Shown here one piece after another: positions 1 through 64,000 of a stretch of 64,000 bases of DNA. A model generated the notes under the pieces. That model was not told the DNA's origin and made no database searches. It saw only the letters and a program-made list of their open reading frames with translations. Numbering within the stretch: the first letter of the stretch is position 1; every line of letters begins with the position of its first letter. The position numbers and the translations under genes are program-made. The DNA is taken from NCBI RefSeq assembly GCF_000504305.1, contig NZ_KI632512.1:1672250-1736249 (forward strand), in the 5' to 3' direction. Source of the DNA: Nitratidesulfovibrio termitidis HI1 (GTDB lineage Bacteria; Desulfobacterota; Desulfovibrionia; Desulfovibrionales; Desulfovibrionaceae).

Positions 1-150
1 AATAACAGCATTTGCAACATCAGTTGCTGCTTGTCCTTCAACAGTTTCTATAGTCCTCTTTTTTGTAGACCTAGTTTTTCCTTCCGAAGTGAAGGACTCC
101 TCACAAAAAGTTTCTATGGTGTACTTAGAATGTTTTTCATCGTCGCTCAT
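1..150 (-). CDS. Hypothetical AT-rich protein, 3' end outside window
   Basis: An open frame of 50 codons begins with ATG at 150 on the minus strand and runs off the left edge without a stop. A GGAGAA Shine-Dalgarno sits 4 bases before the ATG. The visible peptide is hydrophilic and Thr/Glu/Lys-rich (starts MSDDEKHSKYT). I recognise no family. Base composition is far more AT-rich than the phage tail genes that follow, and it points against them, so it looks like cargo or a late insertion in the prophage. Function unknown. Confidence 0.6.
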   Translation of the reverse strand, partial: MSDDEKHSKYTIETFCEESFTSEGKTRSTKKRTIETVEGQAATDVANAVI

Positions 151-192
151 AAAATTCTCCATATCAAGCAATCTTGAAAGGTGCGTTTTGAA

Positions 193-633
193 ATGAGCAG
201 TAACGAAATGTGGGGCCAAGATATCGCCCTCGACGATACAGGCCAAGCGCGAGTTGCCGCCAGTGGAGAATTTATAATGACCGAAGGGGTGGAAACGGGC
301 CTTCAGGACATCCGCCTGCGCCTGTTCACCCGGCTGGGTTCGCTCTTCTATGACCAGGGCTGGGGCAGCCTGATCCACGACTGGATTTTCGAGGAGAACA
401 CCGAGGGTGCCCGCATCGCCTTCGAGGCGGAGGTGACCCTGCGGGTGGAACTGGACCCGCGCGTGCAGGTGGGCAGCGTGCGCACCACGGTCTTCACGTG
501 GGACGAGCGCACCGTGCAGGCCGAGGTATCCTGGACGTTCATCGGCGAGGACCAGCCCTCAAACCTCATCCTGCGCGCCGACAAGTCCGTGCGCGAACTG
601 GTGGTGAAGGATGTCGACCCTGCGTCTGTCTAA
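193..633 (+). CDS. Phage baseplate protein, GPW/gp25 family
   Basis: A 146-residue protein resembling the gp25/P2 W family of baseplate wedge subunits of contractile tails. The family features visible are the short length, the pattern of a charged N-terminus followed by a GLQDIRLRLFTRLGS segment (residues about 35-50), a D/W-rich middle and a beta-rich C-terminus. ATG at 193 is preferred over the GTG at 181, because the GAAAGG motif at 175-180 would be adjacent to the GTG but suitably spaced from the ATG. It overlaps the next gene by 23 bp. The order W-J-I-fibre is that of P2/Mu-like myophages, which supports the call. Confidence 0.8.
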   Translation: MSSNEMWGQDIALDDTGQARVAASGEFIMTEGVETGLQDIRLRLFTRLGSLFYDQGWGSLIHDWIFEENTEGARIAFEAEVTLRVELDPRVQVGSVRTTVFTWDERTVQAEVSWTFIGEDQPSNLILRADKSVRELVVKDVDPASV

Positions 634-1783
634 ATCGCTGGAGCAGATCCGCGCGGATATCTACGCCCGCATGGAAGCCGTGCAGGACGAGTACGCCGCG
701 CAGGGCTGGCTGCCGCAGCGCCTGAACCTGAACAAGGGCATCGCGCGTGGCCTCATCGAACTGTTCGCGTGGGGGTTGTGGCAGCTCTACCAACTGCTGG
801 AGCAGGTGTTCCAGCAGGCCGTGCCCGCCAACGCCACCGGCGACTTCCTCGACCTGCACGCGGAACAGATCGAACTGGCCCGCAAGCAGGCCACGCAGGC
901 GCGGGGCACGGTGACCTTCCACCGGGCGGCCACGTCGGCCAGTGGCGGAACGGATACGCCCAACGTGCGCATCCCCGCCGGGCGCATCGTGCGCACGCTG
1001 CCGGATGGCCGGGGCATGGTCTACCGCTACGTCACCGAGGCCGACGCGGTGCTGCCCGCCGGGGCCGGTGCGGTGGCCGTCATGGCGCGGGCCGAGGAAT
1101 ACGGCGCGGCGGCCAATGCAGCCCCCGGCCAGATCGTGGAACTGGCCACGCCGGTGCCCGGCATCGGCGCGGTGAGCAACGCGGCGGGCTGGCTGGCCGA
1201 GGAAGGGGCCGACGCGGAATCCGACGCCCTGCTGCGCCGCCGGTACGCGCTGGCGTGGCAGGCGCGCGCGGGCATCACCAGCGCCGCGTACAAGGCGGCG
1301 GCCCTGTCCATAACCGGCGTGGTGGATGTGTACGTGGACGACCAGCACCCGCGCGGCGAAGGCACCGTGGATGTGGTGGTCAAGGGCGCGGCGGGCCAGC
1401 CCACCGAGCAGCTGTTGCAGGCGGTGCGCGCCGCCATCGCCACGCAGATCCGCATCAACCACGACGTGGTGGTGAAGGCCCCCGCGCCGGTGGGCGTGGA
1501 CGTGACCATGGAACTGGAGCTGCTTTCCGGCGACGCGGACGCCACGGTGCTGGCCGCCCGCGCGTGGGTGGAGGCGCTGTTCGAGGGCGACCAGCGGGAG
1601 GTGCCTGCCTTCGGCATCGGGCACGACGTGGTGCGCGACCGCATGGCGGCGGGCATCGTCTCCATCGCCGGGGTGAAGCGCATCGACTGGGCCAGCCCGG
1701 TCGGCGACGTGGACATTCCCGCCGACGGGCTGGCCACCCTGAACAGCCTGACCGTGACCGCCCGCTGGGTGACGGAGGCGTGA
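611..1783 (+). CDS. Phage baseplate assembly protein J
   Basis: A 390-residue Baseplate_J family protein (P2 gpJ, Mu gp47, PBSX XkdT type) that forms the periphery of the contractile-tail baseplate. Supporting features are the position directly after W/gp25, an N-terminal region that binds tail partners, a GTVTF beta segment near residue 100, the repeated small Gly/Ala-rich beta strands of the central domain and a C-terminal Val-rich domain. The start overlaps the end of the gp25-like gene in another frame, so translation is probably coupled. Length is closer to Mu gp47 than to P2 J. Its stop TGA overlaps the ATG at 1783. Confidence 0.85.
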   Translation: MSTLRLSKSLEQIRADIYARMEAVQDEYAAQGWLPQRLNLNKGIARGLIELFAWGLWQLYQLLEQVFQQAVPANATGDFLDLHAEQIELARKQATQARGTVTFHRAATSASGGTDTPNVRIPAGRIVRTLPDGRGMVYRYVTEADAVLPAGAGAVAVMARAEEYGAAANAAPGQIVELATPVPGIGAVSNAAGWLAEEGADAESDALLRRRYALAWQARAGITSAAYKAAALSITGVVDVYVDDQHPRGEGTVDVVVKGAAGQPTEQLLQAVRAAIATQIRINHDVVVKAPAPVGVDVTMELELLSGDADATVLAARAWVEALFEGDQREVPAFGIGHDVVRDRMAAGIVSIAGVKRIDWASPVGDVDIPADGLATLNSLTVTARWVTEA

Positions 1784-1923
1784 TGCGCAAGCAGCAGGCC
1801 GGAGTCAGGGCCGCCAGGACGGCGGCCAGCCGCGCAGCGCGAGCGCCGCAGGGGCTTTGCCCCGCAAGCGAGAGACCGTCCCGCATAGGACATGCGGGCG
1901 GACGGCATCTGGAGGACGCGTAA
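1783..1923 (+). CDS. Possible small coupled ORF between J and I
   Basis: A 46-codon frame starts at the ATG that overlaps the stop of J (TGATG) and ends with TAA directly abutting the ATG of the next gene. The peptide is Arg/Ala-rich and without recognisable domain. The DNA contains short inverted repeats (a cagggg/cccc hairpin near 1850 and a cccgcat/atgcggg pair near 1882-1896). It may therefore be a repeat insertion that is merely open, with ribosomes passing from J to I. Coding status uncertain. Confidence 0.35.
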   Translation: MRKQQAGVRAARTAASRAARAPQGLCPASERPSRIGHAGGRHLEDA

Positions 1924-2595
1924 ATGGCGGGCCTGTTCTGGTCATACTTCCGCGAGCGGCTGGCGTGGCCGTGGATCTTCCGTCCGGGGCCGCTGGCCGT
2001 CATCGCACGCGGGCTGGCCGACTACCTGGACACTGTGCGCGAGGACATCCGCTGGACGCGCGACCAGTGGATCGTGACCACGGCGGAACAGGCGCTGATG
2101 CAGGGCTACGGCGCATCGCGCGGCGCGCCGCGCACCCGGCACGATGACGACGAGCGCCACCGCCGCCGGGTGGAACGGGCCTACGCCTGGCACGCCATGG
2201 GCGGCACCGTGGAAGGGCTGCCGCGCATCCTTGAGGAATACGGCTACCCCGGCGGCAGGGTGCGCAACCTGCGCGACCACAACGCCGAGCTGTGGGCGCA
2301 CTTCGACGTGGAGTTGCTGAACCCGCCCGCGCTGTTCGGGCAGGCCGACATCGAGGCCGTGCTGGATCTGGTCAACGAATACAAGCCCGCGCGCTCGGTG
2401 GTGGGGCTGGTGCAGTTCACCGGTCAGGGCGCGGCCCCGCTGGCGCTGGGGGCCGTGCTGACCACATCGGTTGTGGTCGAGCACGTGGTGGCCACCGGTT
2501 CCGAAGCGCCGTTCCCGCCCGCCCCGCTGCAAGCCGGGGTGGTGGCCGTGCAATACATTTTCGTCCGACACGAAGTACGCGAGGTTACGTCATGA
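1924..2595 (+). CDS. Phage tail protein I
   Basis: A 223-residue protein matching the tail protein I family (P2 gpI/Mu gp48), a baseplate component. Key support is the position between J and the tail fibre and the family pattern of an aromatic N-terminus, an RYAWHAMGGT-like region (AYAWHAMGGT near residue 87), where I proteins carry a W..GT motif, and the C-terminal EYKPARS segment typical of this family. The ATG directly follows the preceding stop, and its own stop overlaps the fibre ATG (ATGA at 2592-2595). This indicates translational coupling through the tail operon. Confidence 0.8.
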   Translation: MAGLFWSYFRERLAWPWIFRPGPLAVIARGLADYLDTVREDIRWTRDQWIVTTAEQALMQGYGASRGAPRTRHDDDERHRRRVERAYAWHAMGGTVEGLPRILEEYGYPGGRVRNLRDHNAELWAHFDVELLNPPALFGQADIEAVLDLVNEYKPARSVVGLVQFTGQGAAPLALGAVLTTSVVVEHVVATGSEAPFPPAPLQAGVVAVQYIFVRHEVREVTS

Positions 2596-4055
2596 GCGAT
2601 GAGCTGAAAGGCATCTGGACCGCGAAGGGATTGGAAAAGCTGGCGGCGGCCTACGCCGGGGGCGCGCCCTTGGTGCTGCGGCAGATTGCCGTGGGCGACG
2701 GCGGGGGCAGCGTGCCCGCGCCCGCGCCCAGTTGGACCGGCCTTGCGGCGGAGAAGTGGCGCGGCAACGTCAACGCCGTCATGGTCAACCCCGACGCCCC
2801 CACCGAGGTGGTGGCCGACGTGGTGCTGCCCTTCAACGTGGGCGGGTTCTTCATCCGCGAATGGGGCCTGTTCGACGAGGCGGGCGACATGGTGGCCGTG
2901 GGGCCGCACGCGGAAACCTACAAGCCGCTGATAGCCGAGGGCACGGCGGTGGAAGTGACCGAACGCATCCGCCTGCCGCTGACCAACTCCGCCGCCGTGA
3001 CCCTGACCATCGCCAGCGCGGCCATGGCCACCCAGCAGTACGTGCGCCAGTACGTGACGCAGGTGGTGGAAGGGCATGATGCGGCTTCCGACGCGCACGC
3101 CGGGCGGCTGGATGCGCTGGCTGAGGCGCTGGCCACCCACGGGCATGCCTATGCCACGGAGGAAACGCCGGGCTTCGTGCGCAGGGCCACGGACGAGGAT
3201 GTCGAGGCCGGGGTGGGGAACGGGTATGTTTCCCCGCCGCAACTGGATGCAGCGCTGGCTTCAGTGGATGTGGTGGCCGCCCTGCGCGACATGCAGGCGG
3301 GTACCGTCCGCCTTTGGCCGTCGCTCACCGTGCCCGTTCTGGCGGATGGATTGCCGCTGGGCCTGCCTCTGGACGGTGCGGTGGTGTCGCTGACGACGTA
3401 TCCGAGGCTGGCGCGCGTGCTGTGCCCGGTCGGGGACAATGCGTGGGCACCCGCTTGGTACCGCTGCACGGCTGGTGGCGTGCGCGACGTGGCGGGGACG
3501 TACATCAAGCTGGACGACTGGCGCGGCGGCTATCCGCAGGTGCTGGATGCGGGTGCCGCGCGGGCCAAATCCACGGTGCTGGTCAGCACCACGGCAGGTA
3601 GCGCCAACATTACCATCGTCAACAACCTGAGCGCCGGTGGCACGTTGACCACCCCCTACACCGGCAGCGACGGAATTTATCCCGGTCTGTCCGTGTCTGG
3701 TGCGGGCATCCCCGCAGGGGCTACCGTGGTGAGCGTGGCGGGCACCACGGTGACGCTGTCGATGGCGTGCACGGCGACAGGGGCCAGCGTGGAAGCGACG
3801 GTGACCGGGCGTGTTTTGGGCGATTGGCAAAGGGACGCCGCGCGAAGAATCATCGGCGGATTTAGTATCGGCACATTGATGGGGCCATCAGGGTCAGGCC
3901 CGTTTACCGTCGGCACTGTCAGCGGCCCGCGCATAAACGCGAGTACGGCAACCGACTCACGAGACTACCTTGGTTTCGATACCGCGCGCGTTGGGCCGGT
4001 AGCTCCCACTTCCCGTCCCGCTGGTCCCGTAGCTAACGCCATTATCCTCGTCTAG
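2592..4055 (+). CDS. Phage tail fibre protein (gpH-like)
   Basis: A 487-residue tail fibre that would contact the host surface. The N-terminal ~150 residues resemble the phage tail-collar fibre domain that docks fibres on baseplates of P2-like phages (start MSDELKGIWT, then GGFFIREWGLFD at about residue 88). The middle is Ala/Thr-rich with a possible coiled coil. The stretch from about residue 335 to 420 is Gly/Thr/Val-rich beta sequence. The C-terminus (DYLGFDTARVGP then SRPAGPVANAIILV) is like tips ending in an RP-x-NVA motif, probably the receptor-binding part. ATG 2592 overlaps the previous stop. The host-range region is expected to vary between strains. Confidence 0.8.
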   Translation: MSDELKGIWTAKGLEKLAAAYAGGAPLVLRQIAVGDGGGSVPAPAPSWTGLAAEKWRGNVNAVMVNPDAPTEVVADVVLPFNVGGFFIREWGLFDEAGDMVAVGPHAETYKPLIAEGTAVEVTERIRLPLTNSAAVTLTIASAAMATQQYVRQYVTQVVEGHDAASDAHAGRLDALAEALATHGHAYATEETPGFVRRATDEDVEAGVGNGYVSPPQLDAALASVDVVAALRDMQAGTVRLWPSLTVPVLADGLPLGLPLDGAVVSLTTYPRLARVLCPVGDNAWAPAWYRCTAGGVRDVAGTYIKLDDWRGGYPQVLDAGAARAKSTVLVSTTAGSANITIVNNLSAGGTLTTPYTGSDGIYPGLSVSGAGIPAGATVVSVAGTTVTLSMACTATGASVEATVTGRVLGDWQRDAARRIIGGFSIGTLMGPSGSGPFTVGTVSGPRINASTATDSRDYLGFDTARVGPVAPTSRPAGPVANAIILV

Positions 4056-4068
4056 GAGACCGTCACCA

Positions 4069-4623
4069 ATGATCACCGTGCACAACACCAACACAGAGGG
4101 CATCTACACCGGGCAGGCAGATATCCCCGACCGGTTTCCGGGGCAGGGATTGCCCGCGCAAACCTATTCCGATGGCCCGCCCGACACGCCGCTGCCGTCC
4201 GCATGGCACCGCTGGCAGCGCCAGGGCGATGCCTGGGTGGCTGTTGAGGACCACCGGGGCCGCGATGGCTGGTTGGCCGATGGCACCCCGCACACGGTGG
4301 CAGCGATGGGACCGCTGCCCGCCGGGTGGACCGATACAATGCCGCCGCCCGCGTTGGCCGAGGTCGTGGCGGGCAAGCAGGCAGCCATCCGCGCCGGGTA
4401 TGACACGGCCCTTGCGGGCGTGCTGGCCGGTGCGGAGGCAACCGCCACCGGCGTGGCCGTGGGGTCCGCCCTGATGGCCGTCACCGACCCGCAGGGGCTG
4501 GAATATCTGGTGGACATGCTGACGGCGCGCCGCGTGTCGCTGGAACAGGCCCTGCTGGCCGCGCAGGCCGGTGTGGAACCCGTGGCCGCCGTGCTGGCCA
4601 TTGTGGTCAGCTATCCCACGTAA
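4069..4623 (+). CDS. Tail fibre-associated protein (assembly/chaperone-like)
   Basis: A 184-residue protein located 13 bp after the fibre gene, where P2/Mu-like phages encode the fibre assembly chaperone. It starts MITVHNTNTEGIYTG and has a Trp-rich middle (residues 45-65) and an Ala-rich helical C-terminus. No catalytic motif is visible. It is shorter and less conserved than canonical gpG/gpU, so the role is inferred from position. It ends immediately before a perfect palindrome that probably terminates the tail operon. Confidence 0.6.
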   Translation: MITVHNTNTEGIYTGQADIPDRFPGQGLPAQTYSDGPPDTPLPSAWHRWQRQGDAWVAVEDHRGRDGWLADGTPHTVAAMGPLPAGWTDTMPPPALAEVVAGKQAAIRAGYDTALAGVLAGAEATATGVAVGSALMAVTDPQGLEYLVDMLTARRVSLEQALLAAQAGVEPVAAVLAIVVSYPT

Positions 4624-4661
4624 CTTGTTGAGCCGATTGCAATTGCAATCGGCTCAACAAG
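4624..4661. terminator. Perfect 38-bp palindrome, likely bidirectional terminator
   Basis: Positions 4624-4642 are exactly the reverse complement of 4643-4661, with no spacer (centre aa|tt). It is followed on + by a T-rich run (4665-4670). It starts directly after the stop of the last tail gene and lies 14 bp from the stop of the convergent Fic gene. Confidence 0.8.
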
Positions 4662-4674
4662 AATGTTTTTTGTG

Positions 4675-5916
4675 TTATATTGGCGTATGTTCGTCGAGCT
4701 TCCCGTCGCTATTCTGCGCCTTATTTGGAAGTCTTGAAATGCTGCATCTTGGGCTTCTTTCGGGAAGATATGCCAATATACTTTGCTTGCTTGCTCGAAT
4801 CCTTCGCCCATCTTTTTCTATTAAATTCATTTCAAGTAGACTGTTTATATCCCTGCTCACAAGTTTTGATGTAGAATTAGCATATTCAAGTGCAATTCTT
4901 GTAGTTATCGTTTTTATTTCGTTCAACCCAACCCATCCATCGTCCTTCTTTACATCCGTAAGGTCAAGAACAAGCCTTCTTCTTCTGGTTGCAGTTTTTG
5001 AAGGTTGGTTTCTAAATTTTTCATGAACATGGTTTATCCACATTGCTGTCCATTGGTAATCTCTTATTCTTGATAGCTGCTCTGCTAATTGGTCAACATA
5101 TCCACGCAATGCATACTCTATGAATGGAAATATACATCTCCTATCAGTTGATTCAGTTAATTTTCTGTAATATTCCGACCTCGTCGCGTTGTAATGATTG
5201 CTAAGTAGCTGGGCCGCTGGCGTTGGGACGCCCGAAGCGATGCATGTCTTTAGTTCAAGCAGGCGCGCAGTTCGACCGTTTCCATCTCCAAATGGATGTA
5301 TCCACGCTATATATATATGCAAGACAATTGACTTTAGAATGCCAGAAGCGGTAGTCCACTCATCGCCAAGCGAAAATCTAGAGTCATTAAGCATTTCGCA
5401 TGTTTTATCGAGAAGATATGTACAATCCTCCGGCGGGGCACCGATGTATCGCCCCACATTGACCTTATGCTGTCTAATCTCTCCAGGATGAACGCCCACA
5501 TCAAGCGGGAGATCCTTTAATACAAATTTATTAAATTCACATATTTCCTGCGTCGTCAGGCAGTCTGAGTTGCCCTTTAAGACCCGAGTTGCAACTACAT
5601 TGCAGGCATTAACAATATTTTCAACCTCTTGCCGCAAGTACTCTTTAGATCTTGGCAAGTCCAATTTACCTTCAATCTGTTGTAATACTTGCTCCTCAGA
5701 TAGCGTATTCCCTTCGATGGCGGTGGTCGCTAGCGCCCCTTTCGCCAGATAGAGCCTGTGGAGTTCGTCCTCGACATCGGGCTTTAGAGGAACCCCAGCA
5801 ATGTGCTCGCATTTCGATTGAGCCTCTCCCAGCAGCATAAGAACATTGTGATTGGCTCTGCTCATGTCCACGCTAAACGACAGCCATGGGTGACTTTTTT
5901 CATATGTTCTTGCCAT
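4675..5916 (-). CDS. Fic-domain protein (predicted AMPylase)
   Basis: A 413-residue Fic protein. Residues 207-215 (HPFGDGNGR) are the full Fic motif HPFx(D/E)GNGR that uses ATP to AMPylate hydroxyl side chains of targets. Residues 64-70 (TTAIEGN) match the inhibitory alpha-inh motif (S/T)xxxE(G/N) placed N-terminally, so this looks like a self-inhibited class II Fic. An N-terminal Fic_N-like region precedes it, and the C-terminal ~120 residues look like a winged helix. The ATG at 5916 is chosen because GAGGAC lies 5 bases upstream. Composition is AT-rich compared with the chromosome, and the gene lies between tail genes and the attachment tRNA, so it is prophage cargo. It converges on the tail operon. 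Target unknown. Confidence 0.85.
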   Translation of the reverse strand: MARTYEKSHPWLSFSVDMSRANHNVLMLLGEAQSKCEHIAGVPLKPDVEDELHRLYLAKGALATTAIEGNTLSEEQVLQQIEGKLDLPRSKEYLRQEVENIVNACNVVATRVLKGNSDCLTTQEICEFNKFVLKDLPLDVGVHPGEIRQHKVNVGRYIGAPPEDCTYLLDKTCEMLNDSRFSLGDEWTTASGILKSIVLHIYIAWIHPFGDGNGRTARLLELKTCIASGVPTPAAQLLSNHYNATRSEYYRKLTESTDRRCIFPFIEYALRGYVDQLAEQLSRIRDYQWTAMWINHVHEKFRNQPSKTATRRRRLVLDLTDVKKDDGWVGLNEIKTITTRIALEYANSTSKLVSRDINSLLEMNLIEKDGRRIRASKQSILAYLPERSPRCSISRLPNKAQNSDGKLDEHTPI

Positions 5917-5994
5917 TATTGTCCTCGTTTTTTTAAATAAAAACAGTATTTTGATCAAATATTGTCGCATTTTTTGTCTATTTAGATGTCCACA

Positions 5995-6022
5995 ATTATG
6001 TCTCGGATGTTGTCTATGTCAA
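5995..6022 (-). promoter_or_regulatory. Sigma-70-type promoter of the Fic gene
   Basis: On the minus strand TTGACA (6022-6017) is followed after 16 bp by CATAAT (6000-5995). The start codon of the Fic gene is ~80 bp downstream. The consensus -35 and 5/6 -10 suggest independent expression of the cargo gene in the lysogen. Confidence 0.6.
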
Positions 6023-6154
6023 GTAACCTTTGATGGAAATATCAAATGAATGCTTTGCTGTCGTATCCAGACGGTATTCTCGCAACAAAAACACTTAACA
6101 ATATAGTGAGATGGGCTATTCGAGGGCCGTTTCTGACAACCAGCCTCAAAGCAC

Positions 6155-6186
6155 AGCCCCCGGCAGGGGAGAACCTGCCGGGGGCT
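6155..6186 (-). terminator. Hairpin terminator after the small membrane-protein gene
   Basis: A 13-bp perfect GC-rich stem (agcccccggcagg with its complement) and a 6-base loop lie 28 bp past the stop of the minus-strand gene at 6214. The following bases on the minus strand are only weakly T-rich (tgtgctttg). Confidence 0.6.
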
Positions 6187-6213
6187 ACCGGGCGAATGGA
6201 TAAGGGGAGAAAA

Positions 6214-7014
6214 CTACCGCGCGGGGCCGGTGGACGGGACTGCCGCAAGCTGGTCCGGCGAAAGGGGCACCTCTTCCTGAAGGATGCGCGGCAACTTCAC
6301 CTCGCCGGGGGAAATCTCCATGCGCTTGGCAATGGCGGCGCGCAGCGCATCTTCATCGGTATAACCGTCCTTCTGGTAGTGGCCGCGCAACTCACCCCAC
6401 AGGCTGGCCATCTCGCGCTCCTGCGTCGTGGTGCCGCGCTTGCCCGCCGTCACGCGCCAGACCTTGCCGGTATCGCCGCCAGCGCCCTTGCCGTCCGGCG
6501 AATACTCCGCCGTGGCAAGCTGGGTGGCGGCATGTGGCCGCCGATTGGCCTGCGATTCAAGGATGACCTGCACAAGGGCGGCCCCGCCCGTCTCGGTGTA
6601 GTGCTTGGCCGCCGCAATGACCGTGGCTGCCATGTTCTGCCGCGAAAATTCGGACTGGTCGGCATCCGCAGGCACGATGCGATACCGCCAGCGTTTGCGG
6701 GATCCGCCGGACATGTCCTCTGACGACACCAGCATGTACGGCACTGGAGCAGGTAGCGCCGCAACTACACTGGCCGGTGCCGCCGATGCAGGGGCGGATG
6801 CAGAACCAGGCGACGTGGCCGAGATGGATGACGGCTTCGGCGGTGCATCGATGCCCATCGACAGCACGGCCATCAATCCGAAATACACCAGAAACGCCTT
6901 CACGCGCGTAGGTTTACCCCACCGCATGACCAACGCAGGCTTGAACAGTCCCACCAGCGCGGCAAACATCGCCGCCCCGGCCAACAATGTGAACACGGCA
7001 GACACAGCGGACAT
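6214..7014 (-). CDS. Small membrane-anchored phage-region protein, DUF4875-like
   Basis: A 266-residue protein with two predicted membrane helices near the N-terminus (residues ~4-25 and ~38-55). A Pro/Ala/Ser linker follows, then a soluble domain with a VSSEDMSGGSRKRWRYRIV segment and an Arg/Glu-rich C-terminus. The VSSED..RKR..YRI pattern recalls the DUF4875 family. That identification is from memory and tentative. ATG at 7014 is chosen over a longer frame because GGAGG is spaced 5 bases upstream. It lies between Fic and the attachment tRNA, so it may be prophage cargo acting at the inner membrane. Function unknown. Confidence 0.6.
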   Translation of the reverse strand: MSAVSAVFTLLAGAAMFAALVGLFKPALVMRWGKPTRVKAFLVYFGLMAVLSMGIDAPPKPSSISATSPGSASAPASAAPASVVAALPAPVPYMLVSSEDMSGGSRKRWRYRIVPADADQSEFSRQNMAATVIAAAKHYTETGGAALVQVILESQANRRPHAATQLATAEYSPDGKGAGGDTGKVWRVTAGKRGTTTQEREMASLWGELRGHYQKDGYTDEDALRAAIAKRMEISPGEVKLPRILQEEVPLSPDQLAAVPSTGPAR

Positions 7015-7226
7015 GGACCCTCCCCGTTGCGCATTGAATATACTCACCAATACATACACAACGAAAAGGGGCCAGGGCAACCCTGCCCAAGCCCCACCCA
7101 CGCGCCCGCGCGTAGCAACCACAATGCCTGTCACCCAACTTGAGAACCGACCATTCTCAACTCACATGACGAAATTTCTCAACTATGGCGACGACTCACA
7201 TTCCTATTCATATCCCCAAGGTTGGA

Positions 7227-7258
7227 AATAGGGTTGGAAAAATTTTCTCAACCCTATT
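7227..7258. terminator. AT-rich hairpin next to the tRNA
   Basis: Ten-base arms aatagggttg (7227-7236) and caaccctatt (7249-7258) flank a 12-base loop. It is placed 42 bp beyond the 3' end of the leftward tRNA and may terminate its transcript. It lies in the AT-rich stretch expected for the prophage side of the junction. Confidence 0.45.
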
Positions 7259-7299
7259 CTGGAAAGCTCTTTTTATCATCCAACCACTTGATTTAATTT

Positions 7300-7376
7300 T
7301 GGCGCGCCCGGGAGGATTCGAACCCCCGGCCAAGAGCTTAGAAGGCTCCTGCTCTATCCACCTGAGCTACGGGCGC
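7300..7376 (-). tRNA. tRNA-Arg (anticodon UCU)
   Basis: The minus strand folds into a complete cloverleaf. The 7-bp acceptor is GCGCCCG/CGGGCGC, D-arm GCTC...GAGC, anticodon stem GGAGC/GCTCT around loop CTTCTAA (anticodon TCT) and T-arm with GTTCGAAT. Discriminator G and an encoded CCA follow. Its 3' end faces the prophage, as expected for a tRNA used as a phage attachment site. Confidence 0.95.
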
Positions 7377-7392
7377 GTGACGAGAGGGGATT

Positions 7393-7421
7393 TTTCTAGC
7401 CGAGCCAGTGCCGCCGGTCAA
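7393..7421 (-). promoter_or_regulatory. Promoter of tRNA-Arg
   Basis: TTGACC (7421-7416) and TAGAAA (7398-7393) are separated by 17 bp on the minus strand, placing transcription start close to the tRNA 5' end at 7376. Confidence 0.5.
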
Positions 7422-7755
7422 GGGCAACGGGCAGGCAACGGCAAGGGCATGGACCGCACGGTCGCCATACAGGAGCAGGCCATCCGTCCGGCTCACCACC
7501 GACGCACCGGGCCATTACGTCATTTCCATAATGGTCCTGCTCCGGGCGTCCGGGCAATCCGCCTACGCAACCCTACGCCATCCGGACCGGCACCCTACCC
7601 GCCCGAAAGCACGCCACCTCTCCACCCCTGCCTTGCCTACGCAATCCGTCCCCCCGCTTGACGCGCCCCCTCCGGCGTCCTACCGAAAGAAATGCGCCCC
7701 TTCCGCATGGCCGGATGCCGGGCGCGCTTACGCCCCTTCTACAGGCACGCTCATC
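7422..7755. other. Intergenic region upstream of folC
   Basis: No convincing gene. It contains a short inverted repeat ccatta/taatgg (around 7513-7535). I see no clear promoter or strong ribosome site for folC. Confidence 0.4.
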
Positions 7756-9264
7756 ATGACATACGCATCTTCTGCATCTCCTTTCGCCACCTATGACGAC
7801 GTACAAGCCCACCTGGACAGGCTGGGCATGTTCCACATGGACCTTGGCCTTGGCCGCATGGAACGCGTGCTGGACGCGCTGTCCCTCGCAGCGCCGCCCT
7901 TCACCGTGGCCCAGGTGGTGGGCACCAACGGCAAGGGGTCCACGTCCACCTTTCTGGCCGCCATCGGCACGGCACACGGGCTGCGCACCGGGTTGTACAC
8001 CTCGCCGCACTTCGTCACCCCGCGTGAACGCATCCGCATCGACGGGGCCATGCTGGCCGCCGATCAGTGGCCGGGTCTGGCCAACCGGATCATGGCGGCG
8101 GGCGGCGATGCGCTGACCTATTTCGAATTCCTTACCGCTCTCGGCCTGCTGGCCTTCAGCGAGGCGGGCGTGCAGTTTGCCGTGCTGGAGGCGGGCCTTG
8201 GCGGCGCGCACGACGCCACCACCGCTGTGGCCGCCGACGTGGTCTGCGTGACGCCCATCGGGCTGGACCATCAAAGCGTGCTGGGCGCCACCATCGCCGC
8301 CATCGCCGCCGACAAGGCCGGAGCGTTGCGCCCCGGCGTGCCCGCCGTCACCGCGCCCCAGCCTGCGGAGGCCATGGACGAACTGCGCGCGGCGGCGGAC
8401 GCCTGCGGCGCCACCCTGCACGATGCCGACGACGTGGCCAAACTGCCCGCCAAGGTGGAACTGGGCCTGGCCGGGCCGCACCAGCGCACCAACGCGCTGG
8501 TGGCTTTGGCTGCATGGACCACGCTGGCCAAGGCCAACGGATGGGAATCTCAGGAGGACGCCGTGCGCCAGGGACTGGCCGAGGCGTGGATTCCCGGTCG
8601 CCTGCAATGGGTGGAACGGCCCACCGCCGAACCGCACGGCGCAAATGGGCCAGATGGGCCAGATGGGCCGGACGGGCCAGATGAGCCAGATGGGGCGGAC
8701 GAAACGGGCGCGCCGAACGCTTCCGAAATCCCTGAAACACCCGGCATGCCCGCCCTGCCCGCGCGCCTTGCCATCGACGGTGCCCACAACGCCCACGGGC
8801 TGGCCGCCCTGCGAGCGGCGCTGGCTGACCAGTGCGTGCGCCCCGTCGTGGTGATCTTCTCATGCCTGGCCGACAAGGATCTTGTGGCCATGGCGGAAGA
8901 GGTGCGCCGCCTAGCCGGGGGTGCCCCCGTGCTGGTGCCCACCATCCGCGACAACGCCCGCGCCGCGCGGGGCGAAGACTTGGCCGCCCTGCTGGGCTCC
9001 ACCGCCCGCGCCGTGCCGGACATGGCCGCTGCGCTGGCCGAGGCCACCGCCCTTGCCCCGCAGGGTCCGGTGCTGTTGTGCGGCTCCTTGTATTTGCTCG
9101 GCGAGTTCTTTACACTTCGGCCCGATTGTCTGGAATCGCGGGGTGCTGGCAGCGCCTGCGAAGTGCCTGTGGATTCGTCAGACATGCCACCGGGCGCACA
9201 TCCGGACACGCATCCGGACAGCGCCCCGGCAACACCTCCCGGGCCGCCGCACTCCGGCAACTGA
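7756..9264 (+). CDS. folC: Folylpolyglutamate/dihydrofolate synthase
   Basis: FolC ligates glutamate to folates (and to dihydropteroate if bifunctional) in the cytoplasm using ATP. The P-loop GTNGKGS is at residues 56-62. The N-terminal HLDRLGMFHMDLGLGRM segment and the C-terminal IDGAHNAHG and LCGSLYL motifs are typical of the Mur-ligase-like family. Length is 502 residues against the usual ~420. The excess is partly an insertion at about residues 298-315 of repeated Gly-Pro-Asp triplets, encoded by six 9-bp units, and partly a Pro/Ser-rich tail. ATG 7756 is chosen because homology starts just after it, although its ribosome site is weak. It lies 45 bp before selA. Confidence 0.93.
   Translation: MTYASSASPFATYDDVQAHLDRLGMFHMDLGLGRMERVLDALSLAAPPFTVAQVVGTNGKGSTSTFLAAIGTAHGLRTGLYTSPHFVTPRERIRIDGAMLAADQWPGLANRIMAAGGDALTYFEFLTALGLLAFSEAGVQFAVLEAGLGGAHDATTAVAADVVCVTPIGLDHQSVLGATIAAIAADKAGALRPGVPAVTAPQPAEAMDELRAAADACGATLHDADDVAKLPAKVELGLAGPHQRTNALVALAAWTTLAKANGWESQEDAVRQGLAEAWIPGRLQWVERPTAEPHGANGPDGPDGPDGPDEPDGADETGAPNASEIPETPGMPALPARLAIDGAHNAHGLAALRAALADQCVRPVVVIFSCLADKDLVAMAEEVRRLAGGAPVLVPTIRDNARAARGEDLAALLGSTARAVPDMAAALAEATALAPQGPVLLCGSLYLLGEFFTLRPDCLESRGAGSACEVPVDSSDMPPGAHPDTHPDSAPATPPGPPHSGN
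8647..8700 (+). repeat. Six 9-bp tandem units inside folC
   Basis: Imperfect copies of gggccagat are repeated six times. In frame they encode a Gly-Pro-Asp-type linker between the FolC ATPase and C-terminal domains. Confidence 0.9.
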
Positions 9265-9309
9265 CAGGCCTCGCCCCGCATTCGCCGCATCGCCAGCAAG
9301 GAGCCCCAC

Positions 9310-10830
9310 GTGTCGAACCTGTTCCGGTCCCTGCCCTCCATGGACGCCCTGCTCACCGCCCTGGCACATCCGGAACAGGCCAGGCCGGGAACGCCCGCCG
9401 CATCCGGCCTGGCCGCGCAGTTCGCACAGTCCGACGTGGCCGACCTGGCCGCGCTGCCGCGCCCGCTGCTGCGCGACCTGGTCAATGCCTTCCTTGATCA
9501 GTGCCGCGAGGCCATCCGCTCCGGGGACATCACCGACGCCGCGGCCCTCTCCACGCAGGCGCTGCTGCCCGCACTCATCGCGCATGTGCTGCGTGCGGCG
9601 CGCCCCCACTTCCGCCGCGTGCTCAACGCCACCGGCGTGGTCATCCACACCAACCTCGGTCGCTCACTGCTGGCGGAAGAAGCCACCGCCGCCGTGGCCG
9701 AGGCCTGCGCCAACTATTCCAACCTCGAATTCGACCTGACCACCGGCGAACGCGGCAGCCGCTACTCCCACGTGGAAGAACTGCTGTGCAAGGTCACCGG
9801 GGCAGAGGCGGGCCTTGTGGTCAACAACAACGCCGCCGCCGTGCTGCTGGTGCTGGACACCCTGTGCAAGGGCGGCGAGGTGGTGGTTTCGCGCGGGCAG
9901 TTGGTGGAAATCGGCGGCAGCTTCCGCATCCCCGAAGTCATGGAGAAAAGCGGCGCGGTGCTGCGCGAGGTGGGCGCCACCAACCGCACCCACCTGCGCG
10001 ACTACGAAAACGCCATCAACGAGCACACCGTGGCCCTGCTGAAGGTGCACACCTCCAACTACCGCATCACCGGCTTCCACAAGGAAGTGCCCCTGGCGGA
10101 ACTGGTGGCCCTGGGCCGGGCGCGCAACCTGCCGGTCATCGAAGACCTTGGCAGCGGCAGCTTCCTGGACTTCACCCCGTGGGGCCTGCATGGCGAACCC
10201 ACGGTGCGCGAGGTGGTTTCCGACGGGGCCGACGTGGTCAGCTTTTCGGGCGACAAGGTGCTGGGCGGCCCGCAGGCCGGGCTTATCGTGGGGCGGCGCG
10301 AGATCATCGCGCGCATCAAGCGCAACCCGCTCAACCGCGCCCTGCGCATCGACAAGATGACCCTGGCAGCGCTGGAGGCCACCCTGCGCCTGTACCTGGA
10401 CCCGGAACTGGCCCGCCGCAAGGTGCCTACCCTGCGCATGATGACCGCCCCGGCAGACGAACTGGCCCGGCGGGCGCGCAAGCTGGCAACCCGGTTGCGC
10501 ACCGCGCTGGGCGATGCGGCCGCCATCGGCCTTGCCCCCGGCGTGTCGCGGGTGGGGGGCGGCTCCTTTCCGGAACGCGACCTTCCGACCACACTGGTCA
10601 GCGTGGCCCCGACAGGCGGTTCCGCCACCGCGTTGAAGGAACGGCTGCTGGACACCGATCCGCCATTGGTCGGCAGGCTGGAGGATGACACCTTCCGGCT
10701 GGACCCGCGCACCCTGGACGATGCGGAATTTCCCCTGGTGGCCGCCGCGCTGGCCCAGGCGTTGGGCCTGCCCGGCGCACCCGTTGCGGCGCGGCCCGGC
10801 AAACGCCCGCCGCGCGTCCGACGCGGGTAG
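9310..10830 (+). CDS. selA: L-seryl-tRNA(Sec) selenium transferase
   Basis: SelA converts Ser-tRNA(Sec) to selenocysteyl-tRNA(Sec) with selenophosphate, using PLP. The PLP lysine lies in [11 protein letters not shown] (K316). [27 protein letters not shown] and the DLGSGSF motif are all hallmarks of the family. Length of 506 residues is slightly longer than the ~463 of E. coli because of N- and C-terminal extensions, the C-terminus being Arg/Pro-rich. The start is GTG. Presence implies selenoproteins such as formate dehydrogenases or hydrogenases elsewhere in the genome; selB/selC/selD are not in the window. Confidence 0.96.
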
Positions 10831-10903
10831 CAACGTCCCATACGGCCCGGCCCAACTGTCCATCCCACAGGCCGCCCTACCGGCTGCCGACATAGGAGAC
10901 CCT

Positions 10904-11905
10904 ATGCAGCAAGGCGAATTCAAGGAACTGGCCCGCAAGCGCATCCTGGTCACCGGGGGCGCGGGTTTCATCGGCTCGCACCTGTGCCGCCGCCTGCTGG
11001 ATCGGGGCGCGGAAGTGCTGTGCGTGGACAACTTCTTCACCGGCTCGCGCGACCATGTGCAGGAAATGCAGGACCACCCGCGCTTCGAGCTGCTGCGCCA
11101 CGACATCACTTTTCCGCTCTACGTGGAAGTGGACGAAATCTACAATCTGGCCTGCCCGGCGTCGCCCATCCACTACCAGTTCGACCCGGTGCAGACGACC
11201 AAGACCTGCGTGCACGGCTCCATCAACATGCTGGGGTTGGCCAAGCGGGTCAAGGCGCGCATCCTGCAAGCCTCCACCAGCGAGGTCTACGGCGATCCGG
11301 AAACCCACCCCCAGACCGAAGACTACTGGGGCCGGGTGAACCCCATCGGCCCGCGCTCGTGCTACGACGAGGGCAAGCGCTGCGCCGAAACCCTGTTCAG
11401 CGACTACCACCGCCAGCACGGGGTGCCCATCCGCATTGCGCGCATCTTCAACACCTTCGGGCCGCGCATGCACCCCAACGATGGCCGCGTGGTCAGCAAC
11501 TTCATCCTGCAGGCCTTGCAGGACAAGCCCATCACCATCTACGGCGACGGCAGCCAGACCCGTTCGTTCTGCTACGTGGACGACATGGTGGATGGCCTGA
11601 CCGCGCTGATGCACGCCCCGGACAACGCGGACGACGCGCACCTGCCGGTGAACCTCGGCAACCCCGAGGAGCGCACCATCCTGAATCTTGCCGAGATCAT
11701 CATCGAGTTCGTCAACTCGCGCTCGACCATCGACTTCCGCCCGCTGCCGCAGGACGACCCGCGCCGCCGCCGCCCGGACATCGCGCAGGCAAAGGAAAAG
11801 CTGGGCTGGGAGCCCAAGGTGAGCATGGAAGAGGGGCTGCGGAAGACCGTGGAGTATTTCGAGGGGTTGCTGAGGTCGCGGCGGGAAGAAGGGGCGGAGG
11901 TGTAA
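10904..11905 (+). CDS. UDP-glucuronate decarboxylase (UDP-xylose synthase)
   Basis: A 333-residue extended short-chain dehydrogenase. The NAD-binding GGAGFIG is at residues 18-24, and the catalytic YDEGK places Y154 and K158 in the YxxxK motif. STSEVYGDP and the [12 protein letters not shown] segment closely match UDP-xylose synthases, which turn UDP-glucuronate into UDP-xylose for surface polysaccharide. AGGAGA lies 5 bases before ATG 10904. A dTDP-glucose dehydratase is less likely given the YDEGK-R motif. It is followed by a long repeat-filled gap. Confidence 0.88.
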
Positions 11906-11951
11906 CGTCATTACGTGAGGGAAAAGAGAGGTCGCGCGCTCTTGGGTACGG

Positions 11952-12080
11952 CCTCTACGAAGACAGTTCTGCCTTTTTGAGCACCCTCGATTTCGTTATG
12001 CCTCCGGCGGGCAAGGGGCCATTAAGCGATGGCCCCTTGCATCCCCGCGCTCCGGGGGCTCCGCCCCCTGGTCCCCCGGC
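11952..12080 (+). repeat. R1 repeat, element A left copy
   Basis: Contains cttctacga-like sequence, ctcgatttcgttatgcctcc, then a perfect 11-bp stem (12011-12021 with 12030-12040, arms gcaaggggcca) and a second GC-rich hairpin. It lies 46 bp after the stop of the upstream gene, so it may also act as a terminator. Confidence 0.85.
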
Positions 12081-12595
12081 GCTCGCCGCGACGCATGTGC
12101 CGCCGCCAAAGCCCGGCGTCACACGCTTCTACGCACATCACATTTCCTTTGAACCCCACATGGGTGCCCCGGCCCCACGGACACGGCGGCCCGCATCCGC
12201 AACGCCGGAGCTTCCGCCGTCGCAAGGCCTCCGGCGGCGATCTCCGGCTGCGGACGCGTATCACCGCATGCAGGTAGCCCCAGCCCTTTTGGGGTGTCAG
12301 GTCGCGTGGCAAAGGTCCAGCCAGAGTGTGCGCAGACAAGAAGCCTCGAACGCCAGGGAGTCTAGCAGGGGACACCGACAACATCGCGTGCGTAGAAGCG
12401 TGTGACGCCGGGCTTTGACGGCGGCACATGCGTCGCAACGGGCGGATGGATAAAGACACCCAAGTGAAGTCGGGGCAACGGGAGATTCGCGCGCATCGCA
12501 TTCCCGTCGGCAGATCGCCCGAAGGCGCCTTACGCCGAAGGGAAGCTGCCGACGAAAGGAGTGCGGCGCAGGATACGTCGGGGGGTCCAGGACTT

Positions 12596-12716
12596 CAGCC
12601 GTTAGGCGAGCGCGAAGATCGACCCGAAGGGCGCGAAGCGTGGCCGTTGGCGAGCTTGCGAGCCGTACGGCCATCGTACGCAACGCGCGAGTCTTACGGA
12701 TGAAGATAGCAGAGCT
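12596..12716 (-). repeat. R2 repeat in element A
   Basis: Read on the minus strand it starts gctctgctatcttcatccgt and continues through gactcgcgc and cgcccttcgggtcg. It is related to units at 16151, 45736, 53371 and 60799. Confidence 0.75.
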
Positions 12717-12721
12717 GGCGA

Positions 12722-12835
12722 AGCGCCCCCGGAGCGCGGGGATGCAAGGGGCCGCCGCTATGCGGCCCCTTGCCCGCCGGAGGCATAACGAAATCAAGGG
12801 GAGTCAAAGGGGCAGGACTGTCTTCGTAGAAGCCG
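12722..12835 (-). repeat. R1 repeat, element A right copy
   Basis: Reverse-complement copy of R1 with a 12-bp stem (12744-12755 with 12762-12773). It is followed at 12863-12930 by a further partial copy lacking the hairpin. Confidence 0.85.
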
Positions 12836-12862
12836 TACCCATCGAAGGGCATCCCCCCTCAT

Positions 12863-12930
12863 TCCCCGCCGGAGGCATAACGAAATCAGGCGTGGTCAAC
12901 AGTGCACGACTGGCTTCGTAGAAACCGGGT
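12863..12930 (-). repeat. R1 repeat, partial third copy
   Basis: Shares ccgccggaggcataacgaaa and the cttcgtagaa end with the full copies, but lacks the stem-loop. Confidence 0.7.
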
Positions 12931-13141
12931 ACAACCGCGCACGACATATCCCTCCCTTCCCCCTCTGCGTCCGCTCCCATACCCTATTACCCCCGCCAAC
13001 AGCCCCCCCCCTGTTGCCCCCCGCCGCAAGAGATATTACCTAGTCCTTCGCCGCGTTGCGCAACACAACGCCCCACCCGCAAACCTTCGCGGTCTCGCCG
13101 CCGCAGCACATACGGGCATCTTCCCCGAAAGGAACATCCAC

Positions 13142-14614
13142 ATGGACAAACTCGACTTCGAGACCACCAGTTGCTGGGAAGCCTACGCCAGCGACGAGCA
13201 TCAGACCGCCATGCGCGAACTGGCCGACCGCTACGTGGACTTTCTGTCCCGCTGCAAGACCGAGCGCGAAACCGTGGACTACGTGGTCACGCGGCTGCGC
13301 GCGGCGGGCTACACGGAAAACTTCGCCCACGACAAGGTCTACCGGGTGTTCAAGGGCAAGACCGTGTTCATCGCCCGCAAGGGCCGCGCCCCGCTGTCGC
13401 AGGGCGTGCGGCTCATCGGCGCGCACGCGGACACCCCCCGCCTGGACCTGAAGCAGCGCCCGCTGCTGGAACAGGCGGGCATCGGCCAGGCCAAGACCCA
13501 CTATTACGGCGGCATCCGCAAGTACCAGTGGCTGGCCCGCCCGCTGGCCCTGCACGGCGTGGTGGTGAAGGAAAACGGCGAATCGGTACGCATCACCCTG
13601 GGCGAAGACCCGGCGGAACCGGTGTTCACCATCGCCGACCTGCTGCCCCATCTGGCCCAGAAGCAGGCCGGGCAGACCATCGCCGACGCCTTCGAGGGCG
13701 AGAAGCTGAACATCGTGCTGGGGCACCGGCCCATGCCGAAGCCGGTGACGGAAGAAATCGCCGGTGATACTGCCACCCCTGCCGATGCACCCGCATCCGC
13801 GCCCGAAGCCGCCAACGGCAACGCCACCGCCGCCGACTGCACCGCCAAAAAGGACGCCCCCAAGGATCCGATCAAGGCGCGCATGCTGGCCCTGCTGCAC
13901 GAAAAGTACGCCATCCGAGAGGAAGACCTGTACTCCGCCGAATTGCAGGCCGTGCCCGCCGGACCCGCCCGTTACGTGGGGCTGGATGGCTCCCTCATCG
14001 GCGGCTACGGGCAGGACGACCGCATCTGCGTGTTCGCCGCGCTGGAAGCCCTGCTGGCGGCGGAAAACCCGCAGCAGCCGCAGTGCGTGCTGTTCTGGGA
14101 CAAGGAGGAGATCGGCTCCGAAGGCTCCACCGGGGCCAAGTCGCGCTTCTTCGAATACTGCATCGAAGACCTCATCGCCGCGTGGCAGCCCGCCGCCCGC
14201 TTCAGCGACGTGATGCTGGCCACCCGCGCCCTGTCCGCCGACGTGCACGCCGCCATCGACCCCGACTGGCAGGAACTGCATGAAAAGCTCAACGCCGCCG
14301 TCATTGGCCACGGCCCGTGCTTCTGCAAGTTCACCGGGCACCGCGGCAAGTACGAGGCCAACGACGCCCACCCGGAATACGTGGGCTGGCTGCGCGGCGT
14401 GCTGAACGGCAGCAAGATTCCGTGGCAGATGGCGGAACTTGGCCGCGTGGACGGCGGGGGCGGCGGCACCGTGGCCATGTATCTTGCCGCCTACGGCATG
14501 GACATCATCGACTTCGGCCCGGCGGTACTGTCCATGCACAGCCCGTTCGAACTGTCCAGCATGGCCGACCTGTACGCCACGCGTCTTGCGTACACGGCGT
14601 TTCTGGAAAAGTAG
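13142..14614 (+). CDS. M18 family aminopeptidase
   Basis: A 490-residue cytoplasmic metallo-aminopeptidase of the aspartyl/aminopeptidase I family, which removes N-terminal residues using two metal ions. Motifs are GAHADTPRLDLK (first metal His and following Asp), WDKEEIGSEGSTG (catalytic Glu pair), SADVHAAIDP and the C-terminal MHSPFELSS with the last His ligand. An insertion at about residues 205-245 rich in Ala/Thr/Pro separates the two halves of the metal domain. ATG 13142 follows a gaaaggaa ribosome site. It stands alone, with the repeat element upstream and a terminator downstream. Confidence 0.92.
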   Translation: MDKLDFETTSCWEAYASDEHQTAMRELADRYVDFLSRCKTERETVDYVVTRLRAAGYTENFAHDKVYRVFKGKTVFIARKGRAPLSQGVRLIGAHADTPRLDLKQRPLLEQAGIGQAKTHYYGGIRKYQWLARPLALHGVVVKENGESVRITLGEDPAEPVFTIADLLPHLAQKQAGQTIADAFEGEKLNIVLGHRPMPKPVTEEIAGDTATPADAPASAPEAANGNATAADCTAKKDAPKDPIKARMLALLHEKYAIREEDLYSAELQAVPAGPARYVGLDGSLIGGYGQDDRICVFAALEALLAAENPQQPQCVLFWDKEEIGSEGSTGAKSRFFEYCIEDLIAAWQPAARFSDVMLATRALSADVHAAIDPDWQELHEKLNAAVIGHGPCFCKFTGHRGKYEANDAHPEYVGWLRGVLNGSKIPWQMAELGRVDGGGGGTVAMYLAAYGMDIIDFGPAVLSMHSPFELSSMADLYATRLAYTAFLEK

Positions 14615-14636
14615 CCACAGCACGACACAATCCATT

Positions 14637-14707
14637 CCGCGCGCCGGTCGTCCCCATCTCCAAAAGGAACCTTGCGGGGCCGACAAGGACCGGCGCGCGG
14701 GCGTTTT
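14637..14707 (+). terminator. Long-loop terminator after the M18 gene
   Basis: A 13-bp perfect stem (14637-14649 with 14688-14700) has a 38-base loop and is followed by gcgttttt. Confidence 0.65.
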
Positions 14708-14850
14708 TCGCCCCCTCGTCTTGCCGTGCCCGCGCCCTGCCCCCAGGCCGCCCGGCGTCCGGTGAACATCCGGCGGGCATCAAACCGACATCCGGCCAAC
14801 ACGGCCCGCCCCACTACCGCGCCCTTCGCGCATAGCCCAAGGAGACCGCC

Positions 14851-16032
14851 ATGCTCGACTTCACCTTCCACATGCCCACCCGCATCATCTTCGGCGCGGG
14901 CAGGCTGGCCGAGCTTGGGCGCACCCGCCTGCCGGGCCGCAAGGCGCTGGTGGTGGTCAGCGCGGGCGGCTCCATGCGCCGCACCGGGCATTTGGACAAG
15001 GTCCTGGCCCTGTTGGGGCAGAACGGATGCGCCACGGTGACCTTCGACAATATCCAGCCCAACCCCGTGCTGACCCACGTGGACGAGGGCGCGGCCCTGG
15101 CCCGCGCCGAGGGCTGCGACTTCGTGCTGGGCCTTGGCGGGGGCAGCACCATCGACTCCGCCAAATCCATCGCCCTGGCCGCCGCCAACCCCGGCTCATA
15201 CTGGGACTACATCCAGAGCGGCACCGGCGGGCGCAAGCGGCCCGAACGCCCGGCCCTGCCGGTGGTGGCCATTCCCACCACGGCGGGCACCGGCACGGAA
15301 GCCGACCCGTGGACGGTGATCACCCGCGAGGACACCAACGAAAAGATCGGCTGGGGCGACGATTCCACCTACCCCGCGCTGTCCATCGTGGACCCCATGC
15401 TGATGGTCAGCGTGCCCCCGGCGGTAACGGCCATGACCGGCATGGACGCCTTCTTCCACGCGGCGGAAGCCTACCTTTCCACGGCGCGCCAGCCCTCCAG
15501 CGACCTGCTGGCGCTGGAGGCGGTCAGCCTGATCAGCCAGTTCCTGCCGCAGGCGGTGCAGGACGGAAGTTCGGTGCAGGTGCGCACCATGCTGGCGTGG
15601 GCGTCCACGGCGGCGGGGCTGTGCGAGTCGCTGTCGTCGTGCATCTCGCACCACTCGCTGGAACACGCCCTGTCGGCCCACCACCCGACCCTGCCGCACG
15701 GCGCGGGGCTGGTCATGCTGTCCCTGCCCTACTTCGAGGTGATGGCCCGCTTCCAGCCCAAGCGCTGCGCCGACCTTGCCGTGACCATGGGCGAGGACAT
15801 CGAGGGCATGGAACTGCGCGAACAGGGGCTGGCCTTTGTCACGGCGCTGCGCAAGCTCATTGCCGCCGTGGGGCTGGATGGCCTGAAGATGTCCGACTAC
15901 GGGGTGACCCGCGAGGAGATACCCACCCTGGCTCGCAACGCGCGCGAAACCATGGGCGGGCTGTTCGCCGTCACCCCGGTGGACCTGCGCGAGGATGCGG
16001 TGATTGCGATTTTCGAGAAGGCGTACCGGTAA
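14851..16032 (+). CDS. Iron-containing alcohol dehydrogenase
   Basis: A 393-residue member of the group III (Fe-type) alcohol dehydrogenases, NAD(P)-dependent enzymes interconverting alcohols and aldehydes. The nucleotide-binding GGGS is at residues 97-100, and the IPTTAGTGTE motif is at 141-150. Metal ligands are D199, H203 (GMDAFFHAAEAY), H268/H272 region and H283 (LPHG). AAGGAGA precedes ATG 14851. Substrate not predictable; in sulfate reducers such enzymes oxidise ethanol and other short alcohols to feed respiration. Probably monocistronic, with a terminator at 16102. Confidence 0.92.
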   Translation: MLDFTFHMPTRIIFGAGRLAELGRTRLPGRKALVVVSAGGSMRRTGHLDKVLALLGQNGCATVTFDNIQPNPVLTHVDEGAALARAEGCDFVLGLGGGSTIDSAKSIALAAANPGSYWDYIQSGTGGRKRPERPALPVVAIPTTAGTGTEADPWTVITREDTNEKIGWGDDSTYPALSIVDPMLMVSVPPAVTAMTGMDAFFHAAEAYLSTARQPSSDLLALEAVSLISQFLPQAVQDGSSVQVRTMLAWASTAAGLCESLSSCISHHSLEHALSAHHPTLPHGAGLVMLSLPYFEVMARFQPKRCADLAVTMGEDIEGMELREQGLAFVTALRKLIAAVGLDGLKMSDYGVTREEIPTLARNARETMGGLFAVTPVDLREDAVIAIFEKAYR

Positions 16033-16101
16033 GGGGGGCAGTGGGACGAGGCAGGCTTCCGTAAGCGCGGGCACACTGCGGGCAGAATCCGTCTTTTGCC
16101 A

Positions 16102-16127
16102 CCGGGCGGCGTTGGCCCGGCTTTTTT
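16102..16127 (+). terminator. Rho-independent terminator after the Fe-ADH gene
   Basis: Six-base stem ccgggc/gcccgg with a 7-base loop, followed by cttttttg. Confidence 0.8.
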
Positions 16128-16150
16128 GATGCTCACGTACAGAAGTACAG

Positions 16151-16204
16151 CTGTGCTTTCGCCATCCGTAAGACTCGCGCGCTACGCTCGCCTAACGGCT
16201 GCCG
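16151..16204 (+). repeat. R2 repeat unit
   Basis: tgctttcgccatccgtaaga followed by ctcgcgcgctacgctcgcct and aacggctg, matching the other R2 units on the + strand. Confidence 0.7.
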
Positions 16205-16281
16205 ATCTCCGCTCAAAAAAGCCGTGCCGCCTTGTCCGGCGGGCAAAACTCGTAATTCCTTGCATTGCGCCCGCACACGCC

Positions 16282-16305
16282 CCCGCGACGGAAGACCGTC
16301 GCGGG
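16282..16305. repeat. Perfect 10-bp hairpin with AAGA tetraloop
   Basis: Arms cccgcgacgg and ccgtcgcggg enclose aaga. There is no T-run on either side, so it is not an ordinary terminator. Confidence 0.6.
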
Positions 16306-16537
16306 ATAAAAGGAAAAAAGCATTTCAACTGAAGCATAAAGCCGAATGCTGGCGAAGCCCTATGCTGCGTGTCCGCGGCCTCACGTCCCACTCCACCCCA
16401 ACCGCAATTTCCTGCAATACCCCACTGGCGAAACCCGGCAGACTTCACCTACAGGCACGGTTCCCCCTTTCTTACCCGCACATCCCCACCGAACCGCCCG
16501 CGCACAACCTAACATCCCGAACAACCACGGACCCGGC

Positions 16538-17362
16538 ATGCGACAGCCCCTCGAAAACGTGCGCTACTGGCGCAGCAACGACCTGGATGGCCTGGAAACC
16601 AACCGGGTGCTCCGCAGCGCGCACACCTTCCCCAAGCACACCCACGACCAGTACGCCGTGGGCCTGATGGAGGAAGGGGCCAACTACTGCCATGGCCGCG
16701 CCCGGCGCAGCTCCGTGGTGGTGGGCGGGCAGATATGCCTGTTCAACCCCGGCGAGGTGCACAGCGGCGAGCCGGAACGCGGCGTGCCCGCCACCTACCG
16801 CATGTTCTACGCAGACCCGCACTGGCTGCATCGCGTGGCCGTGGAACTGGGCGGACGCGACGCAGGCCCGCCCGACTTCCGTAGCCTTATCGTACCCGAT
16901 GCCGACGTGCTGCGCGCCTTTCTGCGCCTAAGTGATCTGGTGGCCGAAGGCGCGGAACTGCTGGCCCGCCAGTCGGCCATGGTGGGCGCGTTCTCGCTGG
17001 TGCTGGCCCGCCACGGCGGGGTACGGCCCGAAGCCGTGACCGCCCGCGACGGCAACGTGGCCGTGCGCAGGGTGCGCGCCTACCTTGCCGAACGGATGGC
17101 GCACAGGGTCTCGCTGGAAGACCTGGCCGAAACCACCGGCCTCAGCCGGTTCCACATGCTGCGGGTGTTCCGCGACGCCACGGGCATGACCCCGCACGCC
17201 TACCACACCCAGTTGCGCGTGGACCGCGCAAAGCTGCTGCTGCGCCGGGGCTGGGCCATGGCCGACGCCGCGCAGGAAACAGGCTTCGTGGACCAGAGCC
17301 ACTTTGCCAACACCTTCCGCCGCTACGTGGGGGCCACGCCGGGGCAGTACCTGTCGCGCTGA
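16538..17362 (+). CDS. AraC family transcriptional regulator
   Basis: A 274-residue regulator. The N-terminal cupin-type effector domain (residues ~20-130) contains HTFPKHTHDQYAVGLMEEG and LFNPGEVHSGEPE. The C-terminal ~100 residues hold two helix-turn-helix motifs (SLEDLAETTGLSRFHMLRVF, then DAAQETGFVDQSHFANTFRR) ending in the family signature GATPGQYLSR. ATG 16538 is where homology starts; an in-frame upstream extension lacks domain sequence. It lies 213 bp upstream of the DMT exporter on the same strand, a common pairing in which the AraC protein activates the exporter. Effector unknown. Confidence 0.92.
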   Translation: MRQPLENVRYWRSNDLDGLETNRVLRSAHTFPKHTHDQYAVGLMEEGANYCHGRARRSSVVVGGQICLFNPGEVHSGEPERGVPATYRMFYADPHWLHRVAVELGGRDAGPPDFRSLIVPDADVLRAFLRLSDLVAEGAELLARQSAMVGAFSLVLARHGGVRPEAVTARDGNVAVRRVRAYLAERMAHRVSLEDLAETTGLSRFHMLRVFRDATGMTPHAYHTQLRVDRAKLLLRRGWAMADAAQETGFVDQSHFANTFRRYVGATPGQYLSR

Positions 17363-17575
17363 GACGCGCCTGCCGCCAGTTCCTCCGGCCATCCTGCTGG
17401 AAACGGCCCGGACTGACACCCCGCCGCACACGGCATCCGCACGCGCCCATCTTCGCCATCCCCGCCTGCCCTTTCCCCTGACGTCACCGCAATTTCTTGC
17501 AAAAACTCCGTGCAAGACGCACCGCCTTGCAACGCGGTACACCCGGCGCACACCATAACTCACGGAGACGCCTTC

Positions 17576-18652
17576 ATGTCCGATGCAGTATCCTGCGCCA
17601 CAACCGACCCAACCATCCCCGACACCACCGGGGCTCCCGACCTTTCGAACCCTACCCCCGACCTTTCCGGCCATGCCCCCGCCCGTGCCTCGCTGCTGCT
17701 GCCCGCGCTGGCGGCCTTGGGCGCGGTAACCCTGTGGGGCCTGTCCTTTCCGGCCATGAAGGTGGCCGTGCAGGCCCTTGGCCCCATGCCGCTGATGTGG
17801 GCGCGCATGATGGTGGCCATGGCGCTGCTGGCGCCCTTCACCGCCCGGCTGTTCCCGTCCCGCGCCATGGCCGTGGCTCCTTCCGGCACGCAGGTGCGGC
17901 GGGGTTTCTGGAGCGGCGTACCCCGGCGGCACAAGCTGCTGCTTCTGCCCACGGTTCTGCTGCAACCCTGCCTGTATTTTCTGTGCGAATCCAATGCGAT
18001 GCAGATGACAACAGCCTCGCAGGCCGGGGTCATTTCCGCCTCGGTGCCGTTGCTGGTGGGCGCGGGGGCATGGTTGTTCCTGGGCGAACGGCCTTCGCCC
18101 CGGCTGTGGGTGGGGGTGGCGTTCTCGTGCGGGGGGGTGGCCTGGCTGACCCTGTCCGGCGGGGCGGGCACCGAATCCGCACCCGACCCGTTGCTGGGCA
18201 ACCTGCTGGAACTTCTGGCCATGGCCTGCGCGGCGGGCAACATGGTGCTGGTGCGCAGGCTGTCCGCCCATGGAGAGCACGACGGCTTTCGCTGGAACCC
18301 GTGGACGCTCACGGCGTTGCAGACCCTGGCCGGGGCGCTGTTCTTCGCGCCGGGCGCGTACGCGGTGCTTGTCGGGGCGGGGCAATGGCCCAGCAATGTG
18401 GTGCTGGCGGTAATCTACCTTGGAGCAGGGTCGTCACTGGGCGCGTTCGGGCTGTTCAACTGGGCCACCAGCCATCTGCCCGCCAGCAGCGTGGGGGCCT
18501 TCATCAACCTGGTGCCGGTGACCGCCGTGGGGTTCGGCTGGCTGTGGCTTGGCGAAACCCTGAACGCCACCCAGATGCTGGCCGCCGCCGTGGTCATGGT
18601 GGGGGTGGCGCTGGGCACGGGCCGCCGCCGGCAACCTTCGTCATCCCTTTGA
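17576..18652 (+). CDS. DMT superfamily (EamA) transporter
   Basis: A 358-residue inner-membrane protein with about ten hydrophobic helices in two EamA repeats. The first is about residues 40-185 (LWGLSFPAMKVAVQALGP..MWARM) and the second about 200-345 (GAGSSLGAFGLFNWATSHLP, WLGETLN). This is the drug/metabolite exporter architecture. The ~38-residue N-terminal leader is Asp/Pro-rich and soluble. CGGAGA precedes ATG 17576. It probably exports an amino acid or metabolite under control of the adjacent AraC regulator (inference). Confidence 0.9.
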   Translation: MSDAVSCATTDPTIPDTTGAPDLSNPTPDLSGHAPARASLLLPALAALGAVTLWGLSFPAMKVAVQALGPMPLMWARMMVAMALLAPFTARLFPSRAMAVAPSGTQVRRGFWSGVPRRHKLLLLPTVLLQPCLYFLCESNAMQMTTASQAGVISASVPLLVGAGAWLFLGERPSPRLWVGVAFSCGGVAWLTLSGGAGTESAPDPLLGNLLELLAMACAAGNMVLVRRLSAHGEHDGFRWNPWTLTALQTLAGALFFAPGAYAVLVGAGQWPSNVVLAVIYLGAGSSLGAFGLFNWATSHLPASSVGAFINLVPVTAVGFGWLWLGETLNATQMLAAAVVMVGVALGTGRRRQPSSSL

Positions 18653-18660
18653 TGCGAAAA

Positions 18661-18691
18661 CGGGGCGCGAAGGAAATACCTTCGCGCCCCG
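18661..18691. terminator. Bidirectional terminator
   Basis: 13-bp perfect stem (cggggcgcgaagg) with loop aaata between convergent genes; T-rich on both sides (gatttt on +, gttttc on -). Confidence 0.85.
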
Positions 18692-18754
18692 CCTGATTTT
18701 CGAACGCATCCGGGGTCGTGGAAAAAACAGGTCGAGGTGGCTTTGCCATCACCC

Positions 18755-19510
18755 CTATTCGTAGGGAACGATCTCGCGCCGTGCCGTCCACGAACAGGGC
18801 GGGCGGATGCCATGGGCACGTACCCTGTCCAGCACGGCGGCAGGCGGGCCGAACAGCACCTGCCGCCCCCCGTCCAGCACCAGCATCAGGTCGGCCATGT
18901 CCACCACCGGCTCCAGTTCATGCACCGAAACCACCTGGGTCAGCCCGGCGGAACGGTTGCGTGACAGGATGTCGCGCAGCTCCAACGCCGCCGGGTGGTC
19001 CAGCCCGCTGAACGGCTCATCCAGCAGCAACAGGCCCGGCGCGGCAAGCAGGGCGGCGGCCAGACACAGCTTGCGCTTCTGCCCGTAGGACAGGGTGTGC
19101 ACCGGGCTATCCCAGTGCGCGGCAAGGCCGAACCGGCCCGCCGCCGCACGCGCGGCGGCCAGGGCGACCGCGCCTTGCGGGGTATGCGCAGGCGGTGCGA
19201 CAAGCAACAAATCTTCCGCCACCGTGGCCCCCAGCATCTGCATGTCCGCGTCCTGCAGCACCAGCGCGGCATGGCGGCGCAGTGCAGCTTCCGCGCCGGG
19301 GCACTGGTGCCCGGCCACGTCCAGCGTGCCGCCTTCCGCCCGCAGCAACCCGGCCAGCAGTTGCAGCAGGGTGGTCTTGCCGCTGCCGTTGACCCCGCAC
19401 AGGCACAGCAACGCGCCGGGCGGCACGGAAAATTCCGCCCCGTCCAGCGCGGGGCCAGCCCCCGCCGGGGTACCGGGATGGGTGTAGCGCAACCCCCTGG
19501 CGACAATCAT
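18755..19510 (-). CDS. ECF-type ABC transporter ATPase (biotin, BioM-like)
   Basis: A 251-residue ATPase with Walker A GVNGSGKTT (residues ~39-47), Q-loop VLQDADMQMLG, signature LSYGQKRKL and Walker B LLLLDEPFSGLD. The Q-loop DADMQMLG and the LSYGQ signature are characteristic of cobalt/biotin ECF ATPases. ATG 19510 is chosen because it overlaps the bioY stop (ATGA) and homology starts there. It couples to BioY to drive vitamin uptake. No T-component (BioN) gene is adjacent, so either it is shared with another ECF module or BioY functions with this ATPase alone. Confidence 0.88.
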   Translation of the reverse strand: MIVARGLRYTHPGTPAGAGPALDGAEFSVPPGALLCLCGVNGSGKTTLLQLLAGLLRAEGGTLDVAGHQCPGAEAALRRHAALVLQDADMQMLGATVAEDLLLVAPPAHTPQGAVALAAARAAAGRFGLAAHWDSPVHTLSYGQKRKLCLAAALLAAPGLLLLDEPFSGLDHPAALELRDILSRNRSAGLTQVVSVHELEPVVDMADLMLVLDGGRQVLFGPPAAVLDRVRAHGIRPPCSWTARREIVPYE

Positions 19511-20076
19511 CGGGACAACAGCCTTCGCACGGCCAGAAACCGCCATGCGGCCACGGCCAGCACAACCTTCACCACATCGCCGGGCAGAAAGGGCAGCACG
19601 CCCACCGCCACGGCGCGTGCCGCATCGATATCCAGCACTTGCATCAGCCGGGCCGCACCCGCCAGATAGGCCACGGCCAGCCCGGCAAGGCAGCAGCACA
19701 GGGCCAGCGCGACATGGGGCCAGCGGATGGCGGCATCCCGCGTTTCACGCCCCCTCAGCCCGCCGAATCCGGCAATGCAGGCCATGCAGGCGAACCCGAA
19801 CAGATAGCCCCCGGTGGGCCCCAACAGATGGGCGAACCCGGCCTTGCCGCCGGAAAACACCGGCAACCCCATCACTCCGGCCAGCACGTACAGCAGCATG
19901 GCCCCGGCTCCGCGCGCGGGACCGAGCACCAGGCCGGCCAGCGCCACGAACAGGGTCTGCAAGGTCACCGGCACCGGCCCCACGGGCAGCATGACCATGG
20001 CCCCCACGGCAATGAGCGCGGCCATCAGGGCCGTCCAGACAAGGCGGTGCAGGCCCGCCAGCGGGGCGTCGTGCAT
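19507..20076 (-). CDS. bioY: Biotin transporter BioY
   Basis: A 189-residue S-component, six predicted membrane helices. LPVGPVPVTLQTL and GLPVFSGGKAG..LLGPTGGYLFGF are BioY signature sequences that line the biotin site. ATG 20076 has GGGAGA just upstream; a longer in-frame start lacks a ribosome site. It is the first gene of a two-gene leftward operon with the ATPase, overlapping by 4 bp. Regulation by biotin via BirA is usual for the family; I see no clear BirA box. Confidence 0.93.
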   Translation of the reverse strand: MHDAPLAGLHRLVWTALMAALIAVGAMVMLPVGPVPVTLQTLFVALAGLVLGPARGAGAMLLYVLAGVMGLPVFSGGKAGFAHLLGPTGGYLFGFACMACIAGFGGLRGRETRDAAIRWPHVALALCCCLAGLAVAYLAGAARLMQVLDIDAARAVAVGVLPFLPGDVVKVVLAVAAWRFLAVRRLLSR

Positions 20077-20395
20077 GGGTCTCCCGTCCGCGTCCGCGCG
20101 GGGTTGTGGTGTGCGTCCGCACCATAGGGCCACGCCCCGCGCCGGTCAACGAGGGGCGCGGAGGCGGCGCTACAATGACCGTGTATTCGAACCTGACAAG
20201 GTCATCTCCGCCCCCGCAAACGAGGCCCCGCCTTTCAGCGTCCCCCCAACCCGACGCCCGCGCACTGACGGCATGGAGCGCAGACCTCACAGCCTGACGC
20301 AGCATCACGCCCCTCCCCCGCTCCATACCGCGCTGGACGGCGATGAACGTCCCTGCTATGCACCCGGCCAGTCAACCATCCCTTCAGGAACCGCC
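20077..20395. other. Divergent intergenic region between bioY and a methyltransferase
   Basis: No gene or clear promoter is recognisable in this 319-bp stretch. Confidence 0.35.
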
Positions 20396-21166
20396 ATGTC
20401 AGTCCCATCATCCCCTTCGTCCGGATCTGCATCATCCCCCTGCCGCCCCGACACCTATGCGCCCGTGGTCGAGGTGCATGCCTGTGGCCGCGCCTGGACG
20501 CTGGAGCGCCACGCCGACCTCGAATCGCTGTGGGAAGAACTGGCCGCCTGCGATACCCCCAACCCCGTGGCGAAGACCACCGGCACGGCGGATGCGGCCC
20601 GCGCCGCCTTCGTGGACGACGAGCGGCTGCCCTACTGGACCGAGTTGTGGCCCGCCAGCCTTGGCCTGGCGGAATGGCTGGCCGAAAACCGCGCCGCCCT
20701 GCAAGGCCGCCGTTGCCTGGACCTGGGCTGCGGGCTGGGGCTTACGGCCATCATCGGGCAGTGGCTGGGCGCGCGGGTCATCGGCATGGACTACGAGGAA
20801 GAGGCCCTGCGCTTTGCCCGGCTGAACGCCGCGCGCAACAGCGTGGCGCAACCCCTGTGGACGGTGATGGACTGGCGCGTGCCCGCCGTGGCTGCCCGCT
20901 CGCTGGACATGGTCTGGGCGGGCGACATCATGTACGAGCGCCGGTTCGTGGCACCCGTCAGCGACTTTCTGGACTATTCCGTGGCACGCGACGGGGTGGT
21001 CTGGGTGGCGGAACCGGGCAGAAACGTGTACGCTACCTTCCGCGAAACACTGGAGGCCCGTGGCTGGACCACGCGCTGCGCCCGCACCATGCAGGTGGAC
21101 GCGCTGTATCGGCAGGCCGAACGTGTCACCATACATCTCTGGGAGATGCGCCCCGCGCGCGCCTAG
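20396..21166 (+). CDS. Class I SAM-dependent methyltransferase
   Basis: A 256-residue cytoplasmic protein. [10 protein letters not shown] (residues ~102-111) is motif I binding S-adenosylmethionine, followed by acidic GMDYEEEAL (motif II). [17 protein letters not shown] just before motif I and WAGDIMYE resemble the Methyltransf_16 / METTL21-ETFB lysine methyltransferase group, so the substrate may be a protein side chain (inference). AGGAA precedes ATG 20396. It lies 94 bp before nikR, and a link to nickel is not evident. Confidence 0.85.
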
Positions 21167-21260
21167 AGGGTGCCCCTCTGAAAGACATTTTTCGGATATC
21201 CCCCGCCTCCGGGCCGCCCGTTCACCGCAGGACACCGCCACCGCAACCACAGGAGCCGTT

Positions 21261-21680
21261 ATGGGCCGCACCATCCGCTTCGGCGTCTCCCTTGATTCCG
21301 ACCTGCTCGAAAAATTCGATGCGTTGTGCGACGACCGCTGCTACCAGACCCGGTCGGAAGCCATCCGCGACCTGATCCGCAACACCCTGGTCCAGCAGGA
21401 GTGGGAAGACACGGACCGCGAAATCGCGGGCACCCTGACCATCGTGTACGACCACCACAAGAGCGATCTGGCCCAGCGGCTGACCGAAATCCAGCACGAT
21501 CACCACGGCATCATCATCACCTCGCTGCACGTGCACCTGGACCACCACAACTGCCTTGAAGTGCTGGTGCTGAAAGGCCCCGGCGTGGAAGTGCGCGCGC
21601 TGTCGCAGCGGCTCATCTCCACCAAGGGCGTGAAGCACGGCAAGCTTTCGCTTACCACGACCGGCCAGGACCTCACCTAA
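21261..21680 (+). CDS. nikR: Nickel-responsive regulator NikR
   Basis: A 139-residue ribbon-helix-helix repressor that senses nickel. The N-terminal RHH ([26 protein letters not shown]) binds operators. The ACT-like C-terminal domain carries H79, H90, H92 and C98, exactly the spacing of the E. coli square-planar Ni site (76/87/89/95). AGGAG precedes ATG 21261. It is followed 18 bp later by folE2, so the two may be cotranscribed. Nickel control is expected in a hydrogenase-rich organism. Confidence 0.96.
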
Positions 21681-21698
21681 GGATTTTTCAGGCATCAC

Positions 21699-22478
21699 AT
21701 GGAAGACGTACAGAACAGCCCCGCGCAAGTGGCCATGCCCATCGACCGCGTGGGGGTGAAGAACCTCAAGCTGCCCCTGGTGGTCAGCGATCGCGCCCAG
21801 GGCCGCCAGCACACCGTGGCCACCGTGGACATCGGCGTGGACCTGCCCGCCGAGTTCAAGGGCACGCACATGAGCCGCTTCGTCGAGGCGCTGGAGAACT
21901 GGTCCGAGGAACTGGACTACCACTCCATGAAGCGCCTGCTCGAAGACGTGAAGGAACGGCTGCACGCCCGCAAGGCCTACGCGCTGTTCCGCTTTCCCTA
22001 CTTCGTGCGCAAGGGCGCGCCCGCAACGGCCAGTTCGGGCCTTGTATGGTACGAATGCCGCCTGACCGGCGAACTGGGCGACGGCAAGCCCTCGTTCCTG
22101 CTGGAACTGGAAGTGCCTGTGATGACCGTGTGCCCGTGCTCCAAGGCCATCAGCGACGAAGGGGCGCACAGCCAGCGCGCGGTCGTGCGCATGTCCATCC
22201 GCATGACCGGGTTCAGCTGGATGGAAGAGTTCATCGACCTGGCCGAGGCGGCGGGTTCGTCACCCGTGTACACCCTGCTGAAGCGCGAGGACGAGAAGTT
22301 CGTCACCGAGGACGCCTTCGCCCATCCGACGTTTGTGGAAGACGTGGTGCGCGCGGCGGCCCAGCGCCTGGAAGCCCACCAGCACGTGGCCTGGTTCCGG
22401 GTGGAGGTGGAAAGCTTCGAATCCATCCACTGCCACAACGCCTTCGCCAGCATCGAGCGAGAGGTGCGCAAGGGGTAG
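21699..22478 (+). CDS. folE2: GTP cyclohydrolase FolE2 (type IB)
   Basis: A 259-residue enzyme that converts GTP to dihydroneopterin triphosphate, first step of folate (and queuosine) synthesis. [14 protein letters not shown] contains the metal-binding Cys of type IB enzymes, and [13 protein letters not shown] is the conserved C-terminal region. Type IB enzymes accept metals other than zinc. It may form an operon with nikR. Together with folC and queF in the window it covers parts of the folate/deazapurine routes. A terminator follows at 22554. Confidence 0.95.
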
Positions 22479-22553
22479 CCCCCCCTGCCGCCGGATGCGA
22501 TGTTCGCGCCGCCCTCCTCTCGCGGCACATCGTTCAATCCGTCCGCACAGCAG

Positions 22554-22587
22554 GCATCCCCGGCAACCCGCCGGGGATGCTTTTTTT
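22554..22587 (+). terminator. Rho-independent terminator after folE2
   Basis: 11-bp stem gcatccccggc with its complement, 5-base loop, then ttttttt. Confidence 0.92.
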
Positions 22588-22729
22588 CATGCGCCCGCAC
22601 CGGCCACGAACCGCCACGCGCGATTCTCCCCCGCCGCCCCCGTGACAGGCGGCGTGATCGGTTTTAGTATCTGTCTTGGGGACGGGGACAGGAGACGGGG
22701 GGAGACCGCCTCCGCGCAGGAGACACGCC

Positions 22730-23146
22730 ATGATCGACGGATTCGGCACACCGCTCAGCGCACTGGATGCCTTCGGCACGTCCATGGCCGTCACGGCCAA
22801 CAACGTGGCGAACATGAACACGGACGAATTCCGTGCCTCAGACGTGCGCCTGCAAACCGGTCCCCCGGAACAGGGTGGACAGGTCCAAAACGGGCAGGAG
22901 CAAGGCGTGCAGGTGGCGGAAATCCGCCAGAGCACCACCGAAGGCCCCCTGCGCATGGACCTGCGCCGCGTGGTGAACGAGGACGGCAGCGTCTCCGTGG
23001 AACAGGGCATCGTCGAAGGCAGCAACACCGACGTGGCCAAGGAAATGGTGACCATGCTCACGGACCAGCGCGCCTTCGAGGCCAACGCCGCCGTGGTGCG
23101 CGCACGGGATGACATGACGGGGATACTCGTCGACCGCTTCGTCTAG
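22730..23146 (+). CDS. Flagellar basal-body rod-like protein
   Basis: A 138-residue protein with the N-terminal rod signature (FGTPLSALDAFGTSMAVTANN, then VANMNTDEF) and the C-terminal EMVTMLTDQRAFEANAAVVRA helix shared by FlgB/FlgC/FlgG rod and hook proteins. Length fits FlgC, but the usual FlgC middle is missing, and no other flagellar gene is near. It is an orphan rod-type subunit rather than the canonical FlgC (inference). AGGAGACACGCC precedes ATG 22730. Confidence 0.8.
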   Translation: MIDGFGTPLSALDAFGTSMAVTANNVANMNTDEFRASDVRLQTGPPEQGGQVQNGQEQGVQVAEIRQSTTEGPLRMDLRRVVNEDGSVSVEQGIVEGSNTDVAKEMVTMLTDQRAFEANAAVVRARDDMTGILVDRFV

Positions 23147-23294
23147 CTTCCGAAACCCTTGCCCGCCAACCGGGCCGTGCTTATCCTGAAAGGAAGGAAA
23201 AGAGGAAAGGCAGGAGAGCGGAAGGCCCGCTGCAACCGAGGGGCATCGCCCCGCAGTCCACCGGCGCATGCGCCGGGTAGAGCCAAGGCAACAT

Positions 23295-23335
23295 GCGCGC
23301 CGCGCACCCGCAGGGGTATGCGGCGCGCTTCTTTT
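23295..23335 (+). terminator. Terminator after the rod-like gene
   Basis: 9-bp stem gcgcgccgc/gcggcgcgc, 16-base loop, then ttcttttt; convergent with the AEC gene. Confidence 0.75.
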
Positions 23336-23364
23336 TCGCCTTTTCCGTCTTCTTGGGGATGGCG

Positions 23365-24387
23365 CTACAGCAGTTCCAGCCCCCGCAACAGCACCACGGC
23401 GCCGAACAGCGTCAGCGCCGAAAGCAGGGTGCTCACCACGATGGCCCGCGAGGTGTCGCGCGCGCCCGCGCCGTAGCTTTCCGCCACCACGTAGGCCACC
23501 GCCGCCGTGGGCATGGCCGCGAACAGCACCCCCATGCCCAGCCACTGCCCGCGCACCCCGAACGCCCACAGGCACAGCCAGGTCAGCGCCGGGTGGGCGA
23601 ACAGCTTCACCACGTTCACCACCACCTGCCGGACCAGCGGCGAAAGGGCCTGCGGGTCGCATTCGCCGCCGTCCCCAGAGCCGCTCCCCACGCCGTCGGG
23701 CGGACAGCCCGCCCCTTCTGCGGTCAGCTGTGCGGCCAGCACCATGCCAATGCCGAACAGCGCGCACGGCGAGGCCGTGGCCCCCAGCATGGAGGCCATG
23801 GCGGCCACCGGGCGGGCCAGCCCCAGCCCGGAAAGACTCACCGCCACACCGGCCACCGAGGCCAGCAGGATCGGATTGCGGCCAAGGGCCATGGCCACCT
23901 CGCGCAGTACCCGCAACGACAGGCCGCCCCCCCTGCGAATGGCCTCCAGCCGGGCCATGGTCACCAGCAGCACGGCAAGGCAGAGCACGGAGACCATGCC
24001 CCCGGCCAGTACCGCGTCGTCGCTGCCGGGCACCAGCGCGGTGACAATGGGCAATCCGAGAAAGGCACTGTTGGGAAAACTGGCGGCCTGGGCCAGCACG
24101 GCCACGTCCGGCCCGTGACGCCGCCCCCAGCGCGAACACAGCAGATAGCCCAGCGCAAAGGCCAGCAGCATGCCCGCCACGGTACCCGCGGCAAAGCCGC
24201 CGCGCGCCAGTTCTTCCGGCGTCTTGCGGGCCACTGCGTAGAACAGCAGCGCAGGCAGCGATACCCGGAACACGAACTGGTTCAGGGCGGCAGGGGTGCC
24301 CTTGGGCAGGCTGCCCATGCGCTCCACGCACATGCCCAGCACGATGATGCCGAACACCGGGACCAGGGCGGAAAGAATGTCGAGCAC
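23365..24387 (-). CDS. AEC family transporter
   Basis: A 340-residue inner-membrane carrier of the auxin-efflux-carrier family, about ten helices. SALVPVFGIIVLGMCVERMG, QAASFPNSAFLGLPI and PLVRQVVVNVVKLFAHPALTW match the family, which includes malate/malonate carriers. GTG 24387 is preferred because GGGAG lies 6 bases upstream and homology begins there. An ATG at 24453 would add 22 residues. A GSGSGDGGE linker lies between the two halves. Substrate unknown, probably an organic acid. Confidence 0.82.
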   Translation of the reverse strand: MLDILSALVPVFGIIVLGMCVERMGSLPKGTPAALNQFVFRVSLPALLFYAVARKTPEELARGGFAAGTVAGMLLAFALGYLLCSRWGRRHGPDVAVLAQAASFPNSAFLGLPIVTALVPGSDDAVLAGGMVSVLCLAVLLVTMARLEAIRRGGGLSLRVLREVAMALGRNPILLASVAGVAVSLSGLGLARPVAAMASMLGATASPCALFGIGMVLAAQLTAEGAGCPPDGVGSGSGDGGECDPQALSPLVRQVVVNVVKLFAHPALTWLCLWAFGVRGQWLGMGVLFAAMPTAAVAYVVAESYGAGARDTSRAIVVSTLLSALTLFGAVVLLRGLELL

Positions 24388-25074
24388 GGAAAACTCCCGG
24401 GCGGACTGGCTACCGCCCGACTTTGGCAAACCTTGGTCGACGTTGGCAGGCATTGGTCGGCCCCTTGTGGACTCATGGCGGACCCACGGCAGACCGGATG
24501 CGCGGCAACGACTGCCGATGAAGGGGACTTCTTCAAGCATACGGCGGCACGGCCACGCGGGCAAGGTACGCACCTGCCGGATACCGTCCCCCTGCTCAAC
24601 TGTCCCCTATTCAATTGTTCCCTGCTCAGCAGGCCGATGCATCTGCCGGCACTCCCTGCTCCCTGCCCGGCCAGCACGCATCCGTGCCCTGCATGCCCGG
24701 GCGCGAACATGCAGGGCGTGCGCAGCCGCACGTACCGCCGCACCTGTGTGGACGAATGATGATGCATGGTGGCCCTTGCCCCGACCCGGCGCGCCGAAGC
24801 CGCTTTTTTTGCCCCTATACTTGACTTCGCGTCAGCGAATTGACACTGATGTAGCCAAGCGTGCCATGTCGCCCGAGTTCCGGATTGCAAATGCAGGAGC
24901 CGCCGGGGCTTTCGGGCCGTGTGCACACGCGCACGGGCAACTGTCCGCAGGACAGTCCGGGTTGGTCCTGCCAGGCGCCACCGGACTGCGTGCCGACCGG
25001 CAAGCCGGGCAAAGCGCGCATCGGGGTGGCACGGGGGGAGCGGGACACATTCAGTGAGCCTTCCGGGAGAGGGA
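24388..25074. other. Long intergenic region between divergent AEC and sigma-54 activator genes
   Basis: No gene supported in 687 bp. It contains a 10-bp hairpin gccctgcatg/catgcagggc (24686-24717) and a 7-bp hairpin actgtcc/ggacagt (24940-24956). Both could be operators or RNA structures. No clear promoter for either gene. Confidence 0.45.
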
Positions 25075-26127
25075 ATGGATCTCGACACCAGCGGCATCAT
25101 TGGCCAAAGCACATCGCTCAGGGACGTCTTCCGCATTCTGGCCAAAGTGGCCCCCACCGACAGCACCGTGCTCGTCACGGGCGAATCGGGCACCGGCAAG
25201 GAACTTCTGGTGCGCGCGCTGCATTCCAACAGCCAGCGCCGGTCCATGCCCTTCGTGCCCATCAACTGCGGTGCCATTCCCAAGGAACTTCTGGAATCGG
25301 AGCTCTTCGGCCACGAAAAGGGCGCCTTCACCCATGCCATCCGTTCGCGGCCTGGCCGGTTCGAACTGGCCGACGGCGGCACCATCTTTCTGGACGAAAT
25401 AGGCGAGATGGACCTGACGTTGCAGGTCAAGATCCTGCGCGTGCTGCAAGAGAAGGAAATCGAGCGCGTGGGCGGCGCGGGGGTGAAGAAGGTGGACGTG
25501 CGCATCGTGGCCGCCACCAACCGCGACCTCGAGCGCGAGGTAGCCGCCGGGCGCTTCCGCGAAGACCTGTACTACCGCCTCAACGTCATCCCCCTGCACC
25601 TGCCCGCCCTGCGCGAGCGCGGCGGCGACATTCTGGTGCTGGCCGAACATTTCATGCGCCGCTTCTGCGAACGCAAGGGCCGCCGCTGCCTTGCGCTGGC
25701 GTCCGACACGCGCAAGGTGCTGGCCGCCTATTCGTGGCCGGGCAACGTGCGCGAACTGGAAAACTTCATGGAGCGGCTCAGCATCCTCGCCGACGACGAC
25801 GTGGTGCCCCCTGCCGACCTGCCCCGCAAGATACTGGACGAGGTGGGCGACATCGTCTCCCTGCCGGAACCGACCCCGCCCGACCCGCTGCCCGTTGTCG
25901 CAGGCGCCGTTTCCGGCGGCATGCCTGCCGGATTCAGCTGGCCCACCATCACCGACCTGCGCGACAAGGGACTGAACCTCAAGGATTTTCTGGATACCGT
26001 GGAAGAACGCCTGCTGGACGAGGCCCTGACCATGGCCGAGGGCGTGAAGAACCAGGCCGCGGAAATTCTGGGCATCAAGCGCACCACGCTCATCGAGAAG
26101 CTGAAGAAGAAACGCACCGACTCGTGA
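25075..26127 (+). CDS. Sigma-54-dependent transcriptional activator, single AAA+ domain
   Basis: A 350-residue enhancer-binding protein lacking a receiver domain. Walker A GESGTGKE (residues 36-43) and Walker B GGTIFLDE (101-108) are intact. The sigma-54 contact loop reads GAFTHA (83-88) rather than GAFTGA. SWPGNVRELEN and the C-terminal Fis-type helix-turn-helix (DEALTMAEGVKNQAAEILGI..TTLIEKL) complete the family. ATG 25075 follows GGGAGAGGG. Being receiver-less, it probably responds to a partner or to expression level, as PspF/FleQ-type proteins do. The next gene has a near-consensus sigma-54 promoter, its likely target. Confidence 0.92.
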   Translation: MDLDTSGIIGQSTSLRDVFRILAKVAPTDSTVLVTGESGTGKELLVRALHSNSQRRSMPFVPINCGAIPKELLESELFGHEKGAFTHAIRSRPGRFELADGGTIFLDEIGEMDLTLQVKILRVLQEKEIERVGGAGVKKVDVRIVAATNRDLEREVAAGRFREDLYYRLNVIPLHLPALRERGGDILVLAEHFMRRFCERKGRRCLALASDTRKVLAAYSWPGNVRELENFMERLSILADDDVVPPADLPRKILDEVGDIVSLPEPTPPDPLPVVAGAVSGGMPAGFSWPTITDLRDKGLNLKDFLDTVEERLLDEALTMAEGVKNQAAEILGIKRTTLIEKLKKKRTDS

Positions 26128-26342
26128 CCGCCGCCTGCCCCCGACGCTCCCCCCCGACGCGCCGCCCGGACGCGCCACCCGAATGCCGGGGGACAGACGC
26201 CAGGGTACGGACGCCGCCGGGATCCGGGCGGGCTGCATGCGCCTGACGGGCGGGGCGCACCCGGACCACATGGGTCGCTCCAGTGCGGAACAGACGGGAC
26301 AAGATGGCCCAGACAGCACGGGCGGGGCGCAGGTGTCCACCG

Positions 26343-26358
26343 TTGCACGTTTTTTGCT
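26343..26358 (+). promoter_or_regulatory. Sigma-54 (-24/-12) promoter
   Basis: TTGCACG, 4 bp, TTGCT; one mismatch to TGGCACG-N4-TTGCW. It is 100 bp upstream of the TPR gene start and directly downstream of the activator gene. Confidence 0.7.
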
Positions 26359-26457
26359 AAGGCTTAGTGCCCGCGTCGGTTTTTTCCCGCCGCCATGCCG
26401 GGCGGCATGCCGTTCCCGCCGCATGCCCATGTACGCGTACATGCACAGGATTCTTGC

Positions 26458-29400
26458 GTGAAACGACCCTCCGCCGCCGGTCTTGCCCGGCTGCTCCTCA
26501 TCGCGGCCCTTGCCGGGCCGCCCGCCACGGCCGCGCATGCGGCCTCGTGGCAATGGAGCGGCCTGCCCGACCGCGAGCGGGTGACCATCACCCTTGACAG
26601 CCCCGGCGACGTGGATGTGGCCCGCACCGGGCGGCAGACCCTGTCGCTGACGTCGCGCGCCGTGGGCGCGGCCCCCGCGCGCATGGGCGGGGCCGACCCG
26701 GCAGGCGCGGCGCTGGTGGGCGAGGTTGCCCCGCAGCCCGGCGGACTGCGCATCGACACGCGCACCCCGGGGTTCGGCTACGTGGTCACCCGCCCCGCCC
26801 CCGACAGGGTGGTGGTGGACATCTTCCGCGACCCCATGGGTGAACGGTGGACAGCCTCCGACGGCGGCCAGCCCCAGGCCCAGGCGGCAGGACAGCCAGA
26901 ACAGGCAGCGCCCCCGGCTCCCGCTCCGGCGCAACCCGCCGTCCCCCCTGCCGTCTCCCCCGCGGACCAGCCCCCCCGAGCAGCCCAACCTGCCCCGGCG
27001 GCAACGCCCGCAACTCCCGCACCGGCGCCCTCCCCGGCCCCCGTGCCCGCGCAAAACGGCGCCCGGCAGCTGCGCGTCGTGGAACGCACTCTCACCGACG
27101 GCCCCGACCAGACTCCGCAAACCGCGCCCACGGGCGGGGTTACCGGCAAGCTTTCCTCCGGTCCGGGCACGGCGGCCCCCGCGCAGGTCACCGGACAAAT
27201 CGGGGGGCAAATCGGGGGGCAAACAGCCGCCACGCCCCCGGCCCAGCCCGCCCCGCAGGCTTCTGCCCAGCCGCCGGAACAGCCGCGCAGCTTCTTTGCC
27301 GTGCCCTATTCCGTTCGGGCACGCATCAATCCCGGCGGCCCTTCCGAATGGCCCGAAGAAGCGGCAGCCTCCGCCCAGGCCACGGCCCCCGCGCCGGTGC
27401 CCTCGCGCGGAGAGGCCGGTCCCGCCGCCACCGCTGCACAGGACGGGCAACCCGCCGCGCCGCAGGCGGTGGCCCAGGCGACCTCACAGATGGGCCAGAC
27501 GGGGCAGCCCGCTCAGCCGGAGCAGGCCACGGATCAAGCCCCGGACCAGGCCCCGGACCAGGCCAAGGACCAGGGCGAAGCGCGCAAGTCCGCCTCTCCC
27601 CGCCCCGAAGGCCCCACGCCGCCACCGCAGCCCGATGGCCAGCCCACGCCCCCGGTAACCGGCAACGCCACCTCGCCGCAGGCCGAGGCGGCTGGCAAGA
27701 CCGAGTCCAATGCCACCAACGCCACCCAGGTGGTGTACGTGGACGAAAAAGGCAATCCCGTTCCCCCGCCGCCGGTCCCGGCAGACCTGCTGGAGCAGGC
27801 CAAGACTTTCATGGTCAACGCCGACTATCCCAAGGCCATGGAACTGCTGGAAACCCTGAAGCACCTGCCCGACACCCCCAAGGACATGTACGAGGAGGTG
27901 CTGTACCTCATCGGCGACGTTCTCTACGCGCAGAACAAGGACAACCTCCTTCCCGCCTTCGACAAGATCGTCACGGCCACCAACGAGGCCATGAACTACA
28001 ACCTGAAGTCGCACCGGGTGCCGCAGGCCCTGCTGCGCCTCGGACTGCTGAACACGCGCATCGGCAACTCGCAGGAGGCCGAAGGCTACTTCAACCTGCT
28101 GCGGCGCCAGTACCCGCACGACGAAAACGCCGCCCTGGCCATGTACTATGCAGGTGAAGAGGCCTACAAACGCGGCGACTACCAGAAGGCCGCGGACAAA
28201 TTCCAGTCCATCGTGCAGGACTTTCCGGAAAGCAAGTACGTGCGCGAAGGCTCGGTCAGCCTGGCCCGCACCCTGTACAAGATGGGCTACTATCAGCAGG
28301 CCGCGTCCATCCTGGACTTCGTGGACAAGCGCTGGGGCCGCTTCTACCTGGAATATCCGCAACTGCTCACCGTGGCCGCCGACGTGGCCGACCACCTGGG
28401 CAAGCTGGACGATGCCCGCGCCAACTACTGGCTGTACTACAACCTCAACCCCGACGCGGACGACATCGACACCGTGCTGGCCCGGCAGGGCGACATCCTG
28501 GCCAGGCAGAAGCAGCCCGAGGCCGCCCGGGTGCTCTACGAAGAGGCGGTGCGCCGCTTCCCGGACAAGGACGGCGGGCTCATCTCGCTGATGCGCCTTG
28601 CGGAAGAAGGCATCCACGACACGCCGAGCATCGCCGAGATGGTCTCGGTGTTCCAGCGGCCGGACAACACCCGCCCGGTGCAGGCGTACACCACCATCAT
28701 TTCCGGCCACCCGCAAAGCCCGCTGGTGCCGCTGGCCCGGCTGAAGCTGACCATGTGGTACCTGTGGAACCGCCAGTTCCCAGAGGCGCTGGCATCCGCC
28801 GTGGAGTTCGCCCAGGCCCACCCCGGCAGCGACATGCTGCCCAAGGTGCGCGAAATCGCGTTGCAAAGCTTCACCCAGATGGTGGCCGAAGCCGTGCCCG
28901 ACGGCAACTATGGCCGCATCCTGCAATTGTGGGAACAGTACCCGCTGATTCAGGAGAACGAGAAAGACCTGTCGGTGGACACCCACGTGGCCATCGCCCT
29001 CAGCTACGCCAACACCGGCCAGCCCCAGAAGGCGCTGGAGATGCTGGACGGCTTCCTGAAGGGGCCGAAGGATCCCAGGCACGGTGAAACCGTGCTGGCC
29101 CTGGCGCTCAAGGTATATCTGGAAACACAGAACTGGCAGCGCATCGCCGACGTGATGCAGGGCGTGTCCGGGTGGAGCCTGTCCGACCCGGTGCAGAAAC
29201 AGGCGGACTACGCGCTGGCCCTGGCCCAGGAAAACCTGGGGCACCCCGACCTGGCCGAGCCCCTGTGGCAGCGCCTGTACGACCGCAAGGACCTGCCCCA
29301 GGAGCAGCGCGCCTACGTGGGCTACTTCCTGTCGCGCGACGCCGAGCGCAACCGGGAACTGGAAAAGGCCTACCTGCTCACCCGCGAGACCCTGTCCGAC

Positions 29401-29754
29401 TTCCTTGCCGTGGCCCAGGCCAGCCCGGAAAAGGAAGACACGCCGCGCATCAAGGAATGCCTGCTCTCGCTCATGGACATCACCGAGGCGGCGGGCCGCC
29501 TGCGCGAATCGCTGGACTGGACCGACCAGTACGCCAGGTACGTGCCCGATACCGACCCCGGCTACGCGGCCATGCGCTATCGCGTGGCGCGCCTGCAGCG
29601 CAAGATGGGCAACACGGACGCCTGGAAGGCCACCCTGGAAGACCTGGCCCGGCGCGACCCGCAGTCGCTGTATGGCCGCATGGCCGCGTCCGAACTGCGC
29701 ACCACCGACGTGACCAAGGGCCTTTCCGGCTTCACCGGGGGCGCACAGCCGTAG
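26458..29754 (+). CDS. Secreted TPR-repeat protein with AMIN-like N-terminal domain
   Basis: A 1098-residue protein starting at GTG 26458, with AGGA upstream and a signal peptide ending ATAAHA. Residues ~27-120 form a beta-rich domain (WQWSGLPDRERVTITL, DRVVVDIFRDP) resembling AMIN-type peptidoglycan- or pilin-associated domains. Residues ~135-440 are a low-complexity Pro/Ala/Gln spacer. From ~440 onward TPR helices repeat (DYPKAMELLETLKHLP, YYAGEEAYKRGDYQKAADKF). It is likely a periplasmic or envelope scaffold expressed by the sigma-54 promoter at 26343. Partner complex unknown; a flagellar or envelope role is possible given sigma-54 control but not shown. Confidence 0.8.
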   Translation: MKRPSAAGLARLLLIAALAGPPATAAHAASWQWSGLPDRERVTITLDSPGDVDVARTGRQTLSLTSRAVGAAPARMGGADPAGAALVGEVAPQPGGLRIDTRTPGFGYVVTRPAPDRVVVDIFRDPMGERWTASDGGQPQAQAAGQPEQAAPPAPAPAQPAVPPAVSPADQPPRAAQPAPAATPATPAPAPSPAPVPAQNGARQLRVVERTLTDGPDQTPQTAPTGGVTGKLSSGPGTAAPAQVTGQIGGQIGGQTAATPPAQPAPQASAQPPEQPRSFFAVPYSVRARINPGGPSEWPEEAAASAQATAPAPVPSRGEAGPAATAAQDGQPAAPQAVAQATSQMGQTGQPAQPEQATDQAPDQAPDQAKDQGEARKSASPRPEGPTPPPQPDGQPTPPVTGNATSPQAEAAGKTESNATNATQVVYVDEKGNPVPPPPVPADLLEQAKTFMVNADYPKAMELLETLKHLPDTPKDMYEEVLYLIGDVLYAQNKDNLLPAFDKIVTATNEAMNYNLKSHRVPQALLRLGLLNTRIGNSQEAEGYFNLLRRQYPHDENAALAMYYAGEEAYKRGDYQKAADKFQSIVQDFPESKYVREGSVSLARTLYKMGYYQQAASILDFVDKRWGRFYLEYPQLLTVAADVADHLGKLDDARANYWLYYNLNPDADDIDTVLARQGDILARQKQPEAARVLYEEAVRRFPDKDGGLISLMRLAEEGIHDTPSIAEMVSVFQRPDNTRPVQAYTTIISGHPQSPLVPLARLKLTMWYLWNRQFPEALASAVEFAQAHPGSDMLPKVREIALQSFTQMVAEAVPDGNYGRILQLWEQYPLIQENEKDLSVDTHVAIALSYANTGQPQKALEMLDGFLKGPKDPRHGETVLALALKVYLETQNWQRIADVMQGVSGWSLSDPVQKQADYALALAQENLGHPDLAEPLWQRLYDRKDLPQEQRAYVGYFLSRDAERNRELEKAYLLTRETLSDFLAVAQASPEKEDTPRIKECLLSLMDITEAAGRLRESLDWTDQYARYVPDTDPGYAAMRYRVARLQRKMGNTDAWKATLEDLARRDPQSLYGRMAASELRTTDVTKGLSGFTGGAQP

Positions 29755-30079
29755 CGGAAGCCCGCTCCGCCATCCCGGCCCCCCGATCCGCAGCGGCCCG
29801 CAGCGGGCGGACAGCGGGCGGATAGAGGGCAGGCGCAACGTCCGGTTCCGACCCGCCATCCCGGCCCCATCCTGAGCGTATCCTACGGCCCCCATTTCCG
29901 CTGTTTCCGTTTTATCGCGCATCTGGCATAGCTTGGGTACGGACCCACGGGCGTGGTCCGCGTCCGTACGAATCGCCGGGCAAGCCGCCGCTATCCCCTG
30001 ATATATCACCGGACAGGCTGCCCCTTTCCGCCCTTTCCGCCCTTTCCGCCATGTCCGCCGCTACCCGCAGGAGGCCGCC
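29755..30079. other. Intergenic region before the MEMO-like gene
   Basis: No gene or clear promoter. It contains three tandem 9-bp units ccctttccg (30022-30048) just upstream of the next start. Confidence 0.4.
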
Positions 30080-30928
30080 ATGCATGACAGGCATCTGGAC
30101 ACCGGACACGCCATCGACCGCAACCCCGTGGTGGCGGGCATGTTCTACCCGGACGACCCCGACCTGCTGCGCCACACGGTGCGCGAACACCTTGCCGCCG
30201 CCCCGCGCGACGCCGCCCCCACCCTGCTGGCCATGGTGCCCCACGCGGGCTACGTCTATTCCGGCGAGGTGGCCGGGCAGACCCTGGGCGCGGCCAACCT
30301 GCCCGACACCATCGTGCTGCTGGGCCCCAACCACACCGGGCTTGGCGCGTCGCTGGCCGTCTGGCCGGGCGGCCACTGGCACACCCCCCTCGGCCCGGTG
30401 CCCGTGGACGAGGAACTGGCCGACGCCCTGGCCGAATCGGGCGCGGGCTTTACCCGTGACACCGCTGCCCACGTGCGCGAGCACTCCATAGAGGTGGTCC
30501 TGCCCTTCCTGCAGGAATACACGCCCGACCTTTCCATCGTGCCCGTGGCCGTGGCGGAGCCGGACCCGCAAGCCCTGCGCGAGGCATCGCAGGCCCTGGC
30601 CGGGTCACTGCGCCGCCTGGAGGCCGCCGGACGGCGGGTGGCCATGGTGGTGTCCTCGGACATGAGCCACTACGTCACCCACGCCGACGCAACCCGGCTG
30701 GACCGCCTGGCCCTGGCCCGCATCGAGGCCCTGGACCCCCTTGGCCTGTACGCCACCGTGCGCGACCGGGGCATCTCCATGTGCGGGGTGCTGCCCGCCG
30801 CCCTGGGGCTGCTGGCCGCGCTGGACCTGGGCGCCCAGACCGCGCGGGTGGTGGCCTATGCCACCTCGGGCGAGGTCAGCGGGGATATGCAGCGGGTGGT
30901 GGGGTATGCGGGGGTGCTTGTGGCCTGA
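30080..30928 (+). CDS. amrB: AmmeMemoRadiSam system protein B (MEMO1 family)
   Basis: A 282-residue MEMO-like protein. VVAGMFYPDDPDLLR, VPHAGYVYSG, LLGPNHTG and VSSDMSHY are the conserved motifs around the metal-binding cleft of this family (extradiol-dioxygenase fold). In bacteria it occurs with an AMMECR1 protein and a radical-SAM protein of unresolved function; neither is in this window. GGAGG precedes ATG 30080. It is followed by the short R1 element. Confidence 0.9.
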   Translation: MHDRHLDTGHAIDRNPVVAGMFYPDDPDLLRHTVREHLAAAPRDAAPTLLAMVPHAGYVYSGEVAGQTLGAANLPDTIVLLGPNHTGLGASLAVWPGGHWHTPLGPVPVDEELADALAESGAGFTRDTAAHVREHSIEVVLPFLQEYTPDLSIVPVAVAEPDPQALREASQALAGSLRRLEAAGRRVAMVVSSDMSHYVTHADATRLDRLALARIEALDPLGLYATVRDRGISMCGVLPAALGLLAALDLGAQTARVVAYATSGEVSGDMQRVVGYAGVLVA

Positions 30929-30981
30929 CAGGCTTCGGTGCGACACGCACCGCATCCACCTGCGGAAACATTTTTCTGTCA

Positions 30982-31176
30982 GCCTCCGGCGGGCAAGGGG
31001 CTACGCCCCCTGCACCCCCACAAAGGAATGTAGCAATCCGGTCTGTTAGGCACGTGAGCGAACAGGAAGGCGCATTCAACTGCACGTCGGATACCGACAG
31101 GGCACGCGTAATCAGCCATACTGGCCTTACATGATGGGGGTGCAGGGGGCGAAGCCCCTTGCCCGCGCCGGAGGCG
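30982..31176. repeat. Short R1-derived inverted pair
   Basis: Left arm 30982-31020 (gcctccggcgggcaaggggc then an adjoining hairpin) and right arm 31135-31176 are near-exact reverse complements ~115 bp apart. The sequence belongs to the R1 family. The 428-bp gap 30929-31357 holds no credible gene. Confidence 0.85.
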
Positions 31177-31357
31177 TAAAAAATACGCCCTCACCCGCCC
31201 CCACCTTGTACCTTACGGCACGAACGGTCGGGCATATTGACGGCGGGCGGCAGCGGTGTCATTTTCCGCCCGGCACGGGCGACGCTCCCGCGCCCACCGG
31301 TGCGCCGCGCGCTGCGCGCGGCCCGGCAGCCTTTCCGCGCCATGCAACGGAGCTCCC

Positions 31358-32389
31358 GTGACCACGCACTATCGTCTCGAAGAGACCACCCCCGGCGCCC
31401 AGTGGGACGCCTTTGTCGAGGCATCCCCCAACGGGACCATCTTCTCGCTGTCCGCGTACCTGGCCGCCGTGCGCCAACCCAGCCGCCTGTACTGGTGCAT
31501 GAACGGCAACGAACGCCGCGCCGCCGTGGCCGTCACCGAATCGGCGGACGGCACCTGCGCCGTGCAGCATGATTTCGTCATCCACAACGGCATTCTCTTC
31601 GCGCCGCCCGCCAACAAGCAGAACCGCTCCACGGTGCTGTCCGAACGGTTCGAAATCGCCGCGGACGTGGCCGCCGCCCTGTCGCGCCGCTACACGCGGG
31701 TGGAACTGGCCCTGTCGCCGCAGGTCACCGATATCCGCCCCTTCCTGTGGCACAATTACGGCAAGGACGACGCCCCCCACTACGTGGCCGACGTGCGCTA
31801 CACCGCCTACGCCAGCCTGGCGGGCTTTGCCGATGCCGCCGCGCCGGAAGACGTGCCCCTGTTTCCGGAAATTTCCTATTCGCGTCGGCAGGAAGTGCGC
31901 AAGGCGCTGAAGACCGGCGTGCGCACCACCGAAGACGCCACACCGGAAGACCTTGCCGCCTTCTACGCCCTGACCATGGGCCGCCAGGACATCGAGGTGG
32001 AGCGCGAACGTCTGGACGAACTGCGCGACCTGGCCGCCGCCGTGCTGGCGGGGGGCTTCGGTCGGCTGTTCGCCACCCGCACCCCGGAAGGGGAACTGGC
32101 GGCCATGGCCCTGTTCGGCATGGACAGCAAGCGCGCCTACTACCTGTTCGGCGCGGGCGACCCGCACCTGCGCAACACCCCCTGCGGCACCGCCGTACTG
32201 TGGGACGCCTTTGGCCAGCTGGCCCGGGCGGGGGTGACCGAAGTGGACCTGGAAGGGGTGAACAGCCCCCGCCGGGGCTGGTTCAAGCTCAGCTTCGGGG
32301 CGGACATCCTGCCCTACTACCAGTTGGTCAAGGAGGGTTCGGAACCGGCGGAACCGGCGGAACTGTCAGTACCTGCGGAACCGAACTGA
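31358..32389 (+). CDS. GNAT/FemAB-like acyltransferase
   Basis: A 343-residue protein of the GNAT-fold group related to FemAB peptidoglycan-bridge ligases. The C-terminal half (LAAMALFGMDSKRAYYLFGA, then LWDAFGQLARAGVTEVDLEG, PRRGWFKLSFGA) is the acetyltransferase-6/FemAB core, where the KLSFG segment usually closes the substrate site. GTG 31358 has GGAG upstream. It may transfer an amino acid or acyl group to a surface glycan or protein (inference; no genetic neighbour indicates the substrate). The C-terminus ends in short EPA repeats. Confidence 0.75.
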   Translation: MTTHYRLEETTPGAQWDAFVEASPNGTIFSLSAYLAAVRQPSRLYWCMNGNERRAAVAVTESADGTCAVQHDFVIHNGILFAPPANKQNRSTVLSERFEIAADVAAALSRRYTRVELALSPQVTDIRPFLWHNYGKDDAPHYVADVRYTAYASLAGFADAAAPEDVPLFPEISYSRRQEVRKALKTGVRTTEDATPEDLAAFYALTMGRQDIEVERERLDELRDLAAAVLAGGFGRLFATRTPEGELAAMALFGMDSKRAYYLFGAGDPHLRNTPCGTAVLWDAFGQLARAGVTEVDLEGVNSPRRGWFKLSFGADILPYYQLVKEGSEPAEPAELSVPAEPN

Positions 32390-32486
32390 CAAGACCGGCA
32401 GATCAGGCAGATTTGGCAGGCCAGGAGCAGTCACGCCCGCGTTGACGCGCGGCCCGACGCCGCCCCGCGTTTCCGCAAAATGATCG

Positions 32487-32517
32487 AAGGGCGGGGGCCT
32501 GTGCCCCCGCCCCTTCA
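32487..32517. terminator. GC-rich hairpin between convergent genes
   Basis: Stem gaaggg-cgggggc with its complement (one bulge) and small loop; T-rich on the minus side (cattttgc). Confidence 0.6.
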
Positions 32518-32554
32518 TGCGAAGCAAAACCTGCACCGTGGCGCCCGCCGTCAG

Positions 32555-32610
32555 GTGACCGTCATCCGGTGACCGCCGTCCGGTGACCGCCATCCGGTGA
32601 CCGTCATCCG
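32555..32610. repeat. Four 14-bp tandem repeats
   Basis: Units of gtgaccgtcatccg and variants in the short gap after the GNAT gene. Confidence 0.9.
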
Positions 32611-32633
32611 GCACGCACCACGAATGGCTGCGG

Positions 32634-32843
32634 CTACGCCTCTTCTTCCTCCAGCGTGTACCCGGCGCTCTCCACGGCTTCGCGCAGCATGCGCGTATCC
32701 ACGCACACCGCAGGGCCATAGGTGATTTCGCCGGTGGCCAGGTTCACGTTCACTTCCTCGATCCCGGCCTTGGTCTGGATGGAAGTGGTCACGGTGGCGG
32801 CGCAGTCCGGGCTTTGCAGCCCCTTCACCTTGTACTTCTTCAT
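32634..32843 (-). CDS. HMA-like heavy-metal-associated domain protein with degenerate site
   Basis: A 69-residue protein with the ferredoxin-like HMA fold sequence (VKGLQSPDCAATVTTSIQTK, GIEEVNVNLATGEITYG, AVESAGYTLEEE). In CopZ-like chaperones the site is MxCxxC. Here the first Cys is replaced and the site reads LQSPDC with a single Cys, so metal binding is doubtful or different. GGAGGA precedes the ATG at 32843. Mercuric- or copper-binding chaperones are the nearest relatives. Confidence 0.78.
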   Translation of the reverse strand: MKKYKVKGLQSPDCAATVTTSIQTKAGIEEVNVNLATGEITYGPAVCVDTRMLREAVESAGYTLEEEEA

Positions 32844-32965
32844 GGGAAATCCTCCCCGCGTGGGCGGCATGCCGCAGGCGCGGCGCACGATGTGAAGGGA
32901 AACGCCGGGGCAGCCACCGGCGCGCGACGACACTTCGTCTTCAATGCCGAGACTATACCGCTTTT

Positions 32966-32986
32966 ATCCTACTGTGCAAGTAGGAT
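32966..32986. promoter_or_regulatory. Inverted repeat upstream of the HMA gene, possible operator
   Basis: atcctac-tgtgcaa-gtaggat, 7-bp perfect arms and 7-bp spacer, ~125 bp upstream of the HMA start. Size and spacing suit a dimeric regulator; no regulator is adjacent. Confidence 0.4.
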
Positions 32987-33103
32987 TTGCCCCCTTGCGC
33001 ACCCCCCGTGAATGCCTTACCTCAAGGAACCACCGGATTCGGGACGAACAGACGGATTCAAGGCCTCAGGACCGCCCCCGATTCTCAGCATGCCCCCGAT
33101 GCC

Positions 33104-33154
33104 CATGGTCACCTGACGCACATGGTCACCTGACGCACATGGCCACCTGATTCA
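33104..33154. repeat. Three 17-bp tandem repeats
   Basis: catggtcacctgacgca twice, then a variant copy. Confidence 0.9.
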
Positions 33155-33212
33155 TCTGCGCCACCTGCCAGCGGCACGTAGCCGCGCCCCCTCACCGCAA
33201 CCCCCGCACCCC

Positions 33213-33461
33213 ATGCTTGAACTGGACTTCACCACTTCCGGCTACGTCTACATGGCGCTCATCTGGGCGTGCGTGGGCATTGGCGCGGCGGTACTGGCCC
33301 GGCGTCAGGGCCGCAACCCCCTGTTGTGGTGCGCGGCCTGCCTGATCGCACCCATCGCCCTGTTCTACCTGGCGGGCGAGCACAGCGGCCGCGAGGACGC
33401 GCGCACCAAGGCCCGGCGCGAACAGGCCCAGGCAGCCGCCGAGGGCAACAACGCCGAATAG
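33213..33461 (+). CDS. Small membrane protein, unknown
   Basis: An 82-residue protein with two hydrophobic stretches (residues ~11-30 and ~36-53) and a charged, Ala/Glu-rich C-terminus (REDARTKARREQAQAAAEG). WCAACLIAPIALFYLAG is a membrane-type segment. No ribosome site of note. It is 72 bp before miaB, so it may be cotranscribed. Function unknown. Confidence 0.6.
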   Translation: MLELDFTTSGYVYMALIWACVGIGAAVLARRQGRNPLLWCAACLIAPIALFYLAGEHSGREDARTKARREQAQAAAEGNNAE

Positions 33462-33533
33462 CCCGACGCCGCCCCCCTTTTCATCCACCCGTGCCGGGCG
33501 CACCCCGGCCTTGCACAAGCATACCACCGGACC

Positions 33534-35045
33534 ATGAGCGACCGTACTTTTCATATCCTGACCTTTGGCTGCCAGATGAACGTCAACGATTCCGACTGGC
33601 TGGCCAGGGCACTTGTGGCGCGCGGCTTTACGGAAGCCCCCCTGGGCAAGGCCCGCGTGAACATCGTCAACACCTGCTCGGTGCGCGACAAGCCGGAGCA
33701 GAAGGTCTACAGCGTGCTCGGGCGCATCCGTCAGGCCACCCGCAAGCTGCCCGACGCCTTTGCCGTTGTGGGCGGCTGCGTGGCCCAGCAGATCGGCTCC
33801 GGGTTCTTCACCCGCTTTCCGCAGGTACGCCTGGTGTTCGGCGGCGACGGCTCGTCCATGGCTCCCCAGGCCATCGAACGGCTGTGCGCGGAACCGGGCC
33901 TGCGCGTCTCGCTGCTGGACTTTTCCGAGGAATATCCCGAACGCGACGCCCAACTGGATTCCGGGCCGGTGCCGCCCTCTGCCTTCGTGAACATCATGCA
34001 GGGCTGCGACAACTTCTGCGCCTACTGCATCGTGCCGTACACGCGGGGCCGCCAGAAGTCGCGCGGGGCCGACGCGGTGGTGCGCGAATGCGCGGAACTG
34101 GTGCAGCGCGGCGCGAAGGAAATCACCCTGCTCGGCCAGAACGTCAATTCCTACGGGCAGGACGCGGAAGCCACCCGCCAAGCTACCATGGCGACCATGG
34201 CGACGGGGGCGACCATGGCGACGGGGGCGACGGGGGCGACGGGGGCGACGGGGGCAGGTGACGGCAAGGCCGTGACCTTCGCCGAACTGCTGCACCGCGT
34301 GGCCGCCCTGCCCGGTCTGGCCCGGTTGCGCTTCGTCACGCCCCACCCCAAGGACATCGCGCCGGAAGTCATCGACGCCTTCGGCACGCTGGACAACCTG
34401 TGCCCGCGCCTGCACCTGCCCCTGCAATCCGGGTCGGACCGCATCCTGAAGGCCATGGGCCGCAAGTACGACATGGCCCGGTACATGGACATCGTGCACC
34501 GGCTCAAAGCCGCTCGCCCCGACATCCAGCTTTCCACCGACATCATCGTGGGCTTTCCCGGCGAGACGGAACAGGACTTCGAGGACACCCTGGCCGCCAT
34601 GCGCGCCGTTGGCTTTGCCGCCAGCTTCTCGTTCTGCTATTCCGACAGGCCGGGCACCCGCGCGGAGATGCTGCCCGGCAAGCTGGACGCCGCAGAAAAG
34701 GCCGCCCGCCTGGCCCGCCTGCAGGCATGGCAGAATGATTATACTGAACAGTGCTTGCGGAACATGGTAGGGTTGCACACAATGGTGCTGCTGGACGGCA
34801 TGAGCAAAAAGCCCGGCATGGCCACCCCGGAATTGCATGAAGGCGTGCATGCCCACGTCACGGACAATCCCGGCGGCGAAAGCTGGCAGGGGCGCGACCC
34901 CTACGGCCAGCCCGTCAACGTGGTGATGCCCGTCCGGCCAGAACGTGGACCTGACAACGAATCGCAAGGCTGGCTGGGGCACATCGTGCCGGTGACCATC
35001 GTAGAGGCCAAGAAGCACTCGTTGCGCGGAGTGTTGCGGGCATGA
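33534..35045 (+). CDS. miaB: tRNA-2-methylthio-N6-dimethylallyladenosine synthase MiaB
   Basis: A 503-residue radical-SAM methylthiotransferase modifying A37 of tRNAs. N-terminal Fe-S ligands C13, C48 and C82; radical-SAM cluster C158/C162/C165 (GCDNFCAYC). The C-terminal TRAM region is present. An insertion at about residues 220-240 (Met-Ala-Thr/Gly-Ala-Thr triplets) is absent from usual MiaB and is encoded by seven 9-bp units, so it should form a flexible loop in the radical-SAM domain. The stop overlaps an in-frame start of the next gene (ATGA). Confidence 0.96.
   Translation: MSDRTFHILTFGCQMNVNDSDWLARALVARGFTEAPLGKARVNIVNTCSVRDKPEQKVYSVLGRIRQATRKLPDAFAVVGGCVAQQIGSGFFTRFPQVRLVFGGDGSSMAPQAIERLCAEPGLRVSLLDFSEEYPERDAQLDSGPVPPSAFVNIMQGCDNFCAYCIVPYTRGRQKSRGADAVVRECAELVQRGAKEITLLGQNVNSYGQDAEATRQATMATMATGATMATGATGATGATGAGDGKAVTFAELLHRVAALPGLARLRFVTPHPKDIAPEVIDAFGTLDNLCPRLHLPLQSGSDRILKAMGRKYDMARYMDIVHRLKAARPDIQLSTDIIVGFPGETEQDFEDTLAAMRAVGFAASFSFCYSDRPGTRAEMLPGKLDAAEKAARLARLQAWQNDYTEQCLRNMVGLHTMVLLDGMSKKPGMATPELHEGVHAHVTDNPGGESWQGRDPYGQPVNVVMPVRPERGPDNESQGWLGHIVPVTIVEAKKHSLRGVLRA
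34191..34253 (+). repeat. Seven 9-bp tandem units inside miaB
   Basis: gcgacgggg/gcgaccatg units, encoding Ala-Thr-Gly/Ala-Thr-Met triplets. Confidence 0.95.
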
Positions 35046-35197
35046 TCCGCTTCCGGCGCCGCATCGGCCCGCAAGGCCGTACTGGCCGTACGGGTCAGGC
35101 TGACCGAGCAGACCGGACTGGTCAGGCCGACCGTGCAGGCCAGGCAGGCTCAAGCACCATGCGAAAACGCCCGCAGGGGCGCACAGGCAGGTATCCC

Positions 35198-35911
35198 ATG
35201 ATAGAGATGAAGGTCGTGGGGCTGTCGCTGGACGACGCCACCAAGGCGCCGATCCTCGTCCTGCGCCGCGAGGCCGGGGAGGAACTGCTGCCCATCTGGA
35301 TAGGGGCCATGGAAGCCATGGCCATCTCCATAGCGCTCAACAGCGTGGACGTGCCGCGCCCGCTCACCCACGACCTGCTGCTGAACACCCTGCGCTCGCT
35401 GGGTGCGCAACTGGTGGCCGTGGACGTGGTGGACCTGCGCGACGGCACCTACTTCGCCGAACTGGACATTTTGCTGAACGGTTCACGCATCCGCGTGGAC
35501 TGTCGCCCCTCCGACGCCATTGCCCTGGCCCTGCGGGCCGACGTGCCCATCTTCGTCAGCGAGGACGTGCTGCGCCGCGCCGCCGAAGACCGCCTGCGCC
35601 CCAACCTGGACGAGAACGCCGCCCGCCGCCCCACCGACGCCGCGTCGGCCATGGCCCGCGAGGAAACCGCCCGGCGCGACGTGCGCCGCAGGGCGGGCCA
35701 GCCCCCGTGGGCTGACGGCGAAGCGGGCAGCCCCCTCAACGTGGAGCAGATATCCCGCGTCCGCGAGGCCATGGGGGATCAGCGCATCGCCAAGCCGAAG
35801 GCTGACCAGGCAACAGACCGCCCGCGCGACTCGCACGATCCGCACGATCTGGAAGAGCAACTGGCGGAACTGCTGCGCTCGCTGGACCCGGAAACCAAGA
35901 ACCGCATGTAG
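35198..35911 (+). CDS. Bifunctional nuclease family protein (DUF151)
   Basis: A 237-residue protein. The first ~130 residues (MKVVGLSLDDATKAPILVLR, LLPIWIGAMEAMAI, RIRVDCRPSDAIALALR) match the BFN/DUF151 domain, whose plant member cuts RNA and DNA. Charged C-terminal extension with EEQLAELLRSLDPETK. ATG 35198 is preferred. A frame extended back to 35042 would add 52 residues of Arg/Thr/Gln/Ala-rich repeats of low complexity, more likely spacer. It directly follows miaB. Confidence 0.83.
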   Translation: MIEMKVVGLSLDDATKAPILVLRREAGEELLPIWIGAMEAMAISIALNSVDVPRPLTHDLLLNTLRSLGAQLVAVDVVDLRDGTYFAELDILLNGSRIRVDCRPSDAIALALRADVPIFVSEDVLRRAAEDRLRPNLDENAARRPTDAASAMAREETARRDVRRRAGQPPWADGEAGSPLNVEQISRVREAMGDQRIAKPKADQATDRPRDSHDPHDLEEQLAELLRSLDPETKNRM

Positions 35912-36298
35912 CGCGGCAGGCACCCGCACCGCCGGACCGTCCTCGCATCCGGGCCGTCATTGCACCCGGCGTACCGGGCGCCCCGCTCCCTCGCATTCCG
36001 ATACAGGCCCCGCCTCCTTCCCCGCCCCGGTGCATCGGGCTCCGGGTTGCGCCCATTGCGCCCATTGCGCCAGTCGCGCCCGTGGTGTACCGGTGGCCCA
36101 CCATTTCCCACGCAGCCGCACAACGTTGGGCGGCATCAGGCAAAGCCGGGCAAAGCCAGGCAAAGCCGGGCAACGCCGTGCGGCCACCGCGTACGGCCTG
36201 CACGGCCAACCGGCACCCGCGCCCGCGTGCGAGCCCCGCACCCCACGGCATGCGGAATGCCTCCACGCCGACACCTCGCGCACTTCCGGAGCCACCCC
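35912..36298. other. Repeat-rich intergenic region
   Basis: No gene seen. It contains four 9-bp units gcgcccatt and variants (36049-36084) and 10-bp units caaagccggg (36141-36180). Confidence 0.5.
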
Positions 36299-36958
36299 AT
36301 GATCGACCTGCACGTGCATACCTGCTTCAGCGACTCCTCCATGACGCCCGCCACCGCCGTGCGCTTCGCGCGCCTTGCGGGATACCGCGCCGTGGCCCTC
36401 ACCGATCATGCCGACGGATCGAACATGGACCTCATCCTGCGCCAGGTGCTGCCCATGGCCCGTCAGTACGGGCTGTACGCGGGCATAGAGGTGTTTGCCG
36501 GGGTGGAACTGACGCACGTGCCACCGGCCCTGATCCCCGACGCCATCAGGGAGGCACGGGCGCTGGGCGCGCAACTGGTGGTGGTGCACGGCCAGTCGCT
36601 GGCCGATGTGGTGGAGACGGGCACCAACCTTGCCGCCATCGAGGGCGGGGCGGACGTGCTGGCCCACCCCGGCCTGCTCACCGCGGAGGACGCCGCCTAT
36701 GCCGCCGAGCGCGGCGTGCTGCTGGAAATAACCACCCGCCCCGCGCACGCGCTGTCCAACGGCCACGTGGCCATCACCGCGCGCGCGGCGGGGGCACGGC
36801 TGGTCATCAACAACGACGCCCACCGCAAGGAAGACTTCGTGTCCGCCGAAAAGCGCCGCGCCGTGGCCCTGGGCGCGGGGCTGGCCCCGGCGGAAATCGA
36901 AGCCGCCGAGATGACGCAGCGACAGTTGGTGGAGCGGTTGGTACGCGCCGCCCGTTAG
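36299..36958 (+). CDS. PHP domain histidinol-phosphatase-like protein
   Basis: A 219-residue PHP-fold metallo-phosphoesterase. MIDLHVHTCFSDS carries the HxH metal motif, ALTDHAD the next Asp/His pair, and later EVFAGVELTH, VLAHPG and NNDAH complete the site. It hydrolyses a phosphate ester; related proteins act on histidinol phosphate or nucleotides. Substrate unknown here. GGAG precedes ATG 36299. Confidence 0.88.
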   Translation: MIDLHVHTCFSDSSMTPATAVRFARLAGYRAVALTDHADGSNMDLILRQVLPMARQYGLYAGIEVFAGVELTHVPPALIPDAIREARALGAQLVVVHGQSLADVVETGTNLAAIEGGADVLAHPGLLTAEDAAYAAERGVLLEITTRPAHALSNGHVAITARAAGARLVINNDAHRKEDFVSAEKRRAVALGAGLAPAEIEAAEMTQRQLVERLVRAAR

Positions 36959-36965
36959 GCGCTGC

Positions 36966-36985
36966 CTCCAAATCCTAATTTGGAG
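36966..36985. terminator. Small hairpin after the PHP gene
   Basis: ctccaaat-ccta-atttggag, 8-bp stem, 7 bp after the stop. No T-run, so it could also be an operator for the next gene. Confidence 0.4.
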
Positions 36986-37138
36986 AAAACCCCTGGGCTG
37001 TTCCACTTTATTCTTCCGCCGCTTCCCCCCCCCCAGACTGCACCCCACCCCGGCCTAAAGTTCCGCCCCGAACTGCCGATGGGAACCATGTACCGCGGCT
37101 GTCCGGCCGTCGGCTCCCCATCCCGCAGAGGTGCGGCC

Positions 37139-37717
37139 ATGCTCGACTATTACAGATTCAAGGAAATCCACGACCTGTTCATGAAAGGCAAGACAGAGGA
37201 AGCGCGGCACGTACTGATGGAAATGCAGTCGCGTTACGTTTCCCTGTGCGATGAAAACACCATGCTGAAAATGCAGGTGCAGGAATTCGAGGATATCCTC
37301 TACCTGTCGCGCAATCTTGTCTTTGACGGGTTCTGCTATTGGCTCATCACCGGCAACATCAAGCAGGGGCCGTTCTGCCAGAGCTGCTACAACCGCGATG
37401 GCGTTCTGGTTCGTCTGGCCGCCCACGAGGGCTCGTGGCAATGCGCCACCTGCGGCACCGTGCACGACCGCGAGCCGCGCTACGGCATGCCCGCCCCCGG
37501 CTTCGGCCTGGGCGCGGCGCTGGCCACGGCCCATGATGCGGGGCGTACCGCACTGGCCGGGCTTGCCGACCTTGCCGACCTTGCGAACAGGGCCAACAGG
37601 ACAAGCCTGGCTGCCAGCCTTGGCGCGGGCGACGAGCTGACGCCCGATACGCCCCCGCCCGGCACGCAGTCCGTTCGCCCCGCCCGCGTCGGCAAACTGC
37701 TGCCCTTCGTGAAATGA
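37139..37717 (+). CDS. Zinc-ribbon protein of unknown function
   Basis: A 192-residue protein. Residues ~1-55 are helical and probably coiled-coil (RFKEIHDLFMKGKTEEARHV). A zinc-ribbon follows at about 80-110 (FCQSCYNRDG then WQCATCGTVH, four Cys in two CxxC knuckles). The C-terminal half is Ala/Leu-rich with tandem LAD triplets from 9-bp repeats. ATG 37139 is chosen over an upstream in-frame start because AGAGG precedes it. Probably a nucleic-acid or protein-interaction adaptor. Confidence 0.68.
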   Translation: MLDYYRFKEIHDLFMKGKTEEARHVLMEMQSRYVSLCDENTMLKMQVQEFEDILYLSRNLVFDGFCYWLITGNIKQGPFCQSCYNRDGVLVRLAAHEGSWQCATCGTVHDREPRYGMPAPGFGLGAALATAHDAGRTALAGLADLADLANRANRTSLAASLGAGDELTPDTPPPGTQSVRPARVGKLLPFVK

Positions 37718-37740
37718 CACTCCACTTGCCTGCCATGCAT

Positions 37741-37774
37741 CGAAGGCCCGTCCCCGCAAGGGGGCGGGCCTTCG
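37741..37774. terminator. Hairpin after the zinc-ribbon gene
   Basis: cgaaggcccg/cgggccttcg 10-bp stem with inner cccc/gggg; no clear T-run. Confidence 0.6.
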
Positions 37775-37883
37775 CCGTTCCGGATGCCGGAAATGCCCGT
37801 CATGCACCGGCCACGCTAAAGTTTCCCCCGCTGCCGCCGATGAATCCGGTACACGGGGCGATCCCCCGAAAGGAAGGCCACAC

Positions 37884-39407
37884 ATGCAGTCCGCAGCCAG
37901 ACACGCCACACCGTCCCACCGCGCCCCCGACCGCCTTGCCGCCACGGCAGCCCGGGCGCTCCAGTCCGTGGAATCGGCAGCGCGGGCCAAAGCGCCCAGG
38001 GAACCCCGTCCGCCCCGTCCACTAGACGGCATTACCGCCACCGGCCTCGCGGCCCTTGGCGTGCCGCCCACCATGCGCATGGCCGGGCGCGGCGCGGCCA
38101 GCCTTGCCGACCTGGTGGAAGCAGTGCGCGCCGAAACGCCGTGGGCCGCCACGCCTCGCATGGATGCCGTGCCCGCGCACGGGTTCGTCAGCGCGCTGAT
38201 CCTGGCCCCGCGCGAGGAATTGAGCGCCGTGGATCGCCGCGCGTTGCGCCAGACGGGCGTCCGCAACGTGGCGGTGCTGACCTCCGGAACCGCCGCTGCC
38301 CGCAAACTTGCCCGGCAGCGCCGTGCCCGCGCCGGAGAACACGACGCGGCCCATCCCGCCATCGACGTTCCTCTGCACAGCGACGCGGTTCCCCCCCCAA
38401 GTGATGCAGTGCCCCCCATTGACGTGGTGCTCTGCCACGAACGACTGGCGGACATGTCCGCCCTCGACCTTTTGCAACTGCTGCGTTCGTACCCGCGCCT
38501 GCTCGACCTGCCGGTGCTGGTGGTGTCCAGCGCGGCCACGCGCGAGGCGGTGCTGTCCTCCATCGGCGCGGGGTGCAGCGGCTTTCTGGGCCGCCCCTAC
38601 ACCGTGGATACGCTGGACGGGCAGTTGCTGCGCGCCCGGCGCGCACTGGCATCGCGCACGGCGCACACCGTGGCCGAAGGCACGCGGATGCTTTCGGACG
38701 AGGAATTCGACCGGGCCCTGGAACAGTTCGCCAATGCGGCGACCGAAGCCGCCGACGAGGCCGAAGCCCATTTTCTGGAAGGCACGGCCCATCTGCTGCG
38801 CGAGCAGTGGGACGCGGCCATCACCGCCTTCAACCGCACCCTGCGCTACAATGCCCTGCACGCCGAAGCCTGCCTGGGACTGTCCGATGCCTGGCGGGGC
38901 AAGGGCGACATGGACAAGAGCCGCGAATTCCGCAACCGCGCGGGCGAGATCTATGCCCGCGCCCGGCAGTGGCGGCGCGCCCAGAACATCTTTGCCGAAC
39001 TTCTGGCCGACTCGCCCCCGGATACGCCCAACCCGCTGCTGGCGGAGGCCGCGCGCCTGCTGCGCGACGGACGCATCGACGACGCGGCGGCCGCCTTGCT
39101 GGCCGGACGCGAACTGACCCCCGGCGCCCCCCTGCACGAGCACGTGGCCCGTGCCTGCCAGTTCACCAATGCGCCGGAACGCACAGCCGCCGCCGTGTGC
39201 CGCGCCCTGTCCAGCGCGGACCCGGAACTGGGCAGCCAGTTGCACCGCCGCATGCTGGGCCGATTTGGCACGGCGCTGCGCATTGACGTGGACGGCCACG
39301 AAGAACCCGCCGGACTGCTGGACCGCCTGCTGGGCGGCACGGTGCTGCACGACGTGGTTACCGTGGCCCGGCATACCCTGAAGATGTGGCGCGCGGCGGG
39401 CATCTAG
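37884..39407 (+). CDS. Degenerate response-regulator receiver fused to TPR repeats
   Basis: A 507-residue cytoplasmic protein. Residues ~100-255 have the receiver fold pattern (FVSALILAPREEL, then IDVVLCHERLADMSALDLL and LPVLVVSSAA). The phospho-acceptor Asp position reads His (LCHERL) and the KP lysine reads Arg (GRPYT), so phosphorylation is unlikely. From ~270, TPR-like helices follow (EFDRALEQFANAATEAADEAEAHFLEGTA region). GAAAGGAAGG precedes ATG. Such pseudo-receivers usually act as protein adaptors, here possibly scaffolding signalling partners. Confidence 0.75.
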   Translation: MQSAARHATPSHRAPDRLAATAARALQSVESAARAKAPREPRPPRPLDGITATGLAALGVPPTMRMAGRGAASLADLVEAVRAETPWAATPRMDAVPAHGFVSALILAPREELSAVDRRALRQTGVRNVAVLTSGTAAARKLARQRRARAGEHDAAHPAIDVPLHSDAVPPPSDAVPPIDVVLCHERLADMSALDLLQLLRSYPRLLDLPVLVVSSAATREAVLSSIGAGCSGFLGRPYTVDTLDGQLLRARRALASRTAHTVAEGTRMLSDEEFDRALEQFANAATEAADEAEAHFLEGTAHLLREQWDAAITAFNRTLRYNALHAEACLGLSDAWRGKGDMDKSREFRNRAGEIYARARQWRRAQNIFAELLADSPPDTPNPLLAEAARLLRDGRIDDAAAALLAGRELTPGAPLHEHVARACQFTNAPERTAAAVCRALSSADPELGSQLHRRMLGRFGTALRIDVDGHEEPAGLLDRLLGGTVLHDVVTVARHTLKMWRAAGI

Positions 39408-39486
39408 CAGCACAACCGCCCGACTCCCCTGCCGCCCGCCAGTCGCATGGCCGATTACGGGCTGTGACATCCCCCCTGCAACGAGA

Positions 39487-39522
39487 ACGCGCCTGATGCG
39501 GAAGCACCCGGCGCGTCTTTTT
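39487..39522 (+). terminator. Terminator after the pseudo-receiver gene
   Basis: acgcgcc/ggcgcgt stem with 16-base loop, then cttttt. Confidence 0.85.
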
Positions 39523-39545
39523 GCAAAACGGCAGGAACGGAGCGG

Positions 39546-40085
39546 CTATTCCTCGGCCACGTCGCGCAGCAGCCGGAACAGGGCGCGCCCGGCGCGGGGC
39601 GGTTTGCCCGCGGCGCGTTCGGCCAACGCATCACGCACCAGCAGGCGCAAGTGGCGCGGGTCCACGTCTGGCCACTGCTCCATATAGGGTTGCAGGCGGT
39701 CCGGCCCGGCGGCCAGCAGTTGCTCGCGCAGTTCCTCGATGCGATGAAACTCGTCGTCCTCGGTCTGCTTCACGGCACGCACCTCGCCCATCTGCGCGGA
39801 GATGGCCTCCCAGTCCCCCTCCCGGATGACCCGGCCGATGAACTGCAACTGGCGTCTTCTGGCCTCGTGGGTGGGCATGGCATGCCATTCAAGCACCGCC
39901 CGTTCGAGGTCATCGGGCAGGCCCAGGGAGCGCACCCTGGAGACGGGCAGACGGACCAGTTCCTGACCCAGGGTCTGCATGGCGTTGCTCTCGCGCTTTT
40001 TCTGCGAGCGGCTCACGTCGCGTATATCATTGTCTGTCGCCACCCCGGACGGGGGCAGTGCGTCGGGTATCCTGCGTCGCGCCAT
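39546..40085 (-). CDS. darP: Ribosome biogenesis factor DarP (YjgA, DUF615)
   Basis: A 179-residue DUF615 protein, associated with late 50S assembly in E. coli. RDVSRSQKKRESNAMQTLGQ, VRLPVSRVRSLGLPDDLERA and the helical C-terminus (VDPRHLRLLVRDALAE) are family features. GGAGA precedes the ATG at 40085; upstream in-frame codons lack homology. It is the last gene of a leftward series. Confidence 0.88.
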   Translation of the reverse strand: MARRRIPDALPPSGVATDNDIRDVSRSQKKRESNAMQTLGQELVRLPVSRVRSLGLPDDLERAVLEWHAMPTHEARRRQLQFIGRVIREGDWEAISAQMGEVRAVKQTEDDEFHRIEELREQLLAAGPDRLQPYMEQWPDVDPRHLRLLVRDALAERAAGKPPRAGRALFRLLRDVAEE

Positions 40086-40208
40086 GCGCGTTCTCCTTGT
40101 TGTCCATGCGTGAATGAGGTCGGCTCCCGAACGTGGCGGGAACGGGCGGAAGGGGCGCGCCTGGGGCAGGCCGGGAGACACCCCGGCGGTTGCGCCCATG
40201 CGCCCGGG

Positions 40209-40703
40209 CTAGCGGCGGCGCGGGCCACCCATCAGATCGGAAATATCCAGCACCGGCAGGCCATGGGCGCCTGCGGGCGCATCGGAAGCGCCGTCGCGGA
40301 TCACGGAACCGCCAGTGGAGCCGTCATTGCGGCCACCTGGCGTGCCGGTATCGGCGCCGTCCTCCGCAGCCGCGCTGTCTGCCGCCTGATCTTCAGGCTG
40401 CACGGGGCGCCAATGCTGCGCGCCCATTTCCACGAACAGTTCCACGCCACGCTCGGGCACGACCACCAGCAACACCAGGGTGCCGGTGGGTTCCAGCCGG
40501 TAGGCGTAGTCGAACAGCCGCCGGGCCACCAGCGCCACGGGCACGCCCGCATCGGCGGCCACCTGCGCGGCGGCTTCGCGCAGCCGCCCTGCCGCCTCGC
40601 CGTCCATGCCGATGCCGTCGTACGGCACGGGCACCGCCACCTGCCAGCCATACATGGCCTGCACCCTGCGGCGGTTGTATTCCTGCGCCATGGTCAGCTG
40701 CAC
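40209..40703 (-). CDS. Hypothetical protein upstream of darP
   Basis: A 164-residue protein of no recognised family, beginning with GTG at 40703 (GGGAGGG 6 bases upstream, better than the ATG at 40691). Residues ~25-105 look like a compact alpha/beta domain (VAVPVPYDGIGMDG, LVLLVVVPERGVELF); the rest is Gly/Asp/Ala-rich and ends in LDISDLMGGPRRR. Position between ubiA and darP suggests the same transcript. Confidence 0.65.
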   Translation of the reverse strand: MQLTMAQEYNRRRVQAMYGWQVAVPVPYDGIGMDGEAAGRLREAAAQVAADAGVPVALVARRLFDYAYRLEPTGTLVLLVVVPERGVELFVEMGAQHWRPVQPEDQAADSAAAEDGADTGTPGGRNDGSTGGSVIRDGASDAPAGAHGLPVLDISDLMGGPRRR

Positions 40704-40765
40704 GGAAGCCCTCCCGGCGGTGGAAACCGAAGCCAACGGGCGAAAGGCCTATTCAGAATCAGCCC

Positions 40766-41626
40766 CTATCCGAAGTAGAGTCCCAGCAACGCCCCCCCCA
40801 GCACCATGAAGGCGATGACGCCGTTCAGGGTGAAGAAGGCCATGTTTACCCGCGACATGTCGTCGGGGCTGATGATGCGGTGCTCCCACGCCAGCACCCC
40901 GGCAATGACCGCCCATACCGCGTACCACGGCCAGCCCAGCGAGGCGGACCAGCCCGCCAGCAGCAGGAAGATGGCCGCGTTGGCATGGCAGAAGGCGGAA
41001 ACCACCAGCGCGGTGGGCAGGCCGAAGTGGGCGGGCACGGCATGCAGGCCCACGGCCCGATCGAACTCGATGTCCTGGCACGAATACAGGATGTCGAACC
41101 CGGCCACCCAGAACAGCACCCCCCAGAACAGCAACACGGCGGGCACGGTGAACTGCGGGTCCACGGCGATCCACCCGGCCACCGGGGCCAGTCCCAGCAC
41201 CGCGCCCAGGAAGAAATGGCACAGCCAGGTGAACCGCTTCAGCAGGCTGTACGAGGCGGCCACCAGCAACGCCACGGGGGCAAGATACAGGCACAGCCGG
41301 TTCAGGCCGGCGCAGGCAGCCACGAACAGCACGGCCATGAACACGGTGAAGGCCCAGGTCCAGGCCACGGAAATTTCGCCGGTGACCAGCGGACGGCCCG
41401 CGGTGCGCGGATTCAGGCGGTCGTACTTCAGGTCCACCAGCCGGTTGAAGGCCATGGCGAACGAACGCACGGCCACCATGGCCACGGTAAGCATCAGCAG
41501 GGGCGCCAGGCCCGGCCAGCCCCCGGCGCCCAGAAAGGCTCCGGCATAGGCAAAGGGCAGCGCGAACACCGAGTGTTCGATCTTGATCATGCGGCAGATG
41601 GCCGCAATGCGCGAAAAGGGATTCAT
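40766..41626 (-). CDS. ubiA: UbiA-family prenyltransferase (menaquinone route likely)
   Basis: A 286-residue inner-membrane prenyltransferase with ~8 helices. FNRLVDLKYDRLNPRT carries the first Asp-rich motif and LYSCQDIEFDR the second, binding the diphosphate of the prenyl donor. It attaches a polyprenyl chain to an aromatic acid. In Desulfovibrionaceae the quinone is menaquinone, so the MqnP role of the futalosine pathway is more likely than 4-hydroxybenzoate (inference). Weak ribosome site. Confidence 0.85.
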   Translation of the reverse strand: MNPFSRIAAICRMIKIEHSVFALPFAYAGAFLGAGGWPGLAPLLMLTVAMVAVRSFAMAFNRLVDLKYDRLNPRTAGRPLVTGEISVAWTWAFTVFMAVLFVAACAGLNRLCLYLAPVALLVAASYSLLKRFTWLCHFFLGAVLGLAPVAGWIAVDPQFTVPAVLLFWGVLFWVAGFDILYSCQDIEFDRAVGLHAVPAHFGLPTALVVSAFCHANAAIFLLLAGWSASLGWPWYAVWAVIAGVLAWEHRIISPDDMSRVNMAFFTLNGVIAFMVLGGALLGLYFG

Positions 41627-41673
41627 GGGGTGCGTCCGGTTCCGTTCTTTTCAGTTTGGTGGTGCATACCGTT

Positions 41674-42963
41674 TCAGGCAGCCGATTCACGGCACTCCGC
41701 ATCGTCCGGCTCATGCGCCAGCGCTTCGCGCACCAGGCCGAATTCATGACGTGCCCGCTCCTGGGCCTGACGGCGCGCATCGTCCATTTCTTCGTAGCGC
41801 GAGAGCAGCAGGTCCACAAGCGCGCCATCCAGCTTGTTGTCGCGGGCCTGGTCGCGCAGTACGGCGCGGGCCGCCTCTGGCGGCATGCCGCCCCGATAGG
41901 GCCGGTCCTCGGCAATGGCGGTGAACACGTCGGCCACGGCCACGATACGCGCGGGCAGGGGCAGATCGTCGCCCGTCAGCCCGTACGGATAGCCGCTGCC
42001 GTCCATGCGCTCGTGGTGCAGCGCCCCCCAGGTGGCCACCTGGGTAAAGCCGGGGACAGAGGCCAGAATGTCCATGCTGTGTTCCGCATGACGCCGCATG
42101 CGCGCCATTTCCAGGTCGTCGAGACGGCCCGGCTTTTCCAGAATGTCCAGCGGAACGCCCAACTTGCCGATGTCGTGCAGCAGCCCCGCCACGTACAGCA
42201 CCTTGCCCTGCGGGCCATCGAACCCGGCCCAGCGCGCCAGCAGACGCGCGGTTTCCGCCACGCCGCTGGAGTGGGTGGCGGTGAAAGGGCTGCGCGAATC
42301 GATGACCAGCGAGAACAGCGTGGAAAAGGAAATGACCCCGTCCGCATCCAGGGTTTCGTCCTCCAGCCTGCCGCCCGCACCGGTGTGCAGGTGGCATTCG
42401 GGCGCGCGCAGCCCGGCGGCAAAATCGGGGTCGGCGGTCAGGTCGTACAGGGCATCCAGCGCATCGGGCCGGAACAGGATGGAGCGCCCCCGCTCCAGTC
42501 GCTCCATGGCCCGGGGAAACTGCCGGGCCGGATCCTCGCCGCGCCGCAGTTGCACGTCCATCCTGTCGGCCATGTGGATGATGTGCGCGGCCGCGGGGAC
42601 GCCGTCCTCTCCCCTGCCGTGGCACCACGGCGCATGGTGATGGCGCACCAGGCGCGCGGCCTGGGCCAGACGCGGACAGGTGTCCAACATCACGGCCCCG
42701 GCGCGGGAGTGCGAATCCATGTCCTGCTCGAAGACCAGCCCTTCCAGTGCCGCCTTCAGCGGCACGGCCCCCGCGTCGTGCATCAGCGACGCCAGCAGCA
42801 GTTCGCACCTGTCCCTGTCGGACAGGCCAAGCCGCTCGGCAAGCCGTGCGGCGATGAACCCCACGTGCACGTGGTGCGAGGCCACGGCCGGGCTCACCAG
42901 GTCGAGGGCGCGGGAAAAGGCCACGGTCAGGTCAATGAGCCTGACTTGCAAAGGCTGCTGCAT
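41674..42963 (-). CDS. Tandem HD / HD-GYP signalling protein
   Basis: A 429-residue protein with two HD-type domains. The N-terminal one (residues ~20-130) has LLLASLMHDAGAVPL and RHHHAPW, a partial HD site. The C-terminal HD-GYP (residues ~215-370) has GLLHDIGKLGVP, and HHERMDGSGYP is the intact GYP motif, so cyclic-di-GMP hydrolysis is expected. ATG 42963 is chosen because homology begins at IDLTVAFSRALD. No input sensor domain is visible. Probably part of the leftward gene series. Confidence 0.88.
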   Translation of the reverse strand: MQQPLQVRLIDLTVAFSRALDLVSPAVASHHVHVGFIAARLAERLGLSDRDRCELLLASLMHDAGAVPLKAALEGLVFEQDMDSHSRAGAVMLDTCPRLAQAARLVRHHHAPWCHGRGEDGVPAAAHIIHMADRMDVQLRRGEDPARQFPRAMERLERGRSILFRPDALDALYDLTADPDFAAGLRAPECHLHTGAGGRLEDETLDADGVISFSTLFSLVIDSRSPFTATHSSGVAETARLLARWAGFDGPQGKVLYVAGLLHDIGKLGVPLDILEKPGRLDDLEMARMRRHAEHSMDILASVPGFTQVATWGALHHERMDGSGYPYGLTGDDLPLPARIVAVADVFTAIAEDRPYRGGMPPEAARAVLRDQARDNKLDGALVDLLLSRYEEMDDARRQAQERARHEFGLVREALAHEPDDAECRESAA

Positions 42964-43129
42964 GGGTGTGTCTCTGACGGGACGGACGGTCCACCGCGCT
43001 TTCCCCCGAAATGCGTGATGCCCGTTTACGTTCGCTGCGGTGCCGCAGGGTGCCGGTTGATTGTTGGATATGACTGCCGTGATGCGTGCCCCGGCATGCC
43101 AAAACTCGTCGTGCTCCCAGGGAGTGACC

Positions 43130-43945
43130 CTACCCGCCGCACTCGGCAGGATCACCCTGCAACTTGTCCAGCGCATGGGCCAGCGCGGGCAGCACGGCGG
43201 CAAGGTTTTCGGCCACGGCCTTGCGGCTGCCGGGCAGGTTGACGATGACCGCCCCGCCCAGGGTGCCCGCCACCGCGCGCGAGATGACCGCGTTGGGCGT
43301 CTTGGTCAGGCTGGCAGCCATCATGGCCTGCTCGAATCCGGGCAGACGCCGTTCGATGACCGCCAGGGTGGCTTCCGGCGTCACGTCGCGCGGGCCGATG
43401 CCGGTGCCCCCGGTGGTCAGGATGAGGTCGTAGCCCTGAGTCAGGGCCAGGTCCACCAGCAAGGCGCGCAGCCGCTGGCCGTCGTCGGGCAACAGGTAGC
43501 CGCGCTCGATGCACAAGGGCATGGCGCCGCGCACCATCTCGGCGATGGTGGGGCCGCTGGCGTCGTGGCGCAGCCCGGCCGCGCCCTTGTCGGAAAGGGT
43601 CACCCAGGCCAGGGCGCGCCCCTGACGCCGCGCCAGCAGATGCAGCACCCGGCCCCCCGGCTCGTCGCGCAGGGCTTCCACGAATACGCAGGCCCCGGCA
43701 TGCGCCGAGCCCGAACGAGGCAGCAGGGTGCGCCCCACCACCTGAAACAGCGCATCGCCCATGGGGTCCAGCAGGGCGTCATGCAGGGTGGCGCCCACGG
43801 CCAGCCCCAGCACCACGTCCGCCTGCACGGCGGAGAGCGCGGGCAGCGCCCCCGGCAACCCCACGGGGCCAGCGGCCAGCGCGATGATGCCCCCCTTGGG
43901 CACGGGCATGGTGGCAACGTCAAGCATCACGCGGTCGTCGCCCAT
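43130..43945 (-). CDS. Molybdenum cofactor Mog/MoaB-like protein with extra N-terminal domain
   Basis: A 271-residue protein. The C-terminal ~160 residues are the MoaB/Mog fold that adenylates molybdopterin (VTLSDKGAAGLRHDASGPTI, TTGGTGIGPRDVTPEAT, LPGSRKAV). The N-terminal ~110 residues (ATMPVPKGGIIALAAG, LGLAVGATLHDALLDPMGD) are an additional domain not usual for Mog, possibly MOSC-related and a fusion. GGAGG precedes the ATG at 43945. It would serve the Mo/W enzymes of anaerobic respiration, such as formate dehydrogenases. Confidence 0.82.
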   Translation of the reverse strand: MGDDRVMLDVATMPVPKGGIIALAAGPVGLPGALPALSAVQADVVLGLAVGATLHDALLDPMGDALFQVVGRTLLPRSGSAHAGACVFVEALRDEPGGRVLHLLARRQGRALAWVTLSDKGAAGLRHDASGPTIAEMVRGAMPLCIERGYLLPDDGQRLRALLVDLALTQGYDLILTTGGTGIGPRDVTPEATLAVIERRLPGFEQAMMAASLTKTPNAVISRAVAGTLGGAVIVNLPGSRKAVAENLAAVLPALAHALDKLQGDPAECGG

Positions 43946-44040
43946 GGCGGCCTCCCTGCATGCATTGTGCATCATGGTCATGCTTCGAACTTCCCCCCGG
44001 AGGTGCGGACGAATTCTTGTACGGGCGGGGCCTGTTGGCC

Positions 44041-44454
44041 CTACCGGGCGTCGGGGCGGCACAGATGCTCGCCCATGGCGTCGTAAAAGGTCTGCGCGGC
44101 ATCCTTGCAGCCCTTGCGGCTGTGGATGTTCACCCAGGTGTCTTCACAGTAGGCGTTCATGACCCGCAACTGCTCGTCCACGTTCAGGGCATCCACGCCC
44201 TTCACGCAGGCTTCCTCGGACAGGTAATGGCTGCCGCGCAGCGGAAAGCGCACCTGCGTGGCCTCGCACCCGCGCATGCAACCATTGCGGGTGAGCACGC
44301 CGTACTCGTCGTCCTGCTGGCAACGCTTCTGGCAGGCTCCCATCAGCGGATCGGTGGCCACGTGCGACAGCCCCCCGCGCCCGCCGCATCCGGCAAGCGA
44401 AAGAACCAGGACAAGGGCAGCCGAAGCAAGAACCGGCATGGCAATTCGCCGCAT
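44041..44454 (-). CDS. Cys-rich lipoprotein, unknown
   Basis: A 137-residue protein with a lipobox (LAGC at residues 20-23, so the lipidated Cys is C23). The mature part contains about seven further Cys (ACQKRCQQDDEYG, NGCMRGCEAT), probably disulfide-bonded in the envelope. GGAGG precedes the ATG at 44454. No family recognised. It leads the leftward series toward the Mog-like gene. Confidence 0.75.
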   Translation of the reverse strand: MRRIAMPVLASAALVLVLSLAGCGGRGGLSHVATDPLMGACQKRCQQDDEYGVLTRNGCMRGCEATQVRFPLRGSHYLSEEACVKGVDALNVDEQLRVMNAYCEDTWVNIHSRKGCKDAAQTFYDAMGEHLCRPDAR

Positions 44455-44553
44455 GAAAACCTCCGTTGAAGCTGCCGCACGGCGTGGGCCGTGCGTGGTC
44501 ACGCACAGGTAAGACCGGATGGCCCCCGTGAACCGGACGGACAGGACTGATTA

Positions 44554-44589
44554 AACGGGCTGAACGGGCTGAACGGGCTGCATGGGCTG
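44554..44589. repeat. Four 9-bp tandem units
   Basis: aacgggctg three times then catgggctg, in the gap between the lipoprotein and LysE genes. Confidence 0.85.
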
Positions 44590-44641
44590 CACAGGCCAAC
44601 CGCGCCAACCGGGCCAACCCGACTGGTCGACGCGGTCGTGA

Positions 44642-45424
44642 TCAGCTTCGGTCAAGGGCGAGGCGCAGGCCGAAGCCCACCATCAGCCCGCCCACACCGC
44701 CTTCCAGGGCCCGTTGCACGCCGGGGCGCAACAACGTGGCGCGCGCCCGATGCACGGAAACCGACAGGAACGAAAACCACAGCACGGCCACCACGGCCTG
44801 CATGCCGCCGAACAGGCAGGCCCGGACAAAAGCGCCGCCCAACGCCGCCGCCCCGGAGGCGGCAACGCCGTCAGCCATGCCCCCGGCAGCCACCACGTTG
44901 GGCAGCACGGCCAGATAGAACACCGCCACCTTGGGATTCAGGACGTTGCTCAGAAAACCTTCCACCCACGCCCGGCGCACCATGCCGTGCGCGTTTGCGC
45001 AAGACGCGCGGTACGCCCGCCAATGGGCCGGTCCGGACGGCGCGGCGCCGGACGTTCCGCAGGCATCCGGCGTGACCGGGCCGTCATGCGCAATTGGCGC
45101 AATTGGCGCAATCGGCGCAATCGGCGCATCGGGAATGCCCTTCCACGCGCCGTGCAGGGCGCGCACGCCCAGCCATACCAGATAGGCGGCCCCCACCAGG
45201 CGCACCACGTGGAAGGCCCCGGCGGAATGCACCAGCACGGCGGATACGCCAAGGCCGGAACACACCACGTGCACCAGCAGCCCCGACACGCAGCCCAGCG
45301 TGGTGGCAACGCCACCCCGCGCACCCACGCGGAGCGAGTTGCGCACCACCAGCATGGTGTCCGGTCCGGGGGTTACCACCAGCAACGCGGCCAGGCCCAG
45401 AAAGGCCAGAAATTCATGATTCAC
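44642..45424 (-). CDS. LysE/RhtB family amino-acid exporter
   Basis: A 260-residue inner-membrane exporter. LVVTPGPDTMLVVRNSL is the family signature, followed by GARGGVATTLG and the FLSNVLNPKVAVFYLAVLP segment. The loop between helices contains an Ile-Ala-Pro repeat encoded by four 9-bp units and a long Gly/Ala/Pro stretch, enlarging the protein over the usual ~205 residues. GTG 45424 has GAGGG upstream. Substrate likely an amino acid. Confidence 0.9.
   Translation of the reverse strand: MNHEFLAFLGLAALLVVTPGPDTMLVVRNSLRVGARGGVATTLGCVSGLLVHVVCSGLGVSAVLVHSAGAFHVVRLVGAAYLVWLGVRALHGAWKGIPDAPIAPIAPIAPIAHDGPVTPDACGTSGAAPSGPAHWRAYRASCANAHGMVRRAWVEGFLSNVLNPKVAVFYLAVLPNVVAAGGMADGVAASGAAALGGAFVRACLFGGMQAVVAVLWFSFLSVSVHRARATLLRPGVQRALEGGVGGLMVGFGLRLALDRS
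45088..45123 (-). repeat. Four 9-bp tandem units inside the LysE gene
   Basis: gcgcaattg/gcgcaatcg units encoding Ile-Ala-Pro triplets. Confidence 0.93.
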
Positions 45425-45685
45425 GGCAAACCCTCGCACCGCAAACACCAGACGCGCCACCAGACGCGCCACCAGACGCATCACCAGACGCGTTCGCGGA
45501 TGGGCGCGACTCTACCCGTTACACCGCACGGGGGCAACAGGGGGCACTGCCCACCCCGAAGTGGGGCGCACCGTGAAGACAACCGGGGCATCCATTGCAT
45601 GGAATGCCCCGGAAATTGCCTGCGAGATGCGCGGTGTCTTTGCCTTTCAGAAGCCACGCCGAATCGCGTCAGGCTGTGTCGGGCC

Positions 45686-45734
45686 GCAGGATTTTCGTTC
45701 TCCGGCAAGAAAGATGAGCCAAGGCGAAATCTGA
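45686..45734 (+). repeat. R3 repeat, short copy
   Basis: Shares ttcgttctccggcaagaaag with the copy at 48869. Its arms collapse to a small hairpin (agat..atct). Confidence 0.7.
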
Positions 45735-45735
45735 C

Positions 45736-45855
45736 GCTCTGCTCTCGATGGCCGTATCGCTGCTGCCCCATCCGTACGGCTCGCTGACGCGCCTACGGCT
45801 GGGGCAAGGCTCGCAAGCTCGCCTAACGGCCACGCTTCACGCCCTTCGGGTCAGC
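45736..45855 (+). repeat. R2 repeat
   Basis: gctctgctctcgatggccgt continuing to cgcccttcgggtc, directly after the R3 copy. Confidence 0.75.
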
Positions 45856-45891
45856 ACGCCAAAGGGCGATAAGGACGCGGCCTGAGCGAAC

Positions 45892-46623
45892 TTACAATAT
45901 CTGGCTCAGGAACAGCCTGGTCCGGTCATGCTCCGGCGCGGTAAAGAACTTGTCCGGCGACCCCACTTCCAGAATGGAGCCCTGGTCCATGAACACCACG
46001 CGGTCCGCCACTTCACGGGCAAAGCCCATCTCGTGGGTCACCACCACCATGGTCATGCCTTCGCGGGCCAGATTCTTCATGACGTCCAGCACCTCGCCCA
46101 CCATTTCCGGGTCCAGGGCGCTGGTGGGTTCGTCGAACAGCATGGCCTTGGGGTCCATGGCCAGCGCACGGGCAATGGCCACGCGCTGCTGCTGCCCGCC
46201 GGAAAGCTGGTCCGGGTACACGCCGTGCTTGTCGGCAATGCCCACCTTGCGCAAAAGCTCCATGCCCTTCTTCTCGGCCTCGGCCTTGCCGCGCTTGCGC
46301 ACGGTGGTCTGGGCCAGGGTCAGGTTCTCCAGCACGGTCAGGTGCGGAAACAGGTTGAACGACTGGAACACCATGCCGACCTCGGCCCGCACCTCGTTGA
46401 TCTCGCAGTCCGGGTCCAGGATGTCGCGCCCCTCGATGAGGATGGCCCCTTCATCGGCGTATTCCAGCCGGTTCAGGCAGCGCAGGAAGGTGCTCTTGCC
46501 CGAGCCGGAGGGGCCGATGATGACCACCACTTCGGCGGGGGCGACAGCAAGCGATACGCCGCACAGGGCGTGCAACTTGTCGGGGGTGTAGAAGAACTTG
46601 TGGACGTTGGTGGCGTTGATCAT
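45892..46623 (-). CDS. Polar amino-acid ABC transporter ATPase
   Basis: A 243-residue ATPase of the HisP/GlnQ group. Walker [10 protein letters not shown]-loop [14 protein letters not shown], signature LSGGQQQR and Walker [14 protein letters not shown] are intact. It completes the operon with the permease, overlapping it by 4 bp. With the binding protein it forms an uptake system for a polar amino acid, glutamate/glutamine being likely from the neighbouring glutamate dehydrogenase (inference). Confidence 0.95.
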
Positions 46624-47633
46624 CGGATGGCCCTGCGTTCAAGGTACTGCACGAACAGCGAAAGGGTGAAGGTAAGCACAAGGTACAGCACCGCGCAGAC
46701 GATCCACAGCTCGAACGGCTGGAGCGAGGTGGTGACCACCTCGCGCGTGGCCTTGGTCAGTTCGCGGATGGCGATGACCCCGAGCAGCGACGAATCCTTG
46801 ATCAGGCTGATGAACTGCCCGGCCAGCGGCGGCATGATGCGCCGGAAGGCCTGGGGCAGGATGACCTTGCGCATGGCCTGGGCGTAGCTCATGCCCAGCG
46901 AGCGCGCGGCCTCCATCTGCCCACGGTGCACCGACTGGATGCCCGCGCGCACGATTTCGGCAACGTACGCCCCGGTGAACAGGGCCAGCGCCATGACGCC
47001 GTACCACAGGGGCGATATGCCCCCAAGGCCCACGTGTTCGAGCAGGGCGTTGATGAGCGTGCCCACCACGAAATACCACAGGAATATCTGCACCAGCAGC
47101 GGCGAGCCGCGAATGATCTCGATGTAGGCGATGGCGCCCCAGCGCAGCATGGGGTTGATGGAGATGCGGCACAGCCCCGTGACCACCCCGATGACGATGC
47201 CGCCGATGATGGCCAGCACGCTGACTTCAAGGGTTACCCACAGCCCTTCCAGAAGGATGCCGGGCCTGTTCATCTGGTAGCGGCCCAGCACGTCGCCCCG
47301 GTAGGCGAAGTCGCCGGAAGACACCAGCACCTTGCCCTCGCCGGGCAGCAGGTGGGTGTGTTCCTCGCCGGAGGCGTCGCGCACCACCACGCGCTGTTCG
47401 TTGCCCTGACGGTCGATGATGGTGACGTCGCCTTCGGCCTCGGAGCGCACGTCCGCCGCTTCGTTCACCCAGAAATACTGGGGCACGCGGTTCCAGCGCC
47501 AGATGTACTCCACCGACGAGGAAGCGACCCAGAAGAACGCCACCAGCGCCAGCATGGCCGCCACGAACATGCCTTTCCAGAACAGGAAGAAGCTCCTGCC
47601 CTTGGGCTTGTCCAGCCCTCTGTACTGCGTCAT
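46620..47633 (-). CDS. Amino-acid ABC transporter permease with large periplasmic insert
   Basis: A 337-residue permease; family members are usually ~220-250. The core (residues ~125-335) has the HisM/GlnP pattern, with the [20 protein letters not shown] loop that contacts the ATPase. Residue ~20 begins an extra helix, followed by a ~75-residue hydrophilic segment ([20 protein letters not shown]) before the core, probably periplasmic. AGGAT precedes the ATG at 47633. Confidence 0.92.
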
Positions 47634-47711
47634 CGTGAATCCTTTTGCGCGTTGCCGCGTGCCCGGCACGGGTGCAAAACCCTGCGGACGGCGGAAGCGC
47701 CGGGGAGATGG

Positions 47712-47727
47712 CCGCGCCAGGGCGCGG
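47712..47727 (-). promoter_or_regulatory. Strong hairpin between binding protein and permease genes
   Basis: ccgcgcc/ggcgcgg (plus flanking g/c) in the 250-bp gap. It may stabilise or attenuate the transcript so that the binding protein is made in excess. Confidence 0.5.
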
Positions 47728-47883
47728 CGAAAGCCGCATGGCTTTGCGCGGGGGCGGTTCGCTGCCCTTACCCGGTGACGGGAAGAAACGAAGAAACCGC
47801 GCCCGCGCGAAACCGTGAGGCCGCAGGCATGGCGGGGGGGGCGGATGCCCGCCCCTGCCGCAAACCATTCGACTATCAGACCT

Positions 47884-48702
47884 CTATTGCACCTGGGCGC
47901 GCCACTCGGTCGACTTCATCCACTTGCTGTAGATGCGGTCGTAGCGGCCATCGTTCTTGATCTGGCTCAGGAAGTTGTCCAGGAAGTTCAGGAAGTCGGG
48001 GTCACCCTTCTTGATGCCGAAGCCAAGCGGCTCGTAGGTGAAGGGCTTGTCCAGGTGCATGGCCTTGCCCTTGCCCTGTTCGGCCATGAACACCACGTTG
48101 AAGGGCATGTCGTACACCCAGGCGTCGGCCTTGCCGTTGATGACTTCCAGCGCGCCGTCGGCTTCCTTTTCGAAGGACTTGTACTTGGCCTTGGGCAGCA
48201 TGCGCTTGGCGGCTTCCTCGCCGGTGGTGCCGAGACGCGAAACCACGGTGTATTCAGGCTTGTTCAGGTCTTCCCAGGTCTTGACCTTGCCTTCCAGCTT
48301 CTTGCTGACGATGACCGACTGGCCGACCACGATGTACGGGTTGGCGAAGTTGATGCGCAGGTTGCGTTCCTGGGTCACGGTCATGCCGCTGATGATGATG
48401 TCGAACTTGTCGCTGAGCAGGGCCGGGATCATGCCGTCGAAATCGGTGTTCACGGGCACGAACTTCACGCCCATGGCCTTGGCAAGTTCCTTGGCGAGGT
48501 CGATGTCGAAGCCGACGTAGTTGCCGTTCTTGTCGGTCATTTCAAAGGGCATGTAGCCCGCGTCGAAGCCGACGCGCAACTCGCCGCGCGCCACGATTTC
48601 GTTGAGGGTGGACTTTTTGGCCAGCTCGATGTCGGCGGCCATGGCGGGCGCGGCGACGAGCACGGCCAGCACCATGGCAGCCAGCAGCTTGAACAGTTTC
48701 AT
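47884..48702 (-). CDS. Periplasmic amino-acid-binding protein
   Basis: A 272-residue solute-binding protein of ABC family 3. Signal peptide MKLFKLLAAMVLAVLVAAPA followed by MAADIE (cleavage around A23). GELRVGFDAGYMPFEM, GFDIDLAKELAKAMG and DFDGMIPALLSDKFD are classic lobe-1 motifs. GGAGG precedes the ATG at 48702. First gene of the transporter operon. Ligand not certain. Confidence 0.94.
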   Translation of the reverse strand: MKLFKLLAAMVLAVLVAAPAMAADIELAKKSTLNEIVARGELRVGFDAGYMPFEMTDKNGNYVGFDIDLAKELAKAMGVKFVPVNTDFDGMIPALLSDKFDIIISGMTVTQERNLRINFANPYIVVGQSVIVSKKLEGKVKTWEDLNKPEYTVVSRLGTTGEEAAKRMLPKAKYKSFEKEADGALEVINGKADAWVYDMPFNVVFMAEQGKGKAMHLDKPFTYEPLGFGIKKGDPDFLNFLDNFLSQIKNDGRYDRIYSKWMKSTEWRAQVQ

Positions 48703-48868
48703 GCGTTCCTCCATCGGATATCGTTGAAAAACCACAACCGGCAACGCGATGCCGCGCCCCGACGCACGGCGGGCGTCGGCAATCCGCCCAAAACGCGCGG
48801 GGCGCGGCGCGGACCCCACGGGAGTCCGCATTGAAATTTCGTGGATGCCTGGTGCATCCTGTACGCAC

Positions 48869-49030
48869 GGCAGGAGTTTCGTTCTCCGGCGAGGAAGATG
48901 CGCCAATTGCGGAGGGAGCGTGCGGCAGTCGTTATGCGAGCCTGCGAGCATTACGAATGGCGACCGCAGCGCGCTCTGTCGTACGTGACCGGAGCAAATG
49001 GCAAAATCTGACGACGCCGGGGACGAAAGT
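48869..49030. repeat. R3 repeat copy with nested R2-like sequence
   Basis: Starts caggagtttcgttctccggc and ends ggagcaaatggcaaaatctg followed by acgacgccgg. The partially complementary arms enclose an R2-like inverted segment. Confidence 0.75.
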
Positions 49031-49042
49031 GCGCCGTGCGGA

Positions 49043-49246
49043 CTAGTACTTCCCCTCCGTAAGCACTTCCTTGACAATCATCTCTACGCGGCACGTCTCG
49101 CAACGCGGCATGGGTTCTTCCGGCACCACGATGATGCGCGTGGTGCGGCACTTGGGACACATGACCTCGACGAAACCGCGCCTGTAACGGTCCTTCAACG
49201 GACCGTCCTTGTGTTGTCCGTCCTTGTGAAGTTTATCCCTGTTCAC
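49043..49246 (-). CDS. Small zinc-ribbon protein
   Basis: A 67-residue protein with CPKC and CETC knuckles (EVMCPKCRTTRIIV, MPRCETCRVEM), a zinc-ribbon of rubredoxin-like spacing. GTG 49246 has GGAGG 8 bases upstream. Likely nucleic-acid- or protein-binding. Unknown role; it lies between the transporter and the dehydrogenase. Confidence 0.75.
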   Translation of the reverse strand: MNRDKLHKDGQHKDGPLKDRYRRGFVEVMCPKCRTTRIIVVPEEPMPRCETCRVEMIVKEVLTEGKY

Positions 49247-49418
49247 GGCAGCAACCTCCTTCCCGCCCCCGGACAATGCACGCCTGCCCGTGCCCCCGGA
49301 AGCGAACCCGGCATATTGGGCGAGCCCCCGCGAAAAATCAAGCCCGCAAGTGCGGCGCCTGCCCCCGCGACAGCCTTGCCGATTCGCATACGCCCCCGCA
49401 CGGCCCCGCCCGCAGCGG

Positions 49419-52475
<3,057 letters not shown>

Positions 52476-52655
52476 GGGACATCCTCCGTGGCGGACAGTT
52501 TACCGTTCAGGATAGCGCAATGGCCCGCCGTGGCAACCGTTTTCTGGTCCAGGGAGTGGTTGCCGAAAGTACCACCACGGGCCGGAGGGCGCCCGCTTGC
52601 CAAGCCCGCCCCATGCGGCGACAATGCACACATCACATTCCCACGGGAGAGACCC

Positions 52656-53198
52656 ATGAGCAAGAAAATCGCCCCCCCCGCGCGCGGCACCGCCGACGCC
52701 ACCTATACCCGCAGCCAGGACCAGACCGGGCACCTGCGCACGCTGGGCGTGAAGGCCGAATATCCCCACGCCGGCCCCGGCCCGCACATTCTGGAAGCCT
52801 TCCCCAACAACTTCCCTGACCGGCCCTACATCGTGAGCATCGCCTTTCCGGAATTCACCTCGCTGTGCCCGGTGACCGGCCAGCCCGACTTCGCCACCAT
52901 CGTCACCGAATACATCCCCGACCGGCTGTGCGTGGAGTCCAAAAGCTTCAAGCTGTACATGTTCGCCTACCGCAACCACCAGTCGTTCATGGAAACCATC
53001 ACCAACACCGTGCTCGACCACATGACCGAGGCCCTGGACCCGTTGTGGTGCCGGGTGAAGGGACTGTTTACCCCGCGCGGCGGCACCCACCTGCACGTGT
53101 TCGCCGAGCGCTTCAAGCAGGTGGAGGAACCGCGCGCGGCCATGATCCGCGAGATGGTATCGGAATGGAAACGCGAGAGCGGGCGGCATACGGCGTAA
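52656..53198 (+). CDS. queF: NADPH-dependent 7-cyano-7-deazaguanine reductase
   Basis: QueF makes preQ1 for queuosine in tRNA. 180 residues, the single-domain type. The catalytic Cys is C71 (FTSLCPVTGQPD), and VESKSFKLY (93-101) is the signature that sets the NADPH site. ACGGGAGAG precedes ATG 52656. No preQ1 riboswitch is recognised upstream. The gene diverges from the dehydrogenase. Confidence 0.96.
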   Translation: MSKKIAPPARGTADATYTRSQDQTGHLRTLGVKAEYPHAGPGPHILEAFPNNFPDRPYIVSIAFPEFTSLCPVTGQPDFATIVTEYIPDRLCVESKSFKLYMFAYRNHQSFMETITNTVLDHMTEALDPLWCRVKGLFTPRGGTHLHVFAERFKQVEEPRAAMIREMVSEWKRESGRHTA

Positions 53199-53275
53199 CG
53201 CCGCGCCAAAACTGAAGAAGCAGACACAGGGAAGGGAAAAAAAAGCGGGAGGGCACCATTAAGATGGTGTCGCCA

Positions 53276-53370
53276 CGAGCAGCATTTTTGTTCTCTGCCA
53301 AGAAAGAATGCCCTTTTGCGACGGGAGTGTACTCTTCAGTACTCGACCGGAGCAAAAGGGCATTCTGACA
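53276..53370 (+). repeat. R3 repeat copy with perfect 15-bp arms
   Basis: Arms agaatgcccttttgc (53305-53319) and gcaaaagggcattct (53352-53366) flank a loop containing a further inverted sequence. Confidence 0.85.
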
Positions 53371-53518
53371 GCTCTGCTTTCGATGCCCGTAGGACTCGCG
53401 CTACGCGCTCGCCCAACGGTCACGCTGCGCGCCCTTCGGGTCGGGCTCTGCTCTCGATGCCCGTAGGACTCGCGCTGCGCGCTCACCCAACGGGCACGCT
53501 GCGCGCCCTTCGGGTCGG
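53371..53518 (+). repeat. Two tandem 74-bp R2 units
   Basis: 53371-53444 and 53445-53518 are near-identical, each starting gctctgct and ending cttcgggtcgg, directly after the R3 copy. The 357-bp gap 53199-53555 otherwise holds nothing. Confidence 0.9.
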
Positions 53519-53555
53519 TCAGGCAGAGGGCAAAAAGGCGCTCGTGGCAACACCA

Positions 53556-55898
53556 TCAATCGCTGAGGCCCGGCAGCACCACCAGCACCTCGTAACGTTC
53601 TTCTTCGCGGTCAAACGTGGTCCGACCTATCAGCTTGAAACACTGGTGGGTGTAGATGATGTCGAAAACCCGCTCCAGGTCGCGACTATTCTCGATATCC
53701 ACGCGGTACTCGCCTCCCACGCTCCATGGGCCCCACACCGAAGCCTCGCCGCGCAGGTACAGCGCGTTGATGTCGTAGTCACGCGTCCTGTTGTATTCGT
53801 CGAGCCTGGAGCGCCAGTTGTACCCCACGGTCAACTGTCCCCTGTTGGCGTCGATGAGGGACAGGCCGTGGTCGTGCTGGGTGACATCGCCGGTATAGGG
53901 CGACCATGCGGTAATGCTGTGCCAGGCCAGCCACGCCACCGGGAAGTATTGCACCTCGGCCCGGTAGTCGAGCACGGGACGGCGTTCGTAGGTATCGAGC
54001 TCGTCGTCACGGTTGGCCTCGCGGATGTCGTAGCCGCTTTGCAGCTTCACCCGCAGGAACTCCAGATAGTCGGTAGCCAGGTCCGGCTCCGCCACTCCCT
54101 CGTCGCTGGTCTTCATCCGTACGACTTCGCGCTTGCGCGTGAACACGTTGCTGATGGAGTAGACCAGCTCGTTGCGTGCGCCGATGCGGTCGTCACCGTC
54201 GTAGCGGGGGTTGTCGTTCTGATCCACCAGCGGAAGGTTGTTGTACTCCACGCGCGGCTGCACCGCATGGCGGATGCCGGTCCAGCGGCTTTGCCCTGCA
54301 TTCTCGGCGGTCAGGGTAAGCGGCGCGCTTTCCACGTGATAGACGCGGGCGAACTCCGTGGAGGCCGCGACGTTGTAGTCCGGCAAGGTACGGGATTCAC
54401 CCGAGGAATCACCGCCGTCGCCGGTCAGGCTCTCGCGGCGTTCGGTGTCGTACACGGTCTGGCGCAGGCCCACGGAGGAAGTCACCGAGCCGTACTTGCC
54501 GTTCACCGGCAGCACCAACTGCGGATGCACCTCGTGCCGCGCGCCCTGGGTGCCGTTGCGGCGGTGGAAGTACACCGACTGCGCAGAGGCCTGCATTTCC
54601 AGCGGCAGCCCTTCGAACAGGGTGCCCCGGTGCAGGTACACGTCGGCCTCGGGCAGGCGCTGGGGCAGCGAGTCCGACGAGTAGGGACGGTTGCCGTTGC
54701 CCAGATCCGGATCCTGGTCGTACCGACCGCCCAGGGCCACGGAAACGCGGTCCCAGTCGCGGGTCAGCATGACCTGGCTGGTGCGGTAGCGGTCACGCTC
54801 GTTGATGTCGCGGCCGAACAGTTCGAACAGGTTGTCGCGCGAATCGCTGAACCCGCCGAGCCCCCGCTTGAACTCACGCAGATAGTTCTGGTCGGACACG
54901 TAGTCCAGGTCGCCCTTGAGCCGCCAGCGGGGGTCGCCAAGGCGCTGTTCGAACATGCCGCGCAGCCAGTACCGTTCGTGATTGGTGCGGACCAGGCCGT
55001 CGCTGCCGTCGATGGGGTCGTCGCCGTCGTTGTCCACCACCTTGTTGTCGTACAACCAGTCGAAGCGCAGCCAGGTGGTCTGGTCCGTGGTGGGCCGGGA
55101 GCGGTATTCCACCCCGTGCATGAACCCGCGCTCGGACATGAAGTACTCGTTCAGGGTCACGTCGCTGGTGTCGTTCAGCACCCAGTAGTACGGCTGGTTG
55201 TAGTAGAAGCCGTCCCGCGAGCTGATGCCGTATTGCGGCATCAGGAAGCCCGACTGGCGGGTGCGCTTGGCGGGCATGACGAAATAGGGGGAATAGGCGA
55301 CGTCGTTGTCCTTCACCTGGAAGTTCGAGCGCCACAGGCGGGCGTAGCCGTCGATCTCGACCACGGCCTCCTCGGCGGTCAGCGCCCAGGCCGGGGTATC
55401 GCCGTCGCACACGGTGATCTTGGCGTTGGTGAAGGTGTAAAGATCGCCCCAGTTCTTGTCGATGCGCTCGCCCGCGAAGTAGGCGTGGGGTTCGCCCATG
55501 AAGATGCGGCCGTTCTTCATCCAGCCGGTGCGGCTGCGCAAGTCGAATTCCGCTTCTTCGGCGGCTATGTCGTCCTTGCCGAAGTGCACCTCGACGTTGC
55601 CTTTCAGGTACACCCAGTTGGTGGTGGAGTAATAGCGGATGTAGTCGGCCTTCAGGTAGTCCTGGCCGCGCCGCAGGGCCACGCGGCCCTCGGCCTCCAT
55701 GATCTTGCTGTCGTTCTGCGACGTGACGGTATCGGCCGTGAGGTTCCAGGTCACCTCGCGGTCGTCCTCGGTGCGCATCTGCAGCACGTTGGGCTGCGGC
55801 TGCTGGGCGTACGCTCCGCCCGCGAACAGGATGCCGGAAAGCAGCAGGAACACATATGCCGCGAACCCGGCGAACGGGCGGAATCTGCCGTCTGTCAT
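53556..55898 (-). CDS. lptD: LPS assembly outer-membrane protein LptD
   Basis: A 780-residue outer-membrane beta-barrel that inserts lipopolysaccharide in the outer leaflet. Signal peptide ends GGAYAQ. The N-terminal OstA-like domain (TADTVTSQNDSKIMEAEG, YLKGNVEVHFG) takes LPS from the periplasmic bridge, and the rest is Tyr/Asp/Arg-rich barrel sequence with the LptD C-terminal domain. ATG 55898 is preferred; an ATG at 55922 would add eight residues. Shows the cell is diderm. Confidence 0.94.
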   Translation of the reverse strand: MTDGRFRPFAGFAAYVFLLLSGILFAGGAYAQQPQPNVLQMRTEDDREVTWNLTADTVTSQNDSKIMEAEGRVALRRGQDYLKADYIRYYSTTNWVYLKGNVEVHFGKDDIAAEEAEFDLRSRTGWMKNGRIFMGEPHAYFAGERIDKNWGDLYTFTNAKITVCDGDTPAWALTAEEAVVEIDGYARLWRSNFQVKDNDVAYSPYFVMPAKRTRQSGFLMPQYGISSRDGFYYNQPYYWVLNDTSDVTLNEYFMSERGFMHGVEYRSRPTTDQTTWLRFDWLYDNKVVDNDGDDPIDGSDGLVRTNHERYWLRGMFEQRLGDPRWRLKGDLDYVSDQNYLREFKRGLGGFSDSRDNLFELFGRDINERDRYRTSQVMLTRDWDRVSVALGGRYDQDPDLGNGNRPYSSDSLPQRLPEADVYLHRGTLFEGLPLEMQASAQSVYFHRRNGTQGARHEVHPQLVLPVNGKYGSVTSSVGLRQTVYDTERRESLTGDGGDSSGESRTLPDYNVAASTEFARVYHVESAPLTLTAENAGQSRWTGIRHAVQPRVEYNNLPLVDQNDNPRYDGDDRIGARNELVYSISNVFTRKREVVRMKTSDEGVAEPDLATDYLEFLRVKLQSGYDIREANRDDELDTYERRPVLDYRAEVQYFPVAWLAWHSITAWSPYTGDVTQHDHGLSLIDANRGQLTVGYNWRSRLDEYNRTRDYDINALYLRGEASVWGPWSVGGEYRVDIENSRDLERVFDIIYTHQCFKLIGRTTFDREEERYEVLVVLPGLSD

Positions 55899-56005
55899 GC
55901 GCTGTCCGGATCGTCCGGGCATGGGCCCGGTTTATGAAGTCACGTGAAATTCCGGCCCCCCGGCGCGCGGCATTTCGCATTGGCGCGGGCGGGGTGTCGA
56001 AGATG

Positions 56006-56034
56006 TTGAATGTCGCGGCGCGAGGGGGTACAAC
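56006..56034 (+). promoter_or_regulatory. Candidate promoter of alr
   Basis: TTGAAT, 17 bp, TACAAC; 4/6 matches each, 151 bp before the alr start. Confidence 0.4.
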
Positions 56035-56185
56035 CGCTCCCTGCACAATACCGGGACCGCAGTCGTTTACCACAACTTTCCCGGCAGGAAAAGCCGCAGG
56101 TCGCCCCCCTGTCCCGACGCCGCCCCTTTCCCTGCCGGAACCGCCCCTCTCCGCCCTCCCAGACGGACCCGCCATGGAGCCCCGC

Positions 56186-57304
56186 ATGACCATCGCCTAC
56201 AACAAGATAGCCGTCCGCGTGCGCCTTGGGGCGCTGCGCCGCAATTTCGAAATGCTGCGCCGCATGGCCCCCGCCGCCATGCCGGTGATCAAGTCCGACG
56301 CATACGGCCACGGCCTGCTGCCCGTGGCGCGCACCCTGGAAGCCGCCGGGGCAGACGCCTTTGCCGCGGGCACCGTGGGGGAATGCGCCCAACTGCGCGA
56401 CGGCGGCATTCCCGGCCGCATCGTGGCCCTGCTGGGCGCCACGGACGCCGCCGACGCCGAATGCTGCGTCGCCCGGTCCATCGTGCCCGCCGTGTATTCC
56501 GCCGACCAGCTGGAAATGCTGGCGGGGCGGGCAGCCCCAGGCCAGCAGGTGGACATCGCCCTCAAGTTCGACACCGGCATGGCCCGCCTGGGCTTCACCG
56601 AGGCCGACCTGCCCGCCCTGCTCGACCGGCTGCACGCCCGGCCCATGCTGCGCCCGGTGCTGGTCATGTCGCACCTGGCCGTGTCCGACGATCCTTCGCG
56701 CGCCGACTTCACCCGCGAGCAGGGAGAAACCTTTGCCCGCATCCTGTCCGGGGTGCGGGCCGACTGGCCCGCCGCGCAGGGCTCGCTGGCCAACTCCGCC
56801 GCGCTGCTGGCCCACAAGGAACTGCACTTCGACGTGCAGCGCCCCGGCATCGCCCTGTACGGGTCGAACCCCTTGCGCGGCACCGCGCAGGAGCGTTTTG
56901 GCGACGGGCTGCAACCGGCCATGGACGTGGCCGCGCCCATCCTTCAGGTGCACCCCCTGCCCGCCGGGCGCAGCATCAGCTATGGCCGCACCTTCACCGC
57001 CCCGCGCGACATGGCCGTGGCCATCGTGGCCACCGGCTACGCCGACGCGTACAGCCGGGGGCTTTCCGGCAAGGGCGCCATGACCGTGCATGGCCGCCGC
57101 GTACCCATCCTGGGTCGGGTATGCATGCAGATGACCGCCGTGGACGTGACCGACGTGCCCGGCGTGGCCGCCGGTGACGACGCCTACCTGATGGGCGGCC
57201 CCGGCGAGGCGCTGACGCCCGACGAACTGGCCGACCTGTGGGGCACCATATCCTATGAAGTGTTGTGCCTGCTGGGCATGAACCCGCGCACCCACCGGGA
57301 ATAG
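56186..57304 (+). CDS. alr: Alanine racemase
   Basis: A 372-residue PLP enzyme making D-alanine for peptidoglycan. The PLP lysine is K36 in PVIKSDAYGHG, and the C-terminal catalytic Tyr region is SISYGRTF. KFDTGMARLGF and RPGIALYG are family motifs. The start at 56186 has GGAG 6 bases upstream and removes a four-residue leader. Essential cell-wall gene. It diverges from lptD. Confidence 0.94.
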   Translation: MTIAYNKIAVRVRLGALRRNFEMLRRMAPAAMPVIKSDAYGHGLLPVARTLEAAGADAFAAGTVGECAQLRDGGIPGRIVALLGATDAADAECCVARSIVPAVYSADQLEMLAGRAAPGQQVDIALKFDTGMARLGFTEADLPALLDRLHARPMLRPVLVMSHLAVSDDPSRADFTREQGETFARILSGVRADWPAAQGSLANSAALLAHKELHFDVQRPGIALYGSNPLRGTAQERFGDGLQPAMDVAAPILQVHPLPAGRSISYGRTFTAPRDMAVAIVATGYADAYSRGLSGKGAMTVHGRRVPILGRVCMQMTAVDVTDVPGVAAGDDAYLMGGPGEALTPDELADLWGTISYEVLCLLGMNPRTHRE

Positions 57305-57430
57305 AGCCGCAAGACCCTTGCAGCGGGGCCGGCACACATCGGCTGCGCCGCCGCGCACCACGCATACGTCCAGACCGCACACGCCCAGACTGCACCCGCC
57401 CGGCCTTGCCCGGCAACGCCAAATGGGCTG

Positions 57431-57459
57431 TTGACACCCGGGCGGCCTGCGACTATAGA
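57431..57459 (+). promoter_or_regulatory. Sigma-70 promoter of the rpsF operon
   Basis: TTGACA, 17 bp, TATAGA, ~65 bp before rpsF. Confidence 0.85.
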
Positions 57460-57477
57460 CCCTGTTTCTGCCTTGCT

Positions 57478-57496
57478 CGCCCCCACGTGTGGGGCG
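57478..57496 (+). promoter_or_regulatory. Leader hairpin before rpsF
   Basis: Stem cg(c)cccca-cgtg-tggggcg with a bulged C between promoter and ribosome site. Autoregulation by S6:S18 is common at this position, but the diagnostic motif is not certain. Confidence 0.4.
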
Positions 57497-57522
57497 GGCC
57501 AAAGCCCACAAGGAGGAATCCC

Positions 57523-57828
57523 ATGAGGAAGTTTGAAACGCTGCTGCTCCTTTCCCCGGAGCTGGCCGCGGATGCCCGCGAGGCGCTGCTTGGCACCCTC
57601 ACCGGCGTCGTAGAGCGTGAACAGGGCAAGATGGTCACCGCCGACCACTGGGGCATGCGCGACCTCGCCTACCCCGTGCAGAAGCACATGCGCGGCTACT
57701 ACGTGCGCCTCGAATACCTCGCCCCCGGCGAAGCCGTGGCCGAAGTGGAACGCAACATCCGCATCTCCGACGGCATCTTCAAGTTCGTTACCGTCAAGCT
57801 GGCCGACGCGGTCGAGGAGGTTGCATAA
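57523..57828 (+). CDS. rpsF: 30S ribosomal protein S6
   Basis: A 101-residue S6 (start [15 protein letters not shown]; the core [26 protein letters not shown] is spread over residues ~47-73). Forms a heterodimer with S18 on the 30S platform. AAGGAGG precedes ATG 57523. First gene of rpsF-rpsR-rplI-dnaB. Confidence 0.98.
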
Positions 57829-57829
57829 C

Positions 57830-58093
57830 ATGGCCTTCAAGAAGAAGTTCACCCCGCGCCGCAAGTTCTGCCGCTTCTGCGCCGACAAGGACCTGCCCCT
57901 CGATTACAAGCGCGCCGACATCCTGCGCGACTTCATCACCGAGCGCGGCAAGATCATCGCGCGCCGCATCACCGGCACCTGCGCCCATCACCAGCGTCTG
58001 CTCACCCGTGAAATCAAGCGCGCCCGCCAGATGGCCCTCTTGTTCTACACCGCGGGCCACTCCAGCGACGTCAAGAAAAAGAGCCAGATCTAG
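57830..58093 (+). CDS. rpsR: 30S ribosomal protein S18
   Basis: An 87-residue S18. C14 and C17 (RKFCRFC) with later Cys/His (TGTCAHHQR) make this the zinc-binding C+ paralogue. GAGGAGG precedes it, one base after the S6 stop. Confidence 0.98.
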
Positions 58094-58102
58094 GAGGATG
58101 GG

Positions 58103-58606
58103 ATGAAGCTGATCCTTCGTGCAGACGTTGAAAACCTGGGCCGCCTCGGCGACGTCGTCACCGTGAAGCCCGGTTTCGGCCGCAACTTCCTGCTGCCGCA
58201 GGGCCTGGCCATGCTGGCCTCCGATGCCAACCTGAAGGCGTTCGAACTGGAACGCAAGAAGCTTCAGGCCAAGATGGATGCCCTGCGCACCGCAGCCTCC
58301 GACCTGTCCGCCAAGATCGCCGCCGCCGACTTGGTGATCCCCGTGCGCGTGGGTGAAAACGACAAGCTCTACGGTTCCGTCACCACCGCCATCATCGGCG
58401 ATGCGCTGGCCGAGAAGGGCGTGGACATCGACCGTCGCCGCATTCTGCTCGACGCCGCCATCCGCACCCTGGGCACGCACGAAGTGCGCGTCCGCCTGCA
58501 CGCCGACGTGGTGGCCACCCTGAACGTCAAGGTTGTTGCCGAAGACAAGGTGAGCGATGCCGCAGAACCCGTCGTGGACGCCGAGCCGGAAACCCCGGCC
58601 GAATAG
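58103..58606 (+). CDS. rplI: 50S ribosomal protein L9
   Basis: A 167-residue L9. ADVENLGRLGDVVTVKPGFG followed by RNFLLPQGLA are the N-terminal rRNA-binding motifs; a long helix and C-terminal domain follow. The acidic Ala/Pro/Glu tail overlaps the dnaB start. AGGAGG precedes ATG 58103. Confidence 0.97.
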   Translation: MKLILRADVENLGRLGDVVTVKPGFGRNFLLPQGLAMLASDANLKAFELERKKLQAKMDALRTAASDLSAKIAAADLVIPVRVGENDKLYGSVTTAIIGDALAEKGVDIDRRRILLDAAIRTLGTHEVRVRLHADVVATLNVKVVAEDKVSDAAEPVVDAEPETPAE

Positions 58607-60041
58607 CCACTCCGATTCCGACGCCGCCTCCGCCTATCAGGGCGGGGGCGGCGCTCCCGATCCGACGGAACGCGCTTCCGCCGATCTGTTGCGCCGAGTC
58701 CCCCCGCACAGCACCGAAGCCGAACAGGCCGTGCTCGGGGGGATTCTGCTTCGCAACTCCGTGCTGCATTCCGTGGTCGACACGCTGCGCCCGGAAGACT
58801 TCTACCTGCCCGCCCACCAGCAAATCTACGACGCGTGCCTGGAACTGTACCGGCGCAACGCCCCCATCGACCTCGTGACCATGGCGGAATACCTGCAATC
58901 GCAGAGCCGCCTGGAAGGGGTGGGCGGGGCCGTGTACCTGGCGGAACTGGCCCAGTCCACCATCAGCGCCGCCAACGCGGAGCACTATTCCACCATCGTG
59001 CGCGACAAGTCGTTGTTGCGCTCGCTGATCGGCGCAGGCTCCGAGATCATCAGCAACTGCTACGACGCCTCGCGCGAGGTGCAGAAGCTGCTGGATGAAT
59101 CTGAGCAGGCGGTGTTCGCCATTTCCGAACGGGTCAGCGGCAAGATGTTCCGCAGCGCCAAGGAACTGGTGAACAAGGTCTTCGAAGACCTGGTAAAGCG
59201 CTGCGACCGCAAGGAAGTGGTCACCGGCGTCACCACCGGCTTCGTGCAACTGGACCAGATGACCTCGGGCCTGCAACCGTCTGACCTGATCATCGTGGCC
59301 GCGCGCCCCTCCATGGGCAAGACCGCCTTTGCCCTGAACATGTGCCTGCGCGCCGCCGTGAACCAGAACGTGCCGGTGGCGATATACTCCCTGGAAATGT
59401 CCATGGAGCAGTTGGTCATGCGCATGCTTTGCTCGCTGGGCAAGGTGGACCTGTCCAAGGTGCGCAAGGGCTTTCTGGACGACGAGGACTGGCAGCGCCT
59501 GTACCACGCCGCCGACGTGCTGTCGCAGGCGCCCATCTACATCGACGACACCCCCGCCATCACCACCCTGGAACTGCGCGCCCGCACCCGCCGCCTGCGC
59601 GCCGAGCGCGGCGTGGGCCTGGTCATGGTGGACTACCTGCAGCTGATGCGCTCCGCCCGCCGGGTGGATTCGCGCGAACTGGAAATTTCGGAAATCTCGC
59701 GTTCTCTGAAGGCCCTGGCCAAGGAACTGACCATCCCGGTCATTGCCCTGTCGCAGCTGAACCGCAAGGTGGAAGAGCGCACCAACAAGCGCCCCATGCT
59801 TTCGGACTTGCGCGAATCTGGCGCCATCGAGCAGGACGCGGACGTGATCATGTTCATCTACCGCGACGATGCCTACAACAAGCGCGACGACAACCCGCGC
59901 AAGGGCATCGCGGAAATCATCATCGGCAAGCAGCGCAACGGCCCCGTGGGCGTCGCCGAGCTTGCCTACCTGGCCTCGCACACCGCGTTCGAGGATTTGA
60001 CGTTCGTCCCGCCGCCGCCCTCAGAGGGGTACGGGGATTGA
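58557..60041 (+). CDS. dnaB: Replicative DNA helicase DnaB
   Basis: A 494-residue hexameric helicase driving replication forks. N-terminal ASADLLRRVPPHSTEAEQAV, P-loop ARPSMGKTAF, VDYLQLM and SDLRESGAIEQDADV are family motifs. ATG 58557 lies inside the L9 gene, 50 bp before its stop, with AGGTGA upstream. A short Asp/Ser-rich leader precedes conserved sequence, so a later start is possible. Confidence 0.95.
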   Translation: MPQNPSWTPSRKPRPNSHSDSDAASAYQGGGGAPDPTERASADLLRRVPPHSTEAEQAVLGGILLRNSVLHSVVDTLRPEDFYLPAHQQIYDACLELYRRNAPIDLVTMAEYLQSQSRLEGVGGAVYLAELAQSTISAANAEHYSTIVRDKSLLRSLIGAGSEIISNCYDASREVQKLLDESEQAVFAISERVSGKMFRSAKELVNKVFEDLVKRCDRKEVVTGVTTGFVQLDQMTSGLQPSDLIIVAARPSMGKTAFALNMCLRAAVNQNVPVAIYSLEMSMEQLVMRMLCSLGKVDLSKVRKGFLDDEDWQRLYHAADVLSQAPIYIDDTPAITTLELRARTRRLRAERGVGLVMVDYLQLMRSARRVDSRELEISEISRSLKALAKELTIPVIALSQLNRKVEERTNKRPMLSDLRESGAIEQDADVIMFIYRDDAYNKRDDNPRKGIAEIIIGKQRNGPVGVAELAYLASHTAFEDLTFVPPPPSEGYGD

Positions 60042-60135
60042 TTGATGGGGGCTGCCGCAAGGTGGCCCCTTTTGTTTGGGGCGCCAAGGCGGGGGAATAG
60101 GGTGCTGGCCGGGTGGGGATGGGTAGTGCACGGTT

Positions 60136-60273
60136 GTAGCCGGCTTCTACGAAGGCAGTCGTGCCCTGTTGAACCCCCTCGATTTCGTTATGCCTCCGGC
60201 GGGCAAGGGGCCATGGAACGATGGCCCCTTGCATCCCCGCGTTCCAGGGGGGCTTCGCCTCCCCTGGACCCCC
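60136..60273 (+). repeat. R1 repeat, element B left copy
   Basis: ctcgatttcgttatgcctcc then a 12-bp stem (60203-60214 with 60221-60232) and a second hairpin; 95 bp after the dnaB stop. Confidence 0.85.
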
Positions 60274-60798
60274 AACGTCTCATGCGCGGCGTCCCTTCGG
60301 CGTCAGCTTCCCCTCGGCGCTAGGCGCCTCGGGGCGATCTGCCGCCGGTGCCGCCAATGCGCGCAATACTCCCGCTAACATGGCCAAGCGAGGGTGCTTT
60401 TACCTCCGACCCCGTTGCGACGCATATGCCGCCGTCAAAGCCCGGCGGCATACGCTTCTACGCGCGAAAGTTGGTCCATGAACAATCGAGTTACCTTATG
60501 GTCGTCCAGCCAGTTCCATAAAAATGCACATCCTTCACCTGAGCGCAAGAAACCGTTACGCGGCGATACGCAGCCGCAGCCGGAGATCGTCGCCGAGGCT
60601 TTGCGAGGCGGAAGCTCCGACGTCGCGGATGCGCGCCGCAGAACCCGTGAAGAAAAATACTCCCCCGCTTCGCCGTGCCAACGGGAGCCTCGCGCACATT
60701 CGCATTCCCGTTGCCAGATCGCCCGGAGGCGCCTTGCGCCGGAGGGAAGCTGACGACGGAAGGAACGCGGTGCATGAAGCGTTGGGGGTCCAGGACTT

Positions 60799-60851
60799 CA
60801 GCCGTTAGGCGAGCGCGAAGCGCGAGTCTTACGGATGAAGATAGCAGAGCT
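60799..60851 (-). repeat. R2 repeat in element B
   Basis: agctctgctatcttcatccg then taagactcgcgc on the minus strand; truncated compared with the copy at 12596. Confidence 0.7.
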
Positions 60852-60859
60852 GTGGCGGA

Positions 60860-60980
60860 GCCCCCCTGGAGCGCGGGGGTGCAGGGGGGCCTCGCTAAAG
60901 GCCCCCCTGCCCGCCGGAGGCATAACGAAATCGAGCGTGTTCAACAGGGCGCAACCGTCTTCGTAGAAGCCGGGTGCAAC
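60860..60980 (-). repeat. R1 repeat, element B right copy
   Basis: Stem gcaggggggcct/aggcccccctgc (60881-60892 with 60899-60910), where both arms differ from the other copies in a compensating way; 54 bp past the stop of the DUF748 gene. Confidence 0.85.
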
Positions 60981-61033
60981 AGAGCACAACCGCTCCCTCT
61001 TCTCTTCTCACGCGTACGCGCCCATCCCCCCCA

Positions 61034-64000
61034 CTACTGCAACCCCAGATTAACCCTGCTCCCCCCGCCTTTGGCGCCATCCCCGCCATCCGCACCGGCA
61101 ACAGGCGCAACCTTGGCACCGGACAGGAACACCCGTTCGCCCAGCGCGGGCTCCAGTTCCAGCAGCTTGTCCCGCACCGCCTTGGCCCGCGCGACCGCCA
61201 GTTCCTTCAGCGACTCGGGCGTCACTTCGTAATGTTCCTTCAGCGCGGCCTCCATCACGTCAACAGGCTGCGACTTCGTGAAACCGACAACGTTACGCGG
61301 CTTCTCGAAGGGCGCATCCTTGTACACCTCGTCCAGCAGGTCCTCGTACTCGTCCTTGTCGATGGTCACGTCGTCCACGTTCACCCGCGCCCGCTCTGCT
61401 CGCGACAGCGAGGCGTGCTTGGCCTCGCGCAGTGCGCGCAGCAGCGCCTGTTCCTTCAGGCCGCGCGTGTCGCCATCCGGTTCGGCCGTACCCTGCACTT
61501 CCAGCTTCAGGCGCGGGCGCTGCCGCAGCACCTCGACCACCGCGCGCAGGTCCTTGTCCGCCGCCTCGTTCAACGTTGCCACGCCCGGCGCGAACTCGAT
61601 GTAGCGCATGTCCCTGCCGCTGCTGCCCAGGCTGAGCACGCTGCCCACCAGGGCAAAGGGCGACGTGACCACCTTGACCATCAGGTTCAGCACGGCCTGC
61701 ATGACCACCCCGCCCAGACGGAATTCCGGGTCGTCCATCCGTCCCTTCACGGGCAGGCGCAGGTCCACGTTGCCGCTCATGTCCTGCAACAGGGCCAGCC
61801 CCAGCTTGACGGGGTAATTGGGGGCATCTGGCCGGTTGTCCTTGCTGCCCAGTTCTATCTGGCTGAGGGTGAAATGGTTGTCGGCATCCAGCACCCAGTT
61901 TTCCGCCTTTACGGCCACATCGGCAGAAAAGCGCCCGTGCTCCACGGGGTAGGCGATGTACTGCACCGCGTAGGGCGACAGGGGCACCAGATCCAGTCCG
62001 GACATGGTGAAACGCATGTCCGCGAACACGGGATGGATGAGCGGATTCACCGTGCCGCCCACCAGCACCGGCACCCCTTCGATGCCAGCCCGTAGCTGCA
62101 CCTCGGCCCGCGAGGCCGGGTCCAGCGAAACGCCGGAAATGCGCCCCTCGATGTCGGACATTTCCGCAACATAGGCCGGGGACATGCGCTCATCGCGGAA
62201 GCGCAGCGCACCGCCGGAAATGGACAGGCTGCCCACGTCCAGCGTGGTGAACGGCCCGGCATTGGGACGGGCCGCAACCGCCGCGCCGTCACTCTGGGCA
62301 GAAGGTGCGGGTGGCGGCGATGCCGAATCCGTGACAGGCCCCGACGCGGCCTTGGCAGGCTGCGCAGCGTCACCCGCCGGGGCCCTGGCGTCCTTGTCCG
62401 CTACCGCCGAAGGCTTCGCATCCTCCGTGGCTGCCACCGGGGGCTTCGCGTCCTTCACTGCCGCCGGGGGCTTCGCGTCATTCGCTGCCACCGGGGGCTT
62501 CGCCCCCAGGGCCCGCCCGATGCTGGTGGAGCCGTCCTTGAACACCACCACCGAAAGCTTCGGCCTTTCCAGCCCCACCTCCTGCACGCGCAGGGAAAGA
62601 TCGCCCGAAGCCTGCTGGCCAAAGCGCAACCCGCGCACCGCAAACCGCCGCAGAGAGGCAAGCTCCTGCTTGCCCCCGGCCAGCTTCAGCGACAGGTTGT
62701 CCAGACGGGCCGCGCCCTCCACGCTTACCTCAAGAGCCGGTTCCGCCGCCTGTCCGGCGGACGCGGACGTGCGGCGAGCCCTGCCCGTCGGAGCCGCCGG
62801 CGCAGGCTGCTCGCGCAGGGCCACCTTGAGTTCTGACGACACCTCGCCACTGCCGAACAACAGATCGCTCACTTCGCCCAGGTACGGGTCCAGCGGGCGC
62901 AGGTTCACCTTGGCCAACTTGCTGTCCACGGTCAGGTGCAGCGGCTGCGCCGTACCCTTGGCCTTGATGCCGATGGCGCCCTGCTTCTGCCAGCGCGCGG
63001 AAAAATCCACGTCCAGCGGTGCGCCGCGCTGCGGCGACAGCGGGCCGGTGACCAGGCGCATCCCTTCCAGGGTGAGCGCACCCGGTTCTTTGGGCTGTCG
63101 GTCCTCGAAGGTCACGCGGCCCTCGTCCATGCGCAGCGAGGCCACGGATACCTGCCACTCCGACCCTTCCGGCGCGGGGGCAGGTTTTTGTGCGGCGACA
63201 CGTGAGGCTTCGCGCGCTGCCGGGCGTTCCTGCCCCCTGCTCACTGTGGATCGGGCCGATCGGGCCGATCGGGCGGACGCGGGCTGTGCCTTGCCGGACT
63301 CTGCCGGGGACGCCCCCCCCGCCAGCGCGGCAAGGTCGATGATGCCGTCCTTGCCGCGCACCACCCGGACGTCCGGCTTCGTCAGCGTCACCGGCCCCAC
63401 GGCCACGGTGCGCGCCGCAAGGTCCACACTGGTGTCGGACACTTCCAGCTTGCCCAGACTCACGGAAGGCTGCTTCTGCCCGGTCGGCGCCCCGGCCAGG
63501 GACAGAATGAGTCCGGACACCTGCGCCGCGCCCTTGCGCAGCACAAGGCCGGGGGCATCGGGCGCGGCCAGGGAAAGATCGATCTCGCCCTGCACGCCCG
63601 TGGACCCTGCGTCCAGCGACAGGGGCAGGGCCTGGGCCACGTAGCCGCGCACCGGCACCAGGGGCAGGTCGCGCGCATCCAGCCGCAGGGTCACGCCCAG
63701 CGGTTCCAGGGTCACGTTGCCCTCCGCCTTCAGCGTACCCGTCCCCGGTTTGGCCGGGGCACCGGGCTTGGGGGCATCGCCCGTCGCACCGCCGCCGTCC
63801 ATGCGCAGCGACACGGTGAACGCGCCACCGCCCTTGGGACTCTGCATGCCGCCGGGCGTGGCGAAATCGGTCAGGGTGGCATCAAGGCCGCTCAGACGCA
63901 CCACCGCGCCGCCGGGCACCGAGGCGTCCTTCCAGACCACAGTCGCGTCGCGCAGCCCCAGGGTACGCACGTTGACCACGAAGGGCGGCTCGTCCGACGC
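61034..64000 (-). CDS. DUF748/AsmA-like envelope protein, 5' end outside window
   Basis: At least 989 residues, the start lying beyond the right edge. The sequence is made of repeated beta strands with VRVVRGKDGIIDLAALAG, VSVASLRMDEGRVTFEDRQP and ISGGALRFRDERMSP repeats typical of DUF748/AsmA proteins, bridge-like lipid or biogenesis factors of the envelope. C-terminal ~200 residues have an OmpA-like feel (LRAVVEVLRQRPRLKLEVQG). Low-complexity Ala/Lys/Pro linkers and Ser-Ala-Arg triplets (9-bp repeats at 63249-63275) interrupt it. Probably inner-membrane anchored, acting in the periplasm. Confidence 0.85.
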   Translation of the reverse strand, partial: ASDEPPFVVNVRTLGLRDATVVWKDASVPGGAVVRLSGLDATLTDFATPGGMQSPKGGGAFTVSLRMDGGGATGDAPKPGAPAKPGTGTLKAEGNVTLEPLGVTLRLDARDLPLVPVRGYVAQALPLSLDAGSTGVQGEIDLSLAAPDAPGLVLRKGAAQVSGLILSLAGAPTGQKQPSVSLGKLEVSDTSVDLAARTVAVGPVTLTKPDVRVVRGKDGIIDLAALAGGASPAESGKAQPASARSARSARSTVSRGQERPAAREASRVAAQKPAPAPEGSEWQVSVASLRMDEGRVTFEDRQPKEPGALTLEGMRLVTGPLSPQRGAPLDVDFSARWQKQGAIGIKAKGTAQPLHLTVDSKLAKVNLRPLDPYLGEVSDLLFGSGEVSSELKVALREQPAPAAPTGRARRTSASAGQAAEPALEVSVEGAARLDNLSLKLAGGKQELASLRRFAVRGLRFGQQASGDLSLRVQEVGLERPKLSVVVFKDGSTSIGRALGAKPPVAANDAKPPAAVKDAKPPVAATEDAKPSAVADKDARAPAGDAAQPAKAASGPVTDSASPPPAPSAQSDGAAVAARPNAGPFTTLDVGSLSISGGALRFRDERMSPAYVAEMSDIEGRISGVSLDPASRAEVQLRAGIEGVPVLVGGTVNPLIHPVFADMRFTMSGLDLVPLSPYAVQYIAYPVEHGRFSADVAVKAENWVLDADNHFTLSQIELGSKDNRPDAPNYPVKLGLALLQDMSGNVDLRLPVKGRMDDPEFRLGGVVMQAVLNLMVKVVTSPFALVGSVLSLGSSGRDMRYIEFAPGVATLNEAADKDLRAVVEVLRQRPRLKLEVQGTAEPDGDTRGLKEQALLRALREAKHASLSRAERARVNVDDVTIDKDEYEDLLDEVYKDAPFEKPRNVVGFTKSQPVDVMEAALKEHYEVTPESLKELAVARAKAVRDKLLELEPALGERVFLSGAKVAPVAGADGGDGAKGGGSRVNLGLQ

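Follow-up and report, generated by a model that had tools for sequence, protein, structure and literature searches.

Introduction

BIMEs are extragenic mosaics of palindromic modules that occur in both orientations downstream of genes, and binding of gyrase, IHF or Pol I is one of their properties. MITEs, such as those of the ERIC, RUP or Correia type, are dispersed non-coding repeats with inverted ends. The BOX elements of Streptococcus pneumoniae (boxA-boxB(n)-boxC) have, to our knowledge, no mirror symmetry. As described in an excerpt of the published account, they have terminal inverted repeats and target duplications and measure 67–637 bp (PMC3049150). Palindromic repeats may also receive other DNA; according to an excerpt of another report, IS1397 and ISKpn1 enter REP/BIME units site-specifically (PMC1525189).

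Element A is a non-coding set of nested inverted repeats at approximately 11943–12942 of the window, i.e., the stretch of 64,000 nucleotides from Nitratidesulfovibrio termitidis HI1 that was analyzed. We give a probability of roughly two in three to the reading that it is one instance of an interspersed repeat that is modular, non-coding, and specific to the genus, and that works in the manner of BIMEs and BOX elements. Among bacterial interspersed mosaic repeats, it constitutes a new type, large and mirror-symmetric, that is restricted to the genus. No published description of such repeats in this lineage was found in the open-licence literature.

Results and Discussion

Structure of elements A and B

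The first R1o module of element A begins 44 bp past the stop codon of a gene of the NAD-dependent epimerase family (10904–11905; gene call and Pfam). The outer arms of the element (11943–12059 and 12725–12841) are 117 nt long and 88% complementary, and the inner arms (12080–12136 and 12388–12444) are 57 nt long and 93% complementary. The folding energy of 11943–12930 is -620.5 kcal/mol, compared with -435.1 +/- 10.6 for 20 shuffles, and our own gene finder made no call in this region. Together with an extra end repeat, these features agree with the sequence-only reading, which had described about 1 kb of geneless nested inverted repeats. The R1 copies at both ends, the inner inverted pair, and the R2 unit of that reading were all found (Table 1). 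Its limits needed revision, as the right end lies further out (about 12942, where alignments to other copies stop, or beyond) and the stretch listed as R5 belongs to another repeat family. Element A has particulars of its own: the left R2 is absent, R3 is present twice, an R5 unit is inserted, and an additional R1o lies at the right end. R3 contains GCTTCTACG, which is common to R1o. The core has 134 nt, whereas the cores of the orthologues L053, L070, and L080 have 202 nt and are mostly dissimilar by eye.

Table 1. Modules of element A, the canonical copy element B, and associated features. Positions refer to the window unless a locus is named.
Feature	Position	Strand	Basis or remark
R1o, outer end module	11950..12017	+	nhmmer
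R1i, two short hairpins; entry point of the IS3-family element in other copies	12022..12075	+	profile search
R3, best conserved module, hairpin	12087..12135	+	profile search
R4, imperfect palindrome	12189..12254	+	profile search
Variable core, R4 to second R3	12255..12388	.	by-eye comparison
R3, second copy, inverted	12389..12439	-	profile search
R2, covarying hairpin with invariant internal-loop bases	12480..12581	+	profile search and structure test
R5, unit of a different, dispersed REP-like family	12618..12685	+	inside short R5-type hairpin
R1i, right arm	12717..12760	-	profile search
R1o, right arm	12767..12834	-	profile search
R1o, additional tandem copy, right end	12862..12926	-	profile search
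Terminator-like hairpin with T-run, after DnaB-like gene and before element B	60047..60070	+	
Element B, canonical copy	60142..60971	.	+R1o +R1i -R2 +R3 core -R4 +R2 (short R5) -R1i -R1o
IS3-family copies inside R1i	L033:3885-5199, L039:2113-3427 (G000:C1 ~2.035, 3.859 Mb), L134 (congener)		

No PHROGs match up to E 1 was found for the two antisense open reading frames of element A (159 and 166 aa), whose sole Pfam match (E 0.097) is below its cut-off. Given no gene call and no above-cut-off family match for these frames, a decayed gene was rejected as the origin of element A.

Element B lies 48 kb from element A, between convergent DnaB-like and DUF748 genes. Its folding energy is -548.3 kcal/mol, compared with -352.6 +/- 6.1 for shuffles. 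Searches of 72,556 plasmid and 50,697 phage records returned no match to element B, and a search of IMG/VR returned none to the R3 pattern; an origin from a phage or plasmid was rejected on these grounds.

Copy number and taxonomic range

The recurrence of the components 48 kb away, pointed out from the letters of the window, was found at element B and at 14 further loci. The N. termitidis HI1 genome thus has 16 element loci, in addition to solo R5 units. This count is based on module profile searches on fetched loci, with each of two loci split by an insertion sequence counted once. A BLAST search of element A against this genome (4,257,954 bases in one contig) returned 135 pieces. The R1 query returned 43 pieces, 39 of them within the 16 loci; the remaining four matches are weak (E 2e-5 to 8.5e-4).

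When the same genome and 29 relatives were searched, the seven congeners each had 31 to 116 pieces, and five of the 22 non-congeners had one or two. The strongest fetched locus of a non-congener aligns to the R5 region of element A, and another aligns to R1 (L059, L060). An R2-R2-R3 query matched all eight Nitratidesulfovibrio genomes. Among the other genomes of the family, only three of 280 had a match, of just 25–47 nt at E 4e-5 or weaker, where scoring covered two candidates in each genome. A scan of one genome per species (84,980 species), which may omit the own or very near genomes, located the exact R3 25-mer in 27 stretches of five genomes, namely Nitratidesulfovibrio liaohensis, N. oxamicus, Desulfovibrio sp. 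A2, and two Desulfovibrio MAGs. Where counterparts in relatives lay in the fetched stretches, their flanking proteins were mostly 80–100% identical to those of N. termitidis HI1.

The sequence-only reading had named a search of the whole genome and of relatives as its check. That search extended well past two copies, and no homologous gene covering the region came up. Its preference for a dispersed element over a decayed gene is upheld by the 16 loci, the presence in all eight genus genomes, a stereotyped module order, a covarying R2, and the lack of a coding signal.

Module order and the R5 family

The elements share a mirror order of five modules, R1o-R1i-R2'(-R2')-[R3 - variable core - R4']-R2(-R2)-R1i'-R1o', in which a prime marks a reversed module. 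The block of R3, core, and inverted R4 occurs in either orientation between the R2 units, and further tandem R1o copies are common at the element ends. Each arm has one or two R2 units as a rule, although L082 has three R3-R2 units. The spacer between R2 and R3 is 37–45 nt in 46 of 47 cases (19 nt in the remaining one), and the core between R3 and R4 is 75 to 290 nt long. Complete copies in N. termitidis HI1 measure 0.8–1.4 kb. Half-elements and remnants also exist, including in this genome (L031, L034, L037, L040, L042, and L043).

R5 forms a REP-like family of its own, which occurs at other places in the genome as solo units and doublets. The 68-bp R5 unit of element A sits within a short R5-type hairpin, which element B keeps intact (60801–60846). 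With its many near-identical solo copies of 67 bp (also in L045–L050), R5 looks like a small mobile unit, for which element A has the filled form and element B the empty one.

Pairing, strand bias, and conservation

Among the 30 copies of the R2 hairpin in the N. termitidis HI1 genome, 93.8% of the cells are paired. With a structure string made by hand, the covariation score is 0.283, compared with 0.113 for shuffled alignments (0/500) and at most 0.086 when the structure is slid. Cells changed on both sides number 86, compared with 28.8 in shuffles. Counted by pair, change on both sides (9 vs. 7.7 shuffled, a value reached by 95 of 500 shuffles) and further pair types (22 vs. 22.4 shuffled, 380 of 500) are at shuffled levels. 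Several unpaired internal-loop bases of R2 are invariant.

The strong covariation and the invariant unpaired bases speak for a structured ncRNA family, in which the elements would be transcribed, R2, R4, and R3 would be functional RNA domains, and the arms might form a long duplex. All 16 folded elements also have a minimum free energy below the mean of five shuffles. On the strand with R3 antisense, the arm mismatches comprise 438 G.U and 316 A.C in 26 elements, after nine of 35 elements with mixed core orientation were left out, and G.U exceeds A.C within R2 (48:24) and R4 (29:9) when all copies are counted. In addition, a single promoter-like site is present in element B, on its minus strand (60681–60654), compared with 0.1 in shuffles. 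However, the orthologues in the mismatch count are non-independent, and the seven own-genome elements with clear orientation give 111 G.U and 89 A.C. The excess is absent in R3 (6:7). A single transcribed strand predicts that the R2 excess is reversed between the arms, but the counts are 69:38 for R2 on the R3 side and 29:23 for R2 on the R4 side. Furthermore, the core orientation flips and element A has no promoter-like site. An Rfam 15 scan of the window at gathering score returned one tRNA and nothing else, and a search of element B at E up to 5 returned three matches at chance level. As regards the earlier suggestion of a structured RNA, the R2 hairpins covary strongly, but the strand counts point in no single direction and no Rfam family corresponds to the elements. 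Overall, we regard the ncRNA explanation as unlikely.

The two arms of an element are also no closer to each other than to the arms of other elements. The R1 identity within an element is 0.823 (seven pairs), equal to that between elements (0.823 +/- 0.040), and the R2 identity is 0.725 between opposite arms of one element (16 pairs) and 0.744 between different elements (408 pairs). These values indicate that the long hairpin follows from the mirror order and is not maintained as a unit, which is a further point against a functional RNA duplex. Maintenance of a giant hairpin by arm-to-arm conversion is unsupported by the same comparison.

When orthologues were compared with the fourfold-degenerate sites of the adjacent gene, R3 was more alike in 28 of 36 comparisons and R4 in 22 of 33. 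R1o (14/45), R1i (21/45), and R2 (18/38) change no more slowly than these sites. In these tallies many pairs share species and are non-independent, and the identical pair L053/L080 was left out. The conservation of R3 and R4 suggests constraint beyond drift. It is possible, although we consider it distinctly unlikely, that the elements are a genus-wide functional set of multiple hairpins in which a factor of Nitratidesulfovibrio recognizes R2 and R3/R4, with the core as a variable payload. Recognition in such a set, equally doubtful, would be as RNA or as extruded DNA, with an invertible, locus-specific core at the tip of a modular stem.

Turnover at orthologous sites

Four loci were followed in the eight genus genomes (G000, which is N. 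termitidis HI1, to G007). Among these 32 sites, 17 are filled. Locus B is filled in six genomes (G000, G002, G004, G005, G006, and G007, with G004 lacking R3 and R4), the glycosyltransferase locus in five (G000, G003, G004, G005, and G007), the aminotransferase locus in two (G000 and G006), and the HD/FtsX locus in four (G003, G004, G006, and G007). Partial elements or R1 remnants occupy 10 sites, at the glycosyltransferase (G001, G002, and G006), aminotransferase (G001, G003, G004, G005, and G007), and HD/FtsX (G001 and G005) loci. Two sites are altered altogether beyond the gene (G001 at B and G000 at HD/FtsX), and three are unreadable due to a contig end or the lack of a gene match (G003 at B; G002 at aminotransferase and HD/FtsX). 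In G000, the DNA after the HD-domain gene (L125, ~3.93 Mb) is AT-rich, unlike its surroundings, and was probably acquired horizontally.

Because 10 of the 12 readable sites without a full element retain R1 remnants, these sites look like deletions. No usable pristine empty site was found among the four loci in the eight genomes, and no target duplication was readable at the sites compared. The mapping of empty versus filled sites that had been proposed thus succeeded for filled sites and remnants, but not for empty ones, so that insertion is no more than a possible route of spread.

Other loci show further types of change. At the EamA-family transporter locus, N. termitidis HI1 has three R1o copies alone, whereas a relative has a long element (L082). 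L066 and L041, both at the hisA locus, have cores in opposite orientations with 93% core identity, and the L066 core is 0.74–0.75 identical to those of the two other orthologues. Flipped copies were found at two more loci, with core identities of 71–82% (0.55–0.68 for shuffled controls). L031 and L033 are separated by ~208 kb in N. termitidis HI1, but at L084, a locus of a MAG, their left flanks lie on either side of a single element, facing each other. This arrangement resembles, and could be, the product of an inversion through the repeats; it could also be a chimeric assembly, and the reciprocal junction is unreadable as the contig starts 124 bp before the gene.

An IS3-family insertion and possible mobilizing enzymes

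A 1288-bp IS3-family element with rve, HTH_21, and HTH_Tnp_1 domains has four copies in N. termitidis HI1 and one in G001, and is absent from the other six genus genomes at E 1e-60. Three of the five copies are inserted at the same point of R1i, between its two hairpins. One of the other two occupies a different GC-rich hairpin close to an R5 doublet, and the last, whose first 36 bp are missing from the alignment, is at a site with no clear palindrome. Direct repeats of three bases are readable at four of the five copies, in three cases within single-base runs. Judging by these sites, it is a candidate hairpin-specific insertion sequence, and its repeated entry into R1i matches the behavior of IS1397 and ISKpn1 on REP/BIME units, as far as the excerpt of that report describes it (PMC1525189).

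RAYT (PF01797) was not found in the N. termitidis HI1 genome, and partial Y1_Tnp matches are present in two of the eight genus genomes. A REP system driven by RAYT was rejected on account of the missing PF01797 match in the own genome.

Multiple geneless copies, inverted ends, and variable presence at orthologous loci could also reflect a non-autonomous transposon, namely a MITE with large terminal inverted repeats and a transposase supplied in trans. However, unlike MITEs, the elements have no fixed ends, as their termini are tandem R1o arrays of varying number. The R1 remnants at most sites without a full element, with the other two sites altered beyond the gene, and the lack of a readable target duplication are further points against it. 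No partner transposase was found, and the ends of the IS3-family element, the one resident insertion sequence compared, are visibly unlike the element ends. The non-autonomous mobile element that the sequence-only reading had raised is therefore improbable in the strict sense of a MITE.

Position relative to genes and the chromosome

At 15 of the 16 loci, at least one gene reads into the element. The flanking genes are convergent at six loci, in tandem at nine, and divergent at one, compared with 10, 57, and 12, respectively, of 79 other intergenic regions, which were defined by our own simple gene finder on the fetched stretches without annotation. This corresponds to an enrichment of convergent arrangements (6/16 vs. 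10/79; Fisher p 0.026). The distance from stop codon to element on 21 sides is 33–62 nt in 11, 100–162 nt in nine, and 225 nt in one. Inspection of 17 gaps by eye revealed a hairpin-plus-T terminator ahead of the element in six, all of at least 100 nt, and none in the 11 shorter gaps. The R1 hairpins have no T-run on inspection. Since canonical terminators already lie upstream at six of 17 gene ends, the earlier idea of a terminator structure is unlikely to describe the main role of the elements, and an intrinsic terminator in this role was rejected. The neighbor genes are ordinary, and no functional theme was seen among them.

Two copies (~2.6905 and 2.7105 Mb) bracket dnaA-dnaN-gyrB (L147, G000:C1 2,698,219–2,703,539) at distances of ~8 and 7 kb. 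A second dnaA, preceded by two DnaA-box-like motifs, is located at the contig start (L148:609–2000). No element locus was found in the zone that runs from 4.16 Mb across the contig ends to 1.07 Mb, which has only R5 units and one 26-nt R1 piece. The gene-end position, the conservation of R3 and R4, the bracketing of dnaA-dnaN-gyrB, and this element-free zone could fit a nucleoid or transcription-boundary structure, either a cruciform or a site bound by proteins, with a role in insulating the ends of genes or organizing the chromosome. Such a boundary structure is very improbable given that the copy content at the same locus differs between species down to remnants, that ordinary terminators precede the element at six gene ends, and that the gap in the distribution is a post hoc observation.

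Comparison with known repeats

Classical BIMEs are smaller and far less regular in order than the elements of Nitratidesulfovibrio, which speaks against the BIME-like reading, as do the constraint suggested for R3 and R4, the missing RAYT match, and the lack of a usable pristine empty site. Both are extragenic mosaics found downstream of genes, with palindromic modules facing either way. Unlike BIMEs, these elements have larger modules of at least four kinds, a mirror order, a variable core, copies of 0.8–1.4 kb, and 16 loci; their genome lacks a RAYT match, and they have no Rfam match. The genus-restricted range also speaks against sequence homology to the enterobacterial palindromic units. 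Entry of an IS3-family element at one point is common to both, on the BIME side according to the excerpted report (PMC1525189).

BOX elements are likened here by architecture, since both are modular and fold into hairpins, and, as far as the excerpted account goes, both have variable copy numbers of inner modules and are enriched between convergent genes (PMC3049150). In contrast to BOX, the element ends are tandem R1o copies of varying number with no readable target duplication. For GTAG-tagged REPs, the likeness is one of letters only: on the antisense strand, R1o and R3 have CGTAGAAGC in common, and the hairpin of R3 adjoins the GTAG. R5 is REP-like and forms doublets, but, unlike in GTAG-tagged REP/RAYT systems, a RAYT match is absent from the own genome. 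Lacking a RAYT match and BOX-type termini with target duplications, the elements are filed under neither BIME nor BOX.

Proposed origin and implications

According to the reading of element A as a modular interspersed repeat, small hairpin modules (R1, R2, R3, and R4) would have been assembled in mirror order around a variable core, with no enzyme of their own, and would occupy tolerant space directly downstream of genes. Early spread within the genus may have occurred through an enzyme that is no longer resident, and present change would proceed mainly via recombination and slippage between the repeated parts. Any effect on the host is probably indirect, with the elements acting as tolerated filler of 3' flanks and at most as insulators between transcription units. 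They may also be places where the chromosome can rearrange.

Taken together, these findings extend the small set of interspersed mosaic repeats known from bacteria by a type that is large, mirror-symmetric, and built of several modules. The eight genomes allow loss, module swap, core inversion, and insertion sequence entry to be tracked site by site. The elements bear on the origin and persistence of such repeats without a resident RAYT, as well as on assembly breaks and rearrangements in Nitratidesulfovibrio.
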